DNA of 64,000 nucleotides, taken from Phyllobacterium sp. YR531 (GTDB lineage: Bacteria > Pseudomonadota > Alphaproteobacteria > Rhizobiales > Rhizobiaceae). The translations under genes were made by a program, and so were the position numbers. Numbering within the stretch: position 1 is the first letter of the stretch; each line of letters opens with the position of its first letter. This document shows, piece after piece, positions 1-64,000 of this stretch. Location: assembly GCF_000282595.1 (NCBI RefSeq), contig NZ_AKIZ01000003.1:62001-126000 (forward strand). The letters are read 5' to 3'. Below the pieces are notes generated by a model. The model searched no databases. It was not told the origin of the DNA and worked only from the letters and a program-made list of their open reading frames with translations.

Positions 1-1
1 T

Positions 2-178
2 GTGGCAAAGACGACTTCCGCTGATGGCAAACCTTTGTCCCCGGCACAGATCGCGTTTCGCGCCCGCATCAGCGAGTGCGGTGATCAGTGGCAACAAGCC
101 AAGGCCAGCAACAGGACTGGTGGCAAGACTTGGCCCCAATACTGGAGTGCTTGCAACACGCGTCTCAAATCCGAATAA
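2..178 (+). CDS. C-terminal part of a small conserved hypothetical protein (5'-truncated by window edge)
   Basis: An open frame runs in from the left edge (codons in phase with base 2) and ends at TAA 176-178, giving 58 visible residues. The tail is rich in Lys, Trp and Gly, contains ARISECGDQWQQAKAS and a later WPQYWSACNTRLK, and carries two Cys residues. Short secreted rhizobial proteins of unknown function often end in this kind of ECG..W..AK....GGKTWP.YW..CN pattern. The start and any signal peptide lie outside the window. Function is unknown; that it is a real gene is inferred from the patterned composition and the stem-loop that follows it. Confidence 0.55.
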   Translation: MAKTTSADGKPLSPAQIAFRARISECGDQWQQAKASNRTGGKTWPQYWSACNTRLKSE

Positions 179-197
179 TAACTACGTCTGATATGAG

Positions 198-237
198 AGA
201 TCCCGATGACCGCCCCAGGGTCGTGTTATCGGGGTCT
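198..237 (+). terminator. Stem-loop downstream of the partial gene
   Basis: AGATCCCGAT (198-207) pairs with ATCGGGGTCT (228-237) with one G-U pair, and the loop contains a further short GACC/GGTC pairing. It lies 20 bases after the stop at 178 and before the convergent DUF2147 gene. A short T-containing run (TCTTCGTAATTTCT) follows. Probable terminator; termination strength is not shown. Confidence 0.5.
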
Positions 238-292
238 TCGTAATTTCTGTTTCTGGCAGGAAGTGCTAACCGCAGAGTGCCGTGATGATCGG

Positions 293-706
293 TTAGTCAA
301 CGCGCTGCCAAACGGAAGTCTTGCAAAGAAGCCCGCCAAGAATGCATCCCGACAATTCAACGTCCTTATCAGAAAACTTTGCCTTGCCTGAATAGGTTTT
401 GCCGCTTTCGGTATCATAAAGCGAACCCGCATAGGTCGATTCACCTGTCGATTTCAAACTCACGGCCTGTATACCGACAACGGGGCGATCCCTCTTGGAA
501 GCATCCGGATTATTGACGTCATTTACTGGCGTTTTCATCCAGATAACTGTTCCACAAAGACCCGCGCCACAATGCGCCAGTTCAACCTTCGTGCCTCCTG
601 ACTTGTTGATATATGTCCCGACTACCTCCTGCACTTGCGCTATCGCGGCCGTCGACAATGTTGCCGCCAGAAAAAGAGGAACGCCAAGTTTTAGATAATT
701 AGCCAA
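293..706 (-). CDS. DUF2147-domain secreted protein
   Basis: A 137-residue protein with an N-terminal hydrophobic stretch (LGVPLFLAATLSTAAIAQ) that looks like a Sec signal peptide cleaved after AIA. The mature part has the DUF2147 pattern: an EVVGTYINKSGGTKVEL opening, a CGAGLCGTVIWMK segment, a YAGSLYDTESGKTYSGKA strand pair, and a CKTSVWQR end. Proteins of this family are small periplasmic beta-rich proteins of unclear role in Proteobacteria. I chose the TTG at 706 because GGAG lies at normal spacing upstream and the extension from 751 (charged, with two Arg-rich segments) does not suit a signal peptide. Convergent with the partial gene at the left edge. Confidence 0.75.
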   Translation of the reverse strand: MANYLKLGVPLFLAATLSTAAIAQVQEVVGTYINKSGGTKVELAHCGAGLCGTVIWMKTPVNDVNNPDASKRDRPVVGIQAVSLKSTGESTYAGSLYDTESGKTYSGKAKFSDKDVELSGCILGGLLCKTSVWQRVD

Positions 707-875
707 ATGGTTTCTCCGCAAGAATAATCCGATCGCGCATGACGCGCGCAAGAATCTGATGTGTTGTTTTGGTGCTTAAATCTGAAATTGGACAAGATTA
801 GGGGCAAGCCGGCTATTTATCTATCTCATTAACAGACGTGCAATTTTCGCTTTCTCTCGATAGCGCTTGCGAATC

Positions 876-895
876 ACATAAGTGTATGCTTATGT
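876..895. promoter_or_regulatory. Palindromic operator upstream of the ArsR gene
   Basis: A perfect inverted repeat, ACATAAG (876-882) and CTTATGT (889-895) with a 6-base spacer, ends 7 bases before the ATG at 903. ArsR-family dimers bind such dyads over their own promoters, so autoregulation of the arsR-SRPBCC-clpP operon is the natural reading. The repeat is seen directly; binding is inferred. Confidence 0.7.
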
Positions 896-902
896 ATTAG
901 AC

Positions 903-1217
903 ATGAGCGAAACAGAACTATTCAGGGCACTTGCCGACCCGACGCGACGGGCCGTTTTTGAACGCCTCGCAGACGGTGAGATGAATGCCACGGAATTGCG
1001 GCAGGGTTTTGAGATGTCTCAACCCGCCATGTCGCAGCACCTGGCTGTTCTGCGCGGGGCAGGATTGATTGCAGAGCAAAAGCTTGGCCGCAATGTACTA
1101 TACAGGATCAATCCCGCCGGAGTTGCGCAAATGCATACATGGCTAAGCCGCTACAACGCATTCTGGCCGAAGCGAATCGACGAGCTGAAAAAACTTCTCA
1201 GGGAGATGGATCAATGA
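903..1217 (+). CDS. ArsR-family transcriptional regulator
   Basis: A 104-residue winged-helix protein. It opens with the ALADPTRRAVFERLADGE helix typical of ArsR/SmtB proteins, continues with ELRQGFEMSQPAMSQHLAVLRGAGLI (recognition helix, about residues 35-60) and a wing around GRNVLYRINP, and ends in an amphipathic helix. No metal-binding CxC motif is present, so this is the non-metal ArsR type commonly paired with a SRPBCC (AHSA1) gene. The ATG at 903 is used because an upstream in-frame start would lie inside the dyad 876-895. Its last bases overlap the next gene (ATGA). Probably an autorepressor of this operon. Confidence 0.85.
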   Translation: MSETELFRALADPTRRAVFERLADGEMNATELRQGFEMSQPAMSQHLAVLRGAGLIAEQKLGRNVLYRINPAGVAQMHTWLSRYNAFWPKRIDELKKLLREMDQ

Positions 1218-1561
1218 CACACAAAAACGATGAGCGCATCAGTTTGACATATGAACTTGATGCCTCACCAGCCAAGGTGTGGCGTGCATTGACCATTCCT
1301 GAATATGTGTCGCAATGGCTGAGCAAGCCTACCGATACAGACAATGACGAGAAGCAAAAGGAAAACACCTTTGAGCTAAGGCTCATATCAGCGGAACCGG
1401 GCACTCGCGTGCGTTACAGTATCAGGGACAATGACGCAGTAAGCACTGTCACATTTCAAATCGGTGCAAACAGCAACGGCGGCACCACCTTTCATATTGT
1501 ACATGAACATTCGATGGTTGCTGCCAACCTCAATATACCGAGGCGGCTTCTAGCCGCCTGA
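1214..1561 (+). CDS. SRPBCC / AHSA1-like domain protein
   Basis: A 115-residue protein whose ATG overlaps the ArsR stop codon by four bases, indicating translational coupling. The sequence RISLTYELDASPAKVWRALT, the VSQWLSKP segment and the later strand FELRLISAEPGTRVRYSI fit the START-like SRPBCC fold of the AHSA1 family, which forms a hydrophobic pocket. ArsR-AHSA1 gene pairs are widespread; the ligand or reaction is usually unknown. The C-terminus (PRRLLAA) is short relative to typical 140-160-residue members, but I recall rhizobial members with similar short ends, so I do not call it truncated. A clpP-like gene follows after 36 bases. Confidence 0.75.
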   Translation: MTHKNDERISLTYELDASPAKVWRALTIPEYVSQWLSKPTDTDNDEKQKENTFELRLISAEPGTRVRYSIRDNDAVSTVTFQIGANSNGGTTFHIVHEHSMVAANLNIPRRLLAA

Positions 1562-1597
1562 CACGACCTTCCGACATCACAAACAGGAGTTCGCCTT

Positions 1598-2224
1598 ATG
1601 CGCGACATGATGCAACTTGTCCCTATGGTAGTGGAGCAATCAAGCCGTGGAGAGCGATCCTTTGACATATATTCCCGGCTGTTACGCGAGCGCATCGTTT
1701 TTCTTAATGGCCAAGTGGAAGACGGGATGGCAGCACTAATCTGTGCACAGTTGCTGTTCCTTGAATCGGAGAGCCCCACCAAACCAATCTCCATGTATAT
1801 CAACTCCCCCGGCGGCGTCATTACCAGTGGCCTCGCCATATATGATACAATGCAATTCATCACCTGTCCGGTGGCTACACTGTGCATGGGCACAGCACGA
1901 TCCATGGGGTCGTTTCTCCTCATGGCGGGAGAACCAGGCCATCGAACCGCTCTGGCAAACTCCAGCCTTCATGTGCACCAACCGCTTGGCGGCTTCCAAG
2001 GACAAGCTTCAGATATTTTCATTCATGCCGAAGAGATGCAGCAAACCAAGCATCGCATTACAACGCTTTATGCTCAGCACTGCGGAAGGTCTTTTGAAGA
2101 TGTCGAGCGCACGTTGGACCGTGATCATTTCATGACTGCTGAAGAAGCAAAAGAATGGGGGCTGGTCGATACAGTACTGTCGAAAAGGGGAGGGCAGCAA
2201 GCACTACTTCCGAGCGTAAGTTAG
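1598..2224 (+). CDS. ClpP-like serine peptidase (paralog)
   Basis: A 208-residue ClpP-family protein. The strand [20 protein letters not shown], the nucleophile segment [15 protein letters not shown] (Ser102), the LHVHQPLGG segment (His127) and [18 protein letters not shown] (Asp176) give a complete Ser-His-Asp triad with the His-to-Asp spacing of E. coli ClpP. The Q-A-A usually preceding the Ser is T-A-R here, a deviation near the active site. It is the third gene of the ArsR-SRPBCC unit (RBS CAGGAG before the ATG) and no Clp ATPase or trigger factor is adjacent. It is therefore probably a regulated paralog rather than the housekeeping ClpP, which normally sits beside clpX. Whether it pairs with ClpX/ClpA or mixes with another ClpP is unknown. 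Confidence 0.85.
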
Positions 2225-2303
2225 ACGAGTGCAAATCCCCTGACATCGCCTGCAAAAACATGTAGACCGTTCTCAACTATAAAGTGAGCCGGAAAGCTGC
2301 GGT

Positions 2304-2672
2304 ATGAACAAGACGAAGCGGACGATTTATTTCGTATTGGGCTGGGTGATGGTCGCACTCGGTTTCATTGGCGCGCTTCTACCGGTCATGCCTACAACGA
2401 TCTTTCTCATTCTTGCGGCCTGGTGTTTTGGGCGTTCCTCGCCGCGGTTTGAAAAATGGCTTCTCGAACACCCGGTGTTCGGGCCTACATTGGTCAAATG
2501 GCGCGAACAGGGCGCCATACCGCTCCGCATAAAGGCGATTGCTTGCGGCGGCATGGCTTTCGGCTATGCATCATTCTATTATTTTGCCCGGCCTTCGCCA
2601 CTGCTGGCTGGGTTCGTTGCTATATTTTTCATCGCGAGCGCGGCTTATGTTCTTAGCCGCCCCAGCATCTAG
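2304..2672 (+). CDS. DUF454 (YbaN-family) inner-membrane protein
   Basis: A 122-residue protein with two clear hydrophobic segments near the N-terminus (about residues 8-40), one or two at the C-terminus (about 75-118), and the family hallmark LPVMPTTIFLILAAWCFGRSSPRFEKWLLEHPVFGP. E. coli YbaN is the namesake; its function is not established. It stands alone on the plus strand. Its TAG stop overlaps the TAG stop of the convergent ABC ATPase gene (shared CTAG at 2669-2672), leaving no room for an intergenic terminator. Confidence 0.85.
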   Translation: MNKTKRTIYFVLGWVMVALGFIGALLPVMPTTIFLILAAWCFGRSSPRFEKWLLEHPVFGPTLVKWREQGAIPLRIKAIACGGMAFGYASFYYFARPSPLLAGFVAIFFIASAAYVLSRPSI

Positions 2673-3745
2673 ATTCTCTTTTCCGTGGCCCTGTCAAACA
2701 CGTGCAAGGCATCGGCATCAATAGCGAAGCGTTGGCTCGTTCCTGCGGTGACTTGTGACCGGGGCGGCAGGCTGGCTGTGAGCCGTTGTTTGCCAACTGT
2801 TGCACTGACGACAAGTTCCGGTCCCGTAAGCTCAACCACTTCAATTTTGGCATCTATGGCAAAGCCAGTTTCTTCTTCATTGGAGAGAGTCAGGCCCTCC
2901 GGGCGGATTCCGACAGTGATATCGCGGGCCAGGCTGGCAGCCTTATGCAATTCCGGAGGCAGGGGAATACCACTCAATGTCCCATCGATATGGGCGATCC
3001 CATCGGCAAAAGTGGCATCCAGCATATTCATGGGTGGGGAACCGACGAAACTGGCGACATAACGCGTGGCTGGCCGATTATAGATTTCGTCTGGCGTGGC
3101 AAGCTGTTCGATCTGGCCGTTCCGCATAACAGCAATACGCGTCGCCAAGGTCATGGCTTCAATCTGGTCATGCGTCACATACACAATTGTCGTGCCAAGC
3201 ATCTGATGCAATCGCTTCAGTTCGGTTCGCATTTCCATCCGCAGTTTCGCGTCCAGATTTGAAAGCGGCTCATTGAACAGGAATATTTGCGGATCGCGTA
3301 CCAGTGCGCGACCAATGGCTACACGCTGACGCTGGCCACCGGAAAGCTCCGATGGTTTCCGCCCCAGAAGATTCTCGATCTGAAGTATTTTCGCTGTCTT
3401 TTGCACGGCGACATTTCGTTCCGCCTCAGCAACTTTGCGCATTTCAAGACCGAAGCCTATATTGCGGGCGACCGACATATTTGGATAAAGCGCATAAGAC
3501 TGGAACACCATCGCGATATCCCGGTTCTTCGGATGAACTCCGGTTACAGAGCGGTCTCCGATGCGCACATCGCCACCTGTTGCCTCGGCAAGCCCGGCAA
3601 TGATGTTCAAGAGCGTAGATTTGCCACAACCCGAAGAACCGAGCAGTACAAGAAATTCCCCGTCGGCAAGCGATAGATCAATCCCTTTTAAAGTCTCGAC
3701 GGTGCCGTAGCGTTTGCGGATATCAACAAGCTCAAGAGCGCTCAT
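2669..3745 (-). CDS. Sugar ABC transporter ATP-binding protein (UgpC/MalK family)
   Basis: A 358-residue ATPase with Walker A GSSGCGKST, Q-loop MVFQSYALYP, signature [16 protein letters not shown]-loop SNLDA and H-loop VTHDQIEAM, followed by the C-terminal TOBE/regulatory domain of MalK-type importers (about residues 240-358). It is the last gene of the operon that runs from the binding protein at 8751; its ATG overlaps the kinase stop (TAATG). It energises the two permeases encoded upstream. Oddity: Walker B reads FLFNEP, with Asn where the metal-coordinating Asp is usual (FDEP); see findings. Such ATPases are often shared among several carbohydrate importers. Confidence 0.9.
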   Translation of the reverse strand: MSALELVDIRKRYGTVETLKGIDLSLADGEFLVLLGSSGCGKSTLLNIIAGLAEATGGDVRIGDRSVTGVHPKNRDIAMVFQSYALYPNMSVARNIGFGLEMRKVAEAERNVAVQKTAKILQIENLLGRKPSELSGGQRQRVAIGRALVRDPQIFLFNEPLSNLDAKLRMEMRTELKRLHQMLGTTIVYVTHDQIEAMTLATRIAVMRNGQIEQLATPDEIYNRPATRYVASFVGSPPMNMLDATFADGIAHIDGTLSGIPLPPELHKAASLARDITVGIRPEGLTLSNEEETGFAIDAKIEVVELTGPELVVSATVGKQRLTASLPPRSQVTAGTSQRFAIDADALHVFDRATEKRI

Positions 3746-4683
3746 TACGCTTTCTCCGACATTACTTTTAAGTCCTCACCGTCATAACGGCGAGGAACAG
3801 TTGATATGGCCATGGAGGCAATCCGTACCCCGGCGCGCAGGCTCTCTTCGATGCTCTGTCCGCTGGCTTGCGCCGCGACGAAAGCCGCATTGAAAACATC
3901 GCCGGCACCAATAGTGTCAACAACCGCAACCAAAGGAGCTTCCGCCGAGACAATGATATTGTCTGGACCTACGGCAAGAGCCCCTTCCGGACCCCGCTTT
4001 ACCACCACGATTGCGCCCTCGGGCATCAAGGTCTTGAGCTTATGCGCGGCTTCAACCGGATCGGTGGTGTGGGTCAGGCGTGTCGTCTCAACTTCATTGA
4101 ACAGAGCAATGTGACAGCGGCTCAGCCAATACCGTGCGCGCGAGCGATTTTCTTCCGTCCACCCATCAATCGGCCAACCGGTGTCCAGAGCGATTTTGAT
4201 ATCATGTGCATCGGCCCAATCGAATAGAGCGTCGTAGTCATTGACCAAGACGTCTGTAAGAAATGCCCCGCAAAGAATGACTATCCCCGTCTTGAGACGT
4301 TCAGCGTCAAGCATAGTACGTACTTCAGACCATGAGAGTTGAGCAATGTGCCCCCGTGTCGTGAAGAATGTACGCTCCCCATTCGGGTGAGTTATGCCGA
4401 CGGAAAGGGTCGTGCCCATTGCCTCTACAGGCCAGTGGGTAGCGTGCACGCCAAAACCCTGCCGCAGCCACTCGCCAAATTGATCATTGCCGACATTGGC
4501 CGCGATCTGGAAATCTATGCCCAAGCCCAGCAAGGTCAGTGCTGCATTGCCTGCCGAGCCACCAACCCGAAGTTCATCGTGATCGACCATGATCTCGGTT
4601 CCCGGCGTTGGCCATGGATCCGCAGGACCAAGGATAAGATCAACATTTACGTTACCGATAACGGCTAGGGGCCGAAGCGTCAT
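3745..4683 (-). CDS. PfkB-family carbohydrate kinase
   Basis: A 312-residue ribokinase-like protein. It opens with LAVIGNVNVDLILG, contains the sugar-binding GGSAGNAALTLLGLG motif and ends with the PfkB signature 2 DTIGAGDVFNAAFVAA, which holds the catalytic Asp and the anion hole. The ATG at 4683 is chosen because it lies one base after the stop of the SIS gene and opens exactly at the family's first strand; the longer frame from 4824 lies inside the neighbouring gene. In the Frl-type reading of this operon it would phosphorylate the imported ketosamine (FrlD role) before the SIS enzyme acts; other sugars are possible. Confidence 0.88.
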   Translation of the reverse strand: MTLRPLAVIGNVNVDLILGPADPWPTPGTEIMVDHDELRVGGSAGNAALTLLGLGIDFQIAANVGNDQFGEWLRQGFGVHATHWPVEAMGTTLSVGITHPNGERTFFTTRGHIAQLSWSEVRTMLDAERLKTGIVILCGAFLTDVLVNDYDALFDWADAHDIKIALDTGWPIDGWTEENRSRARYWLSRCHIALFNEVETTRLTHTTDPVEAAHKLKTLMPEGAIVVVKRGPEGALAVGPDNIIVSAEAPLVAVVDTIGAGDVFNAAFVAAQASGQSIEESLRAGVRIASMAISTVPRRYDGEDLKVMSEKA

Positions 4684-4684
4684 C

Positions 4685-5707
4685 TCATTCGCTCCGCGTG
4701 ATCTTGGTTGACCGGACAGGCGTACCGAGATCCGATACGCGTGCCCCCGCAAAGCTGAGCATGAAATGTTGCGCGGCGGGCAAGATAGCGAAGACGGCAG
4801 CAATATCGCTGGCGGGTTCAGCATTGACCATCACTGCGCCATCGATTGGCTCTTCACCAGACGCATCGAAAATCACCACCGGCGAACCAGCTTCAAGTGC
4901 GGAAACAGCCATACGACTTACGAATTCTGACGTACCATCTTTGGCTCGAAACAACACAACGCCAACATCTGCGCCAAGCATCTCCATCGGCCCATGCCGT
5001 AGTTGACCGCCTTCCAGCGAGAAGCAGGGAATACGCGACAGCTCGGTGAGGCCCAGCGCAATGGCTTCTGCAACCCCCTGCATTTGCCGTCCGGATGTGA
5101 CGACTGCTTTCACTTTGGAAAGGGCGGCAGACGCTTCATTGATGTCTGTATTGCCCGTCCCTCTGAGAATGCGTAGTGCGTCAGCGGTGTCACCTCCCAA
5201 CGCTCCGATGATTGCAAGATGCAACGCGAAGCTGATCGTTAAACTGCGTGTTGCGGCAAAAGCTTTTTCAGTTCCTCCAGCGCCAACAAGTGAAGGGACT
5301 GTGCGGGCAAGCGTCGAGCCTTCTTCCAGCGTAAGACCGAACGTATCTGCCGGAACGCCTGCTTCATCAAACCAGCGCAAAACCTCGGCACTTTCGCCTG
5401 ATTGTGAGGTAACAAGAATGCTTCTGCCATCTACCGACAAGGGTTGGCCCAGTTGCTCGGACAAGGGAACCGCAATAGCATCGATACCAAGGCTTCTGTA
5501 GAACGGCTCAACCGCACGACCGACGGCATGAGAACCACCCATTCCAAGCAGCAGTAATTGACCGGTTTTTCGCAATGATTGTGCAATAGTGAAAGCTCGT
5601 CCCGACGCGTTTTCAAATGAGGCAATAGCATCAGCATTCTGCCGGGCCATTTCTTTCTCAATAGCAACAAGTCCGATGGGTTTACTGGTTTCAGATAGCA
5701 TGTTCAT
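4685..5707 (-). CDS. SIS-domain phosphosugar isomerase/deglycase (GlmS-isomerase/FrlB-like)
   Basis: A 340-residue cytosolic protein made of two SIS domains, as in the isomerase half of GlmS. LLLGMGGSHAVGR and ILVTSQSGESAEV form the phosphosugar-binding loops of the first domain, and LEGGQLRHGPMEML in the second matches the E-x-x-HGP motif of GlmS, AgaS and FrlB. No glutaminase domain is present, so it is a stand-alone ketose/aldose isomerase, deaminase or deglycase. The start overlaps the permease stop (ATGA). Sitting between the permeases and a PfkB kinase, it fits FrlB, which splits fructoselysine-6-phosphate; an amino-sugar phosphate isomerase is the main alternative. Confidence 0.82.
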   Translation of the reverse strand: MNMLSETSKPIGLVAIEKEMARQNADAIASFENASGRAFTIAQSLRKTGQLLLLGMGGSHAVGRAVEPFYRSLGIDAIAVPLSEQLGQPLSVDGRSILVTSQSGESAEVLRWFDEAGVPADTFGLTLEEGSTLARTVPSLVGAGGTEKAFAATRSLTISFALHLAIIGALGGDTADALRILRGTGNTDINEASAALSKVKAVVTSGRQMQGVAEAIALGLTELSRIPCFSLEGGQLRHGPMEMLGADVGVVLFRAKDGTSEFVSRMAVSALEAGSPVVIFDASGEEPIDGAVMVNAEPASDIAAVFAILPAAQHFMLSFAGARVSDLGTPVRSTKITRSE

Positions 5708-6549
5708 CCTTTAACGCCGCCGCTTGTCAGGCCCGAAATCAGGGCGCGTTGCATAAAAAGACCGATCAGCAGCGGGGGGAGGGCAGCCAGCACGCCCGCT
5801 GTTGCGATCAATCCGTAATCCGAAACGCGTCCGCCAGCCAGATCAGCAATTGCTACAGTCAATGTCTTGGCGCGCTGGTCCGAGGTAAACAGCAGCGCAT
5901 AAAAGAACTCATCCCAAGCAAGCAGAAACGCAAATAGCGCAGCGGTGGCCACGACAGGGGCAGCAAGCGGCAGCGTAATAAGGCGCAATATCTGGTCCAG
6001 ACGCGCCCCATCCATGACGGCGGCGCTTTCGATCTCGCGCGGGATCGAGTCGAAGCCCGATTTCAGCAACCACGTGGTGAAGGGTGCCAGTATTGTCAGG
6101 TAAACCAATGCGAGGCCGAAGACATTGTTGAGCAGGCCGAACCATGCGAGCGCCATGTAGAGCGGAACGGCAAGGGCAACTGGCGGAAGCATGTAAGTCG
6201 CAATGACCGCATAAAGCGACCAGCCAACCGAAGGTGTGCGCGAAACAGCCCACGCCGATGGAATTGCCACCGCAATAGCAGCAACTGTCGCCATGCCTGC
6301 TACTTTCAAACTGTTGAAAAGCGATGCGACAAAAGCCTCGCCCGCGCTATTGGCTGCCGAGGAAAGTAGCACGCCATATCGCGAAAGATCGACGGTTTCC
6401 GGCCACCAATGCAAGGGTTTTGCAATGAGGTCCGGCGTCGACGAAATGCTCATGATGAACAACCATACTACTGGAGCAAGAATGATGATCGCCAGAAGCA
6501 AAGCTGCAATGTGAACGAATATGGCTGCTGTTAAACTGCGACGTTCCAT
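5704..6549 (-). CDS. Sugar ABC transporter permease (MalG type)
   Basis: A 281-residue membrane protein with about six hydrophobic segments. The MalG-like inner-membrane coupling motif (EAA loop) is ESAAVMDGARLDQILRLITLPL, which docks onto the ATPase. The start at 6549 (MERRSLTAAIFVH) overlaps the stop of the upstream permease by one base (TAATG) and gives the usual length; the longer open frame back to 6987 is antisense-like Cys/Arg-rich nonsense overlapping that permease. It forms the translocation pore together with the product of 6549-7430. Confidence 0.9.
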   Translation of the reverse strand: MERRSLTAAIFVHIAALLLAIIILAPVVWLFIMSISSTPDLIAKPLHWWPETVDLSRYGVLLSSAANSAGEAFVASLFNSLKVAGMATVAAIAVAIPSAWAVSRTPSVGWSLYAVIATYMLPPVALAVPLYMALAWFGLLNNVFGLALVYLTILAPFTTWLLKSGFDSIPREIESAAVMDGARLDQILRLITLPLAAPVVATAALFAFLLAWDEFFYALLFTSDQRAKTLTVAIADLAGGRVSDYGLIATAGVLAALPPLLIGLFMQRALISGLTSGGVKG

Positions 6550-7430
6550 TATGACGTTCCTGCCGTTTTTCGAATAAGCGCAGTATAGGCCACAGCAAGC
6601 ACTGTTACGAGCAAGGTAACGATAAGCGCCAGCGACGCCCCCGATCCGGCACGCTGGAATGAAAAGGCTTCCTGATAGACGAGGATTGAAAGAGTGCGCG
6701 TGCTGTTTGCGGGACCACCACGCGTCATCACCCAGATGATATCGAAAACCTTGAATGCCTCGATCGTGCGCAGAACCAGCGCAACCACCAAGGGGCCTGC
6801 CAGATAGGGTAAAGTAACGAACCGGAACCGCGACCAGACACCAGCCCCATCCACCATGGAAGCAGCGGTGATATCTCGCGGCACCGCCTGCAACGCAGCA
6901 AGTGCAATAAGGGCAACCAAGGGGAAATTTTTCCAGCAATCGGCCAGGATCAACGACGCAAGCGCCGTGCCGGGTTCGCCAAGCCATGACCGATAGGAAT
7001 CCAGCATTCCAACCTGCACAAGCAGAGCATTCAGGGCACCATATTCCGGATTATATATGAGCCGCCACAAAGTAGCATTGACCACCGTTGGAAGCGCCCA
7101 AGGCAAGATCATCAAAGCGCGCAGAACTGAACGGCCATAGAATTTTTGATTGAGAAGTAATGCTGCCAGAACACCGATAACCATCTCAGCAGAGACTGAC
7201 AGAACCGCAAACCAGAAAGTGGTTACAAGCGACCGCTGGAAACCGGAACCGGAAATGACCTTCACATAATTGTCCAACCCGACAAAACTTCCCTGAGTGC
7301 CGACAAGCTTTGCATCCGTGAAGGACAGCCGGATCGTGTCGACCAGCGGCCAACCAATAACCGCGATCATGACGACAAGCAGAGGTAGCATCAACAGCCA
7401 CGCCCGGGTGGTAATCCAATTGCTCGTCAT
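6549..7430 (-). CDS. Sugar ABC transporter permease (MalF type)
   Basis: A 293-residue integral membrane protein of the carbohydrate-uptake-1 (MalF/UgpA) type. Six hydrophobic segments are visible, the first at LLMLPLLVVMIAVIGWPLV, and the EAA loop is DITAASMVDGAGVWSRFRFVTLPYL. I prefer the ATG at 7430 (MTSNWITTRAW), placing the first segment at the usual distance; the ORF could extend to 7463. It follows the binding-protein gene after a stem-loop at 7476-7503, so its expression may be reduced relative to the binding protein. Confidence 0.88.
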   Translation of the reverse strand: MTSNWITTRAWLLMLPLLVVMIAVIGWPLVDTIRLSFTDAKLVGTQGSFVGLDNYVKVISGSGFQRSLVTTFWFAVLSVSAEMVIGVLAALLLNQKFYGRSVLRALMILPWALPTVVNATLWRLIYNPEYGALNALLVQVGMLDSYRSWLGEPGTALASLILADCWKNFPLVALIALAALQAVPRDITAASMVDGAGVWSRFRFVTLPYLAGPLVVALVLRTIEAFKVFDIIWVMTRGGPANSTRTLSILVYQEAFSFQRAGSGASLALIVTLLVTVLAVAYTALIRKTAGTS

Positions 7431-7475
7431 GAAATATTGCCCACTATACCAACAACAATACAACTATAGTGAAGG

Positions 7476-7503
7476 AAAGGCGGCAGACAAAGCAGCCGCC
7501 TTT
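7476..7503 (-). promoter_or_regulatory. Intercistronic stem-loop after the binding-protein gene
   Basis: AAAGGCGGC (7476-7484) and GCCGCCTTT (7495-7503) form a perfect 9-bp stem with a 10-base loop, between the binding-protein stop at 7513 and the permease start. Such elements protect the upstream mRNA or partly terminate transcription, giving an excess of binding protein. It is one of five similar elements in this window. Confidence 0.65.
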
Positions 7504-7512
7504 TCGATCAAA

Positions 7513-8751
7513 TCATAGCCCGCTATTTTCAGCGGCTGTCTTCAATGCCGCTTCCGGTTCTTCTTGGCCTAGAAGCGACTCCTGAACCGCTTGCTGTAAT
7601 GCCGTGGACAGTTCCTGATATTTTGGCGTTGTTGGCCGTGGATACATTGCAGCAAGTCCGATCTTGGCTGCCGCAATCAATTCTTCCTGATCCTTGGAAA
7701 CAGTGGGATCGTCATAGGAAGACGTCCAGATCGGCAGACTCAATTTTGCGTACTGGTTCTGAGTTGCCTGCGACGTCATGAAGGCAATATATTTCCATGC
7801 TTCATCCGGGTGTTTGCTCGTTGACGTAATACCGAGGCCCATCGAGCCATTGACTGCTGACACAGTACTTTTTCCATCAACTCCGGGCGCTGGAACCACG
7901 CCTACCTTGCCGGCAACCTTGCTGTCCTTCGGGTTGTTGGCCATGTTATACATGTAGGTCCAATTTAAAGCGAAGGCTGCCTCGCCATTCTGGAATACCC
8001 GGCGTACGTCCTCTTCAAGAAACTCTTTCGAGTTGGGATTCGTCAGGCCAGACTTATAGCTTTCAACCATATAATTAAGTGCGTCCAGGCCACCACCCGT
8101 CTGGAATACCGGTTTACCGTCTTTTATGAAGCTACCGCCATAGGCGCTGACAAGCGTCGTATAATCGCAAATTGCAGCCTCAGCCTGTGACCAGCTCCAT
8201 GCTATTGGAGTTGCCAGTAAGCCTTTATCCTTGATGGTCTTGGCTTGTTCAGAAAGCTCGGCCCAAGTCTTGGGAGGATTCTTGATGCCTGCTTTTTCAA
8301 GGATTTCCTTATTGTAGAACAAATATTTGGTATCCAGAATCCACGGAAGACCATAGCGTTTGCTCTCGTACTCCACAGTTGTCCATGCACCAGGAAGAAC
8401 GCCTGATTTCATTTCGGGAGTAATCTTGTCCGAAACATCGAGCAGCACTTTGTTCGATGCATATTCGGCAGGCCAGATTACGTCAAACAACACAACATCG
8501 TATCCTCCGCCTGACCCTTGCGCCAGGACAGTCTTGTCGTGCAAGCCTTCATAAGGAACAAATTCAAGATTTACCGAAACATCCGGGTTTGCCTTCGTAA
8601 ATGACTCTGTCATGGCACGTACATCAGCTTCGCTGTAAGCGGCCTGTGCCATAAACAATGCATTAATCTTGGTTTCAGCGTGAGCGGGCGCAGATAGCGC
8701 TGCCGCCAGAAGTGTTGCGCTCAGAAGCGCTGTGGTCACGGATTTCAACAT
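7513..8751 (-). CDS. Sugar ABC transporter periplasmic substrate-binding protein (family 1)
   Basis: A 412-residue protein with a clear Sec signal peptide (MLKSVTTALLSATLLAAALS, cleavage after AHA). The mature part has the MalE/UgpB-like fold signature: TKINALFMAQAAYSEADVRAM at the start, an LFDVIWPAEYA segment, and the family motif FQNGEAAFALNWTYMYN. It should capture a sugar or sugar conjugate in the periplasm and deliver it to the two permeases. It is the first gene of the six-gene operon and lies divergent from the ROK regulator, with a 196-base shared control region. Confidence 0.9.
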   Translation of the reverse strand: MLKSVTTALLSATLLAAALSAPAHAETKINALFMAQAAYSEADVRAMTESFTKANPDVSVNLEFVPYEGLHDKTVLAQGSGGGYDVVLFDVIWPAEYASNKVLLDVSDKITPEMKSGVLPGAWTTVEYESKRYGLPWILDTKYLFYNKEILEKAGIKNPPKTWAELSEQAKTIKDKGLLATPIAWSWSQAEAAICDYTTLVSAYGGSFIKDGKPVFQTGGGLDALNYMVESYKSGLTNPNSKEFLEEDVRRVFQNGEAAFALNWTYMYNMANNPKDSKVAGKVGVVPAPGVDGKSTVSAVNGSMGLGITSTSKHPDEAWKYIAFMTSQATQNQYAKLSLPIWTSSYDDPTVSKDQEELIAAAKIGLAAMYPRPTTPKYQELSTALQQAVQESLLGQEEPEAALKTAAENSGL

Positions 8752-8947
8752 TCTTACCTCCTATTTAGCTCTGGCAGTTCTGAACGCCGCCCGTTATGGA
8801 CAGAGTTCGATGATCGTTACAGATCGAGAGCTTCTGCTCACGTTCCCCTGGAGACGATTTTTCGGCAACTCTTTCGGTTGGCTATTAAATCAATTCTCTT
8901 GACTTATTAGTCGATCAATATTCTTCTGCTGTCAAGAGGGCTCACGC
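8752..8947. promoter_or_regulatory. Divergent control region between the sugar ABC operon and the ROK regulator
   Basis: 196 non-coding, AT-rich bases hold promoters for both directions. An imperfect dyad, ATTAGTCGATCAAT (8906-8919, centred on TCGA), lies just downstream of TTGACT (8899-8904) and could be the ROK operator. No strong -10 match with good spacing was found on either strand. No coding potential seen. Confidence 0.45.
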
Positions 8948-10162
8948 ATGGATGACAGACCGTCGATACGGGCAAAAAGCGGTACCAATCTTGGTGGCGC
9001 AAGCGCGCATAACCGCCGCATCATGATTGATGCGTTGCGGGTCAACGGAGCTTTGTCACGTGCTGACTTGGCGAGGGCAACCGGGCTAACTCCCCAGACG
9101 GTATCCAACATCATCGAAGAGCTCGCCGGAGAAGGTCTCGTACGATCGCAGGCAAGTGTTCGTAAGGGCAGGGGACAGCCCGCAACTCCATATCAACTTG
9201 TACCCGAGGGTGCCTTTGCGATTGGCCTGCAGATTGACCGTCATGTAACCCGCACCGTTATCGTTAATCTGGTTGGCGACGTATTGGTGCAAATCGAAGC
9301 AATCCTGCCGCCGGGCGGACCGGAAACAGGCGTTGTCGTTGTGCTCGAACTTGTGGCAAGAGCAAGGGCAATATTAGCCAAGCAAATCTCCGGTGCGGAA
9401 GACCGCCTGGTTGGCTTGGGGATCGCGATGCCGGGACCTTTTGGGATCAACACACTTTATGATGATCCATGGATGATGACCGCATGGCAAAGCTTTCCGC
9501 TTGTGGAACGCATTGCAGAAGGTACAAGCCTTGAGGTTGCGCTCCAGAACGATGCATCAGCCGCTGCAACCGCAGAGCGATTGCTCGGTGCAGCCCATGG
9601 ACTCGATCACGCTATCTGTATCTATTTTGGATACGGATTGGGCACTGGCCTCATTCTCAATGGAGAGCTATACGGCGGCGCTTATTCCAATGCTGGCGAG
9701 ATCGGCATGATGCTGACTTTGGTGCCGGGCGATGGGGCGGATGTAGAGCCACTGGAACATTATGCTTCGATGGCAGCGCTGTGCAAATTGCTGGAACTCG
9801 ATCCATCCGCACCTGATCTTTTTGCCATGATCACTGACGCCGTGATACTTGGCGGGCCAAAGCTTGAGCGCTGGATGGATGATGTTGCCGAGCGATTGCG
9901 CCGTGCAGTCCAGATGCTCGAACTGGTTTTCGATCCCCAGACAATCATTCTTTGTGGTGGAGCTCCACGCATTTTGATTGACCGTCTTGTGGAGAAGATT
10001 GAACCTTTGCTACCGTCAATTGCCGAGCGGGCCAGCCGATATCCACAACCACGACTGCAAGCCGGACTTGCAGATCCTTGGTCCGCGGCTTTAGGCGCCG
10101 CTGCCGAACCCATTGCCCGGGCATTTGACCCACGGTTCTCGGCAATTCTCAAGAACGGGTGA
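8948..10162 (+). CDS. ROK-family transcriptional repressor
   Basis: A 404-residue regulator: an N-terminal winged helix (about residues 20-70, with LSRADLARATGLTPQTVSNII) fused to a ROK sugar-kinase-like domain with LGIAMPGPFGIN, LQNDASAAATAE and FGYGLGTGLILNGELYGG. It is divergent from the sugar ABC operon and is the obvious candidate for its sugar-responsive repressor. Oddity: the ROK signature that usually reads GEIGH reads GEIGMM, and no CxCGxxGCxE zinc motif follows, so the structural zinc site and the His ligand are missing; catalytic kinase activity is unlikely. Its TGA stop overlaps the first dyad upstream of the Fic gene. Confidence 0.87.
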   Translation: MDDRPSIRAKSGTNLGGASAHNRRIMIDALRVNGALSRADLARATGLTPQTVSNIIEELAGEGLVRSQASVRKGRGQPATPYQLVPEGAFAIGLQIDRHVTRTVIVNLVGDVLVQIEAILPPGGPETGVVVVLELVARARAILAKQISGAEDRLVGLGIAMPGPFGINTLYDDPWMMTAWQSFPLVERIAEGTSLEVALQNDASAAATAERLLGAAHGLDHAICIYFGYGLGTGLILNGELYGGAYSNAGEIGMMLTLVPGDGADVEPLEHYASMAALCKLLELDPSAPDLFAMITDAVILGGPKLERWMDDVAERLRRAVQMLELVFDPQTIILCGGAPRILIDRLVEKIEPLLPSIAERASRYPQPRLQAGLADPWSAALGAAAEPIARAFDPRFSAILKNG

Positions 10163-10188
10163 GTTATAGAAAAAGCTTGCTATAACTC
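10161..10188. promoter_or_regulatory. Upstream inverted repeat of the Fic gene (site 1)
   Basis: GAGTTATAG (10161-10169) and CTATAACTC (10180-10188) form a perfect 9-bp inverted repeat with a 10-base spacer. It begins within the ROK stop codon. It is nearly identical to the second dyad 45 bases downstream, which suggests a cooperative repressor binding pair. Confidence 0.7.
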
Positions 10189-10205
10189 ATATATCGAACG
10201 ATAGT

Positions 10206-10232
10206 GAGCTATAGAGAGGCATTCTATAACTC
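10206..10232. promoter_or_regulatory. Inverted repeat abutting the Fic start codon (site 2)
   Basis: GAGCTATAG (10206-10214) and CTATAACTC (10224-10232) form a 9-bp dyad with one mismatch. Its last base is directly followed by the ATG at 10233. No Shine-Dalgarno sequence fits between, so either translation is leaderless or the hairpin itself governs ribosome access. Same right half-site as site 1. Confidence 0.7.
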
Positions 10233-11348
10233 ATGACATGGAACTGGCAGCAGGCTGACTGGCCCAACTTTACCTATGACAGCGCAAAACTGGAGCCGCT
10301 GGAGCGCGAGTTCCTTTTGCACTCAGGCGAGTTCTTTGGAGCGTTCCGTCACGTCAATGACGATGATCGGGATATGCTGCGGGTCGAACTGATCAGCGAC
10401 GAGGCATTAAAGACCTCGGAAATAGAAGGTGAATTCCTCAACCGAGACAGTCTGCAGACATCCCTACGCCAGCAATTCGGATTGGCATACGATACTCAAG
10501 CCATCCCGGCTGCTGAACGCGGCATCTCTGAAATGATGGTAAACCTCTATCGGTCTTTTGCGGCCCCTCTTGACCACGAAACACTCTTTGCCTGGCATAA
10601 AATGCTGATGACAAGCAGCACCGACCGTATCCAGGTTGTTGGTGGATTCCGGACACATAGCGAGCCAATGCGAGTGGTGTCCGGGCGGGTCGAAAAACCA
10701 ACAATTCACTTTGAGGCACCTCCATCGGTACAAATGAACCGGGAAATGGATTTGTTTTCGCAATGGTTTAACGAGACATCTCCGAATGGGCCAAGACCAT
10801 TGCCCGCCTTAACCCGTGCCGGTCTGGCACATCTCTATTTTGTCAGCATCCACCCTTTTGAAGACGGTAACGGTCGTATCGGGCGGGCAATTGCGGAAAA
10901 ATCCCTTGCACAAAATTTGGGGCAGCCAAGCCTTATTGCACTCGCCTATACAATCCAGAGAGCACGCAAGGCGTATTACGACATGCTGGAAATCAGCAAT
11001 AAATCCAATGAGATTACGGAATGGCTCATTTACTTCGCGCAGACCATACTTGAGGCGCAACGCACCACATTGGAACGTGTGGAATTCTACATAATCAAAG
11101 CAAAATTCTACGATCACTTCCGTGGGCAATTGAATCCCCGACAGGAAAAAGTCATCGCACGGGTGTTCCGTGAAGGTATAGGCGGTTTTAAAGGCGGGCT
11201 GAGTGCCGAGAACTATATCAGTATTGCCAAGACATCACGCGCGACAGCAACAAGAGACCTGCAAGACCTTGTTGCAAAAGGGGCATTGAGCAAAACCGGC
11301 GAGCGTCGCCACACCCGGTATCATCTTGATTTGAAATCACAGATATAG
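10233..11348 (+). CDS. Fic-domain protein with DUF4172-like N-terminus and C-terminal helix-turn-helix
   Basis: A 371-residue protein. The N-terminal part (about 1-85, starting MTWNWQQADWPNF) resembles DUF4172 and contains TSEIEG (61-66), which fits the (S/T)xxxE(G/N) inhibitory-helix motif. The Fic core (about 110-225) has the complete active-site motif HPFEDGNGR (207-215), predicting AMP or related nucleotidyl transfer from NTP to a hydroxyl side chain. The last 70 residues form a winged helix (YISIAKTSRATATRDLQDLV) typical of Fic proteins that bind DNA. Two inverted repeats sit immediately upstream, consistent with autoregulation. It stands alone, with no antitoxin gene; the inhibitory helix is internal. 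Target unknown. Confidence 0.9.
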   Translation: MTWNWQQADWPNFTYDSAKLEPLEREFLLHSGEFFGAFRHVNDDDRDMLRVELISDEALKTSEIEGEFLNRDSLQTSLRQQFGLAYDTQAIPAAERGISEMMVNLYRSFAAPLDHETLFAWHKMLMTSSTDRIQVVGGFRTHSEPMRVVSGRVEKPTIHFEAPPSVQMNREMDLFSQWFNETSPNGPRPLPALTRAGLAHLYFVSIHPFEDGNGRIGRAIAEKSLAQNLGQPSLIALAYTIQRARKAYYDMLEISNKSNEITEWLIYFAQTILEAQRTTLERVEFYIIKAKFYDHFRGQLNPRQEKVIARVFREGIGGFKGGLSAENYISIAKTSRATATRDLQDLVAKGALSKTGERRHTRYHLDLKSQI

Positions 11349-11510
11349 GCGAACCTTTGATTGGTGCCTTTTGCAGATTTCCGGGAATTACTTGTCTTGC
11401 CAGAATCCTGATGCTAACTTTTTTCACAATGAGGAAACAAATGCACAGACATGCTGGCATCTTCAGCAGCTAGAGTAGCGTTGTGCAATCCACATCTGGG
11501 AGGATGAAAT

Positions 11511-12530
11511 ATGGAACGCCGTCAATTTCTTGCTGGTGCAGCAGCGCTTTCCCTGCTTGGCATGTCAACAGTTAAAGCAGGCGCCCAAACAGCTGGTGCA
11601 TTGGAAAAGACCAGCCTTACCTTGGGCGTCGGCGGCAAACCCCTTCTTTATTATCTCCCACTGACAATTGCCGAGCGAAAAGGCTTTTTCAAGGAAGAGG
11701 GCCTCGACGTAACGGTCAACGATTTTGGTGGCGGCGCCAAATCCTTGCAGGCCTTGATTGGCGGCTCTGTTGATGTTGTGACCGGAGCCTACGAGCACAC
11801 TATTCGTATGCAGGCTAAAGGGCAGGACGTCCGTGCCCTATGTGAACTCGGGCGGTTTCCTGCCATTGTGATTGCAGTTCGTAAGGAACTCTCTGAAAAG
11901 GTCAAATCTCCGGCGGATTTCACAGGGTTGAAAATTGGCGTAACAGCACCTGGATCATCGACTGCGCTGACTGCACAATATGCAATGGTCAAAGCCGGTC
12001 TCAAAGCCAATGCTGCGCCGCTGATCGGTATCGGTGGTGGGGCCAGTGCCGTGGCTGCCATCAAGCAGGGCCAAGTTGATGTGATCTCCCATCTGGACCC
12101 GGTGATCGCCAAGCTTGAGTCAGACGGCGATATCAAGGTGATCATAGATACACGCACTGAGGAGGGGACGCGGGCACTGTTTGGCGGGTCAAATCCAGCA
12201 GCAGTCCTCTACGTCAAAAAAGAATTTGCTGACGCAAACCCCAACACATCGAAAGCTTTGGTCAATGCCTTTGTAAAATCATTGAAGTGGCTACACAGTG
12301 CCTCCACAGAGGAGATTGCCGATGCCGTTCCGGCAGAATATCAGCTGGGCGACAAACCCCTTTACCTGAAGGCAATTGCCAATTCGCTCCCCACTTACTC
12401 GCTCAATGGCGTTTTGACGATGGAGGGTATGCAATCAGTTCTCAACACCCTGAAGGTACTGGACCCGGAGTTTGCCAAAGCCGATATCGATCTTGCTGCC
12501 ACCTTCGATGATCGTTTCATCAAAGGATAA
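11511..12530 (+). CDS. ABC transporter substrate-binding protein (NMT1/SsuA-TauA-like)
   Basis: A 339-residue periplasmic protein. The N-terminus MERRQFLAGAAALSLLG has a twin-Arg-like start followed by a hydrophobic core, with cleavage probably near KAGAQ. The mature part shows the NMT1/THI5 pattern: YYLPLTIAERKGFFKEEGLDVTV, GGSVDVVTGAYEH and LKIGVTAPGSST. Family members bind sulfonates, nitrate, pyrimidine precursors or aromatic acids; the ligand cannot be read from sequence. It leads a three-gene importer operon (11 bases to the ATPase gene). The strong RBS GGGAGG precedes the ATG at 11511. Unlike the other binding-protein genes here it has no stem-loop after it. Confidence 0.88.
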   Translation: MERRQFLAGAAALSLLGMSTVKAGAQTAGALEKTSLTLGVGGKPLLYYLPLTIAERKGFFKEEGLDVTVNDFGGGAKSLQALIGGSVDVVTGAYEHTIRMQAKGQDVRALCELGRFPAIVIAVRKELSEKVKSPADFTGLKIGVTAPGSSTALTAQYAMVKAGLKANAAPLIGIGGGASAVAAIKQGQVDVISHLDPVIAKLESDGDIKVIIDTRTEEGTRALFGGSNPAAVLYVKKEFADANPNTSKALVNAFVKSLKWLHSASTEEIADAVPAEYQLGDKPLYLKAIANSLPTYSLNGVLTMEGMQSVLNTLKVLDPEFAKADIDLAATFDDRFIKG

Positions 12531-12541
12531 GCACAGAGCCG

Positions 12542-13375
12542 ATGACCGAACTGAAAATTGAGACAGCCAGCCGCGCAGACGCTGTAGAACTGCAAGGCAT
12601 TGCAATCGCCTTCCCTGTGGCCAATGGAGCGACTTACGAAGCGGTAGGCACTACCCAGCTAAGTGTTCGCGATCGTGAATTTGTCGCTATCGTAGGACCA
12701 ACAGGCTGCGGGAAATCCACCTTGTTAAACGCAACGGCCGGGCTGCTCAAACCGGCGCGTGGCCAGATTAAAATATTCGGCAAAACACATAGCGGGATCA
12801 ATGGGCATGCAGGGTATCTCTTCCAGCAGGACTCGCTCATGCCCTGGAAGACATCCCTCGACAATGTTGCAATAGGGCTCGAGGTAGCAGGTGTTTCGCG
12901 GCGAGAAGCCTTGGAATGCGCCCGATTATGGCTCGAAAGAGTCGGCCTGTCTGCCTTTTGCGATCGCTACCCGCACATGCTTTCCGGTGGGCAACGCAAG
13001 CGCGTAGGATTGGCCCAGGTTCTTATACGCGACCCGAAAATTATATTGATGGATGAACCTTTCGGGCCTCTTGATGCACAAACCCGCCTTATTATGGGGG
13101 ATCTGTTGCTCGATTTATGGTCGGCGGACCGCAAGGCAGTGATGTTCGTGACCCACGACCTCGACGAGGCAATCGGGCTTGCGGACCGGGTTGTAATCAT
13201 GTCGGCAGGGCCGTCGTCACGCATCATCGGCGATTATACAATTCCGCTCGCCCGCCCACGCAACATGGCCGACATCAAATCCGAACCACAATTCCATGAG
13301 GTGCATCGGGAAATCTGGAATGCCTTGAAAGAAGAAGTGCTCAAGGGTTACCGGCAGACGGAAAAAACATCATGA
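12542..13375 (+). CDS. ABC transporter ATP-binding protein (SsuB/TauB-like)
   Basis: A 277-residue ATPase with Walker A GPTGCGKST, Q-loop LFQQDSLMPWKT, signature MLSGGQRKRVGLAQVL, Walker B ILMDEPFGPLDA and H-loop VTHDLDEAI. The Q-loop LMPW is characteristic of the nitrate/sulfonate/taurine (SsuB, TauB) group, in agreement with the NMT1-type binding protein before it. It overlaps the permease gene by four bases (ATGA), so the two are translationally coupled. The first 25 residues before the core domain are longer than usual. Confidence 0.9.
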   Translation: MTELKIETASRADAVELQGIAIAFPVANGATYEAVGTTQLSVRDREFVAIVGPTGCGKSTLLNATAGLLKPARGQIKIFGKTHSGINGHAGYLFQQDSLMPWKTSLDNVAIGLEVAGVSRREALECARLWLERVGLSAFCDRYPHMLSGGQRKRVGLAQVLIRDPKIILMDEPFGPLDAQTRLIMGDLLLDLWSADRKAVMFVTHDLDEAIGLADRVVIMSAGPSSRIIGDYTIPLARPRNMADIKSEPQFHEVHREIWNALKEEVLKGYRQTEKTS

Positions 13376-14157
13376 ATCGAGGCATTCTTTTTCTCCTGCA
13401 AATTCTCGTAGCGGTTATTGTTCTCGTCGTCTGGCACATTGCTTCGACAACAACACTTATCGGCAATCCTAAGACCATCAGCTTTTTCTTTGCCGAACCG
13501 CTGGCTGTCGGTGCACGTATCGTTGACTGGTTTGCCGATGGATCTATCTGGTATCACCTTGGGATCACGCTAACAGAAGCCGCGCTGGCATTCGTAATTG
13601 GCTCGTTAGGTGGCGTGATTATTGGCTTCTGGTTCGCGCGTAAACCCCTGCTTGCAGCGGTGTTTGATCCCTACGTGAAGGCAGCCAATGCTTTGCCGCG
13701 TGTTGTCCTTGCTCCAATCTTTGCACTTTGGTTGGGACTTGGCATCTGGTCGAAAGTGGCCCTTGGCGTGACACTCGTTTTCTTTATCGTGTTCTTCAAC
13801 GTCTATCAGGGTGTCAAAGAAGTCAGCCCTGCTGTCCTGTCCAACGCGCGCATGCTTGGCATGAACGGACGCCAATTATTGCGCCACGTTTATATGCCTT
13901 CGGCGTTGTCCTGGATGTTCTCATCACTCCATACTTCGGTTGGCTTTGCTGTAGTCGGCGCAGTGGTTGGAGAATATTTGGGCTCGGCCGCGGGGCTTGG
14001 TTATCTGATCCATGAGGCAGAAAGCGTATTTGATGTTACCGGCGTGTTTGCAGGAATGTTTGTGCTGACTTTTTTCGTCATTCTCGTCGATTGGCTGGTA
14101 ACGCTGGTTGAAAATCGACTGCTCGTCTGGAGACCCAAAAGCGCTGCCTCTTTCTAA
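13372..14157 (+). CDS. ABC transporter permease (SsuC/TauC-like)
   Basis: A 261-residue membrane protein with six hydrophobic segments, starting at ILFLLQILVAVIVLVVWHIA. The EAA coupling loop is NARMLGMNGRQLLRHVYMPSAL, and the segment GVVGEY/GAVVGEYLGSAAGLGYLI matches the SsuC/TauC group. It completes the importer. Its stop (TAA 14155-14157) directly abuts the stop of the convergent PAS-LuxR gene with no base between. Confidence 0.9.
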   Translation: MNRGILFLLQILVAVIVLVVWHIASTTTLIGNPKTISFFFAEPLAVGARIVDWFADGSIWYHLGITLTEAALAFVIGSLGGVIIGFWFARKPLLAAVFDPYVKAANALPRVVLAPIFALWLGLGIWSKVALGVTLVFFIVFFNVYQGVKEVSPAVLSNARMLGMNGRQLLRHVYMPSALSWMFSSLHTSVGFAVVGAVVGEYLGSAAGLGYLIHEAESVFDVTGVFAGMFVLTFFVILVDWLVTLVENRLLVWRPKSAASF

Positions 14158-14745
14158 TCAACGCAGACTTGAGAACCACGCAATAAGTTCGGCACTGTTA
14201 CGGAGCGCGTGGGCGCGCATGAGGCGTGCGCGATGCGCTTCGACAGTGCGTTTAGACAAGCCGATTTCAAGCGCGATCTGCGCATTGGTCTTACCCTGTG
14301 AAACCAAAGTCAGAACCTGTTTCTGTCGGTCGGAAATCAGACCGATATCACCTGCAACCGCACGGTTCGTTGGTTCAAAACAATATAGTGCTTCGGCAAA
14401 TGGATCAGTCTGATTACGGCTGCGTCCGCGAACACGGCACCAGAAGCTGCTTCCATCCCGGCGGCGCATGAGACGCTCGTCGTAGTACACTTTGCCTCCT
14501 CCAAGATTGCCTCGCCACATCTCGCCGGTGCGAACGAAATCCCTTATCTTGGGATAGAGCCGGCTGAAACTCTGGTCCAACAGCTCTGCCCGCTCATAAC
14601 CGAACATTTCAGCGAATTCGGAATTGCAATCCCTTATGATACGGTGTGTCGCGTAAACCATCGGGACTGGCAGCTCCGTTAACTGGAAGCGTTTGCCGCT
14701 TGCAGCATTCACAATGTCGGGACTGGAAAACTCCGGTGCTATCAT
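14158..14745 (-). CDS. PAS-LuxR transcriptional regulator
   Basis: A 195-residue protein. Residues about 25-120 form a PAS domain (LPVPMVYATHRIIRDCNSEFAEMFGYERAELL, then YDERLMRRRDGSSFWCRVRG), and the C-terminus is a LuxR/GerE helix-turn-helix (LTLVSQGKTNAQIALEIGLSKRTVEAHRARLM). It has no receiver domain, so it probably senses a small ligand directly through PAS. It sits between an importer operon (convergent) and the CoA-transferase genes (divergent, 80 bases apart), and is the best candidate regulator for one or both. Confidence 0.85.
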   Translation of the reverse strand: MIAPEFSSPDIVNAASGKRFQLTELPVPMVYATHRIIRDCNSEFAEMFGYERAELLDQSFSRLYPKIRDFVRTGEMWRGNLGGGKVYYDERLMRRRDGSSFWCRVRGRSRNQTDPFAEALYCFEPTNRAVAGDIGLISDRQKQVLTLVSQGKTNAQIALEIGLSKRTVEAHRARLMRAHALRNSAELIAWFSSLR

Positions 14746-14825
14746 ACCGTATTAATACGACTATCTGTAGTACCGGCACAAGTCCTACCGTTGAGACAGA
14801 GGAGTAGACAAATGGGAGACTATTC

Positions 14826-15548
14826 TTGAAAAAAGTTCAATCAAACGTCAGTGACGCGCTGGCAGGCGTATTGTTCGACGGCATGACAATCATGGCTGGC
14901 GGGTTCGGTCTATGCGGTATTCCCGAAGCGCTGATTTACGCCATACGAGATTCCGGCGTCAAAGACCTTACCGTGATATCCAACAACGCCGGTGTCGATG
15001 GCATTGGCCTCGGTGTGTTGCTGGAAACCAAGCAAATCCGGAAAATGATCTCGTCTTATGTGGGCGAAAATAAACTCTTTGCGCAACAATATCTTTCGGG
15101 TGAGCTGGAACTCGAGTTCAATCCACAGGGCACACTTGCCGAGCGTATCCGTGCAGGGGGTGCGGGCATTCCAGCCTTCTTCACCAAAACCGGCGTCGGC
15201 ACCATCATTGCTGAAGGCAAAGACGTTCGCGAATTTGATGGCGAATCCTATGTCATGGAACGCGGCCTTTTCGCCGATCTCTCCATCGTCCATGCCTATA
15301 AAGGGGATACCGAAGGCAATCTCGTTTATCGGAAAACCGCTCGTAACTTCAATCCGATCATGGCAACGGCTTCAAAGTTCACGGTAGCAGAAGTCGAACA
15401 TCTGGTAGATGCGGGCACGATTGATGGCGATCATATTCATACGCCCGGCATTTTCGTAAAGCGGATCGTACATGTGCCAAATCCGACCAAACATATTGAA
15501 CAAAGGACGACCCGACCGCGGCTCGTCGCTGCAAGCGGAGTGAACTGA
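14826..15548 (+). CDS. scoA: 3-oxoacid CoA-transferase subunit A (succinyl-CoA type)
   Basis: A 240-residue alpha subunit with the CoA-transferase family I features [30 protein letters not shown], and the [15 protein letters not shown] signature. The C-terminal half ending in [14 protein letters not shown] is typical of SCOT-type (succinyl-CoA:3-ketoacid) rather than AtoD-type enzymes. With subunit B it moves CoA from succinyl-CoA to acetoacetate or another 3-oxoacid. The TTG at 14826 is used because GGGAG precedes it; the nearby ATG at 14812 runs into a stop after five codons. Subunit B follows one base after the stop. Confidence 0.87.
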
Positions 15549-15549
15549 A

Positions 15550-16191
15550 ATGGCTTGGACACGCGATCAAATGGCTGAGCGGGCAGCACAGGAGCTAGAA
15601 GACGGGTTCTACGTCAACCTCGGGATCGGTATTCCCACATTGGTTGCCAATTACATCCCGACTGGCATGAGTGTACAGCTCCAAAGCGAGAATGGCATGC
15701 TTGGTATGGGGCCATTTCCTTACGAAGGCGAAGAGGATGCGGACCTCATAAATGCGGGTAAGCAAACGATCACCCAATTGCCTACGACCAGCTATTTTAA
15801 CGGTGCTGACAGTTTTGGAATGATCCGTGGTGGACACATCGACCTTTCCATCCTTGGCGCGATGCAGGTTGCCCGCAATGGTGATCTGGCAAATTGGATG
15901 GTGCCTGGCAAGATGGTCAAGGGCATGGGCGGCGCCATGGACCTGGTCGCAGGCGTCAAGAAAGTCGTTGTGGTTATGGAGCATGAGGCAAAGGGCGAAG
16001 CCAAACTGCTTGAAGAATGCACGCTACCCCTGACGGGCCAGCGCGTAACGGACCTTGTTATTACTGATCTTGGTGTTTTCACCATTGAAAGGCGCGGAGC
16101 CCCCAAAATGACTTTGATCGAAATTGCACCCGGCGTGACTGTGGAAGAAATTAAAGCAAAAACCCAAGCCACACTCGACGTTTCTGTCTGA
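15550..16191 (+). CDS. scoB: 3-oxoacid CoA-transferase subunit B (succinyl-CoA type)
   Basis: A 213-residue beta subunit. The catalytic Glu47 lies in [13 protein letters not shown] (SENG motif), which forms the glutamyl-CoA thioester. [15 protein letters not shown] and [14 protein letters not shown] are further family marks. It pairs with the preceding subunit, from which it is separated by a single base. The operon may serve acetoacetate/hydroxybutyrate use or the end of an aromatic acid route; the PAS-LuxR gene and NMT1-type importer next door would fit the latter, but this is inference. A stem-loop follows at 16202-16228. Confidence 0.88.
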
Positions 16192-16201
16192 ATCCAGAGC
16201 G

Positions 16202-16228
16202 GAGATGGCCCGGGAACCGGGCTATCTC
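16202..16228. terminator. Bidirectional stem-loop between scoB and the small lipoprotein gene
   Basis: A 12-bp stem (16202-16213 with 16217-16228, one G-U pair) and a GAA loop follow scoB by ten bases. Its right arm contains the stop codon of the minus-strand lipoprotein gene, so it may end both transcripts. There is no clear poly-T run. Confidence 0.55.
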
Positions 16229-16401
16229 GTCCTCTTCACTTTGCAAACCACGTCATCATTGACTGGACGATCCATGCAATTGGCCTCATAGCGAAAGGTG
16301 CCGTAATAGACTTGAGCGCAACCAGAAAGCATTGAGGCAAATGTTACAAAGCTAACAATCAAACCTGTGAAATAAATCTGACCAAAAGCCTTCTTTTTCA
16401 T
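16222..16401 (-). CDS. Small lipoprotein of unknown function
   Basis: A 59-residue reading frame, read directly from the minus strand. It begins MKKKAFGQIYF, continues with a hydrophobic core (GLIVSFVTFASM) and the lipobox LSGC with Cys28 as the predicted lipidation site. The mature part is only about 32 residues, with two further Cys residues (42, 53) that could form a disulfide, and a basic tail KVKRTR. AGGT lies about nine bases before the ATG. The stop lies within the stem-loop shared with scoB. No family recognised. Confidence 0.6.
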   Translation of the reverse strand: MKKKAFGQIYFTGLIVSFVTFASMLSGCAQVYYGTFRYEANCMDRPVNDDVVCKVKRTR

Positions 16402-16661
16402 AGCGTTCTACCTATATATATCGAGCTGCAAGTGACACAGCGGCGTTACAATCCACTGATATTCTTCAGCAATTGGTCAAGTCAACGATCGGCATATTTG
16501 TCATCTTACCGAAATTTGGTGCCACTTTAAGGCAAGCTTTCAACATAGTTTTTCGATCACGTTTTATGTGAACAGACATAAAAGGGTTGATCCAGAACGA
16601 TGGACGTATAAGTTCTGCCTTCCGATTTGTTAACCAAACCATTCACGTTAGGAGCAAAGCG
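16402..16661. other. Non-coding region between the lipoprotein and HTH genes
   Basis: 260 AT-rich bases hold the divergent promoters of the lipoprotein and the HTH gene. TTTTATGTGAACAGACATAAAA around 16560-16582 contains a short TTTATGT/ACATAAA dyad that could be an operator for the HTH protein. I see no coding pattern or RNA structure otherwise. Confidence 0.35.
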
Positions 16662-16928
16662 ATGAACAAAACCATCGATAACTATTCATTGCCAGAAACG
16701 ATTACGACGGCGTTAGCCAATGGAATTAATATTGTCAGGGCGTTTCGCGAACAATTCGGGTACTCAATTGAAGATCTGGCCGTTTCGTGCGGTCTGACAT
16801 CTCTTGAAATCGAGACCATTGAAAGTGGTCAAAATTCCGATCCGAGCAAGCTTGAGCGCATTGCTCACGCGCTCGGTTTGCCGAGCAATGCGATGATAAT
16901 TGAGGATTCAAAGCGTCTTAGCGCCTGA
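16662..16928 (+). CDS. Small XRE-type helix-turn-helix protein
   Basis: An 88-residue protein. Residues about 25-82 form a Cro/C1-type HTH: IVRAFREQFGYSIEDLAVSCGLTSLEIETIESGQ, then PSKLERIAHALGLPSNAMI. The ATG at 16662 has AGGAG at good spacing; the longer frame from 16587 has none. It is monocistronic between non-coding DNA and a strong terminator, so it probably acts as a stand-alone regulator. A dyad about 90 bases upstream could be its own site. Targets unknown. Confidence 0.75.
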   Translation: MNKTIDNYSLPETITTALANGINIVRAFREQFGYSIEDLAVSCGLTSLEIETIESGQNSDPSKLERIAHALGLPSNAMIIEDSKRLSA

Positions 16929-16951
16929 TCCCTCAATTGCAATAAATCGGT

Positions 16952-16994
16952 AAAAAGGCTGCCAGGATGATATCCCAATCCTGGCAGCCTTTTT
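16952..16994. terminator. Strong bidirectional rho-independent terminator
   Basis: A perfect 17-bp stem (16952-16968 with 16978-16994) has GGCTGCCAGGAT as its GC-rich part, A5 on the left and T5 on the right. It therefore works in both directions, ending the HTH gene and the convergent arylformamidase operon. Confidence 0.92.
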
Positions 16995-16995
16995 G

Positions 16996-17823
16996 TTAAA
17001 GGCAAAGCAGGCTGCGTGTGAGCGGATGATCCGGCTCTGTCAGGCCTTCAATAATATTGGCGTGGTGTTTTTCGGATTCCTCAACTGCATTGATGCTACA
17101 ATCGAACCCTGACCAAATATTAGCAAGCAATGCGTTCTGCCTGACAAACTCCGGGCGTTCTGCCGCCCCGACCCATGCAGTAACATCAATTCCCTCCTGA
17201 GGCTCAAGTAGTGAAGGGCTTTCCAGGCGTGCCTCGATAGCGTCCAGATGAAGAGTCTCGTTCATTTTCGTCTTCATTAAGGGCCGCAGATCAGTAAGGG
17301 CCGAAATCGGTACTGTCTTGCGAATGCGCTGCCGGATCGCCTGAGGCAGCGGTGACGTTGCCGTAACCATCCGTGCCACCAGGTGCCCACCTGCCGAATG
17401 CCCAGTCAAATGGATTGGCCCGGCTATTTCAGCAGCAGCTCTGCTAATAGCAAGGCCGACTTGCACAGTTATGTCGCTGATGCGGACTTGTGGGCAAAGC
17501 ACATAGGAAGGAATTGCGACTGCAAAGCCGTGCGCATGAGCGCCTTTTGCCAGATGTGACCACACAGTTTTATCGAAATCCTCTTTCCAATAGCCCCCAT
17601 GGATAAAAACAACGAGTCCCTGGAGACCACCCCATGGCATGAAAAGATCGAGGCGGTTACGAAGATCAGGGCCATAGGCGATATCGGCTCTCAGCAGGCC
17701 TTTATCATCCATTTCCGCTCGGAAATTAGTTGCTTCCTTGCGCCATTTATCCGGATAGCTGGCACCATCCGGAATATAGGCAAAATTTGAATAGGCATCA
17801 TCCCAGTCGATAGCATCCGTCAC
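16996..17823 (-). CDS. Arylformamidase-like alpha/beta hydrolase (candidate N-formylkynurenine formamidase)
   Basis: A 275-residue cytosolic alpha/beta hydrolase. The oxyanion-hole motif VVFIHGGYWKEDF and nucleophile elbow HLTGHSAGGHLVARM are those of the HGGYW class to which eukaryotic-type kynurenine formamidases belong, unlike the metal-dependent bacterial KynB. The likely acid and base are an Asp and the His in the C-terminal third (PDHP near the end). It is the last gene of the TrpXYZ-like importer operon and lies beside kynU-kynA, which would supply N-formylkynurenine and consume kynurenine. The start is GTG at 17823, preceded by a strong GGGGGGA. The role is inferred from family plus context. 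Confidence 0.8.
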   Translation of the reverse strand: MTDAIDWDDAYSNFAYIPDGASYPDKWRKEATNFRAEMDDKGLLRADIAYGPDLRNRLDLFMPWGGLQGLVVFIHGGYWKEDFDKTVWSHLAKGAHAHGFAVAIPSYVLCPQVRISDITVQVGLAISRAAAEIAGPIHLTGHSAGGHLVARMVTATSPLPQAIRQRIRKTVPISALTDLRPLMKTKMNETLHLDAIEARLESPSLLEPQEGIDVTAWVGAAERPEFVRQNALLANIWSGFDCSINAVEESEKHHANIIEGLTEPDHPLTRSLLCL

Positions 17824-17845
17824 GATCGTCCCCCCGATTTGCGGA

Positions 17846-18760
17846 TTACTCCCTTATTTTCTCACGAATCTGACTACTGCCACCTGATTTACGAAGGTTT
17901 GGCAGGGCCAGCATCAATAGTACAAAGGCACCTGTAGCGAATTTAAGATCTGCAGGAGCAAGCCCGAGCGTCAAGCAGAACGAAATCAGCTGATAATAAA
18001 TCAACGAACCAACAACCGGAGCCAGTATCTGGCGCAGGATTGTCTGGCGACCAGTGATGGCTTCACCTATGATAAGCGCCGCAAGGCCGTTGATCAGAAT
18101 GCCAAATCCCATATTGACGTCCGCAAACCCTTGGGTCTGCACCATGATACTTCCGCCAGTTGCCGAAAGCGCGCTGGCCGCACCAACACCTATGATCGTC
18201 GCCGTGCTGACGTTGATACCTTGTGCTTCGGCCATATCCGGACTGGCACCAACCGCCCGCATTGAAGTGCCTTTCTCTGACATAAAGAAGTACAGCATCG
18301 CTGCAACAACGAGTGCGATCAAAGCGCCCACAATGGCAATTTTGACCCAAGCAAAATTGGCGGCTGGACCTGCCAGAAGCGTGAACGTCGTATCATAGGT
18401 GAAAAGGGGAATATTGGTGCGGCCCATAATGCGCAAATTGATGCTGTAAAGCATCGTCATTACCAAGATACCGGCAAGCAGCGTGTTGATCTTGAAGCGC
18501 AAGTGAATGAATGCCGTTGTGCATCCCGCGGCAAATCCACAAAGCAGCGCGACAAAAACCGCCAGGAAGGGGTTTATGCCGGCCGCGATCAATGTACCGC
18601 AGACACAACCGCCGAGTGGAAATGCGCCCTCAGAGGTAAGATCGGGAAAGTTCAGTATTCGGAAAGGCAGCATAACGCCAAGTACAACGAAGGATACTAT
18701 AAGGCTCTGCGCAATCGTGACGGGAATTAGCCCATAGAAACTGTTGAAAACATCCAGCAT
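17846..18760 (-). CDS. ABC transporter permease (TrpY-like)
   Basis: A 304-residue membrane protein with about eight hydrophobic segments, resembling branched-chain amino acid (LivH-type) permeases. It contains LNFPDLTSEGAFPLGG, TLLAGILVMTMLYSINL and AVGASPDMAEAQGINV, features shared with the permeases that accompany PF04392 binding proteins. The ATG at 18760 has AAGGGG upstream and lies one base after the ATPase stop. It is predicted to import tryptophan or a related kynurenine-pathway compound, given the neighbouring genes. Confidence 0.82.
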   Translation of the reverse strand: MLDVFNSFYGLIPVTIAQSLIVSFVVLGVMLPFRILNFPDLTSEGAFPLGGCVCGTLIAAGINPFLAVFVALLCGFAAGCTTAFIHLRFKINTLLAGILVMTMLYSINLRIMGRTNIPLFTYDTTFTLLAGPAANFAWVKIAIVGALIALVVAAMLYFFMSEKGTSMRAVGASPDMAEAQGINVSTATIIGVGAASALSATGGSIMVQTQGFADVNMGFGILINGLAALIIGEAITGRQTILRQILAPVVGSLIYYQLISFCLTLGLAPADLKFATGAFVLLMLALPNLRKSGGSSQIREKIRE

Positions 18761-18761
18761 T

Positions 18762-19553
18762 TCAGGCCCCTTGCAACGCGATTGCATCAGATTTCGTATG
18801 AAACCTGTCTATAAGGCTGGGCACTGTAATGCCCCGCTTTTCTTCCGGGCCTATATCCACGAGGACCTTTCCGGCATCCATCATGATGATCCTGTTGCCG
18901 TAGTTGATGGCATGCTCCATGTTGTGCGTGACCATCATTGTCGTGAGCTTCAGTTCATCGACTGCCCGCACGGTCGTATCCATCACGAGCTTGGCTGTGC
19001 GCGGGTCCAGAGCAGCGGTATGTTCGTCAAGCAACAGTAACTTGGGATGCGTTGAAACAGCCATCACCAGCGAAAGCGACTGACGCTGCCCTCCAGAAAG
19101 CAATCCGACCTGCATATCGAGACGATTCTCCAGCCCAAGATTCAGCTCGGCCAATTGCTGGCTGTATCGCGCACGACGGGCCGCTGTAAGTCCGTAAGAA
19201 AACCCTCGCGGTTTCCCTCGCAACTCGGCTAGAAGCATATTCTCACCAATGGTCATGGTAGGCGCCGTGCCTATCATCGGATCCTGAAAGACCCGAGCGA
19301 TAAATTGGGCGCGGCGATGAGCATTCAGTTTCGTAACATCTTGACCATCAATGGAAATTCTGCCGGAATCCAGCGGTAACTTACCGGAGACGGCATTGAG
19401 GAAACTCGACTTTCCTGCCCCATTGCTGCCAATGACGATACAAAAATCACCGGATTTCAGCGTTACGTTCAAACCGTCGAGCGCGCGGCGTTCGTCCTGC
19501 GTGCCACGATAGAAGATTTTGGTGCCGTCCTTGACGGAGAGCATATCGGTCAT
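18762..19553 (-). CDS. ABC transporter ATP-binding protein (TrpZ-like)
   Basis: A 263-residue ATPase with Walker A GSNGAGKSS, Q-loop VFQDPMIGTAPT, signature LLSGGQRQSLSLVMAV, Walker B LLLLDEHTAALDP and H-loop VTHNMEHAI. The DEHTAALDP form (His in place of Pro after DE) is typical of ATPases associated with PF04392/LivH-like importers. It sits between the binding-protein gene (after a stem-loop) and the permease gene, so the operon reads binding protein, ATPase, permease, hydrolase. Confidence 0.87.
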   Translation of the reverse strand: MTDMLSVKDGTKIFYRGTQDERRALDGLNVTLKSGDFCIVIGSNGAGKSSFLNAVSGKLPLDSGRISIDGQDVTKLNAHRRAQFIARVFQDPMIGTAPTMTIGENMLLAELRGKPRGFSYGLTAARRARYSQQLAELNLGLENRLDMQVGLLSGGQRQSLSLVMAVSTHPKLLLLDEHTAALDPRTAKLVMDTTVRAVDELKLTTMMVTHNMEHAINYGNRIIMMDAGKVLVDIGPEEKRGITVPSLIDRFHTKSDAIALQGA

Positions 19554-19586
19554 GTGAGCCCCTTGATGCTGAGCCGCTATAATATG

Positions 19587-19615
19587 ATAGTTCCCGCTAC
19601 TGAAGCGGGAACTAT
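19587..19615 (-). promoter_or_regulatory. Intercistronic stem-loop after the TrpX-like gene
   Basis: ATAGTTCCCGC (19587-19597) pairs perfectly with GCGGGAACTAT (19605-19615), with a 7-base loop. It lies between the binding-protein stop at 19641 and the ATPase start at 19553. Probable mRNA-stabilising or attenuating element that favours binding-protein expression. Confidence 0.65.
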
Positions 19616-19640
19616 ATGCATATGGCGTGCAAGAGAAGGC

Positions 19641-20615
19641 TTATTTAACGAAACAACCGCAATCCTTGAGACTATCCGGAACTTTTTGACCCGTTTTTGC
19701 CAAAACGGCTTCATTTATGGCAGCTGCGTGATCTTCATAAGCCGGCTTGATTGGTGCCAGGCTTTCTGTCGATTTTCCTGCCAGTATCTCAGAAGCAAGT
19801 TTCGCTGCATTCTGGCCAACCTTTGTGTACGAAACCTCAAAGGCAGCTGCGACGAGGCCATCCCGCACTGCTTGCGCTGACGCATTTACGACAGGGATAT
19901 TGATACTGAGCGCTGCAGCAGCAACTGCAGGAACAGCTGGCTGCACCAAATTCGAGCCCGGTACATAGATAACGTCAGCCTTGCCGGCCAGTGAGCCGAC
20001 GCGGATCGGAATGTCGTTCGTGTTGTCGAGGCCCACCTCAACGAGTTCCATGCCCTGCGCCTTGGTGATTTCCTGCATCAGCTTCAGAACCGCAACGTCA
20101 TTGTCTTCGCCAGGGTTGTAAAGATAAGCGACGCGCTTTGCATCCGGCAGCAGCTTTTTGATGAAAGTAATTACCGAAGCAACATCCTGTAGATCAGACG
20201 CCCCGGTCATGGCTTTGTCGCCCGCTTCCCATGAAGGGGTCAGCTTGGCAGCGACCGGGTCGGTGACGGCAGCAAAAACGACCGGCGTATTGGTACTTCC
20301 GACAATCTGGCGTGCACCCTGTGCAACCGGCGTGGTCACAGCAAGAATGAGTTTAGGACTGTTGGATGCAAGCTTTGTCACCATCTGGGGGATCAACGTT
20401 GCATCAAAGTTTACCTGCAATTCGTCGTAAACTGCATCAGTCACACCCAGCTTGGTCATTTCGGCCTTGAAGGCTGTAACCGTTTCATCCAGCTGAGGAT
20501 GCTTGCCGAATTGAGCAATGCCAATGCGTGTTTCCGCTGCCGCAGCGCCCAGTCCCAAAGCCAACCCCAATGCCGTTCCGATAGCCAAACGGGCCAGTTT
20601 GTTTGCCGAAATCAT
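19641..20615 (-). CDS. ABC transporter substrate-binding protein (PF04392, TrpX-like)
   Basis: A 324-residue periplasmic protein. The signal peptide is MISANKLARLAIGTALGLALG with cleavage near AAA-ETR. The mature part shows the PF04392 pattern: TRIGIAQFGKHPQLDETVTAFKAEM, NFDATLIPQMVTKLASNSPKLILAVTTPVAQ and AYLYNPGEDNDVAV. Homologs named TrpX are predicted tryptophan-binding proteins. The ATG at 20615 follows GGGAG; the ORF extending to 20858 overlaps the GntR gene and is not credible. Divergent from the GntR-kynU-kynA operon, which points to tryptophan or kynurenine as the ligand. Confidence 0.85.
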   Translation of the reverse strand: MISANKLARLAIGTALGLALGLGAAAAETRIGIAQFGKHPQLDETVTAFKAEMTKLGVTDAVYDELQVNFDATLIPQMVTKLASNSPKLILAVTTPVAQGARQIVGSTNTPVVFAAVTDPVAAKLTPSWEAGDKAMTGASDLQDVASVITFIKKLLPDAKRVAYLYNPGEDNDVAVLKLMQEITKAQGMELVEVGLDNTNDIPIRVGSLAGKADVIYVPGSNLVQPAVPAVAAAALSINIPVVNASAQAVRDGLVAAAFEVSYTKVGQNAAKLASEILAGKSTESLAPIKPAYEDHAAAINEAVLAKTGQKVPDSLKDCGCFVK

Positions 20616-20724
20616 CCGATTCTCCCTTTTTTGTATGTTCCGCTCTGTAAAGCTTGAAAATAGTATAACAAACGTGAAATGATATACAATACGAGAATTG
20701 TTGACGGCACCACAAAGGGAAATG
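20616..20724. promoter_or_regulatory. Divergent control region, Trp importer / kyn operon
   Basis: 109 AT-rich bases between trpX-like and gntR. GTATA (about 20662) and TATAC (about 20683) form a loose dyad, and TATAC repeats resemble half-sites of FCD-type GntR regulators. It must contain both promoters; the exact operator cannot be fixed by eye. Confidence 0.4.
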
Positions 20725-21465
20725 ATGGCCGATAGCGTAAAATCTGATGGCCTATACGCAGTACTCCGATCCCGCATTCTCAATGGGGAACTGCGACCCG
20801 GACAGTCACTGCGTTTGCGGACTATCGCCCAAGAACTTGGCACCAGTGCCACACCCATGCGCGAGGCGCTAAATCGCCTTCATGCCGAAAACTTTGTCAC
20901 AACTGAAGCCAATAAGGGTTTCCGTGTCGCGACAATGACCTTGGAAGAACTGGAGGATCTCGAAACAGCCAGATCTGTGATTGAAACTCAATTACTCACA
21001 CGCTCCATTGAGGAAGGCAACCGTGATTGGGAAGCAAATCTGGTCAGCGCACATTATCGCCTGACCACCTGCACGACACCAAACTCCTTTTCCCAATCTG
21101 AAGCCATTGATGCGTGGGATATGGCCCATGCGGAATTTCATCTGGCATTGATCGCGGGCACATCGTCAAAATGGCTTATGAATTTCGCACAGCAAACGAC
21201 AGCGCAGCTACAGCGTTATCGTCGCCACATTATCCTACGGATAGATCATCTCAACCGTACCGCCGAGGGACGAGGAGATGGAGAGCAAATCCTTTCCCGC
21301 GAAGCGTTGGGGATAGACGCGCACACGGCTTTGCTTGAGGCTGCTCTCGCCCGGGACAAGGCAAAAGCAGAAAGACTAATGATTGATCATGTTCGCCTCG
21401 CGAAAGAAGCTTTTTTGAAACTGGCACGCGCAAGTGGAATAACCACCGTCGATACAGCAGCTTGA
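20725..21465 (+). CDS. GntR-family (FCD-domain) regulator of the kynurenine module
   Basis: A 246-residue regulator: an N-terminal winged helix (LYAVLRSRILNGELRPGQSLRLRTIAQELGTSATPMREALNRLHAENFV) followed by an all-helical FCD domain with the metal-binding pattern including DMAHAEFHLALIAG and a later DAHTALLEAAL. FCD regulators usually respond to a carboxylic-acid ligand. AAAGGGA suits the second of two adjacent ATGs (20722 and 20725). It is the first gene of an operon with kynU and kynA, and its promoter faces the tryptophan-importer operon. Kynurenine or anthranilate as inducer is an inference. Confidence 0.85.
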   Translation: MADSVKSDGLYAVLRSRILNGELRPGQSLRLRTIAQELGTSATPMREALNRLHAENFVTTEANKGFRVATMTLEELEDLETARSVIETQLLTRSIEEGNRDWEANLVSAHYRLTTCTTPNSFSQSEAIDAWDMAHAEFHLALIAGTSSKWLMNFAQQTTAQLQRYRRHIILRIDHLNRTAEGRGDGEQILSREALGIDAHTALLEAALARDKAKAERLMIDHVRLAKEAFLKLARASGITTVDTAA

Positions 21466-21481
21466 TGGAACAACAATACTC

Positions 21482-22717
21482 ATGAAAAATCCCAAAGCCA
21501 ATTTGGCTGACCAATCCGATCCGTTGAAGTCATTTCGTGACAGGTTCGAACTGCCAACTGACGTGATTTACCTTGATGGAAATTCACTCGGCGCGCTGCC
21601 AAAGAGCGTGAAACAGCGGGTAGCAAAAACCATTAGTGAGGAATGGGGCGAACAACTTATCCGCAGCTGGAACACTGCTGATTGGGTGCATCTTCCACAA
21701 CGCGTTGGAAATAAGATCGCCCGTCTGGTTGGAGCACCGCAAGACTCGGTCGTTGCCGCTGACAGCACATCCATAAATCTTTTCAAGGTCCTATCAGCTG
21801 CGCTCGGTCTTAACCCCGGTCGCGGCAAAATTGTTTCAGAAAAAGAGAACTTTCCAACGGACCTTTACATCGCCGAAGGTGTTGCAAAACAGATCGGTAA
21901 AGGTCACCAGTTGGTTCTCATCGACGGGCCGAATGACGTTTTAGACGCGCTTGATCGCGACGTGGCTGTTCTCATGCTAACTCATGTCAATTATCGTACG
22001 GGTTATCGCCACGACATGGCAGCGATAACAAAGGCAGCGCACGATAATGGCATTCTCGTGGTGTGGGATCTCGCCCACTCGGCGGGTGCGATGCCTGTCG
22101 ATCTGAGTGGGGCGGACGCCGATTTTGCTATCGGATGCGGATATAAGTACCTAAATGGGGGGCCCGGTGCTCCGGCTTTTCTATACGTCAATCCACGCCA
22201 TCAGGGAGCTTTTAACCAGCCGCTATCAGGTTGGTTTGGACACCGTGCACCGTTCAACTTCGAGACGGCATACTCACCATCCAATGGCATAGAACAATAT
22301 CTCTGTGGCACACCGCAAGTTCTGGGCATGGTTGCCTTGGATGAGGCACTGTCACTATGGGACGATGTCGACATGAACGCTCTGCGCGCCAAATCGGTAG
22401 CGCTGTGCGACTATTTCATCGAAGGCATTGATAAATTCGCGGGTGATTATGGCTTGTCGTTGGTCACGCCCCGTGAAGCAGATCAACGTGGCAGTCAGGT
22501 TTCTTATTCCTGCCAGAATGGCTATGCCATCATGCAAGCATTGATCGCTCGTGGCGTGATCGGTGATTTCCGGGCACCCGACATTATACGCTTCGGATTT
22601 ACACCTCTTTATCTGAGCTTTGCCGATGCCGAACAAGCGATCGCTATTCTCGAGGATATTCTGGCGACGCGAAGCTGGGATTCTGACGAGTATCGCGTGC
22701 TTGGAGCAGTCACATGA
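21482..22717 (+). CDS. kynU: Kynureninase
   Basis: A 411-residue PLP enzyme of the aminotransferase class V fold that cleaves kynurenine to anthranilate and alanine. Visible marks are [14 protein letters not shown] at the N-terminus, [13 protein letters not shown] carrying the PLP-nitrogen-binding Asp, and [17 protein letters not shown] with the Schiff-base Lys. [11 protein letters not shown] is also characteristic of kynureninase. The length matches the family (about 415). It lies 16 bases after the GntR gene and overlaps kynA by four bases. Confidence 0.95.
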
Positions 22718-23553
22718 CGCGCACTCCCTACGATCCTTCGGGTGAAGGTGCGCAAATGTCATTTGACGGTCGCATGTCCTACGGGGACTATCTGCGGCTC
22801 GATACTATTTTGACCGCGCAGGCCCCTCTTTCCGACGCACATGACGAGATGCTCTTTATCGTACAGCATCAGGCATCAGAAATTTGGATGCGCCTCGTTA
22901 TTCACGAACTGACATCAGTCTGCGATCATATTGCCAAAGACGACCTTGCGCCTTCATTCAAAATGCTTGCCCGCGTTTCGCGCATTCTCGATCAATTGAA
23001 CTCGGCATGGGACGTGCTCCGCACAATGACGCCCAGCGAATACACGACATTTCGAGAGGCGCTCGGCATGTCCTCGGGGTTTCAGTCGTTCCAATATCGA
23101 GCAATCGAATTTTTGGCAGGCAATAAAAACGCAGCGATGATGCGTCCCCATGCACATAAAGCGGACATTCATACCTGGCTTACGGGAATTTTGAATGCAC
23201 CAAGCATCTACGACCAATCAATCCGATTCTTGGCCAGAAAAGGGTTCTCAATCGATCCATCGGTAGTGACCCGTGATTATTCACTCTCCTACGAGCCAAA
23301 TGAAAGCGTCCGCACAGCATGGCTAACGATCTACCGCGATCCGGAAGCATATTGGCCGCTTTATGAGCTTGCTGAAAAGCTGGTCGATTTCGAAGATTAT
23401 TTCCGACGTTGGCGTTTCAATCATGTCACGACCGTCGAGCGTATTATCGGATTTAAAACGGGGACGGGCGGAACGTCCGGGGTAAATTATTTGCGGAAGA
23501 TGCTGGACGTTGTGCTCTTCCCCGAGCTATGGGCTGTGCGGACTGATCTTTGA
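22714..23553 (+). CDS. kynA: Tryptophan 2,3-dioxygenase
   Basis: A 279-residue heme dioxygenase that opens the indole ring of L-tryptophan to N-formylkynurenine. [39 protein letters not shown] (distal pocket His and substrate-contact residues) and [22 protein letters not shown] are diagnostic; the proximal His is in [14 protein letters not shown] near the end, followed by [13 protein letters not shown]. It is translationally coupled to kynU. The TGA stop directly abuts the stop of the convergent hypothetical gene. Confidence 0.96.
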
Positions 23554-23928
23554 TCAGGCCGCGTATTTGTCAATCGCAACGCAATCCATCGCCGACTTGG
23601 CATGAATATGGTTGCTATGCGTGAAGCCATGCTTTGCAATAGCTGCAAGGTCATCATCGGGCTTGATCGGACGCGACCACCAGTTATCATCAAGCTTCCA
23701 GCCATGTGCGGTGGCACTTTCCACCTCAGAACTATCCGGGCGAAGTGTGCAAGCCTCATGCACTATACGGGCAGCGGGCGAGCGTTTACTCATAAGCTCG
23801 CGACCCTGTGCAAGAGCGCTCGCTTCATCATCAGCAATAACCAATTGGTGAAACAGATGGCGAGACTGCTTGTATTTTGTCAGATAAGCAAACTTCACTT
23901 GATAGGCTGGCACGGCACGCTCCTGCAT
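23554..23928 (-). CDS. Hypothetical protein
   Basis: A 124-residue protein of unrecognised family. From the ATG at 23928 it reads MQERAVPAYQVKFAYLTKYKQ and later has NNWLTT-free, mixed alpha/beta composition with WKLDDNWWSRPIKPDDDLAAIAKHGF and a His/Asn-rich segment FTHSNHIHAK. There is no signal peptide and no membrane segment. The ORF could extend to 24015 but without a better start. It is monocistronic and convergent with kynA (stops adjacent, TGATCA). The patterned composition and exact abutment support a real gene. Confidence 0.55.
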   Translation of the reverse strand: MQERAVPAYQVKFAYLTKYKQSRHLFHQLVIADDEASALAQGRELMSKRSPAARIVHEACTLRPDSSEVESATAHGWKLDDNWWSRPIKPDDDLAAIAKHGFTHSNHIHAKSAMDCVAIDKYAA

Positions 23929-24067
23929 CAAAGACTCAGTCGTTAACCAATTATTAATATTGGTACTTGACACGTCTTTTGCAAGATTATCGGCCGATTT
24001 ATACACGCTTAACACAAGCTAGGCGCGAGAATAATCCCCGCCTAACTACCTGTTATTTAAATGAAAG

Positions 24068-24090
24068 TTTCGCTCGTTACGATAGCGAAA
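24068..24090 (-). terminator. Stem-loop downstream of the SAF-domain oxidoreductase gene
   Basis: TTTCGCT (24068-24074) and AGCGAAA (24084-24090) form a 7-bp stem extended by weak A/T pairs, 12 bases after the stop at 24102 on the minus strand. A second short TAGGCG/CGCCTA pairing lies near 24021-24043. Probable end of the operon. Confidence 0.5.
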
Positions 24091-24101
24091 TAAAACTTGA
24101 T

Positions 24102-25421
24102 CTAATTGCCATAGACGAGCTTGTCTTGACGGGCCCGCAGCTCGACAATCTTGGATCCCGGAACTGGCGCCGCATTGGCACTAGTTATCAGTTCACCTTT
24201 CTTGATCGAGGCAGTGACCGTTCCACCTTGCAACAATCCGCAAGGAATCGCGCCAGCTGAGCGAGCTTCCGGTGCAGTCATGATCCAAGCGCGATAGCAA
24301 TATTCGCCAATGGCATCGAGCTTGTCGCCAGGTCTCAAATCTTTTTTGGCTACAGCACAAACTTCTGCAACAGGTTTTGCCAATGGAACCATATCTGCCT
24401 TGCCGTACAAAACCACGCGAGCGCAAGTGAGAGGCACTTCAAGAGAGGTCAGATGATAGGGGCGGTGGAATGTAAAATATGGACCTTTGCCCATCTTCAA
24501 ATCTTCCATGCGCTCCGATATGCGGGGATGAGACATATCGGCAATAACAAAAACGCCTGGTGCCACTCCCTTACCAATGGAGTAGTCAACGACGCCCACC
24601 CGAGACAGTACGCCCCCATCTTTCTCCGGCACGAGCACTTTGGAAAGCTGGTCAAGCGTAGCGGCTGGACCATGCATACCCGGCTTATCCGGCACAAGGC
24701 CGGTGGCATTTGCAATCGCTGCCATTTCAACCATAGTCTTTGAGCCATCGACGAACTCGACGAGCATACGCACATTCATATGACGTCGAGCTGCTTCTTC
24801 CTCGTAATCATCAGGAATCGCATCAATGTTCAGCGGGTTGTTTTTGCCCTTTCCAGCAGCAACGATAGGGTGCCCCATTGCCGAGACAAACTCGATCAAT
24901 TCCATGCAAGATGAAGGCTCATCGCCAGCACCGAGCGAATAGGTCACTCCAAGGCGGTCGGCCTCGCTTTTCAGATAGGCCCCAATGGTGACATCAGCTT
25001 CGACATTCATCATCACCAGATGCTTGCCATGCTCCATTGCACGCAGGCCGATCTCCGCTCCCACAGCCGGCACACCCGTCGCATCAATAACGACGTCAAT
25101 CAAACCGTTCTCAAGAATAAGATTCGCGTCATTCGTTACAGCGATCTTTCCTGCTTCCATTGCCTCAGTCAGCGCAGAAGAATTGGAGACTTCGCGGGAA
25201 TGCCCTTCTTCGCGATAGGCAATATCAACTGCCTTCAAAGCGTTTGGCGTATTCAGTTCGGAAATAGCGCCGATTTCAATACCCGGCATATGGGCAACGC
25301 GGGTAACGATATCTGTCCCCATTTCGCCAGAGCCGATCAGACCGATGCGTATAGGGCGACCTGTATCAGCGCGCGCCTGCATGTCCCGCGCCAAACCCGT
25401 CAATGCAACATTTGTGCTCAT
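24102..25421 (-). CDS. NAD(P)-dependent oxidoreductase with C-terminal SAF domain
   Basis: A 439-residue protein. The N-terminus has a Rossmann motif IRIGLIGSGEMGTDIV (GxGxxG), followed by a homoserine-dehydrogenase-like fold (LIDVVIDATGVPAVGAEIGLRAMEHGKHLVMMN, then YSLGAGDEPSSCMELIEF). The last 70 residues resemble a SAF domain (KKDLRPGDKLDAIGEYCYR, IKKGELITSANAA). Such fused oxidoreductases occur in sugar-acid and branched polyol pathways of rhizobia, but the substrate cannot be read from sequence. RBS GGAGG precedes the ATG. It lies 56 bases after galM on the same strand and is probably the last gene of the YtfQRT-like operon, so it may oxidise the imported sugar or its derivative. Confidence 0.8.
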   Translation of the reverse strand: MSTNVALTGLARDMQARADTGRPIRIGLIGSGEMGTDIVTRVAHMPGIEIGAISELNTPNALKAVDIAYREEGHSREVSNSSALTEAMEAGKIAVTNDANLILENGLIDVVIDATGVPAVGAEIGLRAMEHGKHLVMMNVEADVTIGAYLKSEADRLGVTYSLGAGDEPSSCMELIEFVSAMGHPIVAAGKGKNNPLNIDAIPDDYEEEAARRHMNVRMLVEFVDGSKTMVEMAAIANATGLVPDKPGMHGPAATLDQLSKVLVPEKDGGVLSRVGVVDYSIGKGVAPGVFVIADMSHPRISERMEDLKMGKGPYFTFHRPYHLTSLEVPLTCARVVLYGKADMVPLAKPVAEVCAVAKKDLRPGDKLDAIGEYCYRAWIMTAPEARSAGAIPCGLLQGGTVTASIKKGELITSANAAPVPGSKIVELRARQDKLVYGN

Positions 25422-25477
25422 AATTCCTCCAGTGTTCTATAATTGGAATAGGACGAGAACCTGCAGTTGGCAACTGA

Positions 25478-26497
25478 CTACAAAGCTTTGAAGCGGAATT
25501 CCGTGGTTTGCCGGTAAATTTCATCCGGCATAAGCAACCCGCTTGGAAAGTTGAGCTGGTTTGGCCCATCTGGAAAATTCTGAGCCTCAAGGCAGAGTCC
25601 AGCATGTAAATCGTAATGTACGCCGCCAAGACCTCTGAGAGCAGGGATCATTGCTCCATCGTAAAACTGGAGGCCAGGTTCACTGGTGTGGATTTCCATC
25701 GAAAGCCCATTATTTCCGGTGAGCAACGCAGCTTGGCGCAAACCGCTGTTCAAAGGATACGAGAGAACGAAATTATGATCAAAAGTAATTCCTTGCTCGC
25801 TCCTTATCTTGCGCTGCTTGCAAAAATCAAACGGGGTTCCAGCAACCAGAGAGATCTCGCCTGTTGGTATGAGATCTGAATCTACCGGTGTATAGGCTTC
25901 CGAAAAGATGCGCAGATCATGATCGCGAACATCGCTCGATCCATCCAGGTTGAAATATGAGTGCTGAGCGAAATTTGCTATTGTTGTTGCGTCACTCGTA
26001 GCCTCAACCGACACTCTCAAAGTGGCGTCGCCCACAAAGGAGTAGGTGCATTGCACGTCCATATTACCGGGAAACCCTTGATCACCATCGGGTAAGTGGA
26101 TGCCCAAAGTGACCGACGAGGCATTCCAGTCAACTATCCTCCATAGCTTCTGGGAAACACCTCCACTTCCACCGTGAAGAGTCTGTTTTCCGTTCTCATT
26201 TCGGTCAAGCTCTACGGTCTTGCCACCCAATGTGAACTGGCCATTCGATATCCTGTTGGCATAGCGTCCTACAAGTGCTCCAAAATAAGGTGATTTTGTC
26301 AAATAGGAATCAAAGTCATCAAAACCGAGCACCACCCGCTGCAAGCTTCCATCCTTCAGTGGTACCTTCAAGTCCCGAATGACAGCACCCCAGTTCAGGA
26401 TGTTTGCAACCGCGCCCGCTGGTGAGAGTATGGTGGCTTGCAGCACAGGCTGACCTTCAAACGTGCCAAAAGTCTGCGGAGCGGCGAGGGCACGCAA
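25478..26497 (-). CDS. galM: Aldose 1-epimerase (galactose mutarotase family)
   Basis: A 339-residue GalM-family protein. RYANRISNGQFTLGG, ENGKQTLHGGSGG (with the active-site His), QHSYFNLDG (second His) and a later Glu in LCLEAQNFPDGPNQ form the expected catalytic set. It interconverts alpha and beta forms of aldoses, which helps when the importer delivers one anomer. The start is TTG at 26497, with AAGGA upstream inside the end of the permease gene and one base after its stop. Being part of a sugar ABC operon is consistent with an aldose ligand. Confidence 0.9.
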   Translation of the reverse strand: MRALAAPQTFGTFEGQPVLQATILSPAGAVANILNWGAVIRDLKVPLKDGSLQRVVLGFDDFDSYLTKSPYFGALVGRYANRISNGQFTLGGKTVELDRNENGKQTLHGGSGGVSQKLWRIVDWNASSVTLGIHLPDGDQGFPGNMDVQCTYSFVGDATLRVSVEATSDATTIANFAQHSYFNLDGSSDVRDHDLRIFSEAYTPVDSDLIPTGEISLVAGTPFDFCKQRKIRSEQGITFDHNFVLSYPLNSGLRQAALLTGNNGLSMEIHTSEPGLQFYDGAMIPALRGLGGVHYDLHAGLCLEAQNFPDGPNQLNFPSGLLMPDEIYRQTTEFRFKAL

Positions 26498-26498
26498 A

Positions 26499-27476
26499 TC
26501 AATGATCCTTGGCAGCTACGCCGCCTCGCGAGGCAAGTTTAGCCTGCAGGATCACGACAACCAGCAGAAACAAGCCGCGAATAACAGACTGCCAGTACGC
26601 GGACAGGGATATCCAGCCTTTCCCGTTTTCGAAATTCAGGACATTAAACAGAATACCGAGCAACAGCACACCAGCCAATGTCGCACCGACAGAACCCACA
26701 CCGCCCGTAAGCAGCGTTCCGCCAACAACAACAGCAGCAATCGCAAACAATTCCCAGCCGACGCCCTCAATAGGTTGTCCGGCACCAAACTGCGATGCGA
26801 GAATGACACCTGCCATTCCCGCCAGGCCACCACTTGCAAGGTAAACGAGAAATTTGATGCGGTCGGCAGGAAGACCCATGAGACGCGTAGCATCTTCATT
26901 TCCGCCTACGGCGAGAACACCGCGACCTGTGCTTGTGAAATTCAATATGACCCAGCCTACAATATAGGCAAACAATGCAATCCAGGCAGGTATGGGAAAA
27001 CCAAGAAAATTGTCCTGCCCCAGTGTGGTAAAACCACTCTCATAAGAAACGGAAACTGATTGATTGTCTGCAAGGAGCAGGGCTGTGCCGCTTGCAGCCA
27101 ACATCATCGCTAATGTCGCGACAAACGGCATAATCCGCAATCGCGTAACAAGGATCGCGTTGATGAGCCCAACGCAAAGCCCCGCACCTACACCAGCGCC
27201 CAAACCTATCCAGACTCCATGGGGACTGGCCAGTGCGGCAACCACGCTTCCAAGCGCAGCCGTGGACCCCACAGACAGATCAATACCACCTGTCATGATG
27301 ACAAAGCACATACCGAGTGCGACCAGCGCGAACATTGAATTGTATCGCAGTACGCTTGTAATGTTGAAAAGACCCAAGAAATAATCATAGCGCGCCCAGC
27401 CAAACAGGATCAGCAAAAGCAGGGCAATAACAACGCCATAACTTCCGAGTATTTTGATAAGTTTAACTTGGGTCAT
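26499..27476 (-). CDS. Sugar ABC transporter permease (YjfF-like)
   Basis: A 325-residue RbsC/YjfF-type membrane protein with about nine hydrophobic segments. MTGGIDLSVGSTAALGSVVAAL is the conserved family motif, and the coupling loop is AVGGNEDATRLMGLPADRIKFLVY. The ATG at 27476 overlaps the stop of the preceding permease (ATGA). It forms a heterodimeric channel with the product of 27473-28465. Confidence 0.88.
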   Translation of the reverse strand: MTQVKLIKILGSYGVVIALLLLILFGWARYDYFLGLFNITSVLRYNSMFALVALGMCFVIMTGGIDLSVGSTAALGSVVAALASPHGVWIGLGAGVGAGLCVGLINAILVTRLRIMPFVATLAMMLAASGTALLLADNQSVSVSYESGFTTLGQDNFLGFPIPAWIALFAYIVGWVILNFTSTGRGVLAVGGNEDATRLMGLPADRIKFLVYLASGGLAGMAGVILASQFGAGQPIEGVGWELFAIAAVVVGGTLLTGGVGSVGATLAGVLLLGILFNVLNFENGKGWISLSAYWQSVIRGLFLLVVVILQAKLASRGGVAAKDH

Positions 27477-28465
27477 GCATGTCTGCCTTGCTGCTGTATC
27501 CACACGGCAAGTACAATTATTCCTGCTTTGACAACCAGCGCAGCAGCATCCGGTACGCCATTGGAAAGAAGCGTGTAGCGTACCAGCTGAATTGTCATGG
27601 CACCCAAGAGTGTGCCGATAATTGTGGCTTTACCCCCGCTGAGAAGGGTACCGCCGACAGCGACGGCAGCAATGGCGTCAAGCTCCATTCCGAGACCAAC
27701 AAGATTTGCATCACTGGATGAGTTGATTGCTATAACAATCAACCCTGCAATACCTGCGCAAAGACCACTAATGCCGTAAACGATGAGCTTGACTTTCGAG
27801 ACAGCTATTCCGGACAATTCTGCGGCACGTTCATTGCCACCAATAGCGATGATCTGGCGCCCAAATACCGTGCGTTTTAACACCCACGCGGCAATGATGA
27901 CGATGATTGCCATCAATATGACTTGCACCGGGACGCCGAGAATTCGTCCAAGTCCAATAAACTGGAATTCCGGCACCCGGAATGTCTGGAGATTGCCATT
28001 TGTCATGACCTGCGCGATGCCACGACCTGCTATAAACAGGACCAGCGTGGCAACGATCGGCTGGATTCTGAAACGCGCAATCAGCCAACCATTAAAGAGC
28101 CCGAATATACCAGCAATCAACACCGCAATGATCATCGCCGCCGCTACTGCAAGATAGATGTTCCCGATTGGAAGAATCTTTCCCAGAAAGATCATGGGTG
28201 CCAAGGCACCGGAAATAGCCATAAGAGAACCGACTGACAAATCAATGCCGCCGGTGCCGATAACCAGCGTCATGCCGACTGCAACGATTACAATCGTACA
28301 AACCTGGGTAAGATTGACGTTCACAGTCTGCATTGACGCAAAGTTACGCGTGAAAATCAGATTGAAAACAATCAGTAAGGCCAGAGCAATCAATGTTCCG
28401 TAGCGTGCCAGGAATTCGAAAGGATCAAAAAGACGTTGCTTCGGCTGGGCCGTAAGATCGGTCAT
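27473..28465 (-). CDS. Sugar ABC transporter permease (YtfT-like)
   Basis: A 330-residue RbsC/YtfT-type permease. IGTGGIDLSVGSLMAISGAL and AIGGNERAAELSGIAVSKVKLIVY mark the family. Its ATG at 28465 overlaps the ATPase stop and its own stop overlaps the next permease start, so all three are translationally coupled. Together with the YtfQ-like binding protein the set matches the E. coli galactofuranose importer in gene content and order (binding protein, ATPase, two permeases). Confidence 0.88.
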   Translation of the reverse strand: MTDLTAQPKQRLFDPFEFLARYGTLIALALLIVFNLIFTRNFASMQTVNVNLTQVCTIVIVAVGMTLVIGTGGIDLSVGSLMAISGALAPMIFLGKILPIGNIYLAVAAAMIIAVLIAGIFGLFNGWLIARFRIQPIVATLVLFIAGRGIAQVMTNGNLQTFRVPEFQFIGLGRILGVPVQVILMAIIVIIAAWVLKRTVFGRQIIAIGGNERAAELSGIAVSKVKLIVYGISGLCAGIAGLIVIAINSSSDANLVGLGMELDAIAAVAVGGTLLSGGKATIIGTLLGAMTIQLVRYTLLSNGVPDAAALVVKAGIIVLAVWIQQQGRHA

Positions 28466-29994
28466 GCTGGAGTTTCCTCGATCCGAGGAGCACTGCCTTC
28501 TGCCATGGCAGACATCAGCGCCTCCTCTGTTGCCTGATCCCGATCAAACTCCGCAACACTTACACCTTCTCTCAACACAAATACCCGATCAGCCCCCTCC
28601 GTTACTTCTTCCAGCTCGGAAGAAATCATCAGCACAGCAAGACCCTGATCAGCCAAAGACTTTACAAGAGACTGAATTTCACCCTTAGCGCCAACGTCAA
28701 TTCCACGCGTGGGTTCATCCAATATGAGCAGCCGCGGATTCATTGCGAGCCAACGTGCCAACAATACCTTCTGCTGGTTTCCACCGGACAATTCACGAAC
28801 CTTCTGATCCGGCCCGGAACACTTTATACCGAGCTGTCTGATGAATTTTTCAACGATCTCCCGTTGGGCTTTTTCATCAATGATGCCGGATTTCGCCAAC
28901 TTGGGCATGAGCGCCAGCATCATGTTCTCGGAAACACTCATCTCCGGCACAATACCTTCGCTTTTCCTGTCTTCAGTACAAAAACCCATGCCAGCGGCAA
29001 TCGCATCCGCAGGTTTTCTCGGGTCATAGGCTTTGCCATTGAATTGCATTGATCCGGCACTTGGGCGGTCAATTCCGAATACCATGCGTGCAGTTTCCGT
29101 CCGCCCCGCGCCTAACAATCCGGCAAAACCCGCGATTTCACCGCTGCGGACATTGAATGTCACATCCTGGACGGACTGGTTCACCGCAAGATTATCTGCA
29201 GCAAGCAGAACCTTTCCAATGTTCTTTTTGTCTCTGTCACCGAAAGCAGTAGCATGACCGTCAGTTCTTTCAATGGAACGTCCAAGCATTGAAGAAACAA
29301 GACTGATCTTGTCGATCTCGTTCATGGCTGCAGTCGTAATGGTTCTGCCATCACGCATGATCGTAACACGATCGCAAACCGCATAGAGCTCATCAAGCTT
29401 GTGGCTCACGAATACCACTGACACGCCTTCATTTTTGAGTTGGCGGATGACATCAAAGAGTACGGAGACTTCCCGCTCATCAAGCGATGAAGTCGGCTCG
29501 TCCATAATGACAAGCTTCGCCGAAAATCCGATAGCTCGAGCTATTGCCACCATTTGCTGCGTAGCAGTGTTAAATTCCATCAGCGGACGGCGCACGTCCA
29601 GACGCACGTTAAAGCGCTGCAGCAAAGCTTCTGCTTCTTTGTGCATCCGTCGCCAATCGAGTAATCCATAGCGGCGAGCTTCCCGGCCAAGACAAATATT
29701 TTCTGTTATGGATCGGTAAGGGACGAGATTGATTTCCTGATAAATTGTACTAATTCCACTGGCCTGCGCCTGCTGCGGCGAGGAAACCTCAAACGGCTTG
29801 CCCTCAAATGTAACCTCCCCGGAATCGCGTTTGTGATAGCCGGTAAGCACTTTGATAAGAGTTGATTTTCCTGCACCGTTCTGACCGATCAACGCGTGCA
29901 CTTCACCGTGTTGTACAGAAAAACTGGCTTCGGAAAGCGCAGGAATTCCGGCGAAACGTTTATCAATGCCGGTCATCGACAGAAGGGCAGTCAT
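28462..29994 (-). CDS. Sugar ABC transporter ATP-binding protein, two-domain (YtfR-like)
   Basis: A 510-residue ATPase of the carbohydrate-uptake-2 (RbsA/MglA/YtfR) type with two nucleotide-binding halves. The first half has GQNGAGKST and Walker B LVIMDEPTSSLDE; the second has GLLGAGRTE in place of a canonical Walker A, the signature LSGGNQQKVLLARWLA and LLILDEPTRGIDVGAKGE. The degenerate second P-loop is normal for this family. It follows the binding-protein gene after a stem-loop. Confidence 0.92.
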   Translation of the reverse strand: MTALLSMTGIDKRFAGIPALSEASFSVQHGEVHALIGQNGAGKSTLIKVLTGYHKRDSGEVTFEGKPFEVSSPQQAQASGISTIYQEINLVPYRSITENICLGREARRYGLLDWRRMHKEAEALLQRFNVRLDVRRPLMEFNTATQQMVAIARAIGFSAKLVIMDEPTSSLDEREVSVLFDVIRQLKNEGVSVVFVSHKLDELYAVCDRVTIMRDGRTITTAAMNEIDKISLVSSMLGRSIERTDGHATAFGDRDKKNIGKVLLAADNLAVNQSVQDVTFNVRSGEIAGFAGLLGAGRTETARMVFGIDRPSAGSMQFNGKAYDPRKPADAIAAGMGFCTEDRKSEGIVPEMSVSENMMLALMPKLAKSGIIDEKAQREIVEKFIRQLGIKCSGPDQKVRELSGGNQQKVLLARWLAMNPRLLILDEPTRGIDVGAKGEIQSLVKSLADQGLAVLMISSELEEVTEGADRVFVLREGVSVAEFDRDQATEEALMSAMAEGSAPRIEETPA

Positions 29995-30021
29995 GTCAAA
30001 TGATCTCCAAGCGCAAGGAAC

Positions 30022-30048
30022 GCCAGCGCCCTCAATTAGAGCGCTGGC
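30022..30048 (-). promoter_or_regulatory. Intercistronic stem-loop after the YtfQ-like gene
   Basis: GCCAGCGC (30022-30029) and GCGCTGGC (30041-30048) form an 8-bp GC-rich stem with an 11-base loop, between the binding-protein stop at 30061 and the ATPase start at 29994. Same position and likely same role as the elements after four other binding-protein genes here. Confidence 0.65.
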
Positions 30049-30060
30049 TGAAGGGCAATA

Positions 30061-31041
30061 TCAATAGGCCGTGCCAAGTAGTTCTTTTGCGTTCTTGGAA
30101 TCGTAGAACTGATCCGGGTTAATGATCTTCTCCGGAATTTTATCGCCATTCGCGTAAGCGACTGCCGTGTCAAAAGCCTTAGGTCCGAAACGAGGATTAC
30201 ACTCGACGACCGCTGCAATCTTGCCGTCCACTACACCTTGCACAGCTTCTTTGCCGCCATCGATTGAAAGTACAAGAATATCCTTGCCTGGCACCTTGCC
30301 GGCAGCCTCAATCGCGGAAATCGCACCGATCGCCATTTCATCATTGTGGGCGTAGATCACGTCTGCATCCGGATGCGCCTGAAGCAGTGTTTCGGCAACC
30401 TGGCGCCCTTTATCACGAGCAAAATCACCCGTCTGCGACGCCAGTATTTTGAAATCAGAGTGTTTTGCAATCACATCATCAAAGCCCTTCTTGCGATCAT
30501 TTGCGGGCGATGATCCCGTGCTGCCTTCCAGCTCGATGATTTTGGTTTTTCCGTTGCCATTGGCCACGAGCCAGTCAGCGACCCGTTGACCTTCTTCAAT
30601 AAAGTCAGAGCCAATGAAGGTCACATAATCTTCACCCGCCTTCGCAAGCGAAGGATCAACACTACGGTCAAGCAGGATCACCGGAATACCGGCATTTTTC
30701 GCGGCCTTGATAGCCGGGATCAATGGCTTTTCCTCGCGCGGCGCCAAGAAAATGAGATCCACTCCCTGAGCGATCATCGAGTTTACGTCAGCGACCTGCT
30801 TGGCAGCAGAACTTGCAGCATCCGTATAGACGAGCTGCCAGCCACGTTTCTTGGCTTCTTCCTGCATGCTGGCGGTCTGCGCCAACCGCCATGGATTGTT
30901 GCTCTCAGTTTGAGCAAAGCCAACCTTGTATGTGTCTTTCTTTTTGAGCGGTGGTGACGCAGCAAATGCGCTGCCCGCAACCATTGTCGCGGCTAGTCCG
31001 ATAGCCGACGTCAATAACAGTGTGCGACGGGTAACATTCAT
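30061..31041 (-). CDS. Sugar ABC transporter substrate-binding protein (YtfQ-like)
   Basis: A 326-residue periplasmic protein with signal peptide MNVTRRTLLLTSAIGLAATM and cleavage after AFA. The mature sequence closely follows E. coli YtfQ: VGFAQTESNNPWRLAQTASM, VILLDRSVD, ELEGSTGSSPANDRKKGF, TGDFARDKG and YAHNDEMAIGAI. YtfQ binds galactofuranose, so a furanose-form hexose or arabinose is the leading candidate ligand. First gene of the operon that includes two permeases, galM and an oxidoreductase; divergent from a LacI-type regulator. Confidence 0.9.
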   Translation of the reverse strand: MNVTRRTLLLTSAIGLAATMVAGSAFAASPPLKKKDTYKVGFAQTESNNPWRLAQTASMQEEAKKRGWQLVYTDAASSAAKQVADVNSMIAQGVDLIFLAPREEKPLIPAIKAAKNAGIPVILLDRSVDPSLAKAGEDYVTFIGSDFIEEGQRVADWLVANGNGKTKIIELEGSTGSSPANDRKKGFDDVIAKHSDFKILASQTGDFARDKGRQVAETLLQAHPDADVIYAHNDEMAIGAISAIEAAGKVPGKDILVLSIDGGKEAVQGVVDGKIAAVVECNPRFGPKAFDTAVAYANGDKIPEKIINPDQFYDSKNAKELLGTAY

Positions 31042-31215
31042 TGAAATTTCCTCCCAGAAATTTAGAGCAAGTTTAAGCTCGTGGCGATCCCACTACAACG
31101 ATCATCGTCATTTATAAAAATTAGTCAATAATTATTTATGTTGATTAGTCGAACAATCTCCTCCTACTATCGGCACGTAGAATTTGATCCTGTTTATGCA
31201 GAGGCGGTGTTGCAG
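31042..31215. promoter_or_regulatory. Divergent control region, YtfQ-like operon / LacI regulator
   Basis: 174 AT-rich bases. ATTAGTCAATAAT (31120-31132) and ATTAGTCGAACAAT (31144-31157) are near-identical direct repeats 24 bases apart. The second differs by one base from ATTAGTCGATCAAT in the other sugar operon's control region at 8906-8919. Candidate regulator sites; no dyad of classical LacI form (central CG palindrome) stands out. Confidence 0.4.
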
Positions 31216-32346
31216 ATGAATAATACAGTGGAGAAAAAGACCACTGGAAAACCCGAGCGCGCAAACGATGCGAAACGGCGTAAACGCATTGGTAAACGCG
31301 TTACGATGACAGATATTGCACGCGTCGCTGGATGCTCTCAAGCGACAGTCTCTTTTGTTCTTAACAAGACGCCCGGCATCAAACTGGCCGCCGAGACGCG
31401 TGAGCGCGTTATTGAAGCAGCTCGTTCACTCGGTTATGCAGCTCCCAATTTTGCGCATCTCGATATAGTCAATGCATCTGCACCAACGACAGACGGGAAA
31501 ATAGGGTTTGTTGTCGACCAGTTGGCTACGAGCCCTGAGGCCGTCGTTGCCATAGAGGGTGCCCGTCAAGCCTCATGGAGTGCTGGCAATATCATTCTGG
31601 TCGCCCAAACGCTCAATGATCCCGAGATGGAACCGCGTACAATTCGGGCTCTTGCAGAACAGGGCATATCTGCTCTCATCTACATGGCAATCTTCACGCG
31701 CGAAGTAACGTTGCCTCAGGCCGTTTACGACCTTGATGTGCCGGTCATTCTGTTGAACTGCTACAGCACAGATCACGCATTTCCTGCAGTTGTCCCGAGT
31801 GAAATTGCAGGAGGGCAACATTCGACCCGCCATCTAATTCAGCACGGCCATCGCCGTATAGGTACGATCACTGGTGAACCTTGGATGGAAGCTGCAAAGG
31901 ATCGTTTGAAAGGCTATCGTCGCGCTCTGGCAACCGCTGACATTCCTTTCGATCCAACCTTGGTCATAGAAGGAGATTGGTCTGCAAGTGCGGGATACGA
32001 AGCGACAAAAAAACTACTCATGTTGAAAGAACGGCCAACAGCCATTTTTTGCCAGAACGACCGGACAGCGATTGGTTGCTATGAAGCGTTGAAGGAAGCC
32101 GGAATGCGTATTCCGGAAGATATTTCAGTCATTGGTTATGATGACGAAGAAATTTCCCGGCACCTTCATCCGCAACTGACAACCTCCGTTCTCCCGCATC
32201 GCGCTATGGGACGCTGGGCAATTGAACAGCTCGAAAGTCCCATAAACTTCACGGGGGCACGCCATTCGATCACCAAGCTGGAATGTCCATTGGTTGAGCG
32301 TCTTTCAGTAAGTGCATGCACTGATCCGATAGCGCGTTTCGCGTAA
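31216..32346 (+). CDS. LacI-family transcriptional regulator
   Basis: A regulator of about 376 residues. The HTH reads VTMTDIARVAGCSQATVSFVLNKTPGIKLAAETRERVIEAARSLGYAAPN, followed by a periplasmic-binding-protein-like sensor domain (IGFVVDQLATSPEAVVAIEGARQASWSAGN, then FCQNDRTAIGCYEALKEAGMRIPEDISVIGYDDEE). The start is uncertain: the ATG at 31216 gives a basic 30-residue lead before the HTH, one at 31306 lies right at it, and the open frame begins at 31138. Divergent from the YtfQ-like operon and its probable repressor. Ends five bases before the convergent dctD gene's stop. Confidence 0.87.
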   Translation: MNNTVEKKTTGKPERANDAKRRKRIGKRVTMTDIARVAGCSQATVSFVLNKTPGIKLAAETRERVIEAARSLGYAAPNFAHLDIVNASAPTTDGKIGFVVDQLATSPEAVVAIEGARQASWSAGNIILVAQTLNDPEMEPRTIRALAEQGISALIYMAIFTREVTLPQAVYDLDVPVILLNCYSTDHAFPAVVPSEIAGGQHSTRHLIQHGHRRIGTITGEPWMEAAKDRLKGYRRALATADIPFDPTLVIEGDWSASAGYEATKKLLMLKERPTAIFCQNDRTAIGCYEALKEAGMRIPEDISVIGYDDEEISRHLHPQLTTSVLPHRAMGRWAIEQLESPINFTGARHSITKLECPLVERLSVSACTDPIARFA

Positions 32347-32351
32347 TATTC

Positions 32352-33701
32352 TTACTTGTCTGCAACATAGTCTGAACGATCGATGCCATGGCGCTGCAGT
32401 TTGTCGTAAAAGGTTTTGCGGGGAATCCCCAGCGCTTCGATTGTCGAACGCACATCCCCGTTGGTTGCCGACAGTGCACCACGGATAAGCTTTGCTTCAT
32501 ATTGTTCCATAGCTTTTGGCAAGCTGGACGTATCATTTAACGGGTTTTCATCAGGCTGCGTTATCTCGACTGTTTGTAACCCCAAAGCTGTACGTTCGGC
32601 AAAATGCGACAACTCCCGCACGTTACCTGGCCAGTCATGCTCAACAAGATAGGCGCGGAGTGCTGCCGTAATCGCAGGTGGCTCCGATTTGAACCGTGCG
32701 GCGGCACGGTGCAAAAAATGGGTGAACAGGAGCATTATGTCATCGCGGCGCTCGCGGAGGGGAGGGATTGAAACAGTAACAACGTTAAGCCGGTAAAAAA
32801 GATCTTCCCTAAAATTGGCACGCTGCTCCGCGCTGCCCAAGTCAACCTTCGCTGCAGCAACGACACGCAGATCTACTTGCCGGTGATCGTTGGTTCCCAG
32901 CGGTGTAATTTCGCGAGTCTCCAAAACCCGAAGAAGCTTTACCTGTGTGGAAAGCGGCATGCTCTCGATTTCATCGAGGAACAAGGTGCCACCACTTGCA
33001 TGCTCGATCCGGCCTACACGCTTCTTTTGAGCACCTGTAAATGCACCGGCCTCATGCCCGAAAAGCTCACTTTCGATGACAGTTTCAGGCAATGCTCCAC
33101 AATTAAGGGCAACAAAGTTTCCTGTTTTGCGCCTGCTCCACTCATGCAAGAGACCAGCCACCACTTCTTTGCCTGTACCTGTCTCACCGGCAATCAAAAC
33201 ATCTACATCGGCGCTTGCCACGTGGCGTAATGTTTTCCGAAGATTCTGCATGACAGGCGTCTGACCGATCAGCGGCAAGGTTTCGTCAGAGCTCTCCATT
33301 GCCAGCCTCAACTCGCGATTTTCCATGACAAGCCGACGTTTTTCCAACGCTCGCAATATGCTTTGTACGAGTCGATCCGCCGGATAAGGCTTGGCGATAA
33401 AGTCGTAGGCACCTTTATGGATCGCTTCCACGGCCATATCGATATCGCCGTGTCCGGTGATAAGAATGATGGGCAAATCCGAGTCTGTTTCTCGTAAACG
33501 GCGGAAAAATTCGAGCCCGTCAATGTGGGGCATCCTGACATCGGTAACGACCACACCCGGAAACTCCGGCGTTAAAGCCCGCAACGCAGCGATCGCATCT
33601 GAAAATGGGTGTACCGTAAAACCTGCAAGCTCGAGCGTTTGGCAATTTGCAGTACGAAGATCGTTATCGTCATCAACAAAGGCAACATGATTTACATCCA
33701 T
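32352..33701 (-). CDS. dctD: C4-dicarboxylate response regulator DctD (NtrC family)
   Basis: A 449-residue sigma-54 activator. The receiver domain has the phosphoacceptor Asp54 in [16 protein letters not shown]; the AAA+ domain has Walker A GETGTGKE, the sigma-54-contact loop GAFTGA and Walker [13 protein letters not shown]; the C-terminus is a Fis-type HTH ([22 protein letters not shown]). DctD activates dctA from upstream sites when phosphorylated by DctB. It lies two bases after dctB on the same strand, divergent from dctA whose promoter matches sigma-54 consensus. Confidence 0.93.
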
Positions 33702-33703
33702 TT

Positions 33704-35560
33704 TCAGACCACCTTTCTCAGATGCACTGTAAACTCCGCTCCAGCAGAACTGCTTTCAACTTCAATGTGCCCTCCATATTCGGCAACAATGTCATGGCAT
33801 ATCACCAACCCAAGCCCCAATCCCCGGTCTTTCGATGTATTGAACGGTGTGAAAAGCATCTGCATGATCGAATCCGGTATTCCCGGTCCGTTATCAGCAA
33901 TGGTCAACCGCACTTCCTCATCATCAATCGCGCAACGCACGCTGATCCTGCTCGCGGGACCACCCTCTGTAGCCTCAAGGGCGTTCTGCATCAGGTTGAT
34001 CAAAACCTGCTCAAGCCGAATACGATTGCCATAAACCTTGACATCGGCAGGCGGCATTTCGGTCAGTATTTGTCCCGCACGCTGGCGAAATCTGCTCCCT
34101 AAAAGCAGCATTGCGCCTTCAATGATGTCTACCACATTAACTGGCCCTGACTCTCCCGTGCCTTTGCGTGAAAACGTTCTAAGCTCGTCGGTAATACTTC
34201 CTATCCGCTCCGTAAGACCAGCGATCGTCTTGAGATTATCCCTTACCGATGCAACTTGATGCCGATCCAAAAACGTTGCGGCATTATCCGCATAGGATCG
34301 AATTGCGGCGACAGGCTGATTGATCTCATGGGCGACACCTGCAGTCACCTGACCAAGGATTGCCAAGCGGTTGGCCTGCACAAGCTCCAGTTGCACCGTC
34401 TGAAGTTTTGTTTCCGTTTTTTGCCTCTCTTCGGCTTGCATAACCAGTTCCGCATGCGCTGTGCTTAGATCGGCGGTACGCGCCTCGACACGACGCTCAA
34501 GTTCAAGCCTTGCCGCTTCCTGTTCGCGCGCGCGCCGCAGAGCCAATCCACGGCGGCGCAGGAAAAAAGCCGTCAGTGATAATAGCGGAGCGAGAAAGAG
34601 CAACGTCACAACCTGTGCGTTACGGACTGACTCTGTTACTGCTGGCGTCGCCGGTGTCAGTGACTGAAGTTTCCAGCTTGTGGTGGGGACTTGGGTTTGA
34701 ACCCTCACGAATTCCCTTCTAGACGTCGCACCCGGCAAACGTGCCCTGACGATATCCGGTTCCGCCTGTGAGGTTGAGGGAACAATATCCAATGGCGTCA
34801 GCGACGCACCACCGAATTGCAGACTTTCGCGAAGCGGACCCATGCGATCAGCCGGAATTACGCCCTCGGTCATAAACCGCCAATCGGGAAAACTGGTAAC
34901 AAGCACGATGCCACGCTGATCAACTACAAATGTTGGATCGCTGTTACGACGCCAGTCAGCCTCAATCTCATCGAATTCCAGTTTGACGACGATGACGCCA
35001 AGAACCCCAGTTGGACCGTCAATGCGTCTTGAAATGTAGAGGCCGGGCCGCTTGCTCACAGTTCCAAGTGCATAATGTTCCGCACTGCCGTTTCTTACCG
35101 CACGCGTATAATATGGCCGGAAACTGTAATTGGTTCCTACGAAGCTTATCGGTTCATTCCAGTTGCTTGCTGCTATGGCCAAACCACCTGCATCAAGCAG
35201 ATAGATAACGGCCGAGCCTGTTCCCCCAATAAGACTTTCCAATTTGCGATTAAGAAGCTGCAGCACGCTCTCGCTTCGTGTTGAGAGGGCACTTATGACA
35301 TCGCGATCCTGGGAGAGAACAAATGGAATTGATCTCTGCTTTTCGAGAACCGTACGCAGAAGCACGGCATTGAGTTCGGCGGTATTTCGGGCCCGATCAG
35401 TGACGGTCTGGTATCCCCGCTGGCGCCCGTAATCTGCAGCTGCGAAAAGCGCTGCAATGATAATTACCGCCGCTACAGCAACCAATGCGACATTGATTGC
35501 CCAACCAGATCGAAGGGCTCGATAGGATGTTCGGGGCAAATTTTCTGTTTCTTCTCCCAT
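33704..35560 (-). CDS. dctB: C4-dicarboxylate sensor histidine kinase DctB
   Basis: A 618-residue membrane sensor. A first membrane segment ([22 protein letters not shown]) and a second near residue 310 ([17 protein letters not shown]) frame a periplasmic double-PAS sensor region with [28 protein letters not shown] and [12 protein letters not shown] coiled-coil-like linker leads to the HisKA domain with [23 protein letters not shown] (phospho-His) and an ATPase domain with [10 protein letters not shown] and [16 protein letters not shown]. It senses succinate, fumarate or malate outside and phosphorylates DctD. Confidence 0.94.
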
Positions 35561-35567
35561 ACGTTAA

Positions 35568-35620
35568 GTGTGCATATATCCGCACAAAACTCAACATGAT
35601 TGAGCGGCATACCGCACAAA
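35568..35620. promoter_or_regulatory. Candidate DctD upstream activating sites
   Basis: TGTGC (35569-35573) and GCACA (35582-35586) form a dyad, and the nonamer CCGCACAAA occurs twice (35580-35588 and 35612-35620), 32 bases or three helical turns apart. They lie 75-125 bases upstream of the sigma-54 promoter, where DctD dimers bind tandemly in rhizobia. Binding is inferred. Confidence 0.6.
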
Positions 35621-35693
35621 CAGTCGCCTTTCAAATCTGACACTATATAAAATAGTAAAGTATTTTCAATAGCTTAAAAAGAAAAATATCAAC

Positions 35694-35709
35694 TGGCACA
35701 CGCCTTGCA
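35694..35709 (+). promoter_or_regulatory. Sigma-54 promoter of dctA
   Basis: TGGCAC (35694-35699), five bases, then TTGCA (35705-35709): a full match to the -24/-12 consensus TGGCAC-N5-TTGC(A/T). It lies about 100 bases upstream of the dctA start and downstream of the candidate DctD sites. Confidence 0.92.
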
Positions 35710-35807
35710 AATACCGGAGCAAAGGACGGTAGGCCCGCCCTTGCAACTGAGCCTGGGAGGCTAACAGGTTGAACCTGTCAGACGAGGCTCGCATCATGGA
35801 GGAAGTC

Positions 35808-37142
35808 ATGAGTCCGGTGACAATAAATACAAGCACTGCTAGCCCGCAGCCATCAAAGAAAATTCCAATCTACAGCCATCTCTACTTTCAGGTGCTTGTT
35901 GCGATAGCCATTGGTATCGCGCTTGGACATTACTATCCCGATATTGGTACCAGCATGAAGCCACTCGGCGATGCTTTCATCAAGCTGGTGAAAATGATCA
36001 TCGCTCCAGTAATCTTTCTTACAGTATCTACCGGCATCGCCGGAATGAGCGATCTCAAAAAAGTTGGCAGGGTCGCCGGCAAGGCGATGATCTACTTCCT
36101 GACATTTTCTACACTCGCTTTGATTGTCGGGCTCGTCGTTGCCAATGTGGTGCAGCCAGGCGCCGGTATGAACATTGATCCCGCATCACTCGATCCGAAA
36201 GCTGTGGCGACCTATACACAACAGGCGCATGAACAGAGCATCATCGGTTTCCTGAACAACATCATTCCGACTACGATTGTCGGCGCTTTTGCCTCGGGCG
36301 ATATCCTGCAGGTCCTGTTCTTCTCCGTATTGTTCGGCCTATCATTGGCTATGGTCGGCGAAAAGGCTGAACCTGTCACCAACTTCCTGCTGCTGCTTTC
36401 AGCCCCGATCTTCAAGTTGGTCGCCATTTTGATGAAGGCCGCACCTATCGGTGCATTTGGAGCGATGGCATTCACCATTGGTAAGTATGGTATCGGTTCC
36501 GTTGCTAATTTGATCATGTTGATTGGCACATTCTATCTGACGTCTCTGCTGTTCGTCCTTATCATTCTTGGTGCCGTCGCCTGGTATAACGGCTTTTCCA
36601 TCTTAGCGCTCATCCGTTACATTAAGGAAGAATTGTTGCTTGTGCTTGGCACAAGCTCTTCAGAGGCGGCGTTGCCGACCCTGATGGCAAAAATGGAAAA
36701 GGCAGGCTGCAAGAAATCTGTCGTAGGTCTTGTCATCCCAACCGGCTATTCGTTCAATCTCGATGGCACGAATATCTATATGACGTTGGCGGCTCTGTTC
36801 ATTGCACAGGCAACAAATATTGATCTTAGCCTGTCGGACCAAGTTCTTCTTCTGCTTGTAGCAATGTTAAGCTCCAAGGGTGCCGCAGGTATCACTGGTG
36901 CCGGCTTTATTACTCTTGCAGCAACGCTGTCTGTCGTACCCGCCGTCCCTGTTGCAGGTATGGCGTTGATCCTCGGTATCGACCGCTTCATGTCCGAATG
37001 CCGTGCATTGACCAATCTTGTTGGCAATGCCGTAGCAACAATTGTTGTAGCCCGTTGGGAAGGCGAGCTGGACAAGGACAAGTTGGCTCAGGCTCTCAAT
37101 GGCGATTTTGCCGATGACGACGCCTTGGCTTTGGCGAGCTGA
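35808..37142 (+). CDS. dctA: C4-dicarboxylate:cation symporter DctA
   Basis: A 444-residue inner-membrane transporter of the dicarboxylate/amino acid:cation symporter (DAACS) family that imports succinate, fumarate and malate. [23 protein letters not shown] starts the first segment; the Ser-rich re-entrant loop [17 protein letters not shown] and the motif [23 protein letters not shown], which line the substrate site, are intact. The ATG at 35808 has GGAGGAAG upstream; ATG 35796 lies within that RBS. Expressed from the sigma-54 promoter and controlled by DctBD. An exported lyase gene follows 87 bases downstream on the same strand. Confidence 0.95.
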
Positions 37143-37172
37143 TCATTCTGATCGCAAATCTAACAGACAGTT

Positions 37173-37213
37173 CTGCGGAGCACCAAATTTTCTGTAGTCT
37201 GGTGTCTCCGCAG
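37173..37213 (+). promoter_or_regulatory. Stem-loop between dctA and the exported lyase gene
   Basis: CTGCGGAG-CACCA (37173-37185) pairs with TGGTG-CTCCGCAG (37200-37213) with one bulged T, a 13-bp stem and 14-base loop. It ends five bases before the RBS GGGAGG (37219-37224) of the lyase. No T-run follows, so it looks like an attenuating or processing element within a dctA-lyase transcript rather than a full terminator. Confidence 0.6.
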
Positions 37214-37229
37214 ACATTGGGAGGTATTC

Positions 37230-38726
37230 ATGAAAAAGATTCTTTACGCACTGACATTCGCTGCGGCGATGAATAGTGGTGTAGTACTTGCTGCAGAGAA
37301 AACCCAAAGGGATGAATTCTTCTGGTTGGGGATGATCAATAAGGCAACTATTGTCATTAACTCCGAGGAAGGTCTGCTCGATAAAGCTCTCACTCCCAAG
37401 ATCGCTGCCGGCCTTGAAAAGGTGCTAGTGGACGGCAATGCCGCGGGAGGAAAGCGGCCATCAACCGTAATATCGTTCGAACCATTACTTATTGATGCGG
37501 CGGGCCCGGAAGTTACGTTGATCCATGCCGGCCGCTCAAGCCAGGATATGCATGCTACATTCAGGGCAGCCATCCTGCGGGATGATCTGCTGAGACTCGC
37601 GCGCCAGTTGGATAAGACAACGAGTGTTATGGTTGACCTCGCAGAGCGTCACGTCGATACGATTGTACCCAACTATACCAATGGCGTCGCAGCACAGCCA
37701 AATAGTTTCGGGCATTACCTGCTTGGTCATGCTGCAGGTCTTGAACGTGATGCCCAGCGCATCAGGGAAACCTATGCCCGGATTGACAGAAGCCCTATGG
37801 GTACAACTGTGCTCAATGGAACGAGCTGGCCCCTTAATCGAGCCCGCATGGCTGATTATTTGGGTTTCTCTGGCATCGTTGACAACGCCTATGATGCCTC
37901 GCAAATCTCGTCGGTAGATGAACCGGTAGAAGTAGGAGCGATTGTTACAAGCATAGCGCTCCATACGGGACAGTTCATCGAAGATATCATGACGCAGTAC
38001 GCGCAGCCGCGCCCGTGGATATTGTTGCAGGAGGGTGGAAACAACACTTATGTATCCAGTGCAATGCCTCAAAAGCGTAACCCTGGAATTCTGAATTCCA
38101 CGAGACAGGATGCGTCAACGGCTGTAACTTTGGCCTTGGGACCTGTCATCCAGGCGCACAACATCACCCCCGGCATGTCTGACCCAAAAGACGTGGACGC
38201 CAATACCGAGGTTGTCGAAAGCGCGATCAAAGCTTTGAAGGGTTGGGAGAAAATACTCGGTTCACTTGTCATAGATCCAGACCGCTCGCTGGAAGAACTG
38301 AACAGCGATTGGACCGCCTCGCAAGAACTGGCCGATGTTTTGATGCGTAAATACAAACTGCCATTCCGGGTCGGACATCACTTCGCGTCTGAGGTTGTAG
38401 ACTTCGCCAAATCGAAGAATATCAAACCACTCGATTTTCCATATGCGGAAGCAAAAAAGATATACTCCGAAGCGGTCAAGGGTACTGACTTTGCAACAGA
38501 GCTACCTATGAGCGAAGAAGAGTTTCGCTCAACACTCGATCCTGTCGCAATCGTGAGAAACCGAGCTACCGTCGGAGGTCCACAGCCAAAAGAAATGGCG
38601 CGTATGATTAAGGCTGCCAAGGACAAAATCGCGAATCAGGATGCTTGGGTGAATGATAAGCAACAAGTAATCTCAACCGCCCTAGAGCGCTTGGATAACG
38701 ATTTCAACAAACTGTCGGCGAAATAG
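37230..38726 (+). CDS. Exported argininosuccinate-lyase-like enzyme (fumarase/aspartase superfamily)
   Basis: A 498-residue protein. Residues 1-22 (MKKILYALTFAAAMNSGVVL) form a clear Sec signal peptide with likely cleavage after VLA/LAA, so the enzyme should act in the periplasm. The rest is the all-helical superfamily fold; the mobile catalytic loop VSSAMPQKRNPG (275-286) matches the GSSxMPxKxNP signature with Ser276. Family members release fumarate from a succinyl-C-N bond. Two conserved ASL motifs differ: GRSRND is GRSSQD (101-106), and the T-H pair that bears the catalytic His is YTN (Asn151), so the substrate is unlikely to be argininosuccinate. It is next to dctA, which would import the fumarate. 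Strong RBS GGGAGG. Genuine catalysis is likely but not proven. Confidence 0.82.
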   Translation: MKKILYALTFAAAMNSGVVLAAEKTQRDEFFWLGMINKATIVINSEEGLLDKALTPKIAAGLEKVLVDGNAAGGKRPSTVISFEPLLIDAAGPEVTLIHAGRSSQDMHATFRAAILRDDLLRLARQLDKTTSVMVDLAERHVDTIVPNYTNGVAAQPNSFGHYLLGHAAGLERDAQRIRETYARIDRSPMGTTVLNGTSWPLNRARMADYLGFSGIVDNAYDASQISSVDEPVEVGAIVTSIALHTGQFIEDIMTQYAQPRPWILLQEGGNNTYVSSAMPQKRNPGILNSTRQDASTAVTLALGPVIQAHNITPGMSDPKDVDANTEVVESAIKALKGWEKILGSLVIDPDRSLEELNSDWTASQELADVLMRKYKLPFRVGHHFASEVVDFAKSKNIKPLDFPYAEAKKIYSEAVKGTDFATELPMSEEEFRSTLDPVAIVRNRATVGGPQPKEMARMIKAAKDKIANQDAWVNDKQQVISTALERLDNDFNKLSAK

Positions 38727-38756
38727 CTACGCGAACTTAAGGAATAAGACCCGTTC

Positions 38757-38813
38757 GTAAACAGGATTGCTGTTTACATCGAAATCAGGGAGGGCGCTTT
38801 CGTCCTCCTTGAT
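38757..38813 (+). terminator. Tandem stem-loops downstream of the lyase gene
   Basis: GTAAACA (38757-38763) pairs with TGTTTAC (38771-38777), and ATCAGGGAGG (38784-38793) with CCTCCTTGAT (38804-38813, one G-U). The second is GC-rich and is followed by CTATTTG. They probably end the dctA-lyase transcript. The rest of 38727-38911 shows no gene. Confidence 0.6.
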
Positions 38814-38911
38814 CTATTTGATAGATAGGTCTGATACAGATTATAACAGTTTTATTGATGCCGCTTTTACTGCACCCTTTGAGCATTCTCCGTTGTGAAT
38901 GAATCAAAGGT

Positions 38912-40102
38912 ATGTCTATGGAAAAACGGACGGGGCAGCCGGGCCGAAATTGGCTATATGTCTTCATCGTCTTTATTGCCGGTATCGTCGCGGCCATGCA
39001 AGTTATCAAGCCCTCGATAGCCGCTCCTTTCCTGCAAACCTCCCTCGCAATTGATCTGCCTTCAGTTGGATGGTTAATCTCAGTATTCGCATTGTTGGGA
39101 GTGGTGGGTGGCATTCCAGCGGGGGCATTTGTAAGCGCCATGGGTGACCGCCGCATATTGTTGTGCGGCCTTTCGGCAATCACATTGGCTGCTGGTGTTG
39201 GCGCTGCAGCACCAAGTTTTGAACTGCTCCTTGCGACACGTATTATCGAGGGTATGGGCTTCACTCTGGTTATTGTAGCTGGACCCGCGCTGATCACGCG
39301 ATTAGCACCGGAGAATAGCAAATCAATGGCGTTCGGATTGTGGAGTTGCTTTATGCCAACCGGTATAGCTCTCTCGATGTTATGCGGGCCATTGTTGCCA
39401 AATTGGCAAGCGGTATGGGGTACCAGTGCCGTAACAGTCGCTGCAGCTTTGATAATTTCCATGATTGTTTTGCCGCCGTCTCAAAAAGGCTCTTTTTCAT
39501 GGAAAGAACTTCGCGCCGATACACGGGCAACATTCAGATCGAGCGGCCCTATCATATTGGCCATAACCTTTGCCCTCTACAGTCTGCAGTTTTTCACCAT
39601 TTTCAGTTTTCTGCCGGTCTTGCTGACGGAGCGCATGTCCGTTTCGTTGCAGACAGCCGGTATGCTGAGCGCGGCAGCAACAGCAATGAACATTTTGGGC
39701 AACCTTACCGCAGGGTTTCTTATCGGGCAGGGTTTGCAGCGATGGAAACTTATTGCTGTTGCAACGCTGGTCATGGGCATGTGCAGCATTGGCATACTGC
39801 TGCCCATTTTGCCAAATTCAGCTGTATTGGCGTTATGCATGCTGTTTTCTGCTGTCGGCGGCTTGATCCCCGCCACACTGCTCGCCACGGCTCCAGTGCT
39901 TTCTTCGGAACCTCGGCTGGCCCCATACACTGTCGGTCTTGTCATGCAGGGCAGCAATCTTGGCCAGGTTGTCGGGCCAATCGCTGTCGGCAGTGTGATC
40001 AACGCATTTGGTTGGTCGTCAGTCGTGGGTATCTCGGTACTGGCCGCAGCACTCTGCGTTGGTGCGTCTGTACTGCTGCGGCAAGTCCTTTGCACTAAGT
40101 GA
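38912..40102 (+). CDS. MFS transporter
   Basis: A 396-residue protein with 12 predicted membrane segments, a central cytoplasmic loop (SQKGSFSWKELRADTRATFRS) and the MFS loop 2-3 motif in modified form (GAFVSAMGDRRILLCG). Its overall pattern is like CynX/NimT-type transporters of organic anions. Start at ATG 38912 or 38918. It is monocistronic, follows the lyase gene by 185 bases with terminators between, and overlaps the 3' end of the convergent rhaK by eight bases. Substrate unknown; a link to rhamnose or to the dct locus is possible but not supported by operon structure. Confidence 0.82.
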   Translation: MSMEKRTGQPGRNWLYVFIVFIAGIVAAMQVIKPSIAAPFLQTSLAIDLPSVGWLISVFALLGVVGGIPAGAFVSAMGDRRILLCGLSAITLAAGVGAAAPSFELLLATRIIEGMGFTLVIVAGPALITRLAPENSKSMAFGLWSCFMPTGIALSMLCGPLLPNWQAVWGTSAVTVAAALIISMIVLPPSQKGSFSWKELRADTRATFRSSGPIILAITFALYSLQFFTIFSFLPVLLTERMSVSLQTAGMLSAAATAMNILGNLTAGFLIGQGLQRWKLIAVATLVMGMCSIGILLPILPNSAVLALCMLFSAVGGLIPATLLATAPVLSSEPRLAPYTVGLVMQGSNLGQVVGPIAVGSVINAFGWSSVVGISVLAAALCVGASVLLRQVLCTK

Positions 40103-41456
40103 TGTTGTCCCACCAGTGTTTTGCATAAAGATCAAAATCCGGACCCAGCGGGAATATTGTTTCGCCACCAGACTGCGAAGGAAATAATGTACCCGCCAGC
40201 AGCGCTGCCCCAAGACTCGTACCGGTTGAGCCCTCAGTAGCGATGACTTCACGTGTGGTGAGCGACCGCAACGCGGAAAGATAAATCCAATTGCGGGCAA
40301 ATGGCCCCTCAACGATCGTCGGGCCGGACGCACCTATCAGGCGGAGGCTGGTTTCGGTCATCATCGCAGCATACAGGGAAGCAGCAGCATACCGTTCCGG
40401 CGCTGCCCTTGGCTCACCATTAATCCAAACTGCCTGCCGGTCCGGGAAAGGGCCCGAACCTTGAACGATGCTGGGGAGGACCATAATCTGGTCGGCCATA
40501 ACCCGTGCAAGCGTTGCAGCATCTGGAGCAGCAGAATTGCCGAGCGTTAGCTGGTCGAATTCCCTGCCTCCCATAAAGCGTGCTGATGGAACGGCCTTGC
40601 CGTAGGCATCGACGTTTGCCAAGGTATCGCGTGCCGGATCAAGCCCATCAAGCGCACCTCCGGCCGCAAATGCCACTACCCATGTGCCCGTGGAAATCAC
40701 GGAAAAAGGGGCGCTCCGCGTCATGAGGTGTGGAAGCAATGAGGCGTTCGAATCGTGAATGCCGCAATAAACCTGAACCGCACTATCAACACCAATTCGC
40801 GCTGCCAACTGTGGCAAAAGTCCACCGATAGCGTCAAATGCTGAAGCGATCGGCGCAAGCAATGGTCGCAGTTCAAGCGTATCGACAAGACTAGAATATT
40901 CGCCTGTTTGGGGATTCCACAGATCAGTATGGCAACCCAGAGAAGTAACCTCGTTTCTGGCAATTCCTGTCAATAGCCAAACCCAGTATTGTGCGTAGGT
41001 CACGATTGTTTTTACATTGGCAAATTCAGTCGGGAATTGCGTTTTCTGATAATGGATTTGTGCGCCGACATTCAGTCCACCAGATTGCAGTGGAGAATGC
41101 GTTTCGGAAAAACTTGGACGAAGTGCAGCATAGGCTAAGCGCACCTCTTCAGGATAGATGTACTCATAGTCGATCACCGGCATTGCAAGTCCCTGCTCAT
41201 CCAGCAGGACTGCAGCAGCGCCATGGGCGGTGACTGAGATAGCGTCAAAACCGGGCGCAGCGGCAAATTCAGTTAATGCATCAATACAAAACGTCCAAAG
41301 AGCTCCAACATCGTAGTGCGGGTATAGACCGTTCTTCAAAACTTTGTTCGGCGTACTACGTCGTGCAATTTCCATACCCGTATTCGTGTCAACAACAACC
41401 ACCTTTGCATTGGTCTTGCCGATATCCAGAACTGCCACACGATGGACGGCACTCAT
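40095..41456 (-). CDS. rhaK: L-rhamnose-pathway sugar kinase RhaK (FGGY family)
   Basis: A 453-residue FGGY-type kinase. [16 protein letters not shown] is the phosphate-binding N-terminal motif, [13 protein letters not shown] holds the catalytic Asp, and the second ATPase lobe has [15 protein letters not shown] and [15 protein letters not shown]. It is the last gene of the rhaRSTPQUK order described in Rhizobium leguminosarum, where RhaK is also needed for ABC-mediated uptake. The ATG at 41456 overlaps the rhaU stop (ATGA). It phosphorylates rhamnose or rhamnulose before the RhaD aldolase step. Its 3' end overlaps the MFS gene. Confidence 0.9.
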
Positions 41457-41776
41457 GGTAACTGGAACACGCAAACAAGTTCGGTTTGTACGGGCGAGTT
41501 ATCCGGGTTGGTTACCATGATATCAGCCATGTAGCCCCACCATTTCTTCATAACGGGATGCTCCGCGAGCGTCTGCATTTTATGATCTGCAGGTCGGCTC
41601 AACATCCCAAAAAGAGTATTGGTAGACCGGTCGAGATGAATTGAATACTCCTTGACACCGGCCCCACGCAGGACAGCCACCAGCTCCGGCCATATCTCCA
41701 GATGACGGCGCTGATACTCATCTTCCATACCCGGATTGAGCGTCATCGTGAACGCATGTTTCTCAACTGGACTCAC
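41453..41776 (-). CDS. rhaU: L-rhamnose mutarotase
   Basis: A 107-residue small dimeric alpha/beta-barrel enzyme (RhaM/RhaU family) that interconverts rhamnose anomers. [30 protein letters not shown] contains the active-site His in [10 protein letters not shown], followed by [16 protein letters not shown], and the WW pair in [13 protein letters not shown]. Both ends overlap neighbouring genes by four bases, so it is part of a tightly coupled operon with rhaQ before and rhaK after. Confidence 0.93.
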
Positions 41777-42774
41777 GATGCTCTACCATATCTGAAACGC
41801 CGGATAAGGATTGGCAAGGTGATTGTGGCAATCAGCAACAATCCGATAAAGATCGACATGACGATCCCGGGCACGTTCAGCAGGCCAAGGCCAAATGTAA
41901 CTAGCCCCATTACAAATCCCGCAATAACAACGCCTCCAACACGGCCGGAACCACCAAGAATTGAGATGCCGCCAAGAACAACCATTGTTACGACTTCCAG
42001 CTCCCAGCCCTGCGCAATGGACGGCCGTGTAGAGCCCAGGCGGGAAGTCAGGCAAACGGCGGCAATTCCAGACATCAGACCGGTCAACATAAACAGTATG
42101 AATTTGATACGCTCTACGTGGATACCAGAAAACCGTGCTGCAAATTCATTATTGCCTATTGCGTAAATGCGGCGGCCAAAATTCGTTGCATGCAGCAAAA
42201 CTGCAAAAATACAAGCTGAAACCGCGAACAGGACAAACTCAAAGGAAATAACCCAGAAAACATACCCTTGTCCGAAATAAGCGAATGACGCGGGATATCC
42301 ACCGTAGGCTTTGTCACCCAAAACAATATAAGAAATACCTCGAAACAAACTCATCGTGCCAATCGTAACGACGATCGAAGGAAGGCGAAGGCCTGCAACG
42401 AGAATGGCATTTACTGTACCGCATCCAAGCCCAACACCGATGCCAATCAAGACAATGCCGAATGTGCCGACACCCGTCTGGGCGGCGGCTCCCATTGCCG
42501 TCGACGCAAGTGCAATAATGGCAGCAACAGAAAGATCTATTTCACCGGCAATGATCAACAGTGCCATTGCAAAAGCTATAAGTGCCTTCTCGGTGAAATT
42601 GAAAGTGGCGTCAGAAAGGTTCCACGCATTCAAAAAGTACGGTGATGCAAGACTGTTGGCGATAAAGATCAGTACAGCAACACAGAGTAAGAAGGTTTCC
42701 CAGCTCGCAAACAAGCGCGATGCGGATGTACCAAGCTGATCGGGAATATGACGCTTTTCCGACACTGTGCTCAT
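41773..42774 (-). CDS. rhaQ: L-rhamnose ABC transporter permease RhaQ
   Basis: A 333-residue RbsC-type permease with about nine hydrophobic segments. [22 protein letters not shown] is the family core motif, and [24 protein letters not shown] the ATPase-coupling loop. With RhaP it forms the membrane channel for L-rhamnose. Overlaps rhaP upstream and rhaU downstream by four bases each. Confidence 0.9.
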
Positions 42775-43772
42775 ACCACCACCTCGATCTGTTCCGATGC
42801 GCCGCGATCCCGCAGGATGATCCGCCCGCGTCGACGTTCTTGCCGTGCGTTAAAAATAACTGCTGCTATGATTACCGCCCCTGAAATCGCCATTTGCGAA
42901 AAAGGTGAAATGTTGATGACTGGCAGGGCATTCTTGATGACACCAAGAAACAAGGCACCAAGAACAGCACCTGCGACTGAGCCTATGCCTCCCAAGGTGG
43001 AAATCCCGCCAATTACACAGGCAGCAACACTATCAAGCTCGAAGCCGGCAGCAATATCTACATAGGCGACGGCATACCGGGAAACCCAAAGATAGCCGCA
43101 TAACCCGGCCAGTGTACCGGAAATGACAAATGCGAAGAACCGTGTCCGCCCTACGTCGATACCAGCATAAACTGCTGCAGTCGGATTCCCGCCCGACGCG
43201 TATATCGCACGTCCAAGAAATGTACGTGACATAACAAGATACATCACGGTGACGATGATGATAGCCGCCCAGCCGAGAACCGGCAGCCCAAGAAACAGAT
43301 GGCGCGGTGCCTGAAGGAAAGGTTCAGTCATTTGATGCGCATTAACCCAAGCACCCCCGGATAGAACAAATGCCATGCCTCGATAGATTGTTAGCGTGCC
43401 AAGCGTAACCACGATTGAGGGAATGTTGAGCTTCCAGACAAAGAGGCCATTGATCGCTCCCAGTATTGCACCAATGAAGAGGGCAACAAGGATAATGGCT
43501 GGCAACGGCACATCTGGGTAGGTCGCGTTCAGCATACCGACAATCATGCCGGTAAAGGCAACATTTGCTGCAACCGACAAATCGATGGACTTGGTCAGAA
43601 TAACGGTCATCTGCCCCAGTGCCAGAATGATCAGAATTGAGCTGTCGTTAAAGATGTTTGCCAGATTGCCGGGCTTGGCAAATCCCGGTGCGCGTGTGGA
43701 AAAGACGGCAAGGAGGATTGCAATGATAATAACCAGCAACATCTCCCGGAATCTGAAGATCAGTTTGATCAT
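42771..43772 (-). CDS. rhaP: L-rhamnose ABC transporter permease RhaP
   Basis: A 333-residue RbsC-type permease. TKSIDLSVAANVAFTGMIVGML corresponds to the conserved core motif, and ASGGNPTAAVYAGIDVGRTRFFAF is the coupling loop. The order ATPase-RhaP-RhaQ follows the R. leguminosarum operon. Its ATG overlaps the rhaT stop. Confidence 0.9.
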   Translation of the reverse strand: MIKLIFRFREMLLVIIIAILLAVFSTRAPGFAKPGNLANIFNDSSILIILALGQMTVILTKSIDLSVAANVAFTGMIVGMLNATYPDVPLPAIILVALFIGAILGAINGLFVWKLNIPSIVVTLGTLTIYRGMAFVLSGGAWVNAHQMTEPFLQAPRHLFLGLPVLGWAAIIIVTVMYLVMSRTFLGRAIYASGGNPTAAVYAGIDVGRTRFFAFVISGTLAGLCGYLWVSRYAVAYVDIAAGFELDSVAACVIGGISTLGGIGSVAGAVLGALFLGVIKNALPVINISPFSQMAISGAVIIAAVIFNARQERRRGRIILRDRGASEQIEVVV

Positions 43773-45298
43773 GACTTGCTCGCATTGCCAGTTGCCGCTC
43801 GAACCAAGGTTTCGGCGCTTAGTGTTTCTCGTTCGTAGATGCCCGCTGACAGACCCTCGCGCATGACGAGTACCCGATCCGACATGCCCATGATTTCGGG
43901 TAGTTCGGAGGAAACCATAATGATGCTGAGACCTTCACCCGCCAGTTCGCTGATGAAGGCGTGGACAGCAGCTTTTGATCCAATATCAATGCCCTTGGTC
44001 GGCTCATCAAGAATAAGAATATTAGGCTGTGTCGCCAGCCATTTGCCAATGACCACTTTTTGTTGGTTGCCACCCGACAATGTTCCAACAGGAACTGAGA
44101 GTGCCGCAGCACGCAGATCGAACCGTTCCGCATATTTGCGAGCCAACGCGAATTCTTCTGCAGCGCGCAAAAACCCGGAGCGTGACGTGCGCGTCAAAGA
44201 GGGTAGGGAGATGTTCTGGTAAATTGGTAACTGCAGCACTGCGCCATGGCGTCCCCGCTCTTCGGGAACATAAACGATGCCGGCGCTGATCGCTTCTCCG
44301 GGACTCCCTATTGCGATCTCTTTACCGTTCAGCCTCACCTTGCCACCGGTTGGTTTGGTGACACCAAACAACGATTGGCAAAGCTCCGAGCGGCCAGCCC
44401 CTACAAGACCGTAGATCCCTAAAATTTCACCTTTCCTCAGTTCAAAAGATATATCTCGAAACTCTGTGGGATGGGTGTAGCTCTCGACCGCGAATACGGT
44501 TTCGCCCAAAGCGATATCCACTTTGGGGAAGGCATGTTCAACAGAACGTCCAACCATAAGCTTGACGATCTCGTCTTGGCCCACCTCTGCAAGCTCACCG
44601 CTGCCGACGGCTTTCCCATCACGAAACACCGCATAATGGTCGGCAATTTCGTAGACCTCATCAAACTTGTGACTAATGAAAAGGATCGCCTTACCGTTTG
44701 TCTTCAGCCGGTTGATTATCTGGAAGAGGTCATCAACTTCCTTACGCGATAAAGCCGCAGTCGGCTCGTCCATAATGACTATACGTGCATCGACTGACAG
44801 TGCGCGGGCAATTGCAACAAGATGACGCTGCGCAATTGATAAGTCCTTGAGACGAATACGCGGGTCGATATTGCTTTCCAGGGAATGCAACAACGCAAGA
44901 GCCCGCGCATTAACAGCCTTCCAATTTACCAATCCAAATCGTGACTTTGGCGCATGACCCAGGAAAATGTTTTCAGCAACTGACAATTCATCGAAAAGTA
45001 CGGTTTCTTGATGGATCGCAGTCACGCCGGCGTCTATGGCATCTTGTGCATTGGCGAATACAGTTGGATTGCCGTCGACCAAGATTTCACCTTCGTCACA
45101 GGCATAAATGCCTGTGAGAATTTTGACGAGTGTCGATTTCCCCGCACCGTTCTCACCAATAAGAGCGGTAACCTTACCGGGATACAGGGTAATGTCGACG
45201 TTATTCAACGCTTTGACACCGGGAAACGACTTCGAAATCCCACGCATCTCCAGAAGCGGCATCTCAGGTGACTGCTCTAGCGCAACAGTTTGGGTCAT
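43769..45298 (-). CDS. rhaT: L-rhamnose ABC transporter ATP-binding protein RhaT
   Basis: A 509-residue two-domain sugar ATPase (RbsA type). The first half has GENGAGKST and VIMDEPTAALSRKE; the second has GLVGAGRSE, signature LSGGNQQKVVIGKWLA and ILILDEPTKGIDIGSKAA. The deviating second P-loop is usual in this class. In the rhizobial locus the name rhaT refers to this ATPase, not to the E. coli RhaT symporter. It follows rhaS after a stem-loop. Confidence 0.93.
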   Translation of the reverse strand: MTQTVALEQSPEMPLLEMRGISKSFPGVKALNNVDITLYPGKVTALIGENGAGKSTLVKILTGIYACDEGEILVDGNPTVFANAQDAIDAGVTAIHQETVLFDELSVAENIFLGHAPKSRFGLVNWKAVNARALALLHSLESNIDPRIRLKDLSIAQRHLVAIARALSVDARIVIMDEPTAALSRKEVDDLFQIINRLKTNGKAILFISHKFDEVYEIADHYAVFRDGKAVGSGELAEVGQDEIVKLMVGRSVEHAFPKVDIALGETVFAVESYTHPTEFRDISFELRKGEILGIYGLVGAGRSELCQSLFGVTKPTGGKVRLNGKEIAIGSPGEAISAGIVYVPEERGRHGAVLQLPIYQNISLPSLTRTSRSGFLRAAEEFALARKYAERFDLRAAALSVPVGTLSGGNQQKVVIGKWLATQPNILILDEPTKGIDIGSKAAVHAFISELAGEGLSIIMVSSELPEIMGMSDRVLVMREGLSAGIYERETLSAETLVRAATGNASKS

Positions 45299-45318
45299 TG
45301 ATTTTACCGTGAGAAAAT

Positions 45319-45341
45319 GCCCGGCAGATTATCTGCCGGGC
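45319..45341 (-). promoter_or_regulatory. Intercistronic stem-loop after rhaS
   Basis: GCCCGGCAGA (45319-45328) pairs perfectly with TCTGCCGGGC (45332-45341) around a 3-base loop, between the rhaS stop (45361) and the rhaT start (45298). With no T-run it probably stabilises rhaS mRNA or lets only part of transcription continue. Confidence 0.7.
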
Positions 45342-45360
45342 CAACAATGATTGATCCCGC

Positions 45361-46359
45361 TCAAAAAATCTTGGAGAATTCATCAATGTTCTTGGCGTCG
45401 TAAACGAATGGATCTGCCATGGCAGCCTCACCATTGTCGCCAATCTTTATCTTACCCATTCGTCCGGCCTCGATTTCGCTGCCGGGCGCACCATCTGTCT
45501 CTTCTTTCACGAGGCGATATGCAATCTGTGTTGCCGAATACCCCAAGTCGATCGGATTCCAGATAGCAAATTCCTTGGTAGCGCCCGACTTGATTGCGCC
45601 CGCCATTTCAGAGGGCAAGCCAAGACCTGTCACATATACTTCACCGATTTTCTTGGCATCGGCCACCGCTTGAGAAGCAGCGAGCACACCCACTGTCGTG
45701 GGAGCTACGATGACCTTAACGTTGGGTTGGGATGTCAGAAGCCCTTGCGCCTCGCGATAACTCTTATCAGCGAGATCATCGCCATAGACCGTTGTGACAA
45801 GGTTAAGGCCTGCAAAATTCGGCAACTGCTTCTTCATTTCCTCAATCCAGGTATTCTGGTTTGTCGAGGTCGTTGTGGCGGACAGGATAGCGAAATCGCC
45901 CTTGCCATCCTGCAGGTGAGCGGCTGCCAATTGCAGGCACATCTTTCCAATCAATTCGTTGGACGAAGGGTTCAAATGAACAATGCGCCCATCCTTGCCA
46001 ACCGCAGAATCCCATGAGATGACCTTGATCCCACGAGCCATCGCCTTCTTCAAAGCAGGCACAACCGCATCCGGATCATTTGCTGAAATAGCGATTGCGT
46101 TAACATTCTGCGCAATCAGCGAATTGATTACTTCAATCTGGCCTTCCGCCGTTGTCGATGTTGGACCGGTATAGATTACCTCGACGCCACCCAATTCCTT
46201 AGCGGCTTCCTGTGCGCCCTTGTTGGCGGCTTCAAAGAAACCGTTACCAAGGGATTTTGCCACGAGACCGATCTTGATCGTATCAGCGGCTTGAGCATGT
46301 GATGCAAACATGGCAACGGCAAGTGCCGAGCCCAATGCGATTTTCTTCAAAAGCTTCAT
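45361..46359 (-). CDS. rhaS: L-rhamnose ABC transporter substrate-binding protein RhaS
   Basis: A 332-residue periplasmic protein. The signal peptide MKLLKKIALGSALAVAMFAS is cleaved after AQA. The mature part has the sugar-binding type-B fold: IKIGLVAKSLGNGFFEAANKGAQEAAKEL, AIAISANDPDAVVPALKKAMARGIKVISWDS, and GLGLPSEMAGAIKSG. In the rhizobial rha locus this gene is essential for rhamnose uptake. RBS GGGAGGA precedes the ATG. It follows rhaR and begins the transport block. Confidence 0.92.
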   Translation of the reverse strand: MKLLKKIALGSALAVAMFASHAQAADTIKIGLVAKSLGNGFFEAANKGAQEAAKELGGVEVIYTGPTSTTAEGQIEVINSLIAQNVNAIAISANDPDAVVPALKKAMARGIKVISWDSAVGKDGRIVHLNPSSNELIGKMCLQLAAAHLQDGKGDFAILSATTTSTNQNTWIEEMKKQLPNFAGLNLVTTVYGDDLADKSYREAQGLLTSQPNVKVIVAPTTVGVLAASQAVADAKKIGEVYVTGLGLPSEMAGAIKSGATKEFAIWNPIDLGYSATQIAYRLVKEETDGAPGSEIEAGRMGKIKIGDNGEAAMADPFVYDAKNIDEFSKIF

Positions 46360-46404
46360 TTCATCCTCCCAGATAATGAATGTTGATTGTTCTCCGTTCG
46401 GCAG

Positions 46405-47217
46405 CTAAGCAACCGAAGCGGAATCTTTCGATCTCTCCTGCGCATTTACCGTAGCAACGATAAGATGAACCCCGGCATCCTCGATCATTTTTCTGTCTGT
46501 CTCGGAAATACCGTCGTCTGTTATGATCGTATTAACACGTTGCAAAGGGCAGATAATCAGCCTTGAACGTTTGGAGAACTTTGTTGAATCGACAAGCAGA
46601 ACAAGCTCATCAGCTTGGTTTATCAGCTTCTGCTCGCCCTGGATCATAAGTGGGTCAGCCTCCATTACACCAAATGGTCCAACACCGGGCGACCCCATAA
46701 ACATACGCCTGCCATAGAAATTTCGCGTAACGTCATTATCAAATGGCGAAAGGATCATGCTCTGTTCGCGATAGATGGTTCCGCCCGGGACGGTCACTGA
46801 ACTCTTTGAGTTTTTGACAAGGTGCTCTGCAATCGCGAATGAATTCGTCATCACATGCAGACGGCGGGCCGAAAGATAGTGCACCATTTGGAATGTCGTG
46901 GTGCCACCATTGATTATGATAGCATCACCTTCTTCACAAAGAGCGACAGCCTCTCGGGCAATAGCGCGCTTCTTGTCAGCATTTTCGGATTCGGAAACAT
47001 AAAAATGGCGACCTGAGAGCGGCGCGAGTTGCGGTGGATGTACCGCCTCCGCACCGCCCCGAACCCGCCGTAGCTTGCCTTGAACATGGAGAGAGGCAAT
47101 GTCGCGACGGATCGTTGCTTCCGACGCTTCCGTCAGTTCTGCTATATCTTGGATCGTTATCACCGGCTTTTCCTGAACAGCACTCAGGATAATGCGGTGG
47201 CGCTCACGCTCATGCAT
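46405..47217 (-). CDS. rhaR: DeoR-family regulator of rhamnose use
   Basis: A 270-residue DeoR-type repressor. The N-terminal HTH (VITIQDIAELTEASEATIRRDIASLHVQGKLRRVRGGA) matches the DeoR signature, and the C-terminal sensor has the DeoR phosphosugar fold with IINGGTTTFQMVHYLSARRLHVMTNSFAIAEHL. The ATG at 47217 has GAGGAG at good spacing; the upstream extension to 47268 is not needed. It is the first gene of the minus-strand operon and divergent from rhaDI. Its likely effector is a phosphorylated intermediate of the pathway. Confidence 0.9.
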   Translation of the reverse strand: MHERERHRIILSAVQEKPVITIQDIAELTEASEATIRRDIASLHVQGKLRRVRGGAEAVHPPQLAPLSGRHFYVSESENADKKRAIAREAVALCEEGDAIIINGGTTTFQMVHYLSARRLHVMTNSFAIAEHLVKNSKSSVTVPGGTIYREQSMILSPFDNDVTRNFYGRRMFMGSPGVGPFGVMEADPLMIQGEQKLINQADELVLLVDSTKFSKRSRLIICPLQRVNTIITDDGISETDRKMIEDAGVHLIVATVNAQERSKDSASVA

Positions 47218-47426
47218 ATATTGCTCCTCTTGTTTTAATTTATTGCTCAAATTCAAACTCAATGTCAATCAACTTCAGTCAAATAGTTTCATATTGCAGT
47301 GCACAATGAAATTTTATGATTGAATCTGACTGTTTATGATTGACAGCCAAGCTTTACCTGCCGCATAGCTAGCATAAATCAAGGACCTCGGTGGAAGGTC
47401 CAGTATTGAATCTACGGGAGGCCAAT
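47218..47426. promoter_or_regulatory. Divergent rhaR-rhaD control region with direct repeats
   Basis: 209 AT-rich bases. The 11-mer TTTATGATTGA occurs at 47313-47323 and 47333-47343, exactly 20 bases apart. The reverse half TCAATCA occurs at about 47265-47271. DeoR regulators often bind repeated sites, so this is the candidate RhaR operator controlling both directions. Confidence 0.55.
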
Positions 47427-49523
47427 ATGGCAGATACGATTCAGCTTCTGGATAATCGTTGGAATGATCAAAAAGCAGCTGGGCTGGATGAGCCGGGAAA
47501 ATTGCTTTATCGCTCCAATCTGCTGGGCTCAGATAAACGCATAACCAATTACGGTGGTGGTAACACATCTGCAAAAGTTCTGGAAACTGACCCGCTAACA
47601 GGCCAGCCTGTCGAAGTTCTGTGGGTTAAGGGCTCAGGCGGCGACGTAGGCACGATCAAACTCGATGGTTTCGCCACTCTCTACATGGAAAAGCTCAATT
47701 CGCTGAAATCCATTTACAAGGGTATCTACGATGAAGATCGGATGGTTGGATTTCTACCGCACTGCACCTTCAATTTGAACGGCCGTGCTGCATCCATTGA
47801 TACGCCACTTCATGGCTTCGTGCCTTTCAGGCATGTCGATCATATGCATCCCGACGCAATCATAGCCATTGCCGCTTCGAAGAACTCCCGTGAGCTGACA
47901 AGGCAAATCTTTGGTGACGAAATTGGCTGGTTGCCATGGCGGCGTCCCGGTTTCCAACTCGGACTTGATCTAGGTGCTTATGTAGCAGCGAACCCGAACT
48001 CCAAGGGAGTTGTGCTCGAAAGCCATGGACTTTTCACTTGGGCGGATGATGCCAAGGATTGCTATGAGTTGACGTTGCAAATCATCAATAAGGCAATCAG
48101 TTGGTTTGACCAACAAACTGCAGGAAAGCCAGCTTTTGGAGGAGAGGCCACAAACAGCCGGAGCGCTTCAGAAAGGCGCGCCATTGCTGCAAAGCTGATG
48201 CCGGAAATTCGCGGCAAAATTGGTATTGCCGAACGTAAACTGGGTCATTTTGACGATCAGCCTGCCGTGTTGGAGTTCGTCAACTCGAATGATCTGCGGC
48301 CTTTGGCTGCGCTTGGCACCAGCTGCCCGGACCATTTCCTGCGGACGAAAATCCGGCCGCTCGTTCTCGATTTCGATCCGGAAAAGTCCAATGCTGAAAC
48401 GATCATTGCCGCATTGGATTCCGCGCTTGAAGCATATCGGACCGACTATGCGCGCTACTACAATGATTGCAAGCACGACAATTCACCGGCTATGCGTGAT
48501 CCAAATCCGGTGATTTTCCTCATCCCGGGTGTCGGCATGCTTTCATTTGCCAAGGACAAAGCGACTGCCCGCATTGCCGCAGAATTCTATGTTAATGCAA
48601 TAAATGTGATGCGCGGTGCATCCTCAGTATCGGAATATCAGGGGCTTCCGGAGCAAGAAGCATTTGATATCGAGTACTGGTTGCTCGAAGAAGCCAAACT
48701 GCAACGTATGCCCAAGCCGAAGTCACTGGCGGGTCGTATTGCTTTTGTCACGGGTGGGGCAGGAGGTATCGGCCGTGCGACTGCCGAACGGTTGCTGGGC
48801 GAGGGGGCGTGCGTCGTACTGGCGGATATTGATGCCGAAGCCCTGAAGAGTACTTACGAAAGCTTCAGCAAGCGCTACACTTCAGATAATGTGCGAAGCG
48901 TTCAGTTGAACGTAACAGATGAAGCCGGCGTTATTGCCAGTTATGCGGAAGCTAGCGTTGAATTTGGCGGAATTGACCTGCTGGTTTCAAATGCCGGAAT
49001 TGCTTCTTCGGCGCCGATCGAAACGACCGAGCTTTCGACCTGGAGCCGCAATATCGATATTCTGGCCACTGGTTACTTCCTTGTATCACGGGAAGCTTTC
49101 CGTTTGTTCCGGCGACAGGGTATCGGCGGCAACGTAGTCTTCGTCGCTTCCAAGAACGGCCTTGCCGCTTCACCAAATGCGAGCGCCTACTGTGCTGCCA
49201 AAGCGGCTGAAATTCATCTCGCCCGCTGTTTGGCACTGGAAGGGGCGGACGCAGGTATTCGCGTCAATACGGTTAATCCCGATGCAGTACTGCGTGGCTC
49301 CAAAATCTGGAACGGCGAGTGGAGAGAACAGCGCGCAGCGTCGTCAAATTTGCAGGTGGACGAACTTGAGGAGCATTATCGCAAGCGCTCCATGTTAAAG
49401 CTCAACGTCTTCCCGGAAGATATTGCTGAAGCAATCTATTTCCTTGCCTCCGATGCATCTGCCAAATCCACTGGCAATATTATCAATGTCGATGCGGGAA
49501 ATGCGCAGAGTTTTACGCGCTAG
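47427..49523 (+). CDS. rhaD: Bifunctional rhamnulose-1-phosphate aldolase / short-chain dehydrogenase
   Basis: A 698-residue fusion. The N-terminal 430 residues are a class II aldolase domain with metal-binding His residues in FRHVDHMHPDA and ESHGLFTW. The C-terminal 260 residues are an SDR domain with the nucleotide motif FVTGGAGGIGRAT, catalytic Ser in FVASKNG and YCAAK (Tyr/Lys). The aldolase splits rhamnulose-1-phosphate to DHAP and L-lactaldehyde and the SDR part oxidises lactaldehyde. The ATG at 47427 follows GGGAGG. First gene of the rhaDI operon. Confidence 0.95.
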   Translation: MADTIQLLDNRWNDQKAAGLDEPGKLLYRSNLLGSDKRITNYGGGNTSAKVLETDPLTGQPVEVLWVKGSGGDVGTIKLDGFATLYMEKLNSLKSIYKGIYDEDRMVGFLPHCTFNLNGRAASIDTPLHGFVPFRHVDHMHPDAIIAIAASKNSRELTRQIFGDEIGWLPWRRPGFQLGLDLGAYVAANPNSKGVVLESHGLFTWADDAKDCYELTLQIINKAISWFDQQTAGKPAFGGEATNSRSASERRAIAAKLMPEIRGKIGIAERKLGHFDDQPAVLEFVNSNDLRPLAALGTSCPDHFLRTKIRPLVLDFDPEKSNAETIIAALDSALEAYRTDYARYYNDCKHDNSPAMRDPNPVIFLIPGVGMLSFAKDKATARIAAEFYVNAINVMRGASSVSEYQGLPEQEAFDIEYWLLEEAKLQRMPKPKSLAGRIAFVTGGAGGIGRATAERLLGEGACVVLADIDAEALKSTYESFSKRYTSDNVRSVQLNVTDEAGVIASYAEASVEFGGIDLLVSNAGIASSAPIETTELSTWSRNIDILATGYFLVSREAFRLFRRQGIGGNVVFVASKNGLAASPNASAYCAAKAAEIHLARCLALEGADAGIRVNTVNPDAVLRGSKIWNGEWREQRAASSNLQVDELEEHYRKRSMLKLNVFPEDIAEAIYFLASDASAKSTGNIINVDAGNAQSFTR

Positions 49524-49541
49524 TCGGTCTGGGAGGACATT

Positions 49542-50834
49542 ATGGCTGAACTGAAAATTTCCAGCGATCTTATCGCCGTTGAAAACGATAAATTGCGCAA
49601 TGCACATAAGAGCGACTACGAAGCTTTGGGCGCGCAACTCGCGCGTCGTAATATAAACATTGAACACATCACCCAAAAAGCCGCAGATTTTTTTGTGGCC
49701 GTGCCATCATGGGGGGTGGGCACAGGTGGAACCCGTTTTGCGCGTTTCCCCGGAACGGGAGAGCCCCGTGGCATTTTCGATAAACTCGACGATTGCGCAG
49801 TAATCCACCAGCTGACACGATCTACCCCAAATGTTTCACTGCACATCCCTTGGGACAAGGCAGAGCCACAGCAGTTGAAAGACCATGCCGCCGCACTTGG
49901 TCTTGGCTTTGATGCCATGAATTCCAATACATTCTCCGACACGCCAGACCAGCAGCACTCCTACAAGTATGGGTCGCTCAGTCATACCGATAGGGCGACG
50001 CGCAATCAGGCCATCGAACACAATATCGAATGTATCGAGATCGGTGCTGCCATTGGTTCAAAGGCGCTGACTGTATGGGTTGGTGACGGTTCCAATTTTC
50101 CGGGACAAAGCAATTTCGCCAAGTCCTTCGACCGATATCTTGTTTCAATGGCCGAGATATATAAATCGCTGCCCGATGACTGGCGTATCTTTTCCGAACA
50201 TAAAATGTACGAGCCCGCCTTCTATTCCACTGTTGTACAGGACTGGGGCACCAACTATCTCATTGCTCAAACTCTTGGACCCAAAGCCTTTTGCCTGGTT
50301 GATCTTGGTCACCATGCACCAAATACCAACATCGAGATGATCGTCTCGCGGCTTATTCAGTTCAAGAAACTTGGCGGCTTTCATTTCAACGATTCGAAAT
50401 ATGGCGACGATGATCTTGATGCAGGTTCAATAGAGCCATACCGGCTATTTCTCGTCTTCAATGAATTGGTTGACGCGGAACATCGCGGCCTAAAAGATTT
50501 CCATCCGTCGCATATGATTGATCAATCGCATAATGTCACGGATCCTATTGAGAGCCTGATTTCAAGCGCCAATGAAATCCGCCGCGCCTACACGCAGGCG
50601 TTGCTAGTCGATCGCGAAGCACTTGGCCACTATCAGGATGATAATGATGCAATGATGGCTTCCGATGCCCTGAAACGAGCTTACAGGACAGATGTCGAGC
50701 CTATCCTTGCCGAAGCACGGAGACAGGCAGGCGGTGCTATCGATCCCATCGCTACTTATCGCACTAGCCAATATCGCCAAAAGATCAGCAATGAACGACC
50801 TGCAAGCAAGGCAGGTGGAGGCGGCATTATCTGA
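49542..50834 (+). CDS. rhaI: L-rhamnose isomerase
   Basis: A 430-residue TIM-barrel isomerase of the Pseudomonas stutzeri type, which converts L-rhamnose to L-rhamnulose. VPSWGVGTGGTRFARFPG, SLHIPWDK, FSEHKMYEPAFYSTVVQDW (metal-binding Glu) and CLVDLGHHAPNTNIEMI with GGFHFNDSKYGDDDLDAGS hold the active-site metal ligands. It follows rhaD by 18 bases, and a strong terminator follows it. Confidence 0.95.
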   Translation: MAELKISSDLIAVENDKLRNAHKSDYEALGAQLARRNINIEHITQKAADFFVAVPSWGVGTGGTRFARFPGTGEPRGIFDKLDDCAVIHQLTRSTPNVSLHIPWDKAEPQQLKDHAAALGLGFDAMNSNTFSDTPDQQHSYKYGSLSHTDRATRNQAIEHNIECIEIGAAIGSKALTVWVGDGSNFPGQSNFAKSFDRYLVSMAEIYKSLPDDWRIFSEHKMYEPAFYSTVVQDWGTNYLIAQTLGPKAFCLVDLGHHAPNTNIEMIVSRLIQFKKLGGFHFNDSKYGDDDLDAGSIEPYRLFLVFNELVDAEHRGLKDFHPSHMIDQSHNVTDPIESLISSANEIRRAYTQALLVDREALGHYQDDNDAMMASDALKRAYRTDVEPILAEARRQAGGAIDPIATYRTSQYRQKISNERPASKAGGGGII

Positions 50835-50854
50835 TTCAACCCCTCATTGCTTCG

Positions 50855-50892
50855 ATAAAGGCAGCGCCACCTCAGCGCTGCCTTTATTTTTT
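50855..50892 (+). terminator. Rho-independent terminator of rhaDI
   Basis: ATAAAGGCAGCGC (50855-50867) pairs perfectly with GCGCTGCCTTTAT (50875-50887), with a 7-base loop and T5 tail. Strong classical terminator 20 bases after the rhaI stop. Confidence 0.93.
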
Positions 50893-50920
50893 GAATTGAC
50901 AGCACTCCCTACATTTGTTC

Positions 50921-50962
50921 TTATTCTACTATAAGGAATTATAATCCATAATAATAGAATAA
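50921..50962 (+). promoter_or_regulatory. Promoter and candidate operator of the peptide-importer operon
   Basis: TTATTCTA (50921-50928) and TAGAATAA (50955-50962) form an inverted repeat around a TATAAT -10 box (50940-50945). The repeat frames the promoter, as expected for a repressor site; the IclR gene at 56135 is the candidate regulator. RBS AAAGGGA follows before the ATG at 50977. Confidence 0.55.
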
Positions 50963-50976
50963 CAAAGGGAACGACG

Positions 50977-52506
50977 ATGAAAACATTAAAGCTTGCTCTG
51001 CTTCTTGGTTCGGCACTGATTGCGTTGACCCCATCTGCCTTCGCTCAGACAAAGGGGGGAGTGATCAATGTTGCCACAATTGGCGAACCACCAACGCTTG
51101 ATGCGATGGCCTCCACTGCTGATCTGGTAGGTATTGTTTCGCAGCACATCTTTGAGACGCTTTACACATTCGACAAAAGCTGGAATGTGACGCCACTACT
51201 GGCCGCGGCTCTACCTGAAGTATCCCCTGACGGTAAGGTTTATACAATCAAGTTGCGCGCTGGCGTCAAATTCCATGATGGCACAGATATGGATGCAACA
51301 GATGTCGTTGCCTCTCTCAAGCGTTGGACGGAAATCGCATCCCGCGGGAAGCAGGTCGCTTCGTTGATCACTGCGATTGATGCTGTTGATCCAACAACCG
51401 TCAAAATTAGCCTTAACGCACCCCATGCTCCTCTTCTTTCTCTATTGGCATTCAACAATGCGGCTGCAATCATCCTCCCAAGCGAAAAGCAGCAGAATCC
51501 CATGACCGAGCCGGTTGGCACAGGTCCCTACAAACTGAAGGAACGAAAAGCTGACCAATATATCCAGCTTTCCCGCTTCGATGACTACAAGTCACCTGAA
51601 GGCGAAGAGACCGGATATGGTGGCGCACGACACCAGTACCTTGATGAAATCCGGTTTGTGCCTGTTCCAGATGCCAATACACGCGTGGAAGGCGCAGTTG
51701 CCGGCCAGTTCGATTATGTAGATAGTTTGCCGGTAGAGGCTTACGCCCGCTTGAAAGATCAAAAGACAACCGAGGCCGTTCTGCTCAAGCCTTTTGGCTG
51801 GCCGGTCTTTGTGATGAATACAAGTGCGGGCATCACCAAAAATCAGGATATACGTCTGGCAATCCGCGACTCTCTCAGTATGGAAGATATGCTGGCAGCA
51901 GCCTTCGGAAGCACCGACTTCTATTCCCTTGATGCTTCGCTTTATCCTGACGGGTATAGCTGGAAGACCGATGCCGGAACCGAAGGGGCATACAATGTCG
52001 CCGACCCGGAAAAAGCCGCAGAACTCATGAAAAAAGCAGGCTACAACAGCGAACCCATTCGCATTTTGACCAGCCGTCAGTATGAGTTTCACTACAAGAT
52101 GGCGCAGGTCGCTGCCGAGTACCTGAAGGCCGCCGGCTTTACTGTCGATATGCAGGTAGTCGACTGGGCTACCCTCACACAACGCCGTGCTGACCCCAAG
52201 CTCTGGGATATCTATATTAGCCACAGCCCCTTTTTGCCAGAACCAGCCCTCATAGGTGCCATGTCCACCAGCGCGCCCGGCAATTGGGACACCCCAGCGC
52301 GAAAGGTAGCCGTTGACGCATTCAATTCCGAAGTTGATCCGGCAAAACGTGTAGCGCTTTGGGCAGAAGTTCAAAAGGTGATTTACGCAGAAGTGCCTAT
52401 CATCAAGATTGGTGACTTCAATGCCCTGTCCGCTAAATCACCAAAATTGGAAGGCTTTAAACCGGCACCTTGGCCTTATTTCTGGAACGTCTCGCTAAAG
52501 CAGTAA
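50977..52506 (+). CDS. Peptide-type ABC transporter substrate-binding protein (family 5)
   Basis: A 509-residue periplasmic protein. Signal peptide MKTLKLALLLGSALIALTPS, cleavage after AFA. GGVINVATIGEPPTLDAM, LETLYTFDKSWNVTPLLA-like and VYTIKLRAGVKFHDGTDMDATDVVASLKRW are the SBP_bac_5 (DppA/OppA/GsiB) hallmarks. The ligand may be a peptide, an opine or another N-substituted amino compound. It starts an operon with two permeases, an amidohydrolase and a RidA protein; the ATPase is encoded separately at 58283. Confidence 0.92.
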   Translation: MKTLKLALLLGSALIALTPSAFAQTKGGVINVATIGEPPTLDAMASTADLVGIVSQHIFETLYTFDKSWNVTPLLAAALPEVSPDGKVYTIKLRAGVKFHDGTDMDATDVVASLKRWTEIASRGKQVASLITAIDAVDPTTVKISLNAPHAPLLSLLAFNNAAAIILPSEKQQNPMTEPVGTGPYKLKERKADQYIQLSRFDDYKSPEGEETGYGGARHQYLDEIRFVPVPDANTRVEGAVAGQFDYVDSLPVEAYARLKDQKTTEAVLLKPFGWPVFVMNTSAGITKNQDIRLAIRDSLSMEDMLAAAFGSTDFYSLDASLYPDGYSWKTDAGTEGAYNVADPEKAAELMKKAGYNSEPIRILTSRQYEFHYKMAQVAAEYLKAAGFTVDMQVVDWATLTQRRADPKLWDIYISHSPFLPEPALIGAMSTSAPGNWDTPARKVAVDAFNSEVDPAKRVALWAEVQKVIYAEVPIIKIGDFNALSAKSPKLEGFKPAPWPYFWNVSLKQ

Positions 52507-52518
52507 GACAGTCAATTC

Positions 52519-52547
52519 GGCAGCGGAAAGAACCCCGTTCCGCTGCC
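52519..52547 (+). promoter_or_regulatory. Intercistronic stem-loop after the family-5 binding-protein gene
   Basis: GGCAGCGGAA (52519-52528) pairs perfectly with TTCCGCTGCC (52538-52547) around a 9-base loop, 13 bases after the stop and 35 before the permease start. Fifth case of this layout in the window. Confidence 0.7.
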
Positions 52548-52581
52548 ATTCCAGATTTTGCCACTCCAACAGGACGGCTAG

Positions 52582-53523
52582 ATGCTTCGTTATATTATCC
52601 AACGCTTTATCGGCATGATCATCGTGATGTTTCTGGTGGTGACGATTGTATTTGTCATCGTCCGTGTCACGCCGGGTGATCCTGCTGCTGTAATGCTCGG
52701 CCCCGAAGCAACCGCCGCCGATGTCGCTGCTCTACGGCAACAACTGGGACTCGATCAATCGATCCCGCTGCAATATCTCTATTTTATCGGTAACCTGCTT
52801 AAGGGAGACCTTGGGCAATCGATTTTTCTCAATCAGCCGGTGTTGCAAGCGCTTGCTCAGCGTGCAGAGCCCACGTTCTTCCTGACGATTTTCTCGCTGC
52901 TCATTGCCAGCGTCATCGCCATACCCATTGGGATTTATGCAGCCTATCGTCGTGGCTCGGTTTTCGATCAGGCCGCAACTGCTCTTGCCATGCTTGCCGC
53001 AAGCATTCCCAGCTTCTGGCTGGGTCTCATATTGATGCAAATTTTTGCAGTGCGCTTCGGGCTTTTTCCGGTTTCCGGTTATGGCGGCCCCGGAACATCG
53101 CTTGTAGAGCGGCTTGGATATCTTGTCCTGCCTGCCTTTGCGTTGGGTATTGTGTCTTCTGCCTTGATCATGCGATTTACAAGAGCGTCCATGCTGGATG
53201 TGCTTGGCGATGATTACATTCGAACCGCACGTGCCAAGGGCGTTAATGAGCGGCGAGTGGTTCTGAGGCATGCTTTCAAAAATGCGCTCATTCCAATCCT
53301 CACTGTTATAGGCTTGACTGCAGCCGTGCTTATTTCCGGAGCTGTTGTCACGGAAACAGTTTTCGGCCTACCGGGCGTCGGTAGCCTTGTTGTGTCAGCC
53401 GTACTTCGTCGCGATTACCCAGTTATTCAAGGCGCGCTTCTGATCATCGCGGCACTCTACGTGCTCATCAATTTCGCCATAGACATGCTCTATCTGGTTG
53501 TGGATCCGAGGGTACGCTACTGA
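52582..53523 (+). CDS. Peptide-type ABC transporter permease (DppB-like)
   Basis: A 313-residue membrane protein. It starts MLRYIIQRFIGMIIVMFLVV, has the family motif GDPAAVMLGPEATAADVAALRQQLGLD in the first periplasmic loop, and the coupling loop DYIRTARAKGVNERRVVLRHAFKNAL. About six hydrophobic segments. Its TGA stop overlaps the ATG of the second permease by one base. Confidence 0.92.
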   Translation: MLRYIIQRFIGMIIVMFLVVTIVFVIVRVTPGDPAAVMLGPEATAADVAALRQQLGLDQSIPLQYLYFIGNLLKGDLGQSIFLNQPVLQALAQRAEPTFFLTIFSLLIASVIAIPIGIYAAYRRGSVFDQAATALAMLAASIPSFWLGLILMQIFAVRFGLFPVSGYGGPGTSLVERLGYLVLPAFALGIVSSALIMRFTRASMLDVLGDDYIRTARAKGVNERRVVLRHAFKNALIPILTVIGLTAAVLISGAVVTETVFGLPGVGSLVVSAVLRRDYPVIQGALLIIAALYVLINFAIDMLYLVVDPRVRY

Positions 53524-54392
53524 TGACTGAGATCGTATCAAACGTGGCACCGAGCGAGCGCTCCAAGTTCTTCCGGATCCTGATCAGGCGCAAGACCGTG
53601 CTTTTCGGTCTGATTGTTCTGGCAATCTTTCTGGCGCTGGCAATTTTCGCGCCTTTGATCACGCCCTATGCGCCTAACAAGCTTTCAATCGTCAACAGGT
53701 TAAAGCCACCTGACGCGCGATGGTTCTTCGGCACCGACGAGTTCGGTCGAGACGTCTTTTCCCGCACGATCTTTTCAGCAAGATTATCTCTCTTGGTCGG
53801 GTTTGCCGTAGTTATCCTAGCGTCGGTGATCGGCGTTACACTTGGCATTCTAGCCGGATTCTTCCAAAGGCTTGATGCGCCGATAACACGGCTTATCGAT
53901 GCCATGATGGCATTCCCTGATATCCTGCTGGCAATTGCTCTTGTAGCAGCGCTTGGCCCATCACTAACTACGGTGATAGTTGCGCTAAGCATCGTTTATG
54001 CACCGCGATTGGCACGCGTTGTCCGTGCGTCGACATTGGTAATTCGTGAACTGCCATATGTGGAAGCGGCCACGTCTCTGGGTATCTCCAAATGGCATAT
54101 TATGAGCCGTCATATTCTGCGTAACCTGCTGTCGCCCATTCTTGTTCAGGGAACATTCCTTTTTGCCAACGCCATGCTGGCTGAAGCGGGGTTGTCCTTC
54201 CTTGGTCTTGGCGTAAGTCCCGAAGTTCCCACTTGGGGGACAATGATCGCATCAGGTCGCCAGTACATCGGTACCGCCGACTGGATGACCCTGTTTCCCG
54301 GCATAGCAATCGTGCTCGCCGTTCTCTCCCTGCAAATGGTCGGCGACGGATTCCGCGACCTTCTAGACCCCCGCCTCAGAAAGGACCTCTGA
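53523..54392 (+). CDS. Peptide-type ABC transporter permease (DppC-like)
   Basis: A 289-residue membrane protein with the DppC opening (RRKTVLFGLIVLAIFLALAIFAPLITPY), the marker FGTDEFGRDVFSRTIFSARLSL and the coupling loop YVEAATSLGISKWHIMSRHILRN. It pairs with the DppB-like permease. The amidohydrolase gene begins two bases after its stop, indicating tight coupling of import and hydrolysis. Confidence 0.92.
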   Translation: MTEIVSNVAPSERSKFFRILIRRKTVLFGLIVLAIFLALAIFAPLITPYAPNKLSIVNRLKPPDARWFFGTDEFGRDVFSRTIFSARLSLLVGFAVVILASVIGVTLGILAGFFQRLDAPITRLIDAMMAFPDILLAIALVAALGPSLTTVIVALSIVYAPRLARVVRASTLVIRELPYVEAATSLGISKWHIMSRHILRNLLSPILVQGTFLFANAMLAEAGLSFLGLGVSPEVPTWGTMIASGRQYIGTADWMTLFPGIAIVLAVLSLQMVGDGFRDLLDPRLRKDL

Positions 54393-54394
54393 TC

Positions 54395-55624
54395 ATGCCT
54401 GCCACTTCCGCAACCGCTGCTTCTTCTCCCAAGGAAGGGCGCTTGCTGCTGACGAACGTAAATCCGGTAGCATTCGGCCCTAATACTCCATCTGCGAAAA
54501 TCGACATTCTGATTGATGCCAGCGGCAACATCGCTGCATTCGGTCCATCACTGAACGTTGCTGGTGATGTCCAGCGTGTAGATGCGAATGGTTCATGGAT
54601 TTCTCCGGGCTGGGTCGATCTGCATGCTCATATCTGGCATGGTGGCACGGACATTTCGGTTCGCCCGCAAGTGTGTGGCGTTGAGCGTGGCGTTACCACC
54701 ATCGTCGATGCCGGTTCTGCGGGTGAGGCCAACTTCCACGGTTTTCGCGAGTATATCATTGATCCCGCGAAAGAACGCATTAAGGCATTTCTCAATCTTG
54801 GCTCTATCGGCCTGGTAGCTTGCAACCGCGTTAGTGAGCTGAGCGATATTCGCTCCATTGATATCGACCGGACTGTCGCCTGCGTGAATGAAAACCGCGA
54901 CCACATTGTGGGGCTAAAAGTCCGGGCAAGCCATGTCATCACTGGCTCTTGGGGTGTTACGCCAGTAAAACTCGGCAAAAAGATTGCCAAGATTCTCAAA
55001 ATACCAATGATGGTACATGTCGGTGAGCCTCCAGCACTATATGAAGAAGTGTTGGAGATTCTAGGGCCCGGCGATATCATAACCCATTGCTTCAATGGGA
55101 AGGTTGGTAGCAGCATCATCGAAGATGATGACCTGTTTGAGCTGGCTGAACGCTGTGCAGGAGAGGGTATACGCCTCGACATCGGGCATGGCGGCGCTTC
55201 GTTCTCTTTCCGCGTTGCCGAGGTCGCCATCCAGCGGGGGCTTCTGCCCTTTTCCATATCGACCGATATTCACTTGCGCAGCCTGAATTTTTCGGTGTGG
55301 GATCTCGGTACGACCATGTCGAAATTGTTGAGCGTGGGCATGCCATTCGACAAGGTGGTTGAGGCTGTTACTCTTTCGCCTGCATCAGCCATCGGCTTGC
55401 CAACTGAAAATCTGCTCTCTGTAGGCAAACGCGCCGACTTCACAATATTTGATCTTGCTGATTCAGACCTCAAAGTCATCGATTCGATGGGATATGAGGC
55501 CAAACTCACCAAACTGTTTGAACCACGAATGGTAGTTCTTGGCACCGAGACGATTGCCGCGAGCCGCTATCAACCCGCAGTACCGGAAACATCCGGCGCT
55601 ATCGCACCTTATTCATATCGTTAG
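54395..55624 (+). CDS. Amidohydrolase-superfamily metalloenzyme (COG3964-like)
   Basis: A 409-residue cytosolic enzyme. Metal ligands of the dihydroorotase-like type are all present: H77 and H79 in VDLHAHIW, the carboxylatable Lys175 in GLKVRAS, H208 in MMVHVGEPP, H231 in ITHCFNG, and Asp291 in STDIHL. It resembles COG3964 enzymes, often misnamed dihydroorotase; as I recall, Agrobacterium, Enterococcus and Ochrobactrum members hydrolyse acetyl-(R)-mandelate and N-acyl-D-amino-acid-type esters/amides. The ATG at 54395 is chosen; upstream sequence overlaps the permease. It probably cleaves the imported compound, whose product goes to the PLP enzyme at 57059. Confidence 0.87.
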   Translation: MPATSATAASSPKEGRLLLTNVNPVAFGPNTPSAKIDILIDASGNIAAFGPSLNVAGDVQRVDANGSWISPGWVDLHAHIWHGGTDISVRPQVCGVERGVTTIVDAGSAGEANFHGFREYIIDPAKERIKAFLNLGSIGLVACNRVSELSDIRSIDIDRTVACVNENRDHIVGLKVRASHVITGSWGVTPVKLGKKIAKILKIPMMVHVGEPPALYEEVLEILGPGDIITHCFNGKVGSSIIEDDDLFELAERCAGEGIRLDIGHGGASFSFRVAEVAIQRGLLPFSISTDIHLRSLNFSVWDLGTTMSKLLSVGMPFDKVVEAVTLSPASAIGLPTENLLSVGKRADFTIFDLADSDLKVIDSMGYEAKLTKLFEPRMVVLGTETIAASRYQPAVPETSGAIAPYSYR

Positions 55625-55633
55625 GATCTCGTC

Positions 55634-56131
55634 TTGAGCCATAACATCAGTACAGCTGCAAAAGCTGAAACGTCGCCCTACGACCGTTTGCGCGCGCTTG
55701 GCATAATATTGCCACCTGCACCAAGCCCCATAGCGAACTTCGTTACCCATATCCAGGAAGGCAATCTGCTTTATCTTTCGGGACAGGGCCCGCGCGAAGA
55801 TGATGGCTTCATGCATACGGGTAAGGTCGGCGGCAATGTGTCTGTTGAAGACGCTTATAAGCACGCACGGCTGACAGCCATCAATCTGCTCGCTGTCATG
55901 CATTCTGCACTGGGTGATCTCAACCGGGTCAAACGGGTCGTGAAACTACTTGGAATGGTGAATGCAACATCGGAATTCGGTGACCATCCACTCGTTATAA
56001 ATGGCTGCTCGGATCTGTTAATCGATGTTTTCGGTGAAGCAGGCAATCACGCGCGTTCAGCCGTCGGCTTCGGATCACTTCCCGGCAACATCACCGTAGA
56101 GATCGAGGCGATTATCGCCTTGAAAGACTAG
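55634..56131 (+). CDS. RidA-family (YjgF/Rid) protein
   Basis: A 165-residue protein, longer than the 128 of RidA owing to an N-terminal lead of about 30 residues. NLLYLSGQGP, ALGDLNRVKRVVKLLGMVN and HARSAVGFGSLPGNITVEIEAI keep the fold and the Arg and Glu that RidA uses to hydrolyse reactive enamines/imines to ketoacids and ammonia. The start is TTG at 55634 (AGGA eight bases before), nine bases after the amidohydrolase stop. Its place in the cluster suggests clearing an imine produced by the PLP enzyme. Confidence 0.85.
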   Translation: MSHNISTAAKAETSPYDRLRALGIILPPAPSPIANFVTHIQEGNLLYLSGQGPREDDGFMHTGKVGGNVSVEDAYKHARLTAINLLAVMHSALGDLNRVKRVVKLLGMVNATSEFGDHPLVINGCSDLLIDVFGEAGNHARSAVGFGSLPGNITVEIEAIIALKD

Positions 56132-56134
56132 GAA

Positions 56135-56959
56135 TCAAGAATGGCTGCGCCAACCCATAATCGTTTCGATTCTTTCCGCCGATGCTTGGACCTCGGTGGT
56201 GTAACGATCGGGGTTTCCTGCAATCTTCTGCTCGGCAAGGACGATGGAAATCGTAGCAATACAGGCACCTTTGTCATCGCAGATCGGCGATGCAATACAA
56301 GCTACCGCATAATCAGACTCGCCCGCTTGAATCGAGATGCGCGCTTTCAGCGCTTCGCCTGCAGCCACCGAAAGAGCGCCCGGATCAACCACGGCACGCC
56401 CAGTTGGAGAAGACTTTGCACAATGCTCAAACAGGTCCAATCGCTCCTTTTCAGGAAGGTGCCCGACCAGCAACCGGCCAGATGCAGTCCAATTGAGGGG
56501 CACTCGCGTACCGACCCGAGAGGTGACCTGGAAATGTCCGGGGCCATCAGCCATCGCCAGTACCATCATGTGATCGCCATCGCGGCCGCATACCTGGACT
56601 GTCTCGCCCGATACACGGCTCAAACTATGCATCTCGTGATTTGCCACATTGAGAAAATCCAGCGAACGAGCATAGGCAAGACCGTAATGGTAAAGGCGGG
56701 CTCCAAGCCAGACGGTACTGTCGCTGTTGCGGGACAGCATGTTCTTTTCAACCAGATCATCAATGATCACATAAACGGTCGAAAGTGGCGCACCGATCGC
56801 CTTGGCAATTGCGTAAATTCCGGCAGGAGAACCCGTTTCGTAGAGATAATCGAGCACCTGCAGAGCGCGATCCATGCCACTTACGCGAGAGCGTTTGGGC
56901 CCGGAGCCAGCCTTCTCATGACCGCCAGGTGCATCGATGTCTGATATTTTGGCGTTCAA
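56135..56959 (-). CDS. IclR-family transcriptional regulator
   Basis: A 274-residue regulator. After a 25-residue basic lead come the winged helix (MDRALQVLDYLYETGSPAGIYAIAKAIGAPLSTVYVIIDDLVEKNML) and the IclR effector domain (ETVQVCGRDGDHMMVLAMADGPG, GTRVPLNWTASGRLLVGHLP and YAVACIASPICDDKGACIATISI). It lies inside the cluster, convergent with the RidA gene (3 bases between stops) and divergent from the PLP gene, which makes it the likely regulator of both operons. Confidence 0.88.
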   Translation of the reverse strand: MNAKISDIDAPGGHEKAGSGPKRSRVSGMDRALQVLDYLYETGSPAGIYAIAKAIGAPLSTVYVIIDDLVEKNMLSRNSDSTVWLGARLYHYGLAYARSLDFLNVANHEMHSLSRVSGETVQVCGRDGDHMMVLAMADGPGHFQVTSRVGTRVPLNWTASGRLLVGHLPEKERLDLFEHCAKSSPTGRAVVDPGALSVAAGEALKARISIQAGESDYAVACIASPICDDKGACIATISIVLAEQKIAGNPDRYTTEVQASAERIETIMGWRSHS

Positions 56960-57058
56960 GTCGTGGCTCCTACTGAATCGGCATCATCTGCTGAGGTCTT
57001 TATTACATTATAACGGCATACATGCCAAGCAAATGGAATGCACTGCAAGGAGAATAAC
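56960..57058. promoter_or_regulatory. Divergent iclR / PLP-enzyme control region
   Basis: 99 bases with a perfect 12-base palindrome GGCATACATGCC (57015-57026) next to a TATAAC box (57010-57014 area). AAGGAG serves the ATG at 57059. Candidate IclR site; it does not resemble the TTATTCTA repeat at the importer promoter. Confidence 0.45.
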
Positions 57059-58252
57059 ATGACTGATATTCGCGCGTCGCGAGGATTGCGACCGGTGATC
57101 AACGTTTCAGGGACAATGACTGCACTTGGTGCATCGATCGTTGTTCGCGAAGCGGTGGCTGCCATGACTGCCATACTGCCGGAATTTGTTGAAATCAACG
57201 ATCTGCACAAAATTGCCAGCCCCGTTATTGCGCGCTTAACCGGAGGGGAGGCGGGCTTCATAACCGCTTCTTGCTCAGCAGGAATTACACTCGCAGTTGC
57301 GGCAGCGATGACTGGAAACGACTTGGCTGCCATTGAACGCCTGCCTGACGCTACAGGTCTCAAGAACGAGGTCATCATTCAAACCGGTCACGTTGTCAGC
57401 TATGGAGCACCTGTTGATCAGGGCATTCGCATGGCTGGCGCAAAGGCTATTCTGATTGGCCAAGCGACCTCTTGCTACCCTTACCATCTGGACGGCGCAA
57501 TTAATGAACACACCGCAGCAGCAGTATTTGTCGTTTCGCATCACACTGTACAATATGGCCTGATTGCATTGAAGCAGTTCGCGGAAGTCTGCCACGCACG
57601 TGGAGTTCCGGTCATTGTTGATGCTGCCTCCGAGTATGATCTCAAAATATTCCTGGAGCAGGGGGCAGACATCGCGCTCTATTCCTCGCACAAATTCCTT
57701 GGCGGCCCAACCGGTGGCATTGTTGCCGGTAAAAAGCAGCTCGTGCGCGATGCCTTCCTGCAAAATCGTGGCATCGGTCGCGGCATGAAAATCGGGAAGG
57801 AAAGTATTCTCGGTACAATTGCAGCGCTTGAGGCTTGGGAAAAGCGAGACCATGCAGCTATTCGTGAGCGGGAAACTGGCTATCTCAACCTATGGAAACA
57901 AACACTGACCGGAAAGCCCGGCGTGACCGCGCAGATTGAGGCTGACCCTACGCATAATCCTCTCGATAGGCTCCGTGTAACGATCAATCCACAGGAAACC
58001 CATATCACCGCTTGGGATTTCGCAGATGCACTTGCAGGAGGATCGCGCCCTGTAATCGTTCGTGATCACGAAGCCGAGCATGGGTATTTTTATCTGGACC
58101 CATGCAATCTGCACCCGGGCGAAGAGGCCATTGTCGCAAGTCGCCTTGAAGAAGAACTGAACAAGGCCCGCGCTTCCAATGCAATCATCGCATCTCCTTA
58201 CGAGGAACGTTATCAGGCCCGTATTGATGCGTTGATGCGTTGGCCCGATTGA
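57059..58252 (+). CDS. SelA/DgaE-like PLP-dependent enzyme
   Basis: A 397-residue fold-type I PLP enzyme of the SelA-like group that includes D-glucosaminate-6-phosphate ammonia-lyase (DgaE). [20 protein letters not shown] is the typical N-terminus; [12 protein letters not shown] carries the Asp that binds the PLP nitrogen (D188), and [19 protein letters not shown] the Schiff-base Lys (K212). [20 protein letters not shown] follows as in the family. Known relatives eliminate ammonia or other groups from D-amino acids. In this cluster it may act on an amino acid freed by the amidohydrolase. ATG 57059 with AAGGAG. Confidence 0.85.
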
Positions 58253-58282
58253 TCAACTAACTCTGCCTGAAAGGATCGACTC

Positions 58283-60100
58283 ATGGAAAGAACCACTCCT
58301 CCCGTTTTGTCGGTTTCAAACCTGACGACGTCCTTTCTGGCTGATGGTAAATGGCGGCCCGTAGTCCGCAATGTTTCATTCGATGTTGCGCCTGGAGAGA
58401 CAGTGGCAATAGTCGGCGAATCCGGTTCCGGCAAAAGTGTAACCTCATTATCGATCATGCGGCTTCTTCAGAGGGATAAAAGCCGTATTGAAGGCAAGAT
58501 ATTGCTGGATGGCAAGGATATCCTCAGCTTGCCCGAAAATCAGATGCGCTCAGTGCGCGGCAACGATGTTGCAATGATTTTTCAGGAGCCCATGACGAGT
58601 CTCAACCCGCTGTTTACGATAGGCCAGCAGATTGGCGAGGCTCTGCATTGCCATCACGATATATCACGCGCCGATGCGCGGGCAGAAACAATAAGACTGC
58701 TGGAAAAAGTTCGCATTCCAGCCGCCAAATCGCGCTTTGACGACTATCCTCATCGTTTTTCAGGGGGTATGCGCCAACGTGTGATGATTGCCATGGCGCT
58801 CGCCAGCAAGCCCAAACTTCTCATTGCTGATGAGCCAACGACTGCCTTGGACGTTACGATTCAGGGGCAGATTCTGGACCTTATCAAACTGCTGCAAGAC
58901 GAAGAAGGCACATCGGTTCTTTTCATTACCCACGACATGGGCGTCGTGGCGGAAATCGCAGACCGGACGGTTGTCATGTATAATGGCGAAGCGGTCGAAA
59001 CTGGTCCGACAGAAGACATTTTTGCCAAACCCAAGCACCCCTATACGCGCTCACTGCTGTCGGCCGTACCAATTCTTGGCTCTATGAAGGGGCGTGATCG
59101 CCCATTGCGCTTTCCAGTTGTTGATCGGAATACAGGCACGTCGGACATCCCGGTTGAAGCAGCCGATACAGTTCAAAGCGAAAAACCGCCATTGCTGGAA
59201 GTACGCAATCTTACAACACGGTTCAATATTCACTCCGGCATGTTTGGTCAGTTGGAGGGAAGAGTGCATGCTGTCGAGAACCTGTCTTTCAGTCTCCAAC
59301 CCGGCGAAACATTGTCTTTGGTTGGTGAGTCTGGCTGCGGCAAGTCGACCACCGGCCGGTCCATCATGCGGCTCGTACAACCTCAAGCAGGAGAAGTTCT
59401 GCTGAATGGCCAAGATGTCCTTACTATGGATCCAAAGCAGCTGCGTGACATGAGACGGAATATGCAGATGATCTTTCAGGATCCCTTCGCAAGTCTCAAT
59501 CCGCGCATGACCGTCGGTTCGGCAATCGCCGAACCATATCTCGAACACAAACTTGGAACGCGCACGCAAGCCAAGGATCGAGTAGCCGATCTTTTGGAGC
59601 GCGTCGGTCTGAGCGCAGACATGGCGTCACGGTATCCGCATGAATTTTCCGGTGGCCAGCGGCAACGTGTCTGCATTGCCCGCGCGCTCGCACTTGACCC
59701 GAAGATCATCGTTGCGGATGAATCTGTCTCTGCCCTGGACGTATCGATTAAAGCGCAGGTAATCAACTTGCTGCTTGATCTGCAGGCAAGCCTAAATCTT
59801 GCCTATCTGTTCATCTCGCATGACATCGCCGTAGTCGAGAGAGTGAGCCATCGCATAGCGGTCATGTATCTTGGCGAGATCGTCGAGATTGGTCCCCGTA
59901 GTGCGATATTCGAGAACCCGCAGCACCCATACACCCAAAAACTTATTGCCGCTGTTCCGGTACCAGACCCGGCCCGGCGCGGTATCAAGCGAATTGTATC
60001 CAATGACGAGATCAAAAGCCCAGTTCGGACACCCGGCTTTATTGTGCCCGCAAGGCAATATACAGAAATTTCTGCTGGCCATTTAGTTCAGGTTGCATAA
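58283..60100 (+). CDS. Peptide-type ABC transporter ATP-binding protein, two domains fused (DppD-DppF)
   Basis: A 605-residue protein in which the usual DppD and DppF ATPases are joined. First half: Walker A GESGSGKS, signature [15 protein letters not shown], Walker [15 protein letters not shown]. Second half: [24 protein letters not shown], and [14 protein letters not shown] (ADES in place of ADEP). Each half has the Dpp-type tail that contains the P-H-PYT motif ([18 protein letters not shown]). It completes the importer with the products of 50977-54392, though it sits after the PLP gene. Confidence 0.93.
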
Positions 60101-60270
60101 CTCAATTCGGCAAATTACCGGGCATATGAGCATTTTATAAGAATTATTGCTGACAGGTGGAAGAAACCATTCCCTTTCGTGCGGTTTTTGCCGCCTTTCA
60201 CTGGGGGGCTTGAGACATTTGTCTGATCGTGAGAAGACACTGGCAACATCAGGCCAGAGCAGGATCCGTC
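60101..60270. other. Intergenic region upstream of kbl
   Basis: 170 bases between the ABC ATPase and kbl. A short AGACATTTGTCT palindrome (about 60211-60222) lies near the kbl start, and a T-rich stretch with GGTTTTTGCCGCC precedes it. No riboswitch-like structure or gene seen. Confidence 0.35.
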
Positions 60271-61464
60271 ATGACCAAACCATTTATCGATCATCTTGTC
60301 GCCGAACTCGACGGACTTAAAAAGTCCGGTCTCTATAAATCTGAACGCGTTATCACATCGAAGCAGGCAGGCCAGATTGAAGTGGCTTCCGGCGCAAAGG
60401 TACTCAATTTCTGCGCGAACAATTACCTTGGCCTCGCCAACAATGAGGAGCTAGCAGAAGCCGCAAAAGCGGCATTGGACCGCTATGGCTATGGCATGGC
60501 CTCCGTACGGTTCATCTGTGGCACGCAAGAAGAACACAAGCAACTTGAGGCACGTATCTCCAGCTTTCTCGGCTTGGAAGACACCATTCTTTATTCAAGT
60601 TGTTTCGATGCCAATGGCGGCCTGTTCGAAACATTACTGGGTGAAGATGATGCCATCATCTCCGATGCGCTCAATCACGCCTCTATCATAGACGGTGTCC
60701 GACTGTCGAAAGCCAAACGCTTCCGCTACGCCAATAACGATATGGCTGCACTTGAAGAAGAATTGAAGAAGGCGGAAGGCAGCCGCTTCAAATTGATTGC
60801 CACGGATGGTGTGTTCTCGATGGATGGCATCATTGCAAACCTGCAAGGCGTCTGCGACCTTGCCGAAAAATACAACGCAATGGTTATGGTTGATGATAGT
60901 CATGCCGTTGGCTTTGTTGGTAAAAATGGCCGCGGTTCGGCAGAACATTGTGGTGTCGAGGGCCGGGTTGATATTATCACCGGCACGCTTGGCAAGGCCC
61001 TTGGTGGCGCATCAGGCGGCTACACTTCCGGCAAGGCAGAAGTTATAGACTGGTTACGCCAACGCTCACGCCCTTACCTGTTTTCGAATACACTCGCACC
61101 TGTCATCGCGGCGGCATCGTTAAAGGTTTTCGACCTTATCGAACAAGGCGACGAGCTTCGTGACCGTCTTACTGCCAACGCAGCACATTTCCGTCGCGAC
61201 ATGACAAAGCTGGGTTTCACACTGGCCGGCGCAGATCATGCCATCATTCCGGTAATGCTCGGTGAAGCAACACTGGCTCAGGAAATGGCCTCCCGTATGC
61301 TTGAAAAAGGCGTATATGTTGTCGGCTTTGCATTCCCCGTTGTGCCAAAAGGCCAAGCACGGATACGCACCCAAATGTCTGCAGCGCACACAACAGAAGA
61401 CGTCAGCCGTGTCATCGAAGTCTTTGCCGAAGTCGGGCGCGAACTCGGTATCATTGGAGCGTAA
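60271..61464 (+). CDS. kbl: Glycine C-acetyltransferase (2-amino-3-ketobutyrate CoA ligase)
   Basis: A 397-residue PLP enzyme of the alpha-oxoamine synthase family that splits 2-amino-3-ketobutyrate with CoA into glycine and acetyl-CoA. [55 protein letters not shown] and the PLP Lys in [17 protein letters not shown] are diagnostic. I use the ATG at 60271 (AGCAGGA upstream); the frame runs further to 60229 without a better start. Followed after five bases by tdh. Confidence 0.95.
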
Positions 61465-61469
61465 CGACC

Positions 61470-62504
61470 ATGTCAAACATGATGAAAGCATTGGTGAAGG
61501 CTAAAGCAGAACCCGGCATCTGGATGGAACGCGTGCCGGTACCTGAACCAGGTCCGAACGATGTTTTGATAAAAGTCAAAAAATCAGCGATTTGCGGCAC
61601 GGACGTCCACATCTACAATTGGGATCAGTGGGCGCAGGCGACGATACCAGTACCCATGGTTGTCGGCCATGAATTCTGCGGAGAGATTGCAGAAATCGGC
61701 TCTGCTGTAACAAAATACAAAGTTGGACAACGCGTCTCGGGCGAAGGCCATATCGTCTGTGGAGTCTGCCGCAACTGTCGCGCCGGACGTGGGCATCTTT
61801 GCCGAAATACACTTGGTGTTGGTGTGCATCGCCCGGGTTCATTTGGTGAGTATGTCTGTATTCCGGAAGATAACGTCGTTCCTATACCCGACGATGTGCC
61901 AGATGAGATTGCTGCCATCTTTGATCCGTTCGGCAATGCGGTTCATACTGCTTTGAGTTTTGATCTTGTCGGTGAAGACGTACTCGTTACCGGCGCTGGT
62001 CCTATCGGCATCATGGGCGCACTCGTTGCAAAGCGTTCGGGCGCACGGAAGGTGGTTATTACTGACATCAATCCATCGCGGTTGGCGCTGGCCAGCGCGC
62101 TCGGCATTGATTATGTCGTTGATGCATCCAAGCAAAACCTAACTGACGTCATGCGCGAAATCGGCATGACGGAAGGGTTTGATGTGGGCCTCGAAATGTC
62201 TGGGGCAGCGCCCGCGTTTCGTGACATGATCGACAAAATGAACAATGGTGGAAAGATCGCCATTCTCGGCATTGCTCCGACTGGGTTTGAAATCGACTGG
62301 AACAAAGTGATCTTCAAGATGCTCAATCTCAAAGGCATCTACGGGCGCGAAATGTTTGAAACATGGTACAAGATGATCGCTTTTGTTCAGGGTGGACTTG
62401 ATCTGAAACCCATTATCACACACCGGCTCCCGATTGATGATTTTCAAGCTGGCTTTGATGCGATGCGTTCAGGCAGTTCCGGAAAAGTCGTGCTCAGCTG
62501 GTAA
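61470..62504 (+). CDS. tdh: L-threonine 3-dehydrogenase
   Basis: A 344-residue zinc-dependent medium-chain dehydrogenase that oxidises threonine to 2-amino-3-ketobutyrate with [19 protein letters not shown] and [10 protein letters not shown] hold catalytic zinc ligands, [15 protein letters not shown] the four structural-zinc Cys, and [17 protein letters not shown] the NAD motif. Acts directly before Kbl in threonine degradation and is cotranscribed with it. Confidence 0.96.
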
Positions 62505-62664
62505 TGAATGCTTCTCGGTTGACCAATATTAGTTCCATAAGCTGTCTTATGCGATTAGTTCTGCACGGCAGGGTGGGTTAAAGGATGAACTCACGACCGA
62601 ATGGATAGACATGCAGGTGTGTCATATACACCGTGAGTCTTATCAACCTCACCACGTAAGGCAG
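62505..62664. other. Intergenic region after tdh
   Basis: 160 bases between tdh and the terminator. A GTGTGTCATATACACC sequence gives a short GGTGT.../ACACC dyad near 62613-62629. No gene, tRNA or recognisable RNA seen. Confidence 0.3.
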
Positions 62665-62694
62665 AAGCTATCGATTCTGGATAATCGATAGCTT
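62665..62694. terminator. Bidirectional terminator between tdh and the FkbM-type gene
   Basis: AAGCTATCGATT (62665-62676) pairs perfectly with AATCGATAGCTT (62683-62694), with a 6-base loop, in the convergent space. A short TTTG follows on the plus side. It lies only six bases from the FkbM-gene stop. Confidence 0.8.
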
Positions 62695-62700
62695 TGATCA

Positions 62701-63402
62701 TTATGAAACCGCATTAAAAACTTCCGGTTCATATTCGCGCTCGCCACTCTCTTTCGAGAAAAGAACACATGGGCCATAGGAGCCGCGAGGATCATATGCG
62801 TATCCTTTTCCGGCCAAAGCCAATGTGATGTCACGTACGCCTTGCAGGCCATAAAGGTGGTCGTGAAGTTCAAGAAAAACACGCTCCACTCCGGGTAGCT
62901 CGGCTCCTTGAACAAGGTCCCGCTCAGCCCCTTCAATATCCATGACAAGAACGTTTATGCCATGATCAACAATGAAGTCATCGATATTGGTTGATTTGAG
63001 CGATATTTCATCCTCATAAGGACCTTGGTCGCGATCCATGGAAGACATCCAAAGGTCTTTACGAACATAGAACTGAAAAGTCCGGGGGTCACCAGCTGCC
63101 AGTATGCCTTGCTGCAGGGTCACGTTGTCGAGATCGTTGGCATTAATTACCCGCTTGGCAAGGGCTGCGGTTAACGGGTTTGCCTCGAACGACCAAACCT
63201 GAACATCGGCAATTTTGGCAATAAGCGATGTGATCACCCCAAGACCAGTTCCCAGTTCCAGAACGCGGTCACTGCTTCTTATAGCCTTGAAAATCCACCG
63301 CGCTTCTTTTGCTTCGTAACTGCCGCTGGCGAGTGCACGCCAGATCGTTGGAGATACCTCTTCCGGCGTGAGAGGTATCTTAATTCCGTGCACGGTAAAC
63401 AA
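62701..63402 (-). CDS. FkbM-family methyltransferase-like protein
   Basis: A 233-residue cytosolic protein. VLELGTGLGVITSLIAK is the SAM-binding motif I, VWSFEANPLTAALAKR motif II, and VLVMDIEGAERDLV the FkbM-specific Asp-Ile-Glu-Gly motif, followed by RVFLELHDHLYG. Members O-methylate sugars or polyketides; the acceptor is unknown. Start TTG at 63402 with GGAG seven bases before; no ATG is available near. Monocistronic between terminators. Confidence 0.8.
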   Translation of the reverse strand: MFTVHGIKIPLTPEEVSPTIWRALASGSYEAKEARWIFKAIRSSDRVLELGTGLGVITSLIAKIADVQVWSFEANPLTAALAKRVINANDLDNVTLQQGILAAGDPRTFQFYVRKDLWMSSMDRDQGPYEDEISLKSTNIDDFIVDHGINVLVMDIEGAERDLVQGAELPGVERVFLELHDHLYGLQGVRDITLALAGKGYAYDPRGSYGPCVLFSKESGEREYEPEVFNAVS

Positions 63403-63547
63403 GCCAAAACTCCATTGATTGTTGTTGATTTATCAAAGGAGCTATTCCCAGGACTGTGAAGTTGTCCAGATCAGAGGAAGCGATTGCTTTACTTTGCCGA
63501 CATGAGGTTGATTAAAATGATCCAAAGTGCTGAAAAGTGAACTCCCA
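63403..63547. other. Intergenic region between the FkbM-type and EAL genes
   Basis: 145 bases, AT-rich, holding the FkbM-gene promoter and the 3' region of the EAL gene (both on the minus strand). GTTGTTGATTTATC near 63420 is of low complexity. No clear terminator or gene seen. Confidence 0.3.
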
Positions 63548-64000
63548 TCAGGATGCTCGGCTATCAATCAGTCCGTTTGCGCGGAATTCTGGCCTATTAT
63601 GCTCGAGCTCTGTTGCGGGCAGCGGCATTCCAATCAGATAGCCTTGTACCTGATCACAGCCGACCTGTTTTATGACTTCAAACTGCTCTTCAGTCTCAAT
63701 ACCCTCTGCGATAGTCGTCATACCAAGGCTGCGCCCGACACCCGTGACCAGTTTTACGATGGCGAATGCATCTTCGCGGGAAGTCACATCACGAATGAAA
63801 GAGCGATCAATTTTTATTTTGTCGAAAGGGAAGCCTTGGAGACTGCCAAGCGATGAATATCCCGTTCCAAAATCATCCATCGCGATCTGAATGCCAACAG
63901 CTTTAAGTTGCGTCAAAGTCTCCAAAGTCTGCTCATTCTTGTCCAACAGAACAGATTCTGTGATTTCAAGCTCCAGCCGATCCGGGCCGAGACCGCTTTG
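63548..64000 (-). CDS. EAL-domain protein, C-terminal part (cyclic-di-GMP phosphodiesterase-like; truncated by window edge)
   Basis: The frame stays open to base 64000, so the gene starts outside the window; 150 residues are visible. LELEITES at the edge, IAMDDFGTGYSSLGSL (DDFGTG, two metal-binding Asp), KIDRSFIRDV and TIAEGIETEEQFEVI are EAL motifs, and the end reads GCDQVQGYLIGMPLPATELE. The visible motifs are intact, suggesting active c-di-GMP hydrolysis; an N-terminal GGDEF or sensor domain may precede. Confidence 0.9.
   Translation of the reverse strand, partial: QSGLGPDRLELEITESVLLDKNEQTLETLTQLKAVGIQIAMDDFGTGYSSLGSLQGFPFDKIKIDRSFIRDVTSREDAFAIVKLVTGVGRSLGMTTIAEGIETEEQFEVIKQVGCDQVQGYLIGMPLPATELEHNRPEFRANGLIDSRAS

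Follow-up and report, generated by a model that had tools for sequence, protein, structure and literature searches.

The window analysed here is a stretch of 64,000 nucleotides from Phyllobacterium sp. YR531 (contig NZ_AKIZ01000003.1, positions 62,001 to 126,000). It carries a dct locus in which the genes of the sensor kinase DctB and the regulator DctD diverge from that of the C4-dicarboxylate importer DctA, which is followed by a gene of the argininosuccinate lyase (ASL)/aspartase/fumarase superfamily (Table 1). The gene order was as originally predicted, with 87 bp between the dctA stop codon and the lyase start, an exactly matching sigma-54 site further upstream and dctBD on the opposite strand. 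In a pattern scan this site was the single perfect fit to the sigma-54 consensus in the window, and sites with at most one mismatch numbered three against 3.6 expected, that is, no excess over chance. The ORF listing gives a TTG start for dctA at 35769; a better ribosome site was seen by eye at the ATG at 35808. The DctA protein had no second match in the genome at an E-value of 0.001. The dctA transcription unit of the window has the sigma-54 promoter and no T-run terminator before the lyase, but a strong hairpin stands between the two genes. A hairpin as good appeared in 0/200 shuffles, and the ribosome site of the lyase (GGGAGG, 37219-37224) is located directly 3' of it. The sister locus L044 exhibited a similar hairpin between dctA and the lyase, and also a sigma-54 site 5' of its dctA. 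Terminator-like sites, one of which follows the lyase, numbered seven in the scan, not clearly above the shuffle mean of 4.3.

Table 1. Features of the dct-lyase locus, in window coordinates.
Feature	Position	Strand	Basis
dctD, sigma-54-dependent response regulator	32352..33701	-	ORF and NtrC-type families
dctB, sensor histidine kinase	33704..35560	-	ORF and histidine kinase families
Sigma-54 promoter site TGGCAC-N5-TTGCA (TGGCACACGCCTTGCA)	35694..35709	+	zero mismatches to consensus
dctA, C4-dicarboxylate importer	35808..37142	+	NF002461, 708.8 bits against a cut-off of 513
Strong hairpin without T-run, dctA-lyase gap	37173..37213	+	-29.5 kcal/mol, z -3.39
Predicted exported lyase, ASL/aspartase/fumarase superfamily, 498 aa	37230..38726	+	PF00206 and ASL_C2 domains
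Predicted Sec-type signal peptide, residues 1-21	37230..37292	+	simple signal-peptide rule
GRSSQD motif, residues 101-106	37530..37547	+	invariant in 90/90
T150-N151, in place of ASL T-H	37677..37682	+	invariant in 90/90
Catalytic loop SSAMPQKRNP, residues 276-285	38055..38084	+	Ser277, Lys282 and Asn284 invariant in 90/90
Terminator-like hairpin 3' of lyase, weak T-run	38784..38813	+	hairpin scan

Family, predicted export and active site of the lyase

The lyase scored 99.4 bits with PF00206 (Lyase_1, cut-off 27) and 38.8 bits with ASL_C2, and the Lyase_1 score, the loop and the fold all place it in the superfamily. Its AlphaFold model had a pLDDT of 85.7, with low confidence in the signal peptide and at the tip of the catalytic loop (residues 274-282 below 50). 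The structure comparison called for by the original prediction gave EDDS lyase as the nearest fold (TM 0.82), then ASL. By sequence and model the nearest solved structures were EDDS lyase, followed by ASL and delta crystallin, the EDDS lyase match reaching 3.3e-40 by sequence and 2.5e-47 with a profile.

Export was judged from the sequence by a simple signal-peptide rule, a set of ASL-like controls and the cysteine content. The loci compared were 91, namely the best 80 of 344 relatives retained from a genome scan, 10 plasmid loci and the window, with near-copies among them. The window lyase begins MKKILYALTFAAAMNSGVVLA/AEK. The rule was passed by 83/91 loci at the first start chosen and by 90/91 with any start, the sole failing locus (L101) having a signal farther upstream by eye, compared with 1/46 of the controls. 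The mature part was free of cysteine in 87/91 loci, the window's included, and in 0/46 controls; L035, L068 and L098 carried one cysteine each and L039 six. Such scarcity fits an oxidising periplasm. The Sec signal peptide claimed from the start is well supported by these counts, and the window lyase is very probably exported and periplasmic, which makes a role in arginine synthesis unlikely for a gene often named argininosuccinate lyase across many Proteobacteria.

Some binding proteins carry the name argininosuccinate lyase, and the A. xylosoxidans member of the subfamily (L123) showed no twin-arginine start. A report of three argininosuccinate lyases among the putative Tat substrates seen in the Achromobacter periplasm (PMC11533796) was set aside as support for export, since the names may be annotation errors. 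Among the top-ranked matches in the open-licence PMC literature, we found no description of an exported superfamily member.

The boundary of the group was sharp. Matches came from 274 plasmid records, in 14 of which the identity was 64-74%, after which it dropped to 32%. A 39-row tree placed the 18 exported members sampled together in a single clade (100/100), which sits on a long branch; its bootstrap had not settled. On this sequence evidence they are a predicted exported subfamily of the ASL superfamily, nearly free of cysteine and with an active site of its own. The subfamily alignment showed that GRSSQD, T-N and SSAMPQK.NP are constant in 90/90 members, whereas GRSRND and T-H were present in 42/42 ASL-like controls. 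The motif count left out L039, whose match is in two pieces and probably frameshifted, the control alignment left out L151, L155, L156 and L166 (doubtful start or strand), and alignment A1 left out L043, with a stop within the matched stretch. The changes from GRSRND to GRSSQD and from T-H to T-N named in the original prediction are thus real, and the dead active site that would have refuted it is unlikely: the loop is complete, and Ser277, Lys282 and Asn284 are kept throughout. It had also taken the changed motifs as a sign of a different substrate or mechanism. Six substrate residues of EDDS lyase are named in PMC12363623 (R112, N113, Q159, N288, D290 and Y320), of which N288 alone is retained in the window lyase; the counterparts of the other five are Ser104, Gln105, Asn151, Gly286 and Met316. 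A complete catalytic loop with a predicted altered substrate pocket is well supported in this way, and argininosuccinate or EDDS would be an unlikely substrate.

The best NCBIfam match of the window lyase was argH (TIGR00838), and 6/14 of the subfamily plasmid records are annotated as argininosuccinate lyase, both of which speak for an ordinary enzyme of that name. However, the argH score of 194.7 bits lies under the cut-off of 279.5 and the genome holds two ArgH proteins, at 612.6 and 518.6 bits, so that the window lyase is not taken to be ArgH. With the motif deviations in every member, the signal peptide, the scarce cysteine and the separate clade also against it, the annotated function is extremely improbable.

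Distribution and linkage to dctA

The gene is patchy in the genus, with 4/20 members carrying it, the source genome included, and beyond the genus, 0/99 genomes from the same family and order had a match above about 31% identity. A second exported clade (clade B) has GRSRQD in place of GRSSQD. In a sample of 151 genomes from the family of A. xylosoxidans, 33 carried the window clade, 17 a clade at 43-47% identity and two of them both (48/151 with either); in 150 genomes from the family of L069, the window clade was present in 5 and the second clade in 2. Among the window-clade stretches of these two samples, 33/34 exhibited GRSSQD, Y-T-N and the loop at an identity of at least 60%, and of these 33 the signal rule was passed by 31 and 31 were cysteine-free. 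The thirty-fourth, L251, is a partial match at 58% with the motifs retained and two cysteines. In the same way, 18/18 clade-B loci passed the signal rule and carried GRSRQD, Y-T-N and SS.MPQK, and 16/18 had no cysteine.

A full DctA match was found in the flank of 5/80 database loci (L044, L052, L060, L069 and L084; best 80 of 344), and in L092 and L100, where the contig is cut short, what remains directly 5' of the lyase encodes the C-terminus of DctA, giving seven of the 80 loci in about four lineages. The remaining 73/80 had no dctA match in the available flank, which covered about 6 kb on both sides for 61/80. The tandem dctA-lyase arrangement, present in the window, L044, L069, L092 and L100, is found in two unrelated lineages, one of them betaproteobacterial; in L069 a few bases separate the dctA stop from an ATG of the lyase. 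The lyase of L052 and L060 is located 3' of dctBD, and a near-consensus sigma-54 site lies 5' of the divergent dctA and not 5' of the lyase. L084 is a weak case, with dctA about 4 kb off on the opposite strand, behind an ABC set. A rough base rate, which counts dctA copies from about 45% identity upwards and treats the loci as independent, was 0.28 dctA per Mb in 10 genomes, or about 0.24 matches in the 0.87 Mb of flank; omitting the window's sister left three lineages and a rough P of 0.002. By lineage count the dctA link is above chance: it is real, recurrent and rare. In 52 stretches from the family samples dctA was beside the lyase in 1/52, which is the already known L069 locus.

A sigma-54 promoter of the lyase's own was rejected, because, when up to 400 bases upstream of each of the 91 lyase genes were scanned, the sole candidate with at most one mismatch fell within the dctA of L044. 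L069 showed no sigma-54 site with the pattern used.

Genus relatives with dctA were then compared (n=11), and an FGGY kinase gene adjoins dctA in 9 of them; in the window the kinase comes after the insert. Ten genus relatives without the lyase 3' of dctA all had a GC-rich hairpin at that place (10/10), with a clear T-run in 8 and a poor one in two (L132 and L133). This T-run hairpin is absent from the window and from its sister G001, where the lyase sits behind a different hairpin without a T-run. The FGGY kinase of G001 is on another contig than dctBDA-lyase, and the latter therefore occupies another place as a unit. In G010 and G016, two of the four lyase-bearing genus members, the lyase is away from dctA. 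The coupling to DctA put forward in the original prediction is thus supported for the window lineage, where the terminator of the relatives is absent and dctBDA-lyase was kept together in G001, and the tandem pair recurs in an unrelated betaproteobacterial lineage; as a general rule it did not hold. The conserved association with dctA that it had called for across genomes fared in the same way, exceeding expectation in seven loci and absent from most. The link being rare, with most members lacking dctA, the coupling would be a lineage-specific wiring.

Proposed reaction, alternatives and known systems

In superfamily lyases, fumarate is formed via a carbanion that the loop holds. We propose that the window lyase, cofactor-free and exported by Sec, would act as a periplasmic scavenger, in which the loop serine would abstract the proton next to a carboxylate group in an N-succinyl or S-succinyl substrate, whose C-N or C-S bond would then be cleaved with release of fumarate. 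In the window lineage, the gene would have entered the dctA transcription unit under the DctBD/sigma-54 promoter, and fumarate would arise within reach of DctB for sensing and of DctA for removal. Through uptake by DctA, periplasmic fumarate would stay low and an unfavourable reaction would be drawn towards cleavage, since in this superfamily the equilibrium lies on the side of the succinyl compound (Kc 0.011 for ASL and 0.0068 for adenylosuccinate lyase; PMC9706529). Family, catalytic residues, predicted export features and gene order are read from the sequence; fumarate is the likely product, and we infer the co-transcription with dctA and the pull by DctA. Export and this pull would explain why such a gene is well placed at a dct locus, and also how the enzyme can stand alone in any genome with some dicarboxylate carrier. 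Against the proposal stand the loci without dctA in their flank, the strong dctA-lyase hairpin, the lack of a matching sigma-54 site in L069, the separation of dctA and lyase in G010 and G016, the low-confidence catalytic loop of the model and the occurrence in the superfamily of products other than fumarate (CMLE, XcbC). Taken as a whole, we judge its prospects to be evenly balanced.

A conserved neighbour was sought as a guide to the substrate by calling and clustering the genes around the 91 loci, and nothing was widely recurrent besides dct and small sets. Five Bosea-type loci shared a TRAP set, separated from the lyase by a methyltransferase gene; six betaproteobacterial loci, related to one another, had a sensor-regulator-MFS set, and L071 carried a DctM gene 5' of its lyase. 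TctC-type binding proteins occurred, scattered, at 32/91 loci.

As for the bond that is cleaved, the position of EDDS lyase as closest relative by sequence and fold suggests a C-N bond, as the original prediction had it, with a natural aminopolycarboxylate, an opine-like compound or an N-succinyl amino acid as substrate; this is possible but doubtful, since N288 alone of the EDDS-lyase substrate residues is retained and no chelator or N-succinyl pathway gene was recurrent beside the lyase. The enzyme might also make no fumarate, and act on some other acid as an exported cycloisomerase or eliminating enzyme, its link to dctA owing to chance or another cause. SSQD, similar to the first motif of both CMLE and adenylosuccinate lyase, is in line with this, as are the majority of loci without dctA and the Tannase, sulfatase and ring-hydroxylase genes adjoining some members. 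Nevertheless, the scores for CMLE (46.7 bits, cut-off 355.75) and purB (52.5 bits, cut-off 326.2) were low and dctA recurs in more lineages than the rough expectation, and we consider this reading unlikely.

A C-S bond, with mercaptosuccinate or succinated thiols giving fumarate and sulphide or a thiol, is rather unlikely for the window lyase. The lead comes from the clade-B lyase of L247 (43% identity), which is probably MIM_c16970 of Advenella mimigardefordensis, an identification made by map position. When the map of genome G424 was anchored on dnaK and groL and set against the published locus tags, the exported lyase was the only one of four superfamily matches to fall in the predicted region and lay 17 kb off the prediction; the best prpB-like gene was 9 kb off and below its cut-off, with two other prpB matches elsewhere. 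On mercaptosuccinate, MIM_c16970 is listed with a 6.4-fold increase relative to succinate and a 3.5-fold increase relative to dithiodipropionate (PMC5373536, Table 3), and therefore S-succinyl substrates rival N-succinyl ones. Upstream of the L247 lyase, at 169 bp, is a cysK gene (386.5 bits, cut-off 350.95), also found 5' of the lyase in three relatives (four clade-B loci). Moreover, an S-succino lyase is known in the superfamily (PMC9706529), and sulphide elimination from mercaptosuccinate giving fumarate is mentioned for a Rhodopseudomonas strain (PMC5373536). However, this lead concerns GRSRQD proteins and not the GRSSQD clade of the window, where no sulphur gene adjoins the lyase, and many stress and transport proteins were also up in the same gel. 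By deletion, the dioxygenase Msdo is the key Advenella enzyme on mercaptosuccinate, and its loss alone restricts growth on this compound; the lyase would therefore be insufficient there. Broader still, and quite improbable, is a widespread two-clade periplasmic family (GRSSQD and GRSRQD) for which mercaptosuccinate, succinated thiols or other S-succinyl compounds would be substrates, cleaved under the pull of dicarboxylate import, by DctA here; thiol acids and fumarate-damaged thiols would then be sources of carbon and sulphur without prior entry into the cell. If the periplasmic release of fumarate that we propose is true, it would be a new use of extracellular chelators, opine-like compounds or succinated thiols, in which an importer pulls the reaction.

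Compared with known systems, the window lyase has the fold and the catalytic loop of ArgH in common, but it falls under the argH cut-off, lacks GRSRND and T-H and is predicted to be exported and cysteine-free. EDDS lyase of Chelativorans sp. BNC1 (PDB 6g3d, 6g3i and 6rx8), its nearest solved relative by sequence and fold, shares the loop SS.MPQK.NP and a threonine followed by an amide residue (Gln in EDDS lyase, Asn here); in contrast, the identity is about 25-28%, the solved chain aligns with the mature part only, and EDDS lyase has GRSRND where GRSSQD is found here. The S-(2-succino) lyase 2SL (PMC9706529), likened to the window lyase by description only, is another non-ArgH superfamily member that makes fumarate from a scavenged succinyl compound, but its partners are the cytosolic yxe acetylation and deacetylation steps. 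Finally, the divergent dctBD and sigma-54-driven dctA of the rhizobial DctBD-DctA system are present here too, with the difference that a predicted exported-enzyme gene stands where the dctA of genus relatives has its terminator.

Genes around dctBDA and the exported lyase

The dctBDA genes of the window (dctA with the divergent dctB/dctD) are enclosed by an apparent sugar ABC cluster. The FGGY kinase adjoins dctA in 9 of 11 relatives from the genus. In the sister genome, at the locus with tandem dctA-lyase (L044), the gene content 3' of the lyase differs from that of the window.

Features flanking dctBDA and the lyase
Feature	Window position	Content or location
Sugar ABC-like cluster, one flank of dctBDA	within 30061-45298	binding protein, LacI-type regulator
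Sugar ABC-like cluster, other flank of dctBDA	within 30061-45298	FGGY kinase, two permeases, ATPase
MFS transporter gene	38912-40102	between lyase and FGGY kinase

Cytosolic argininosuccinate lyase genes

With the argH profile, the main ArgH of the window's genome scored 612.6 bits, and a second cytosolic gene of this genome (G000:C36:65134-66222, locus L003) was also above the cut-off, with 518.6 bits.

Exported-lyase genes in other genomes

Two related Rhodospirillales assemblies, L086 (6001-7443) and L089, each carry two adjacent exported-lyase genes. The plasmid copies of Caballeronia (L039) and Pseudoroseomonas (L043) appear to be broken, with a match split in two pieces in the former and a stop within the matched stretch in the latter, and the lyase gene therefore seems to decay in places. 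In four related genomes (L243, L244, L245 and L247), the exported lyase of the second clade, clade B, is directly preceded by a cysK-like gene, with a gap of 169 bp in L247.
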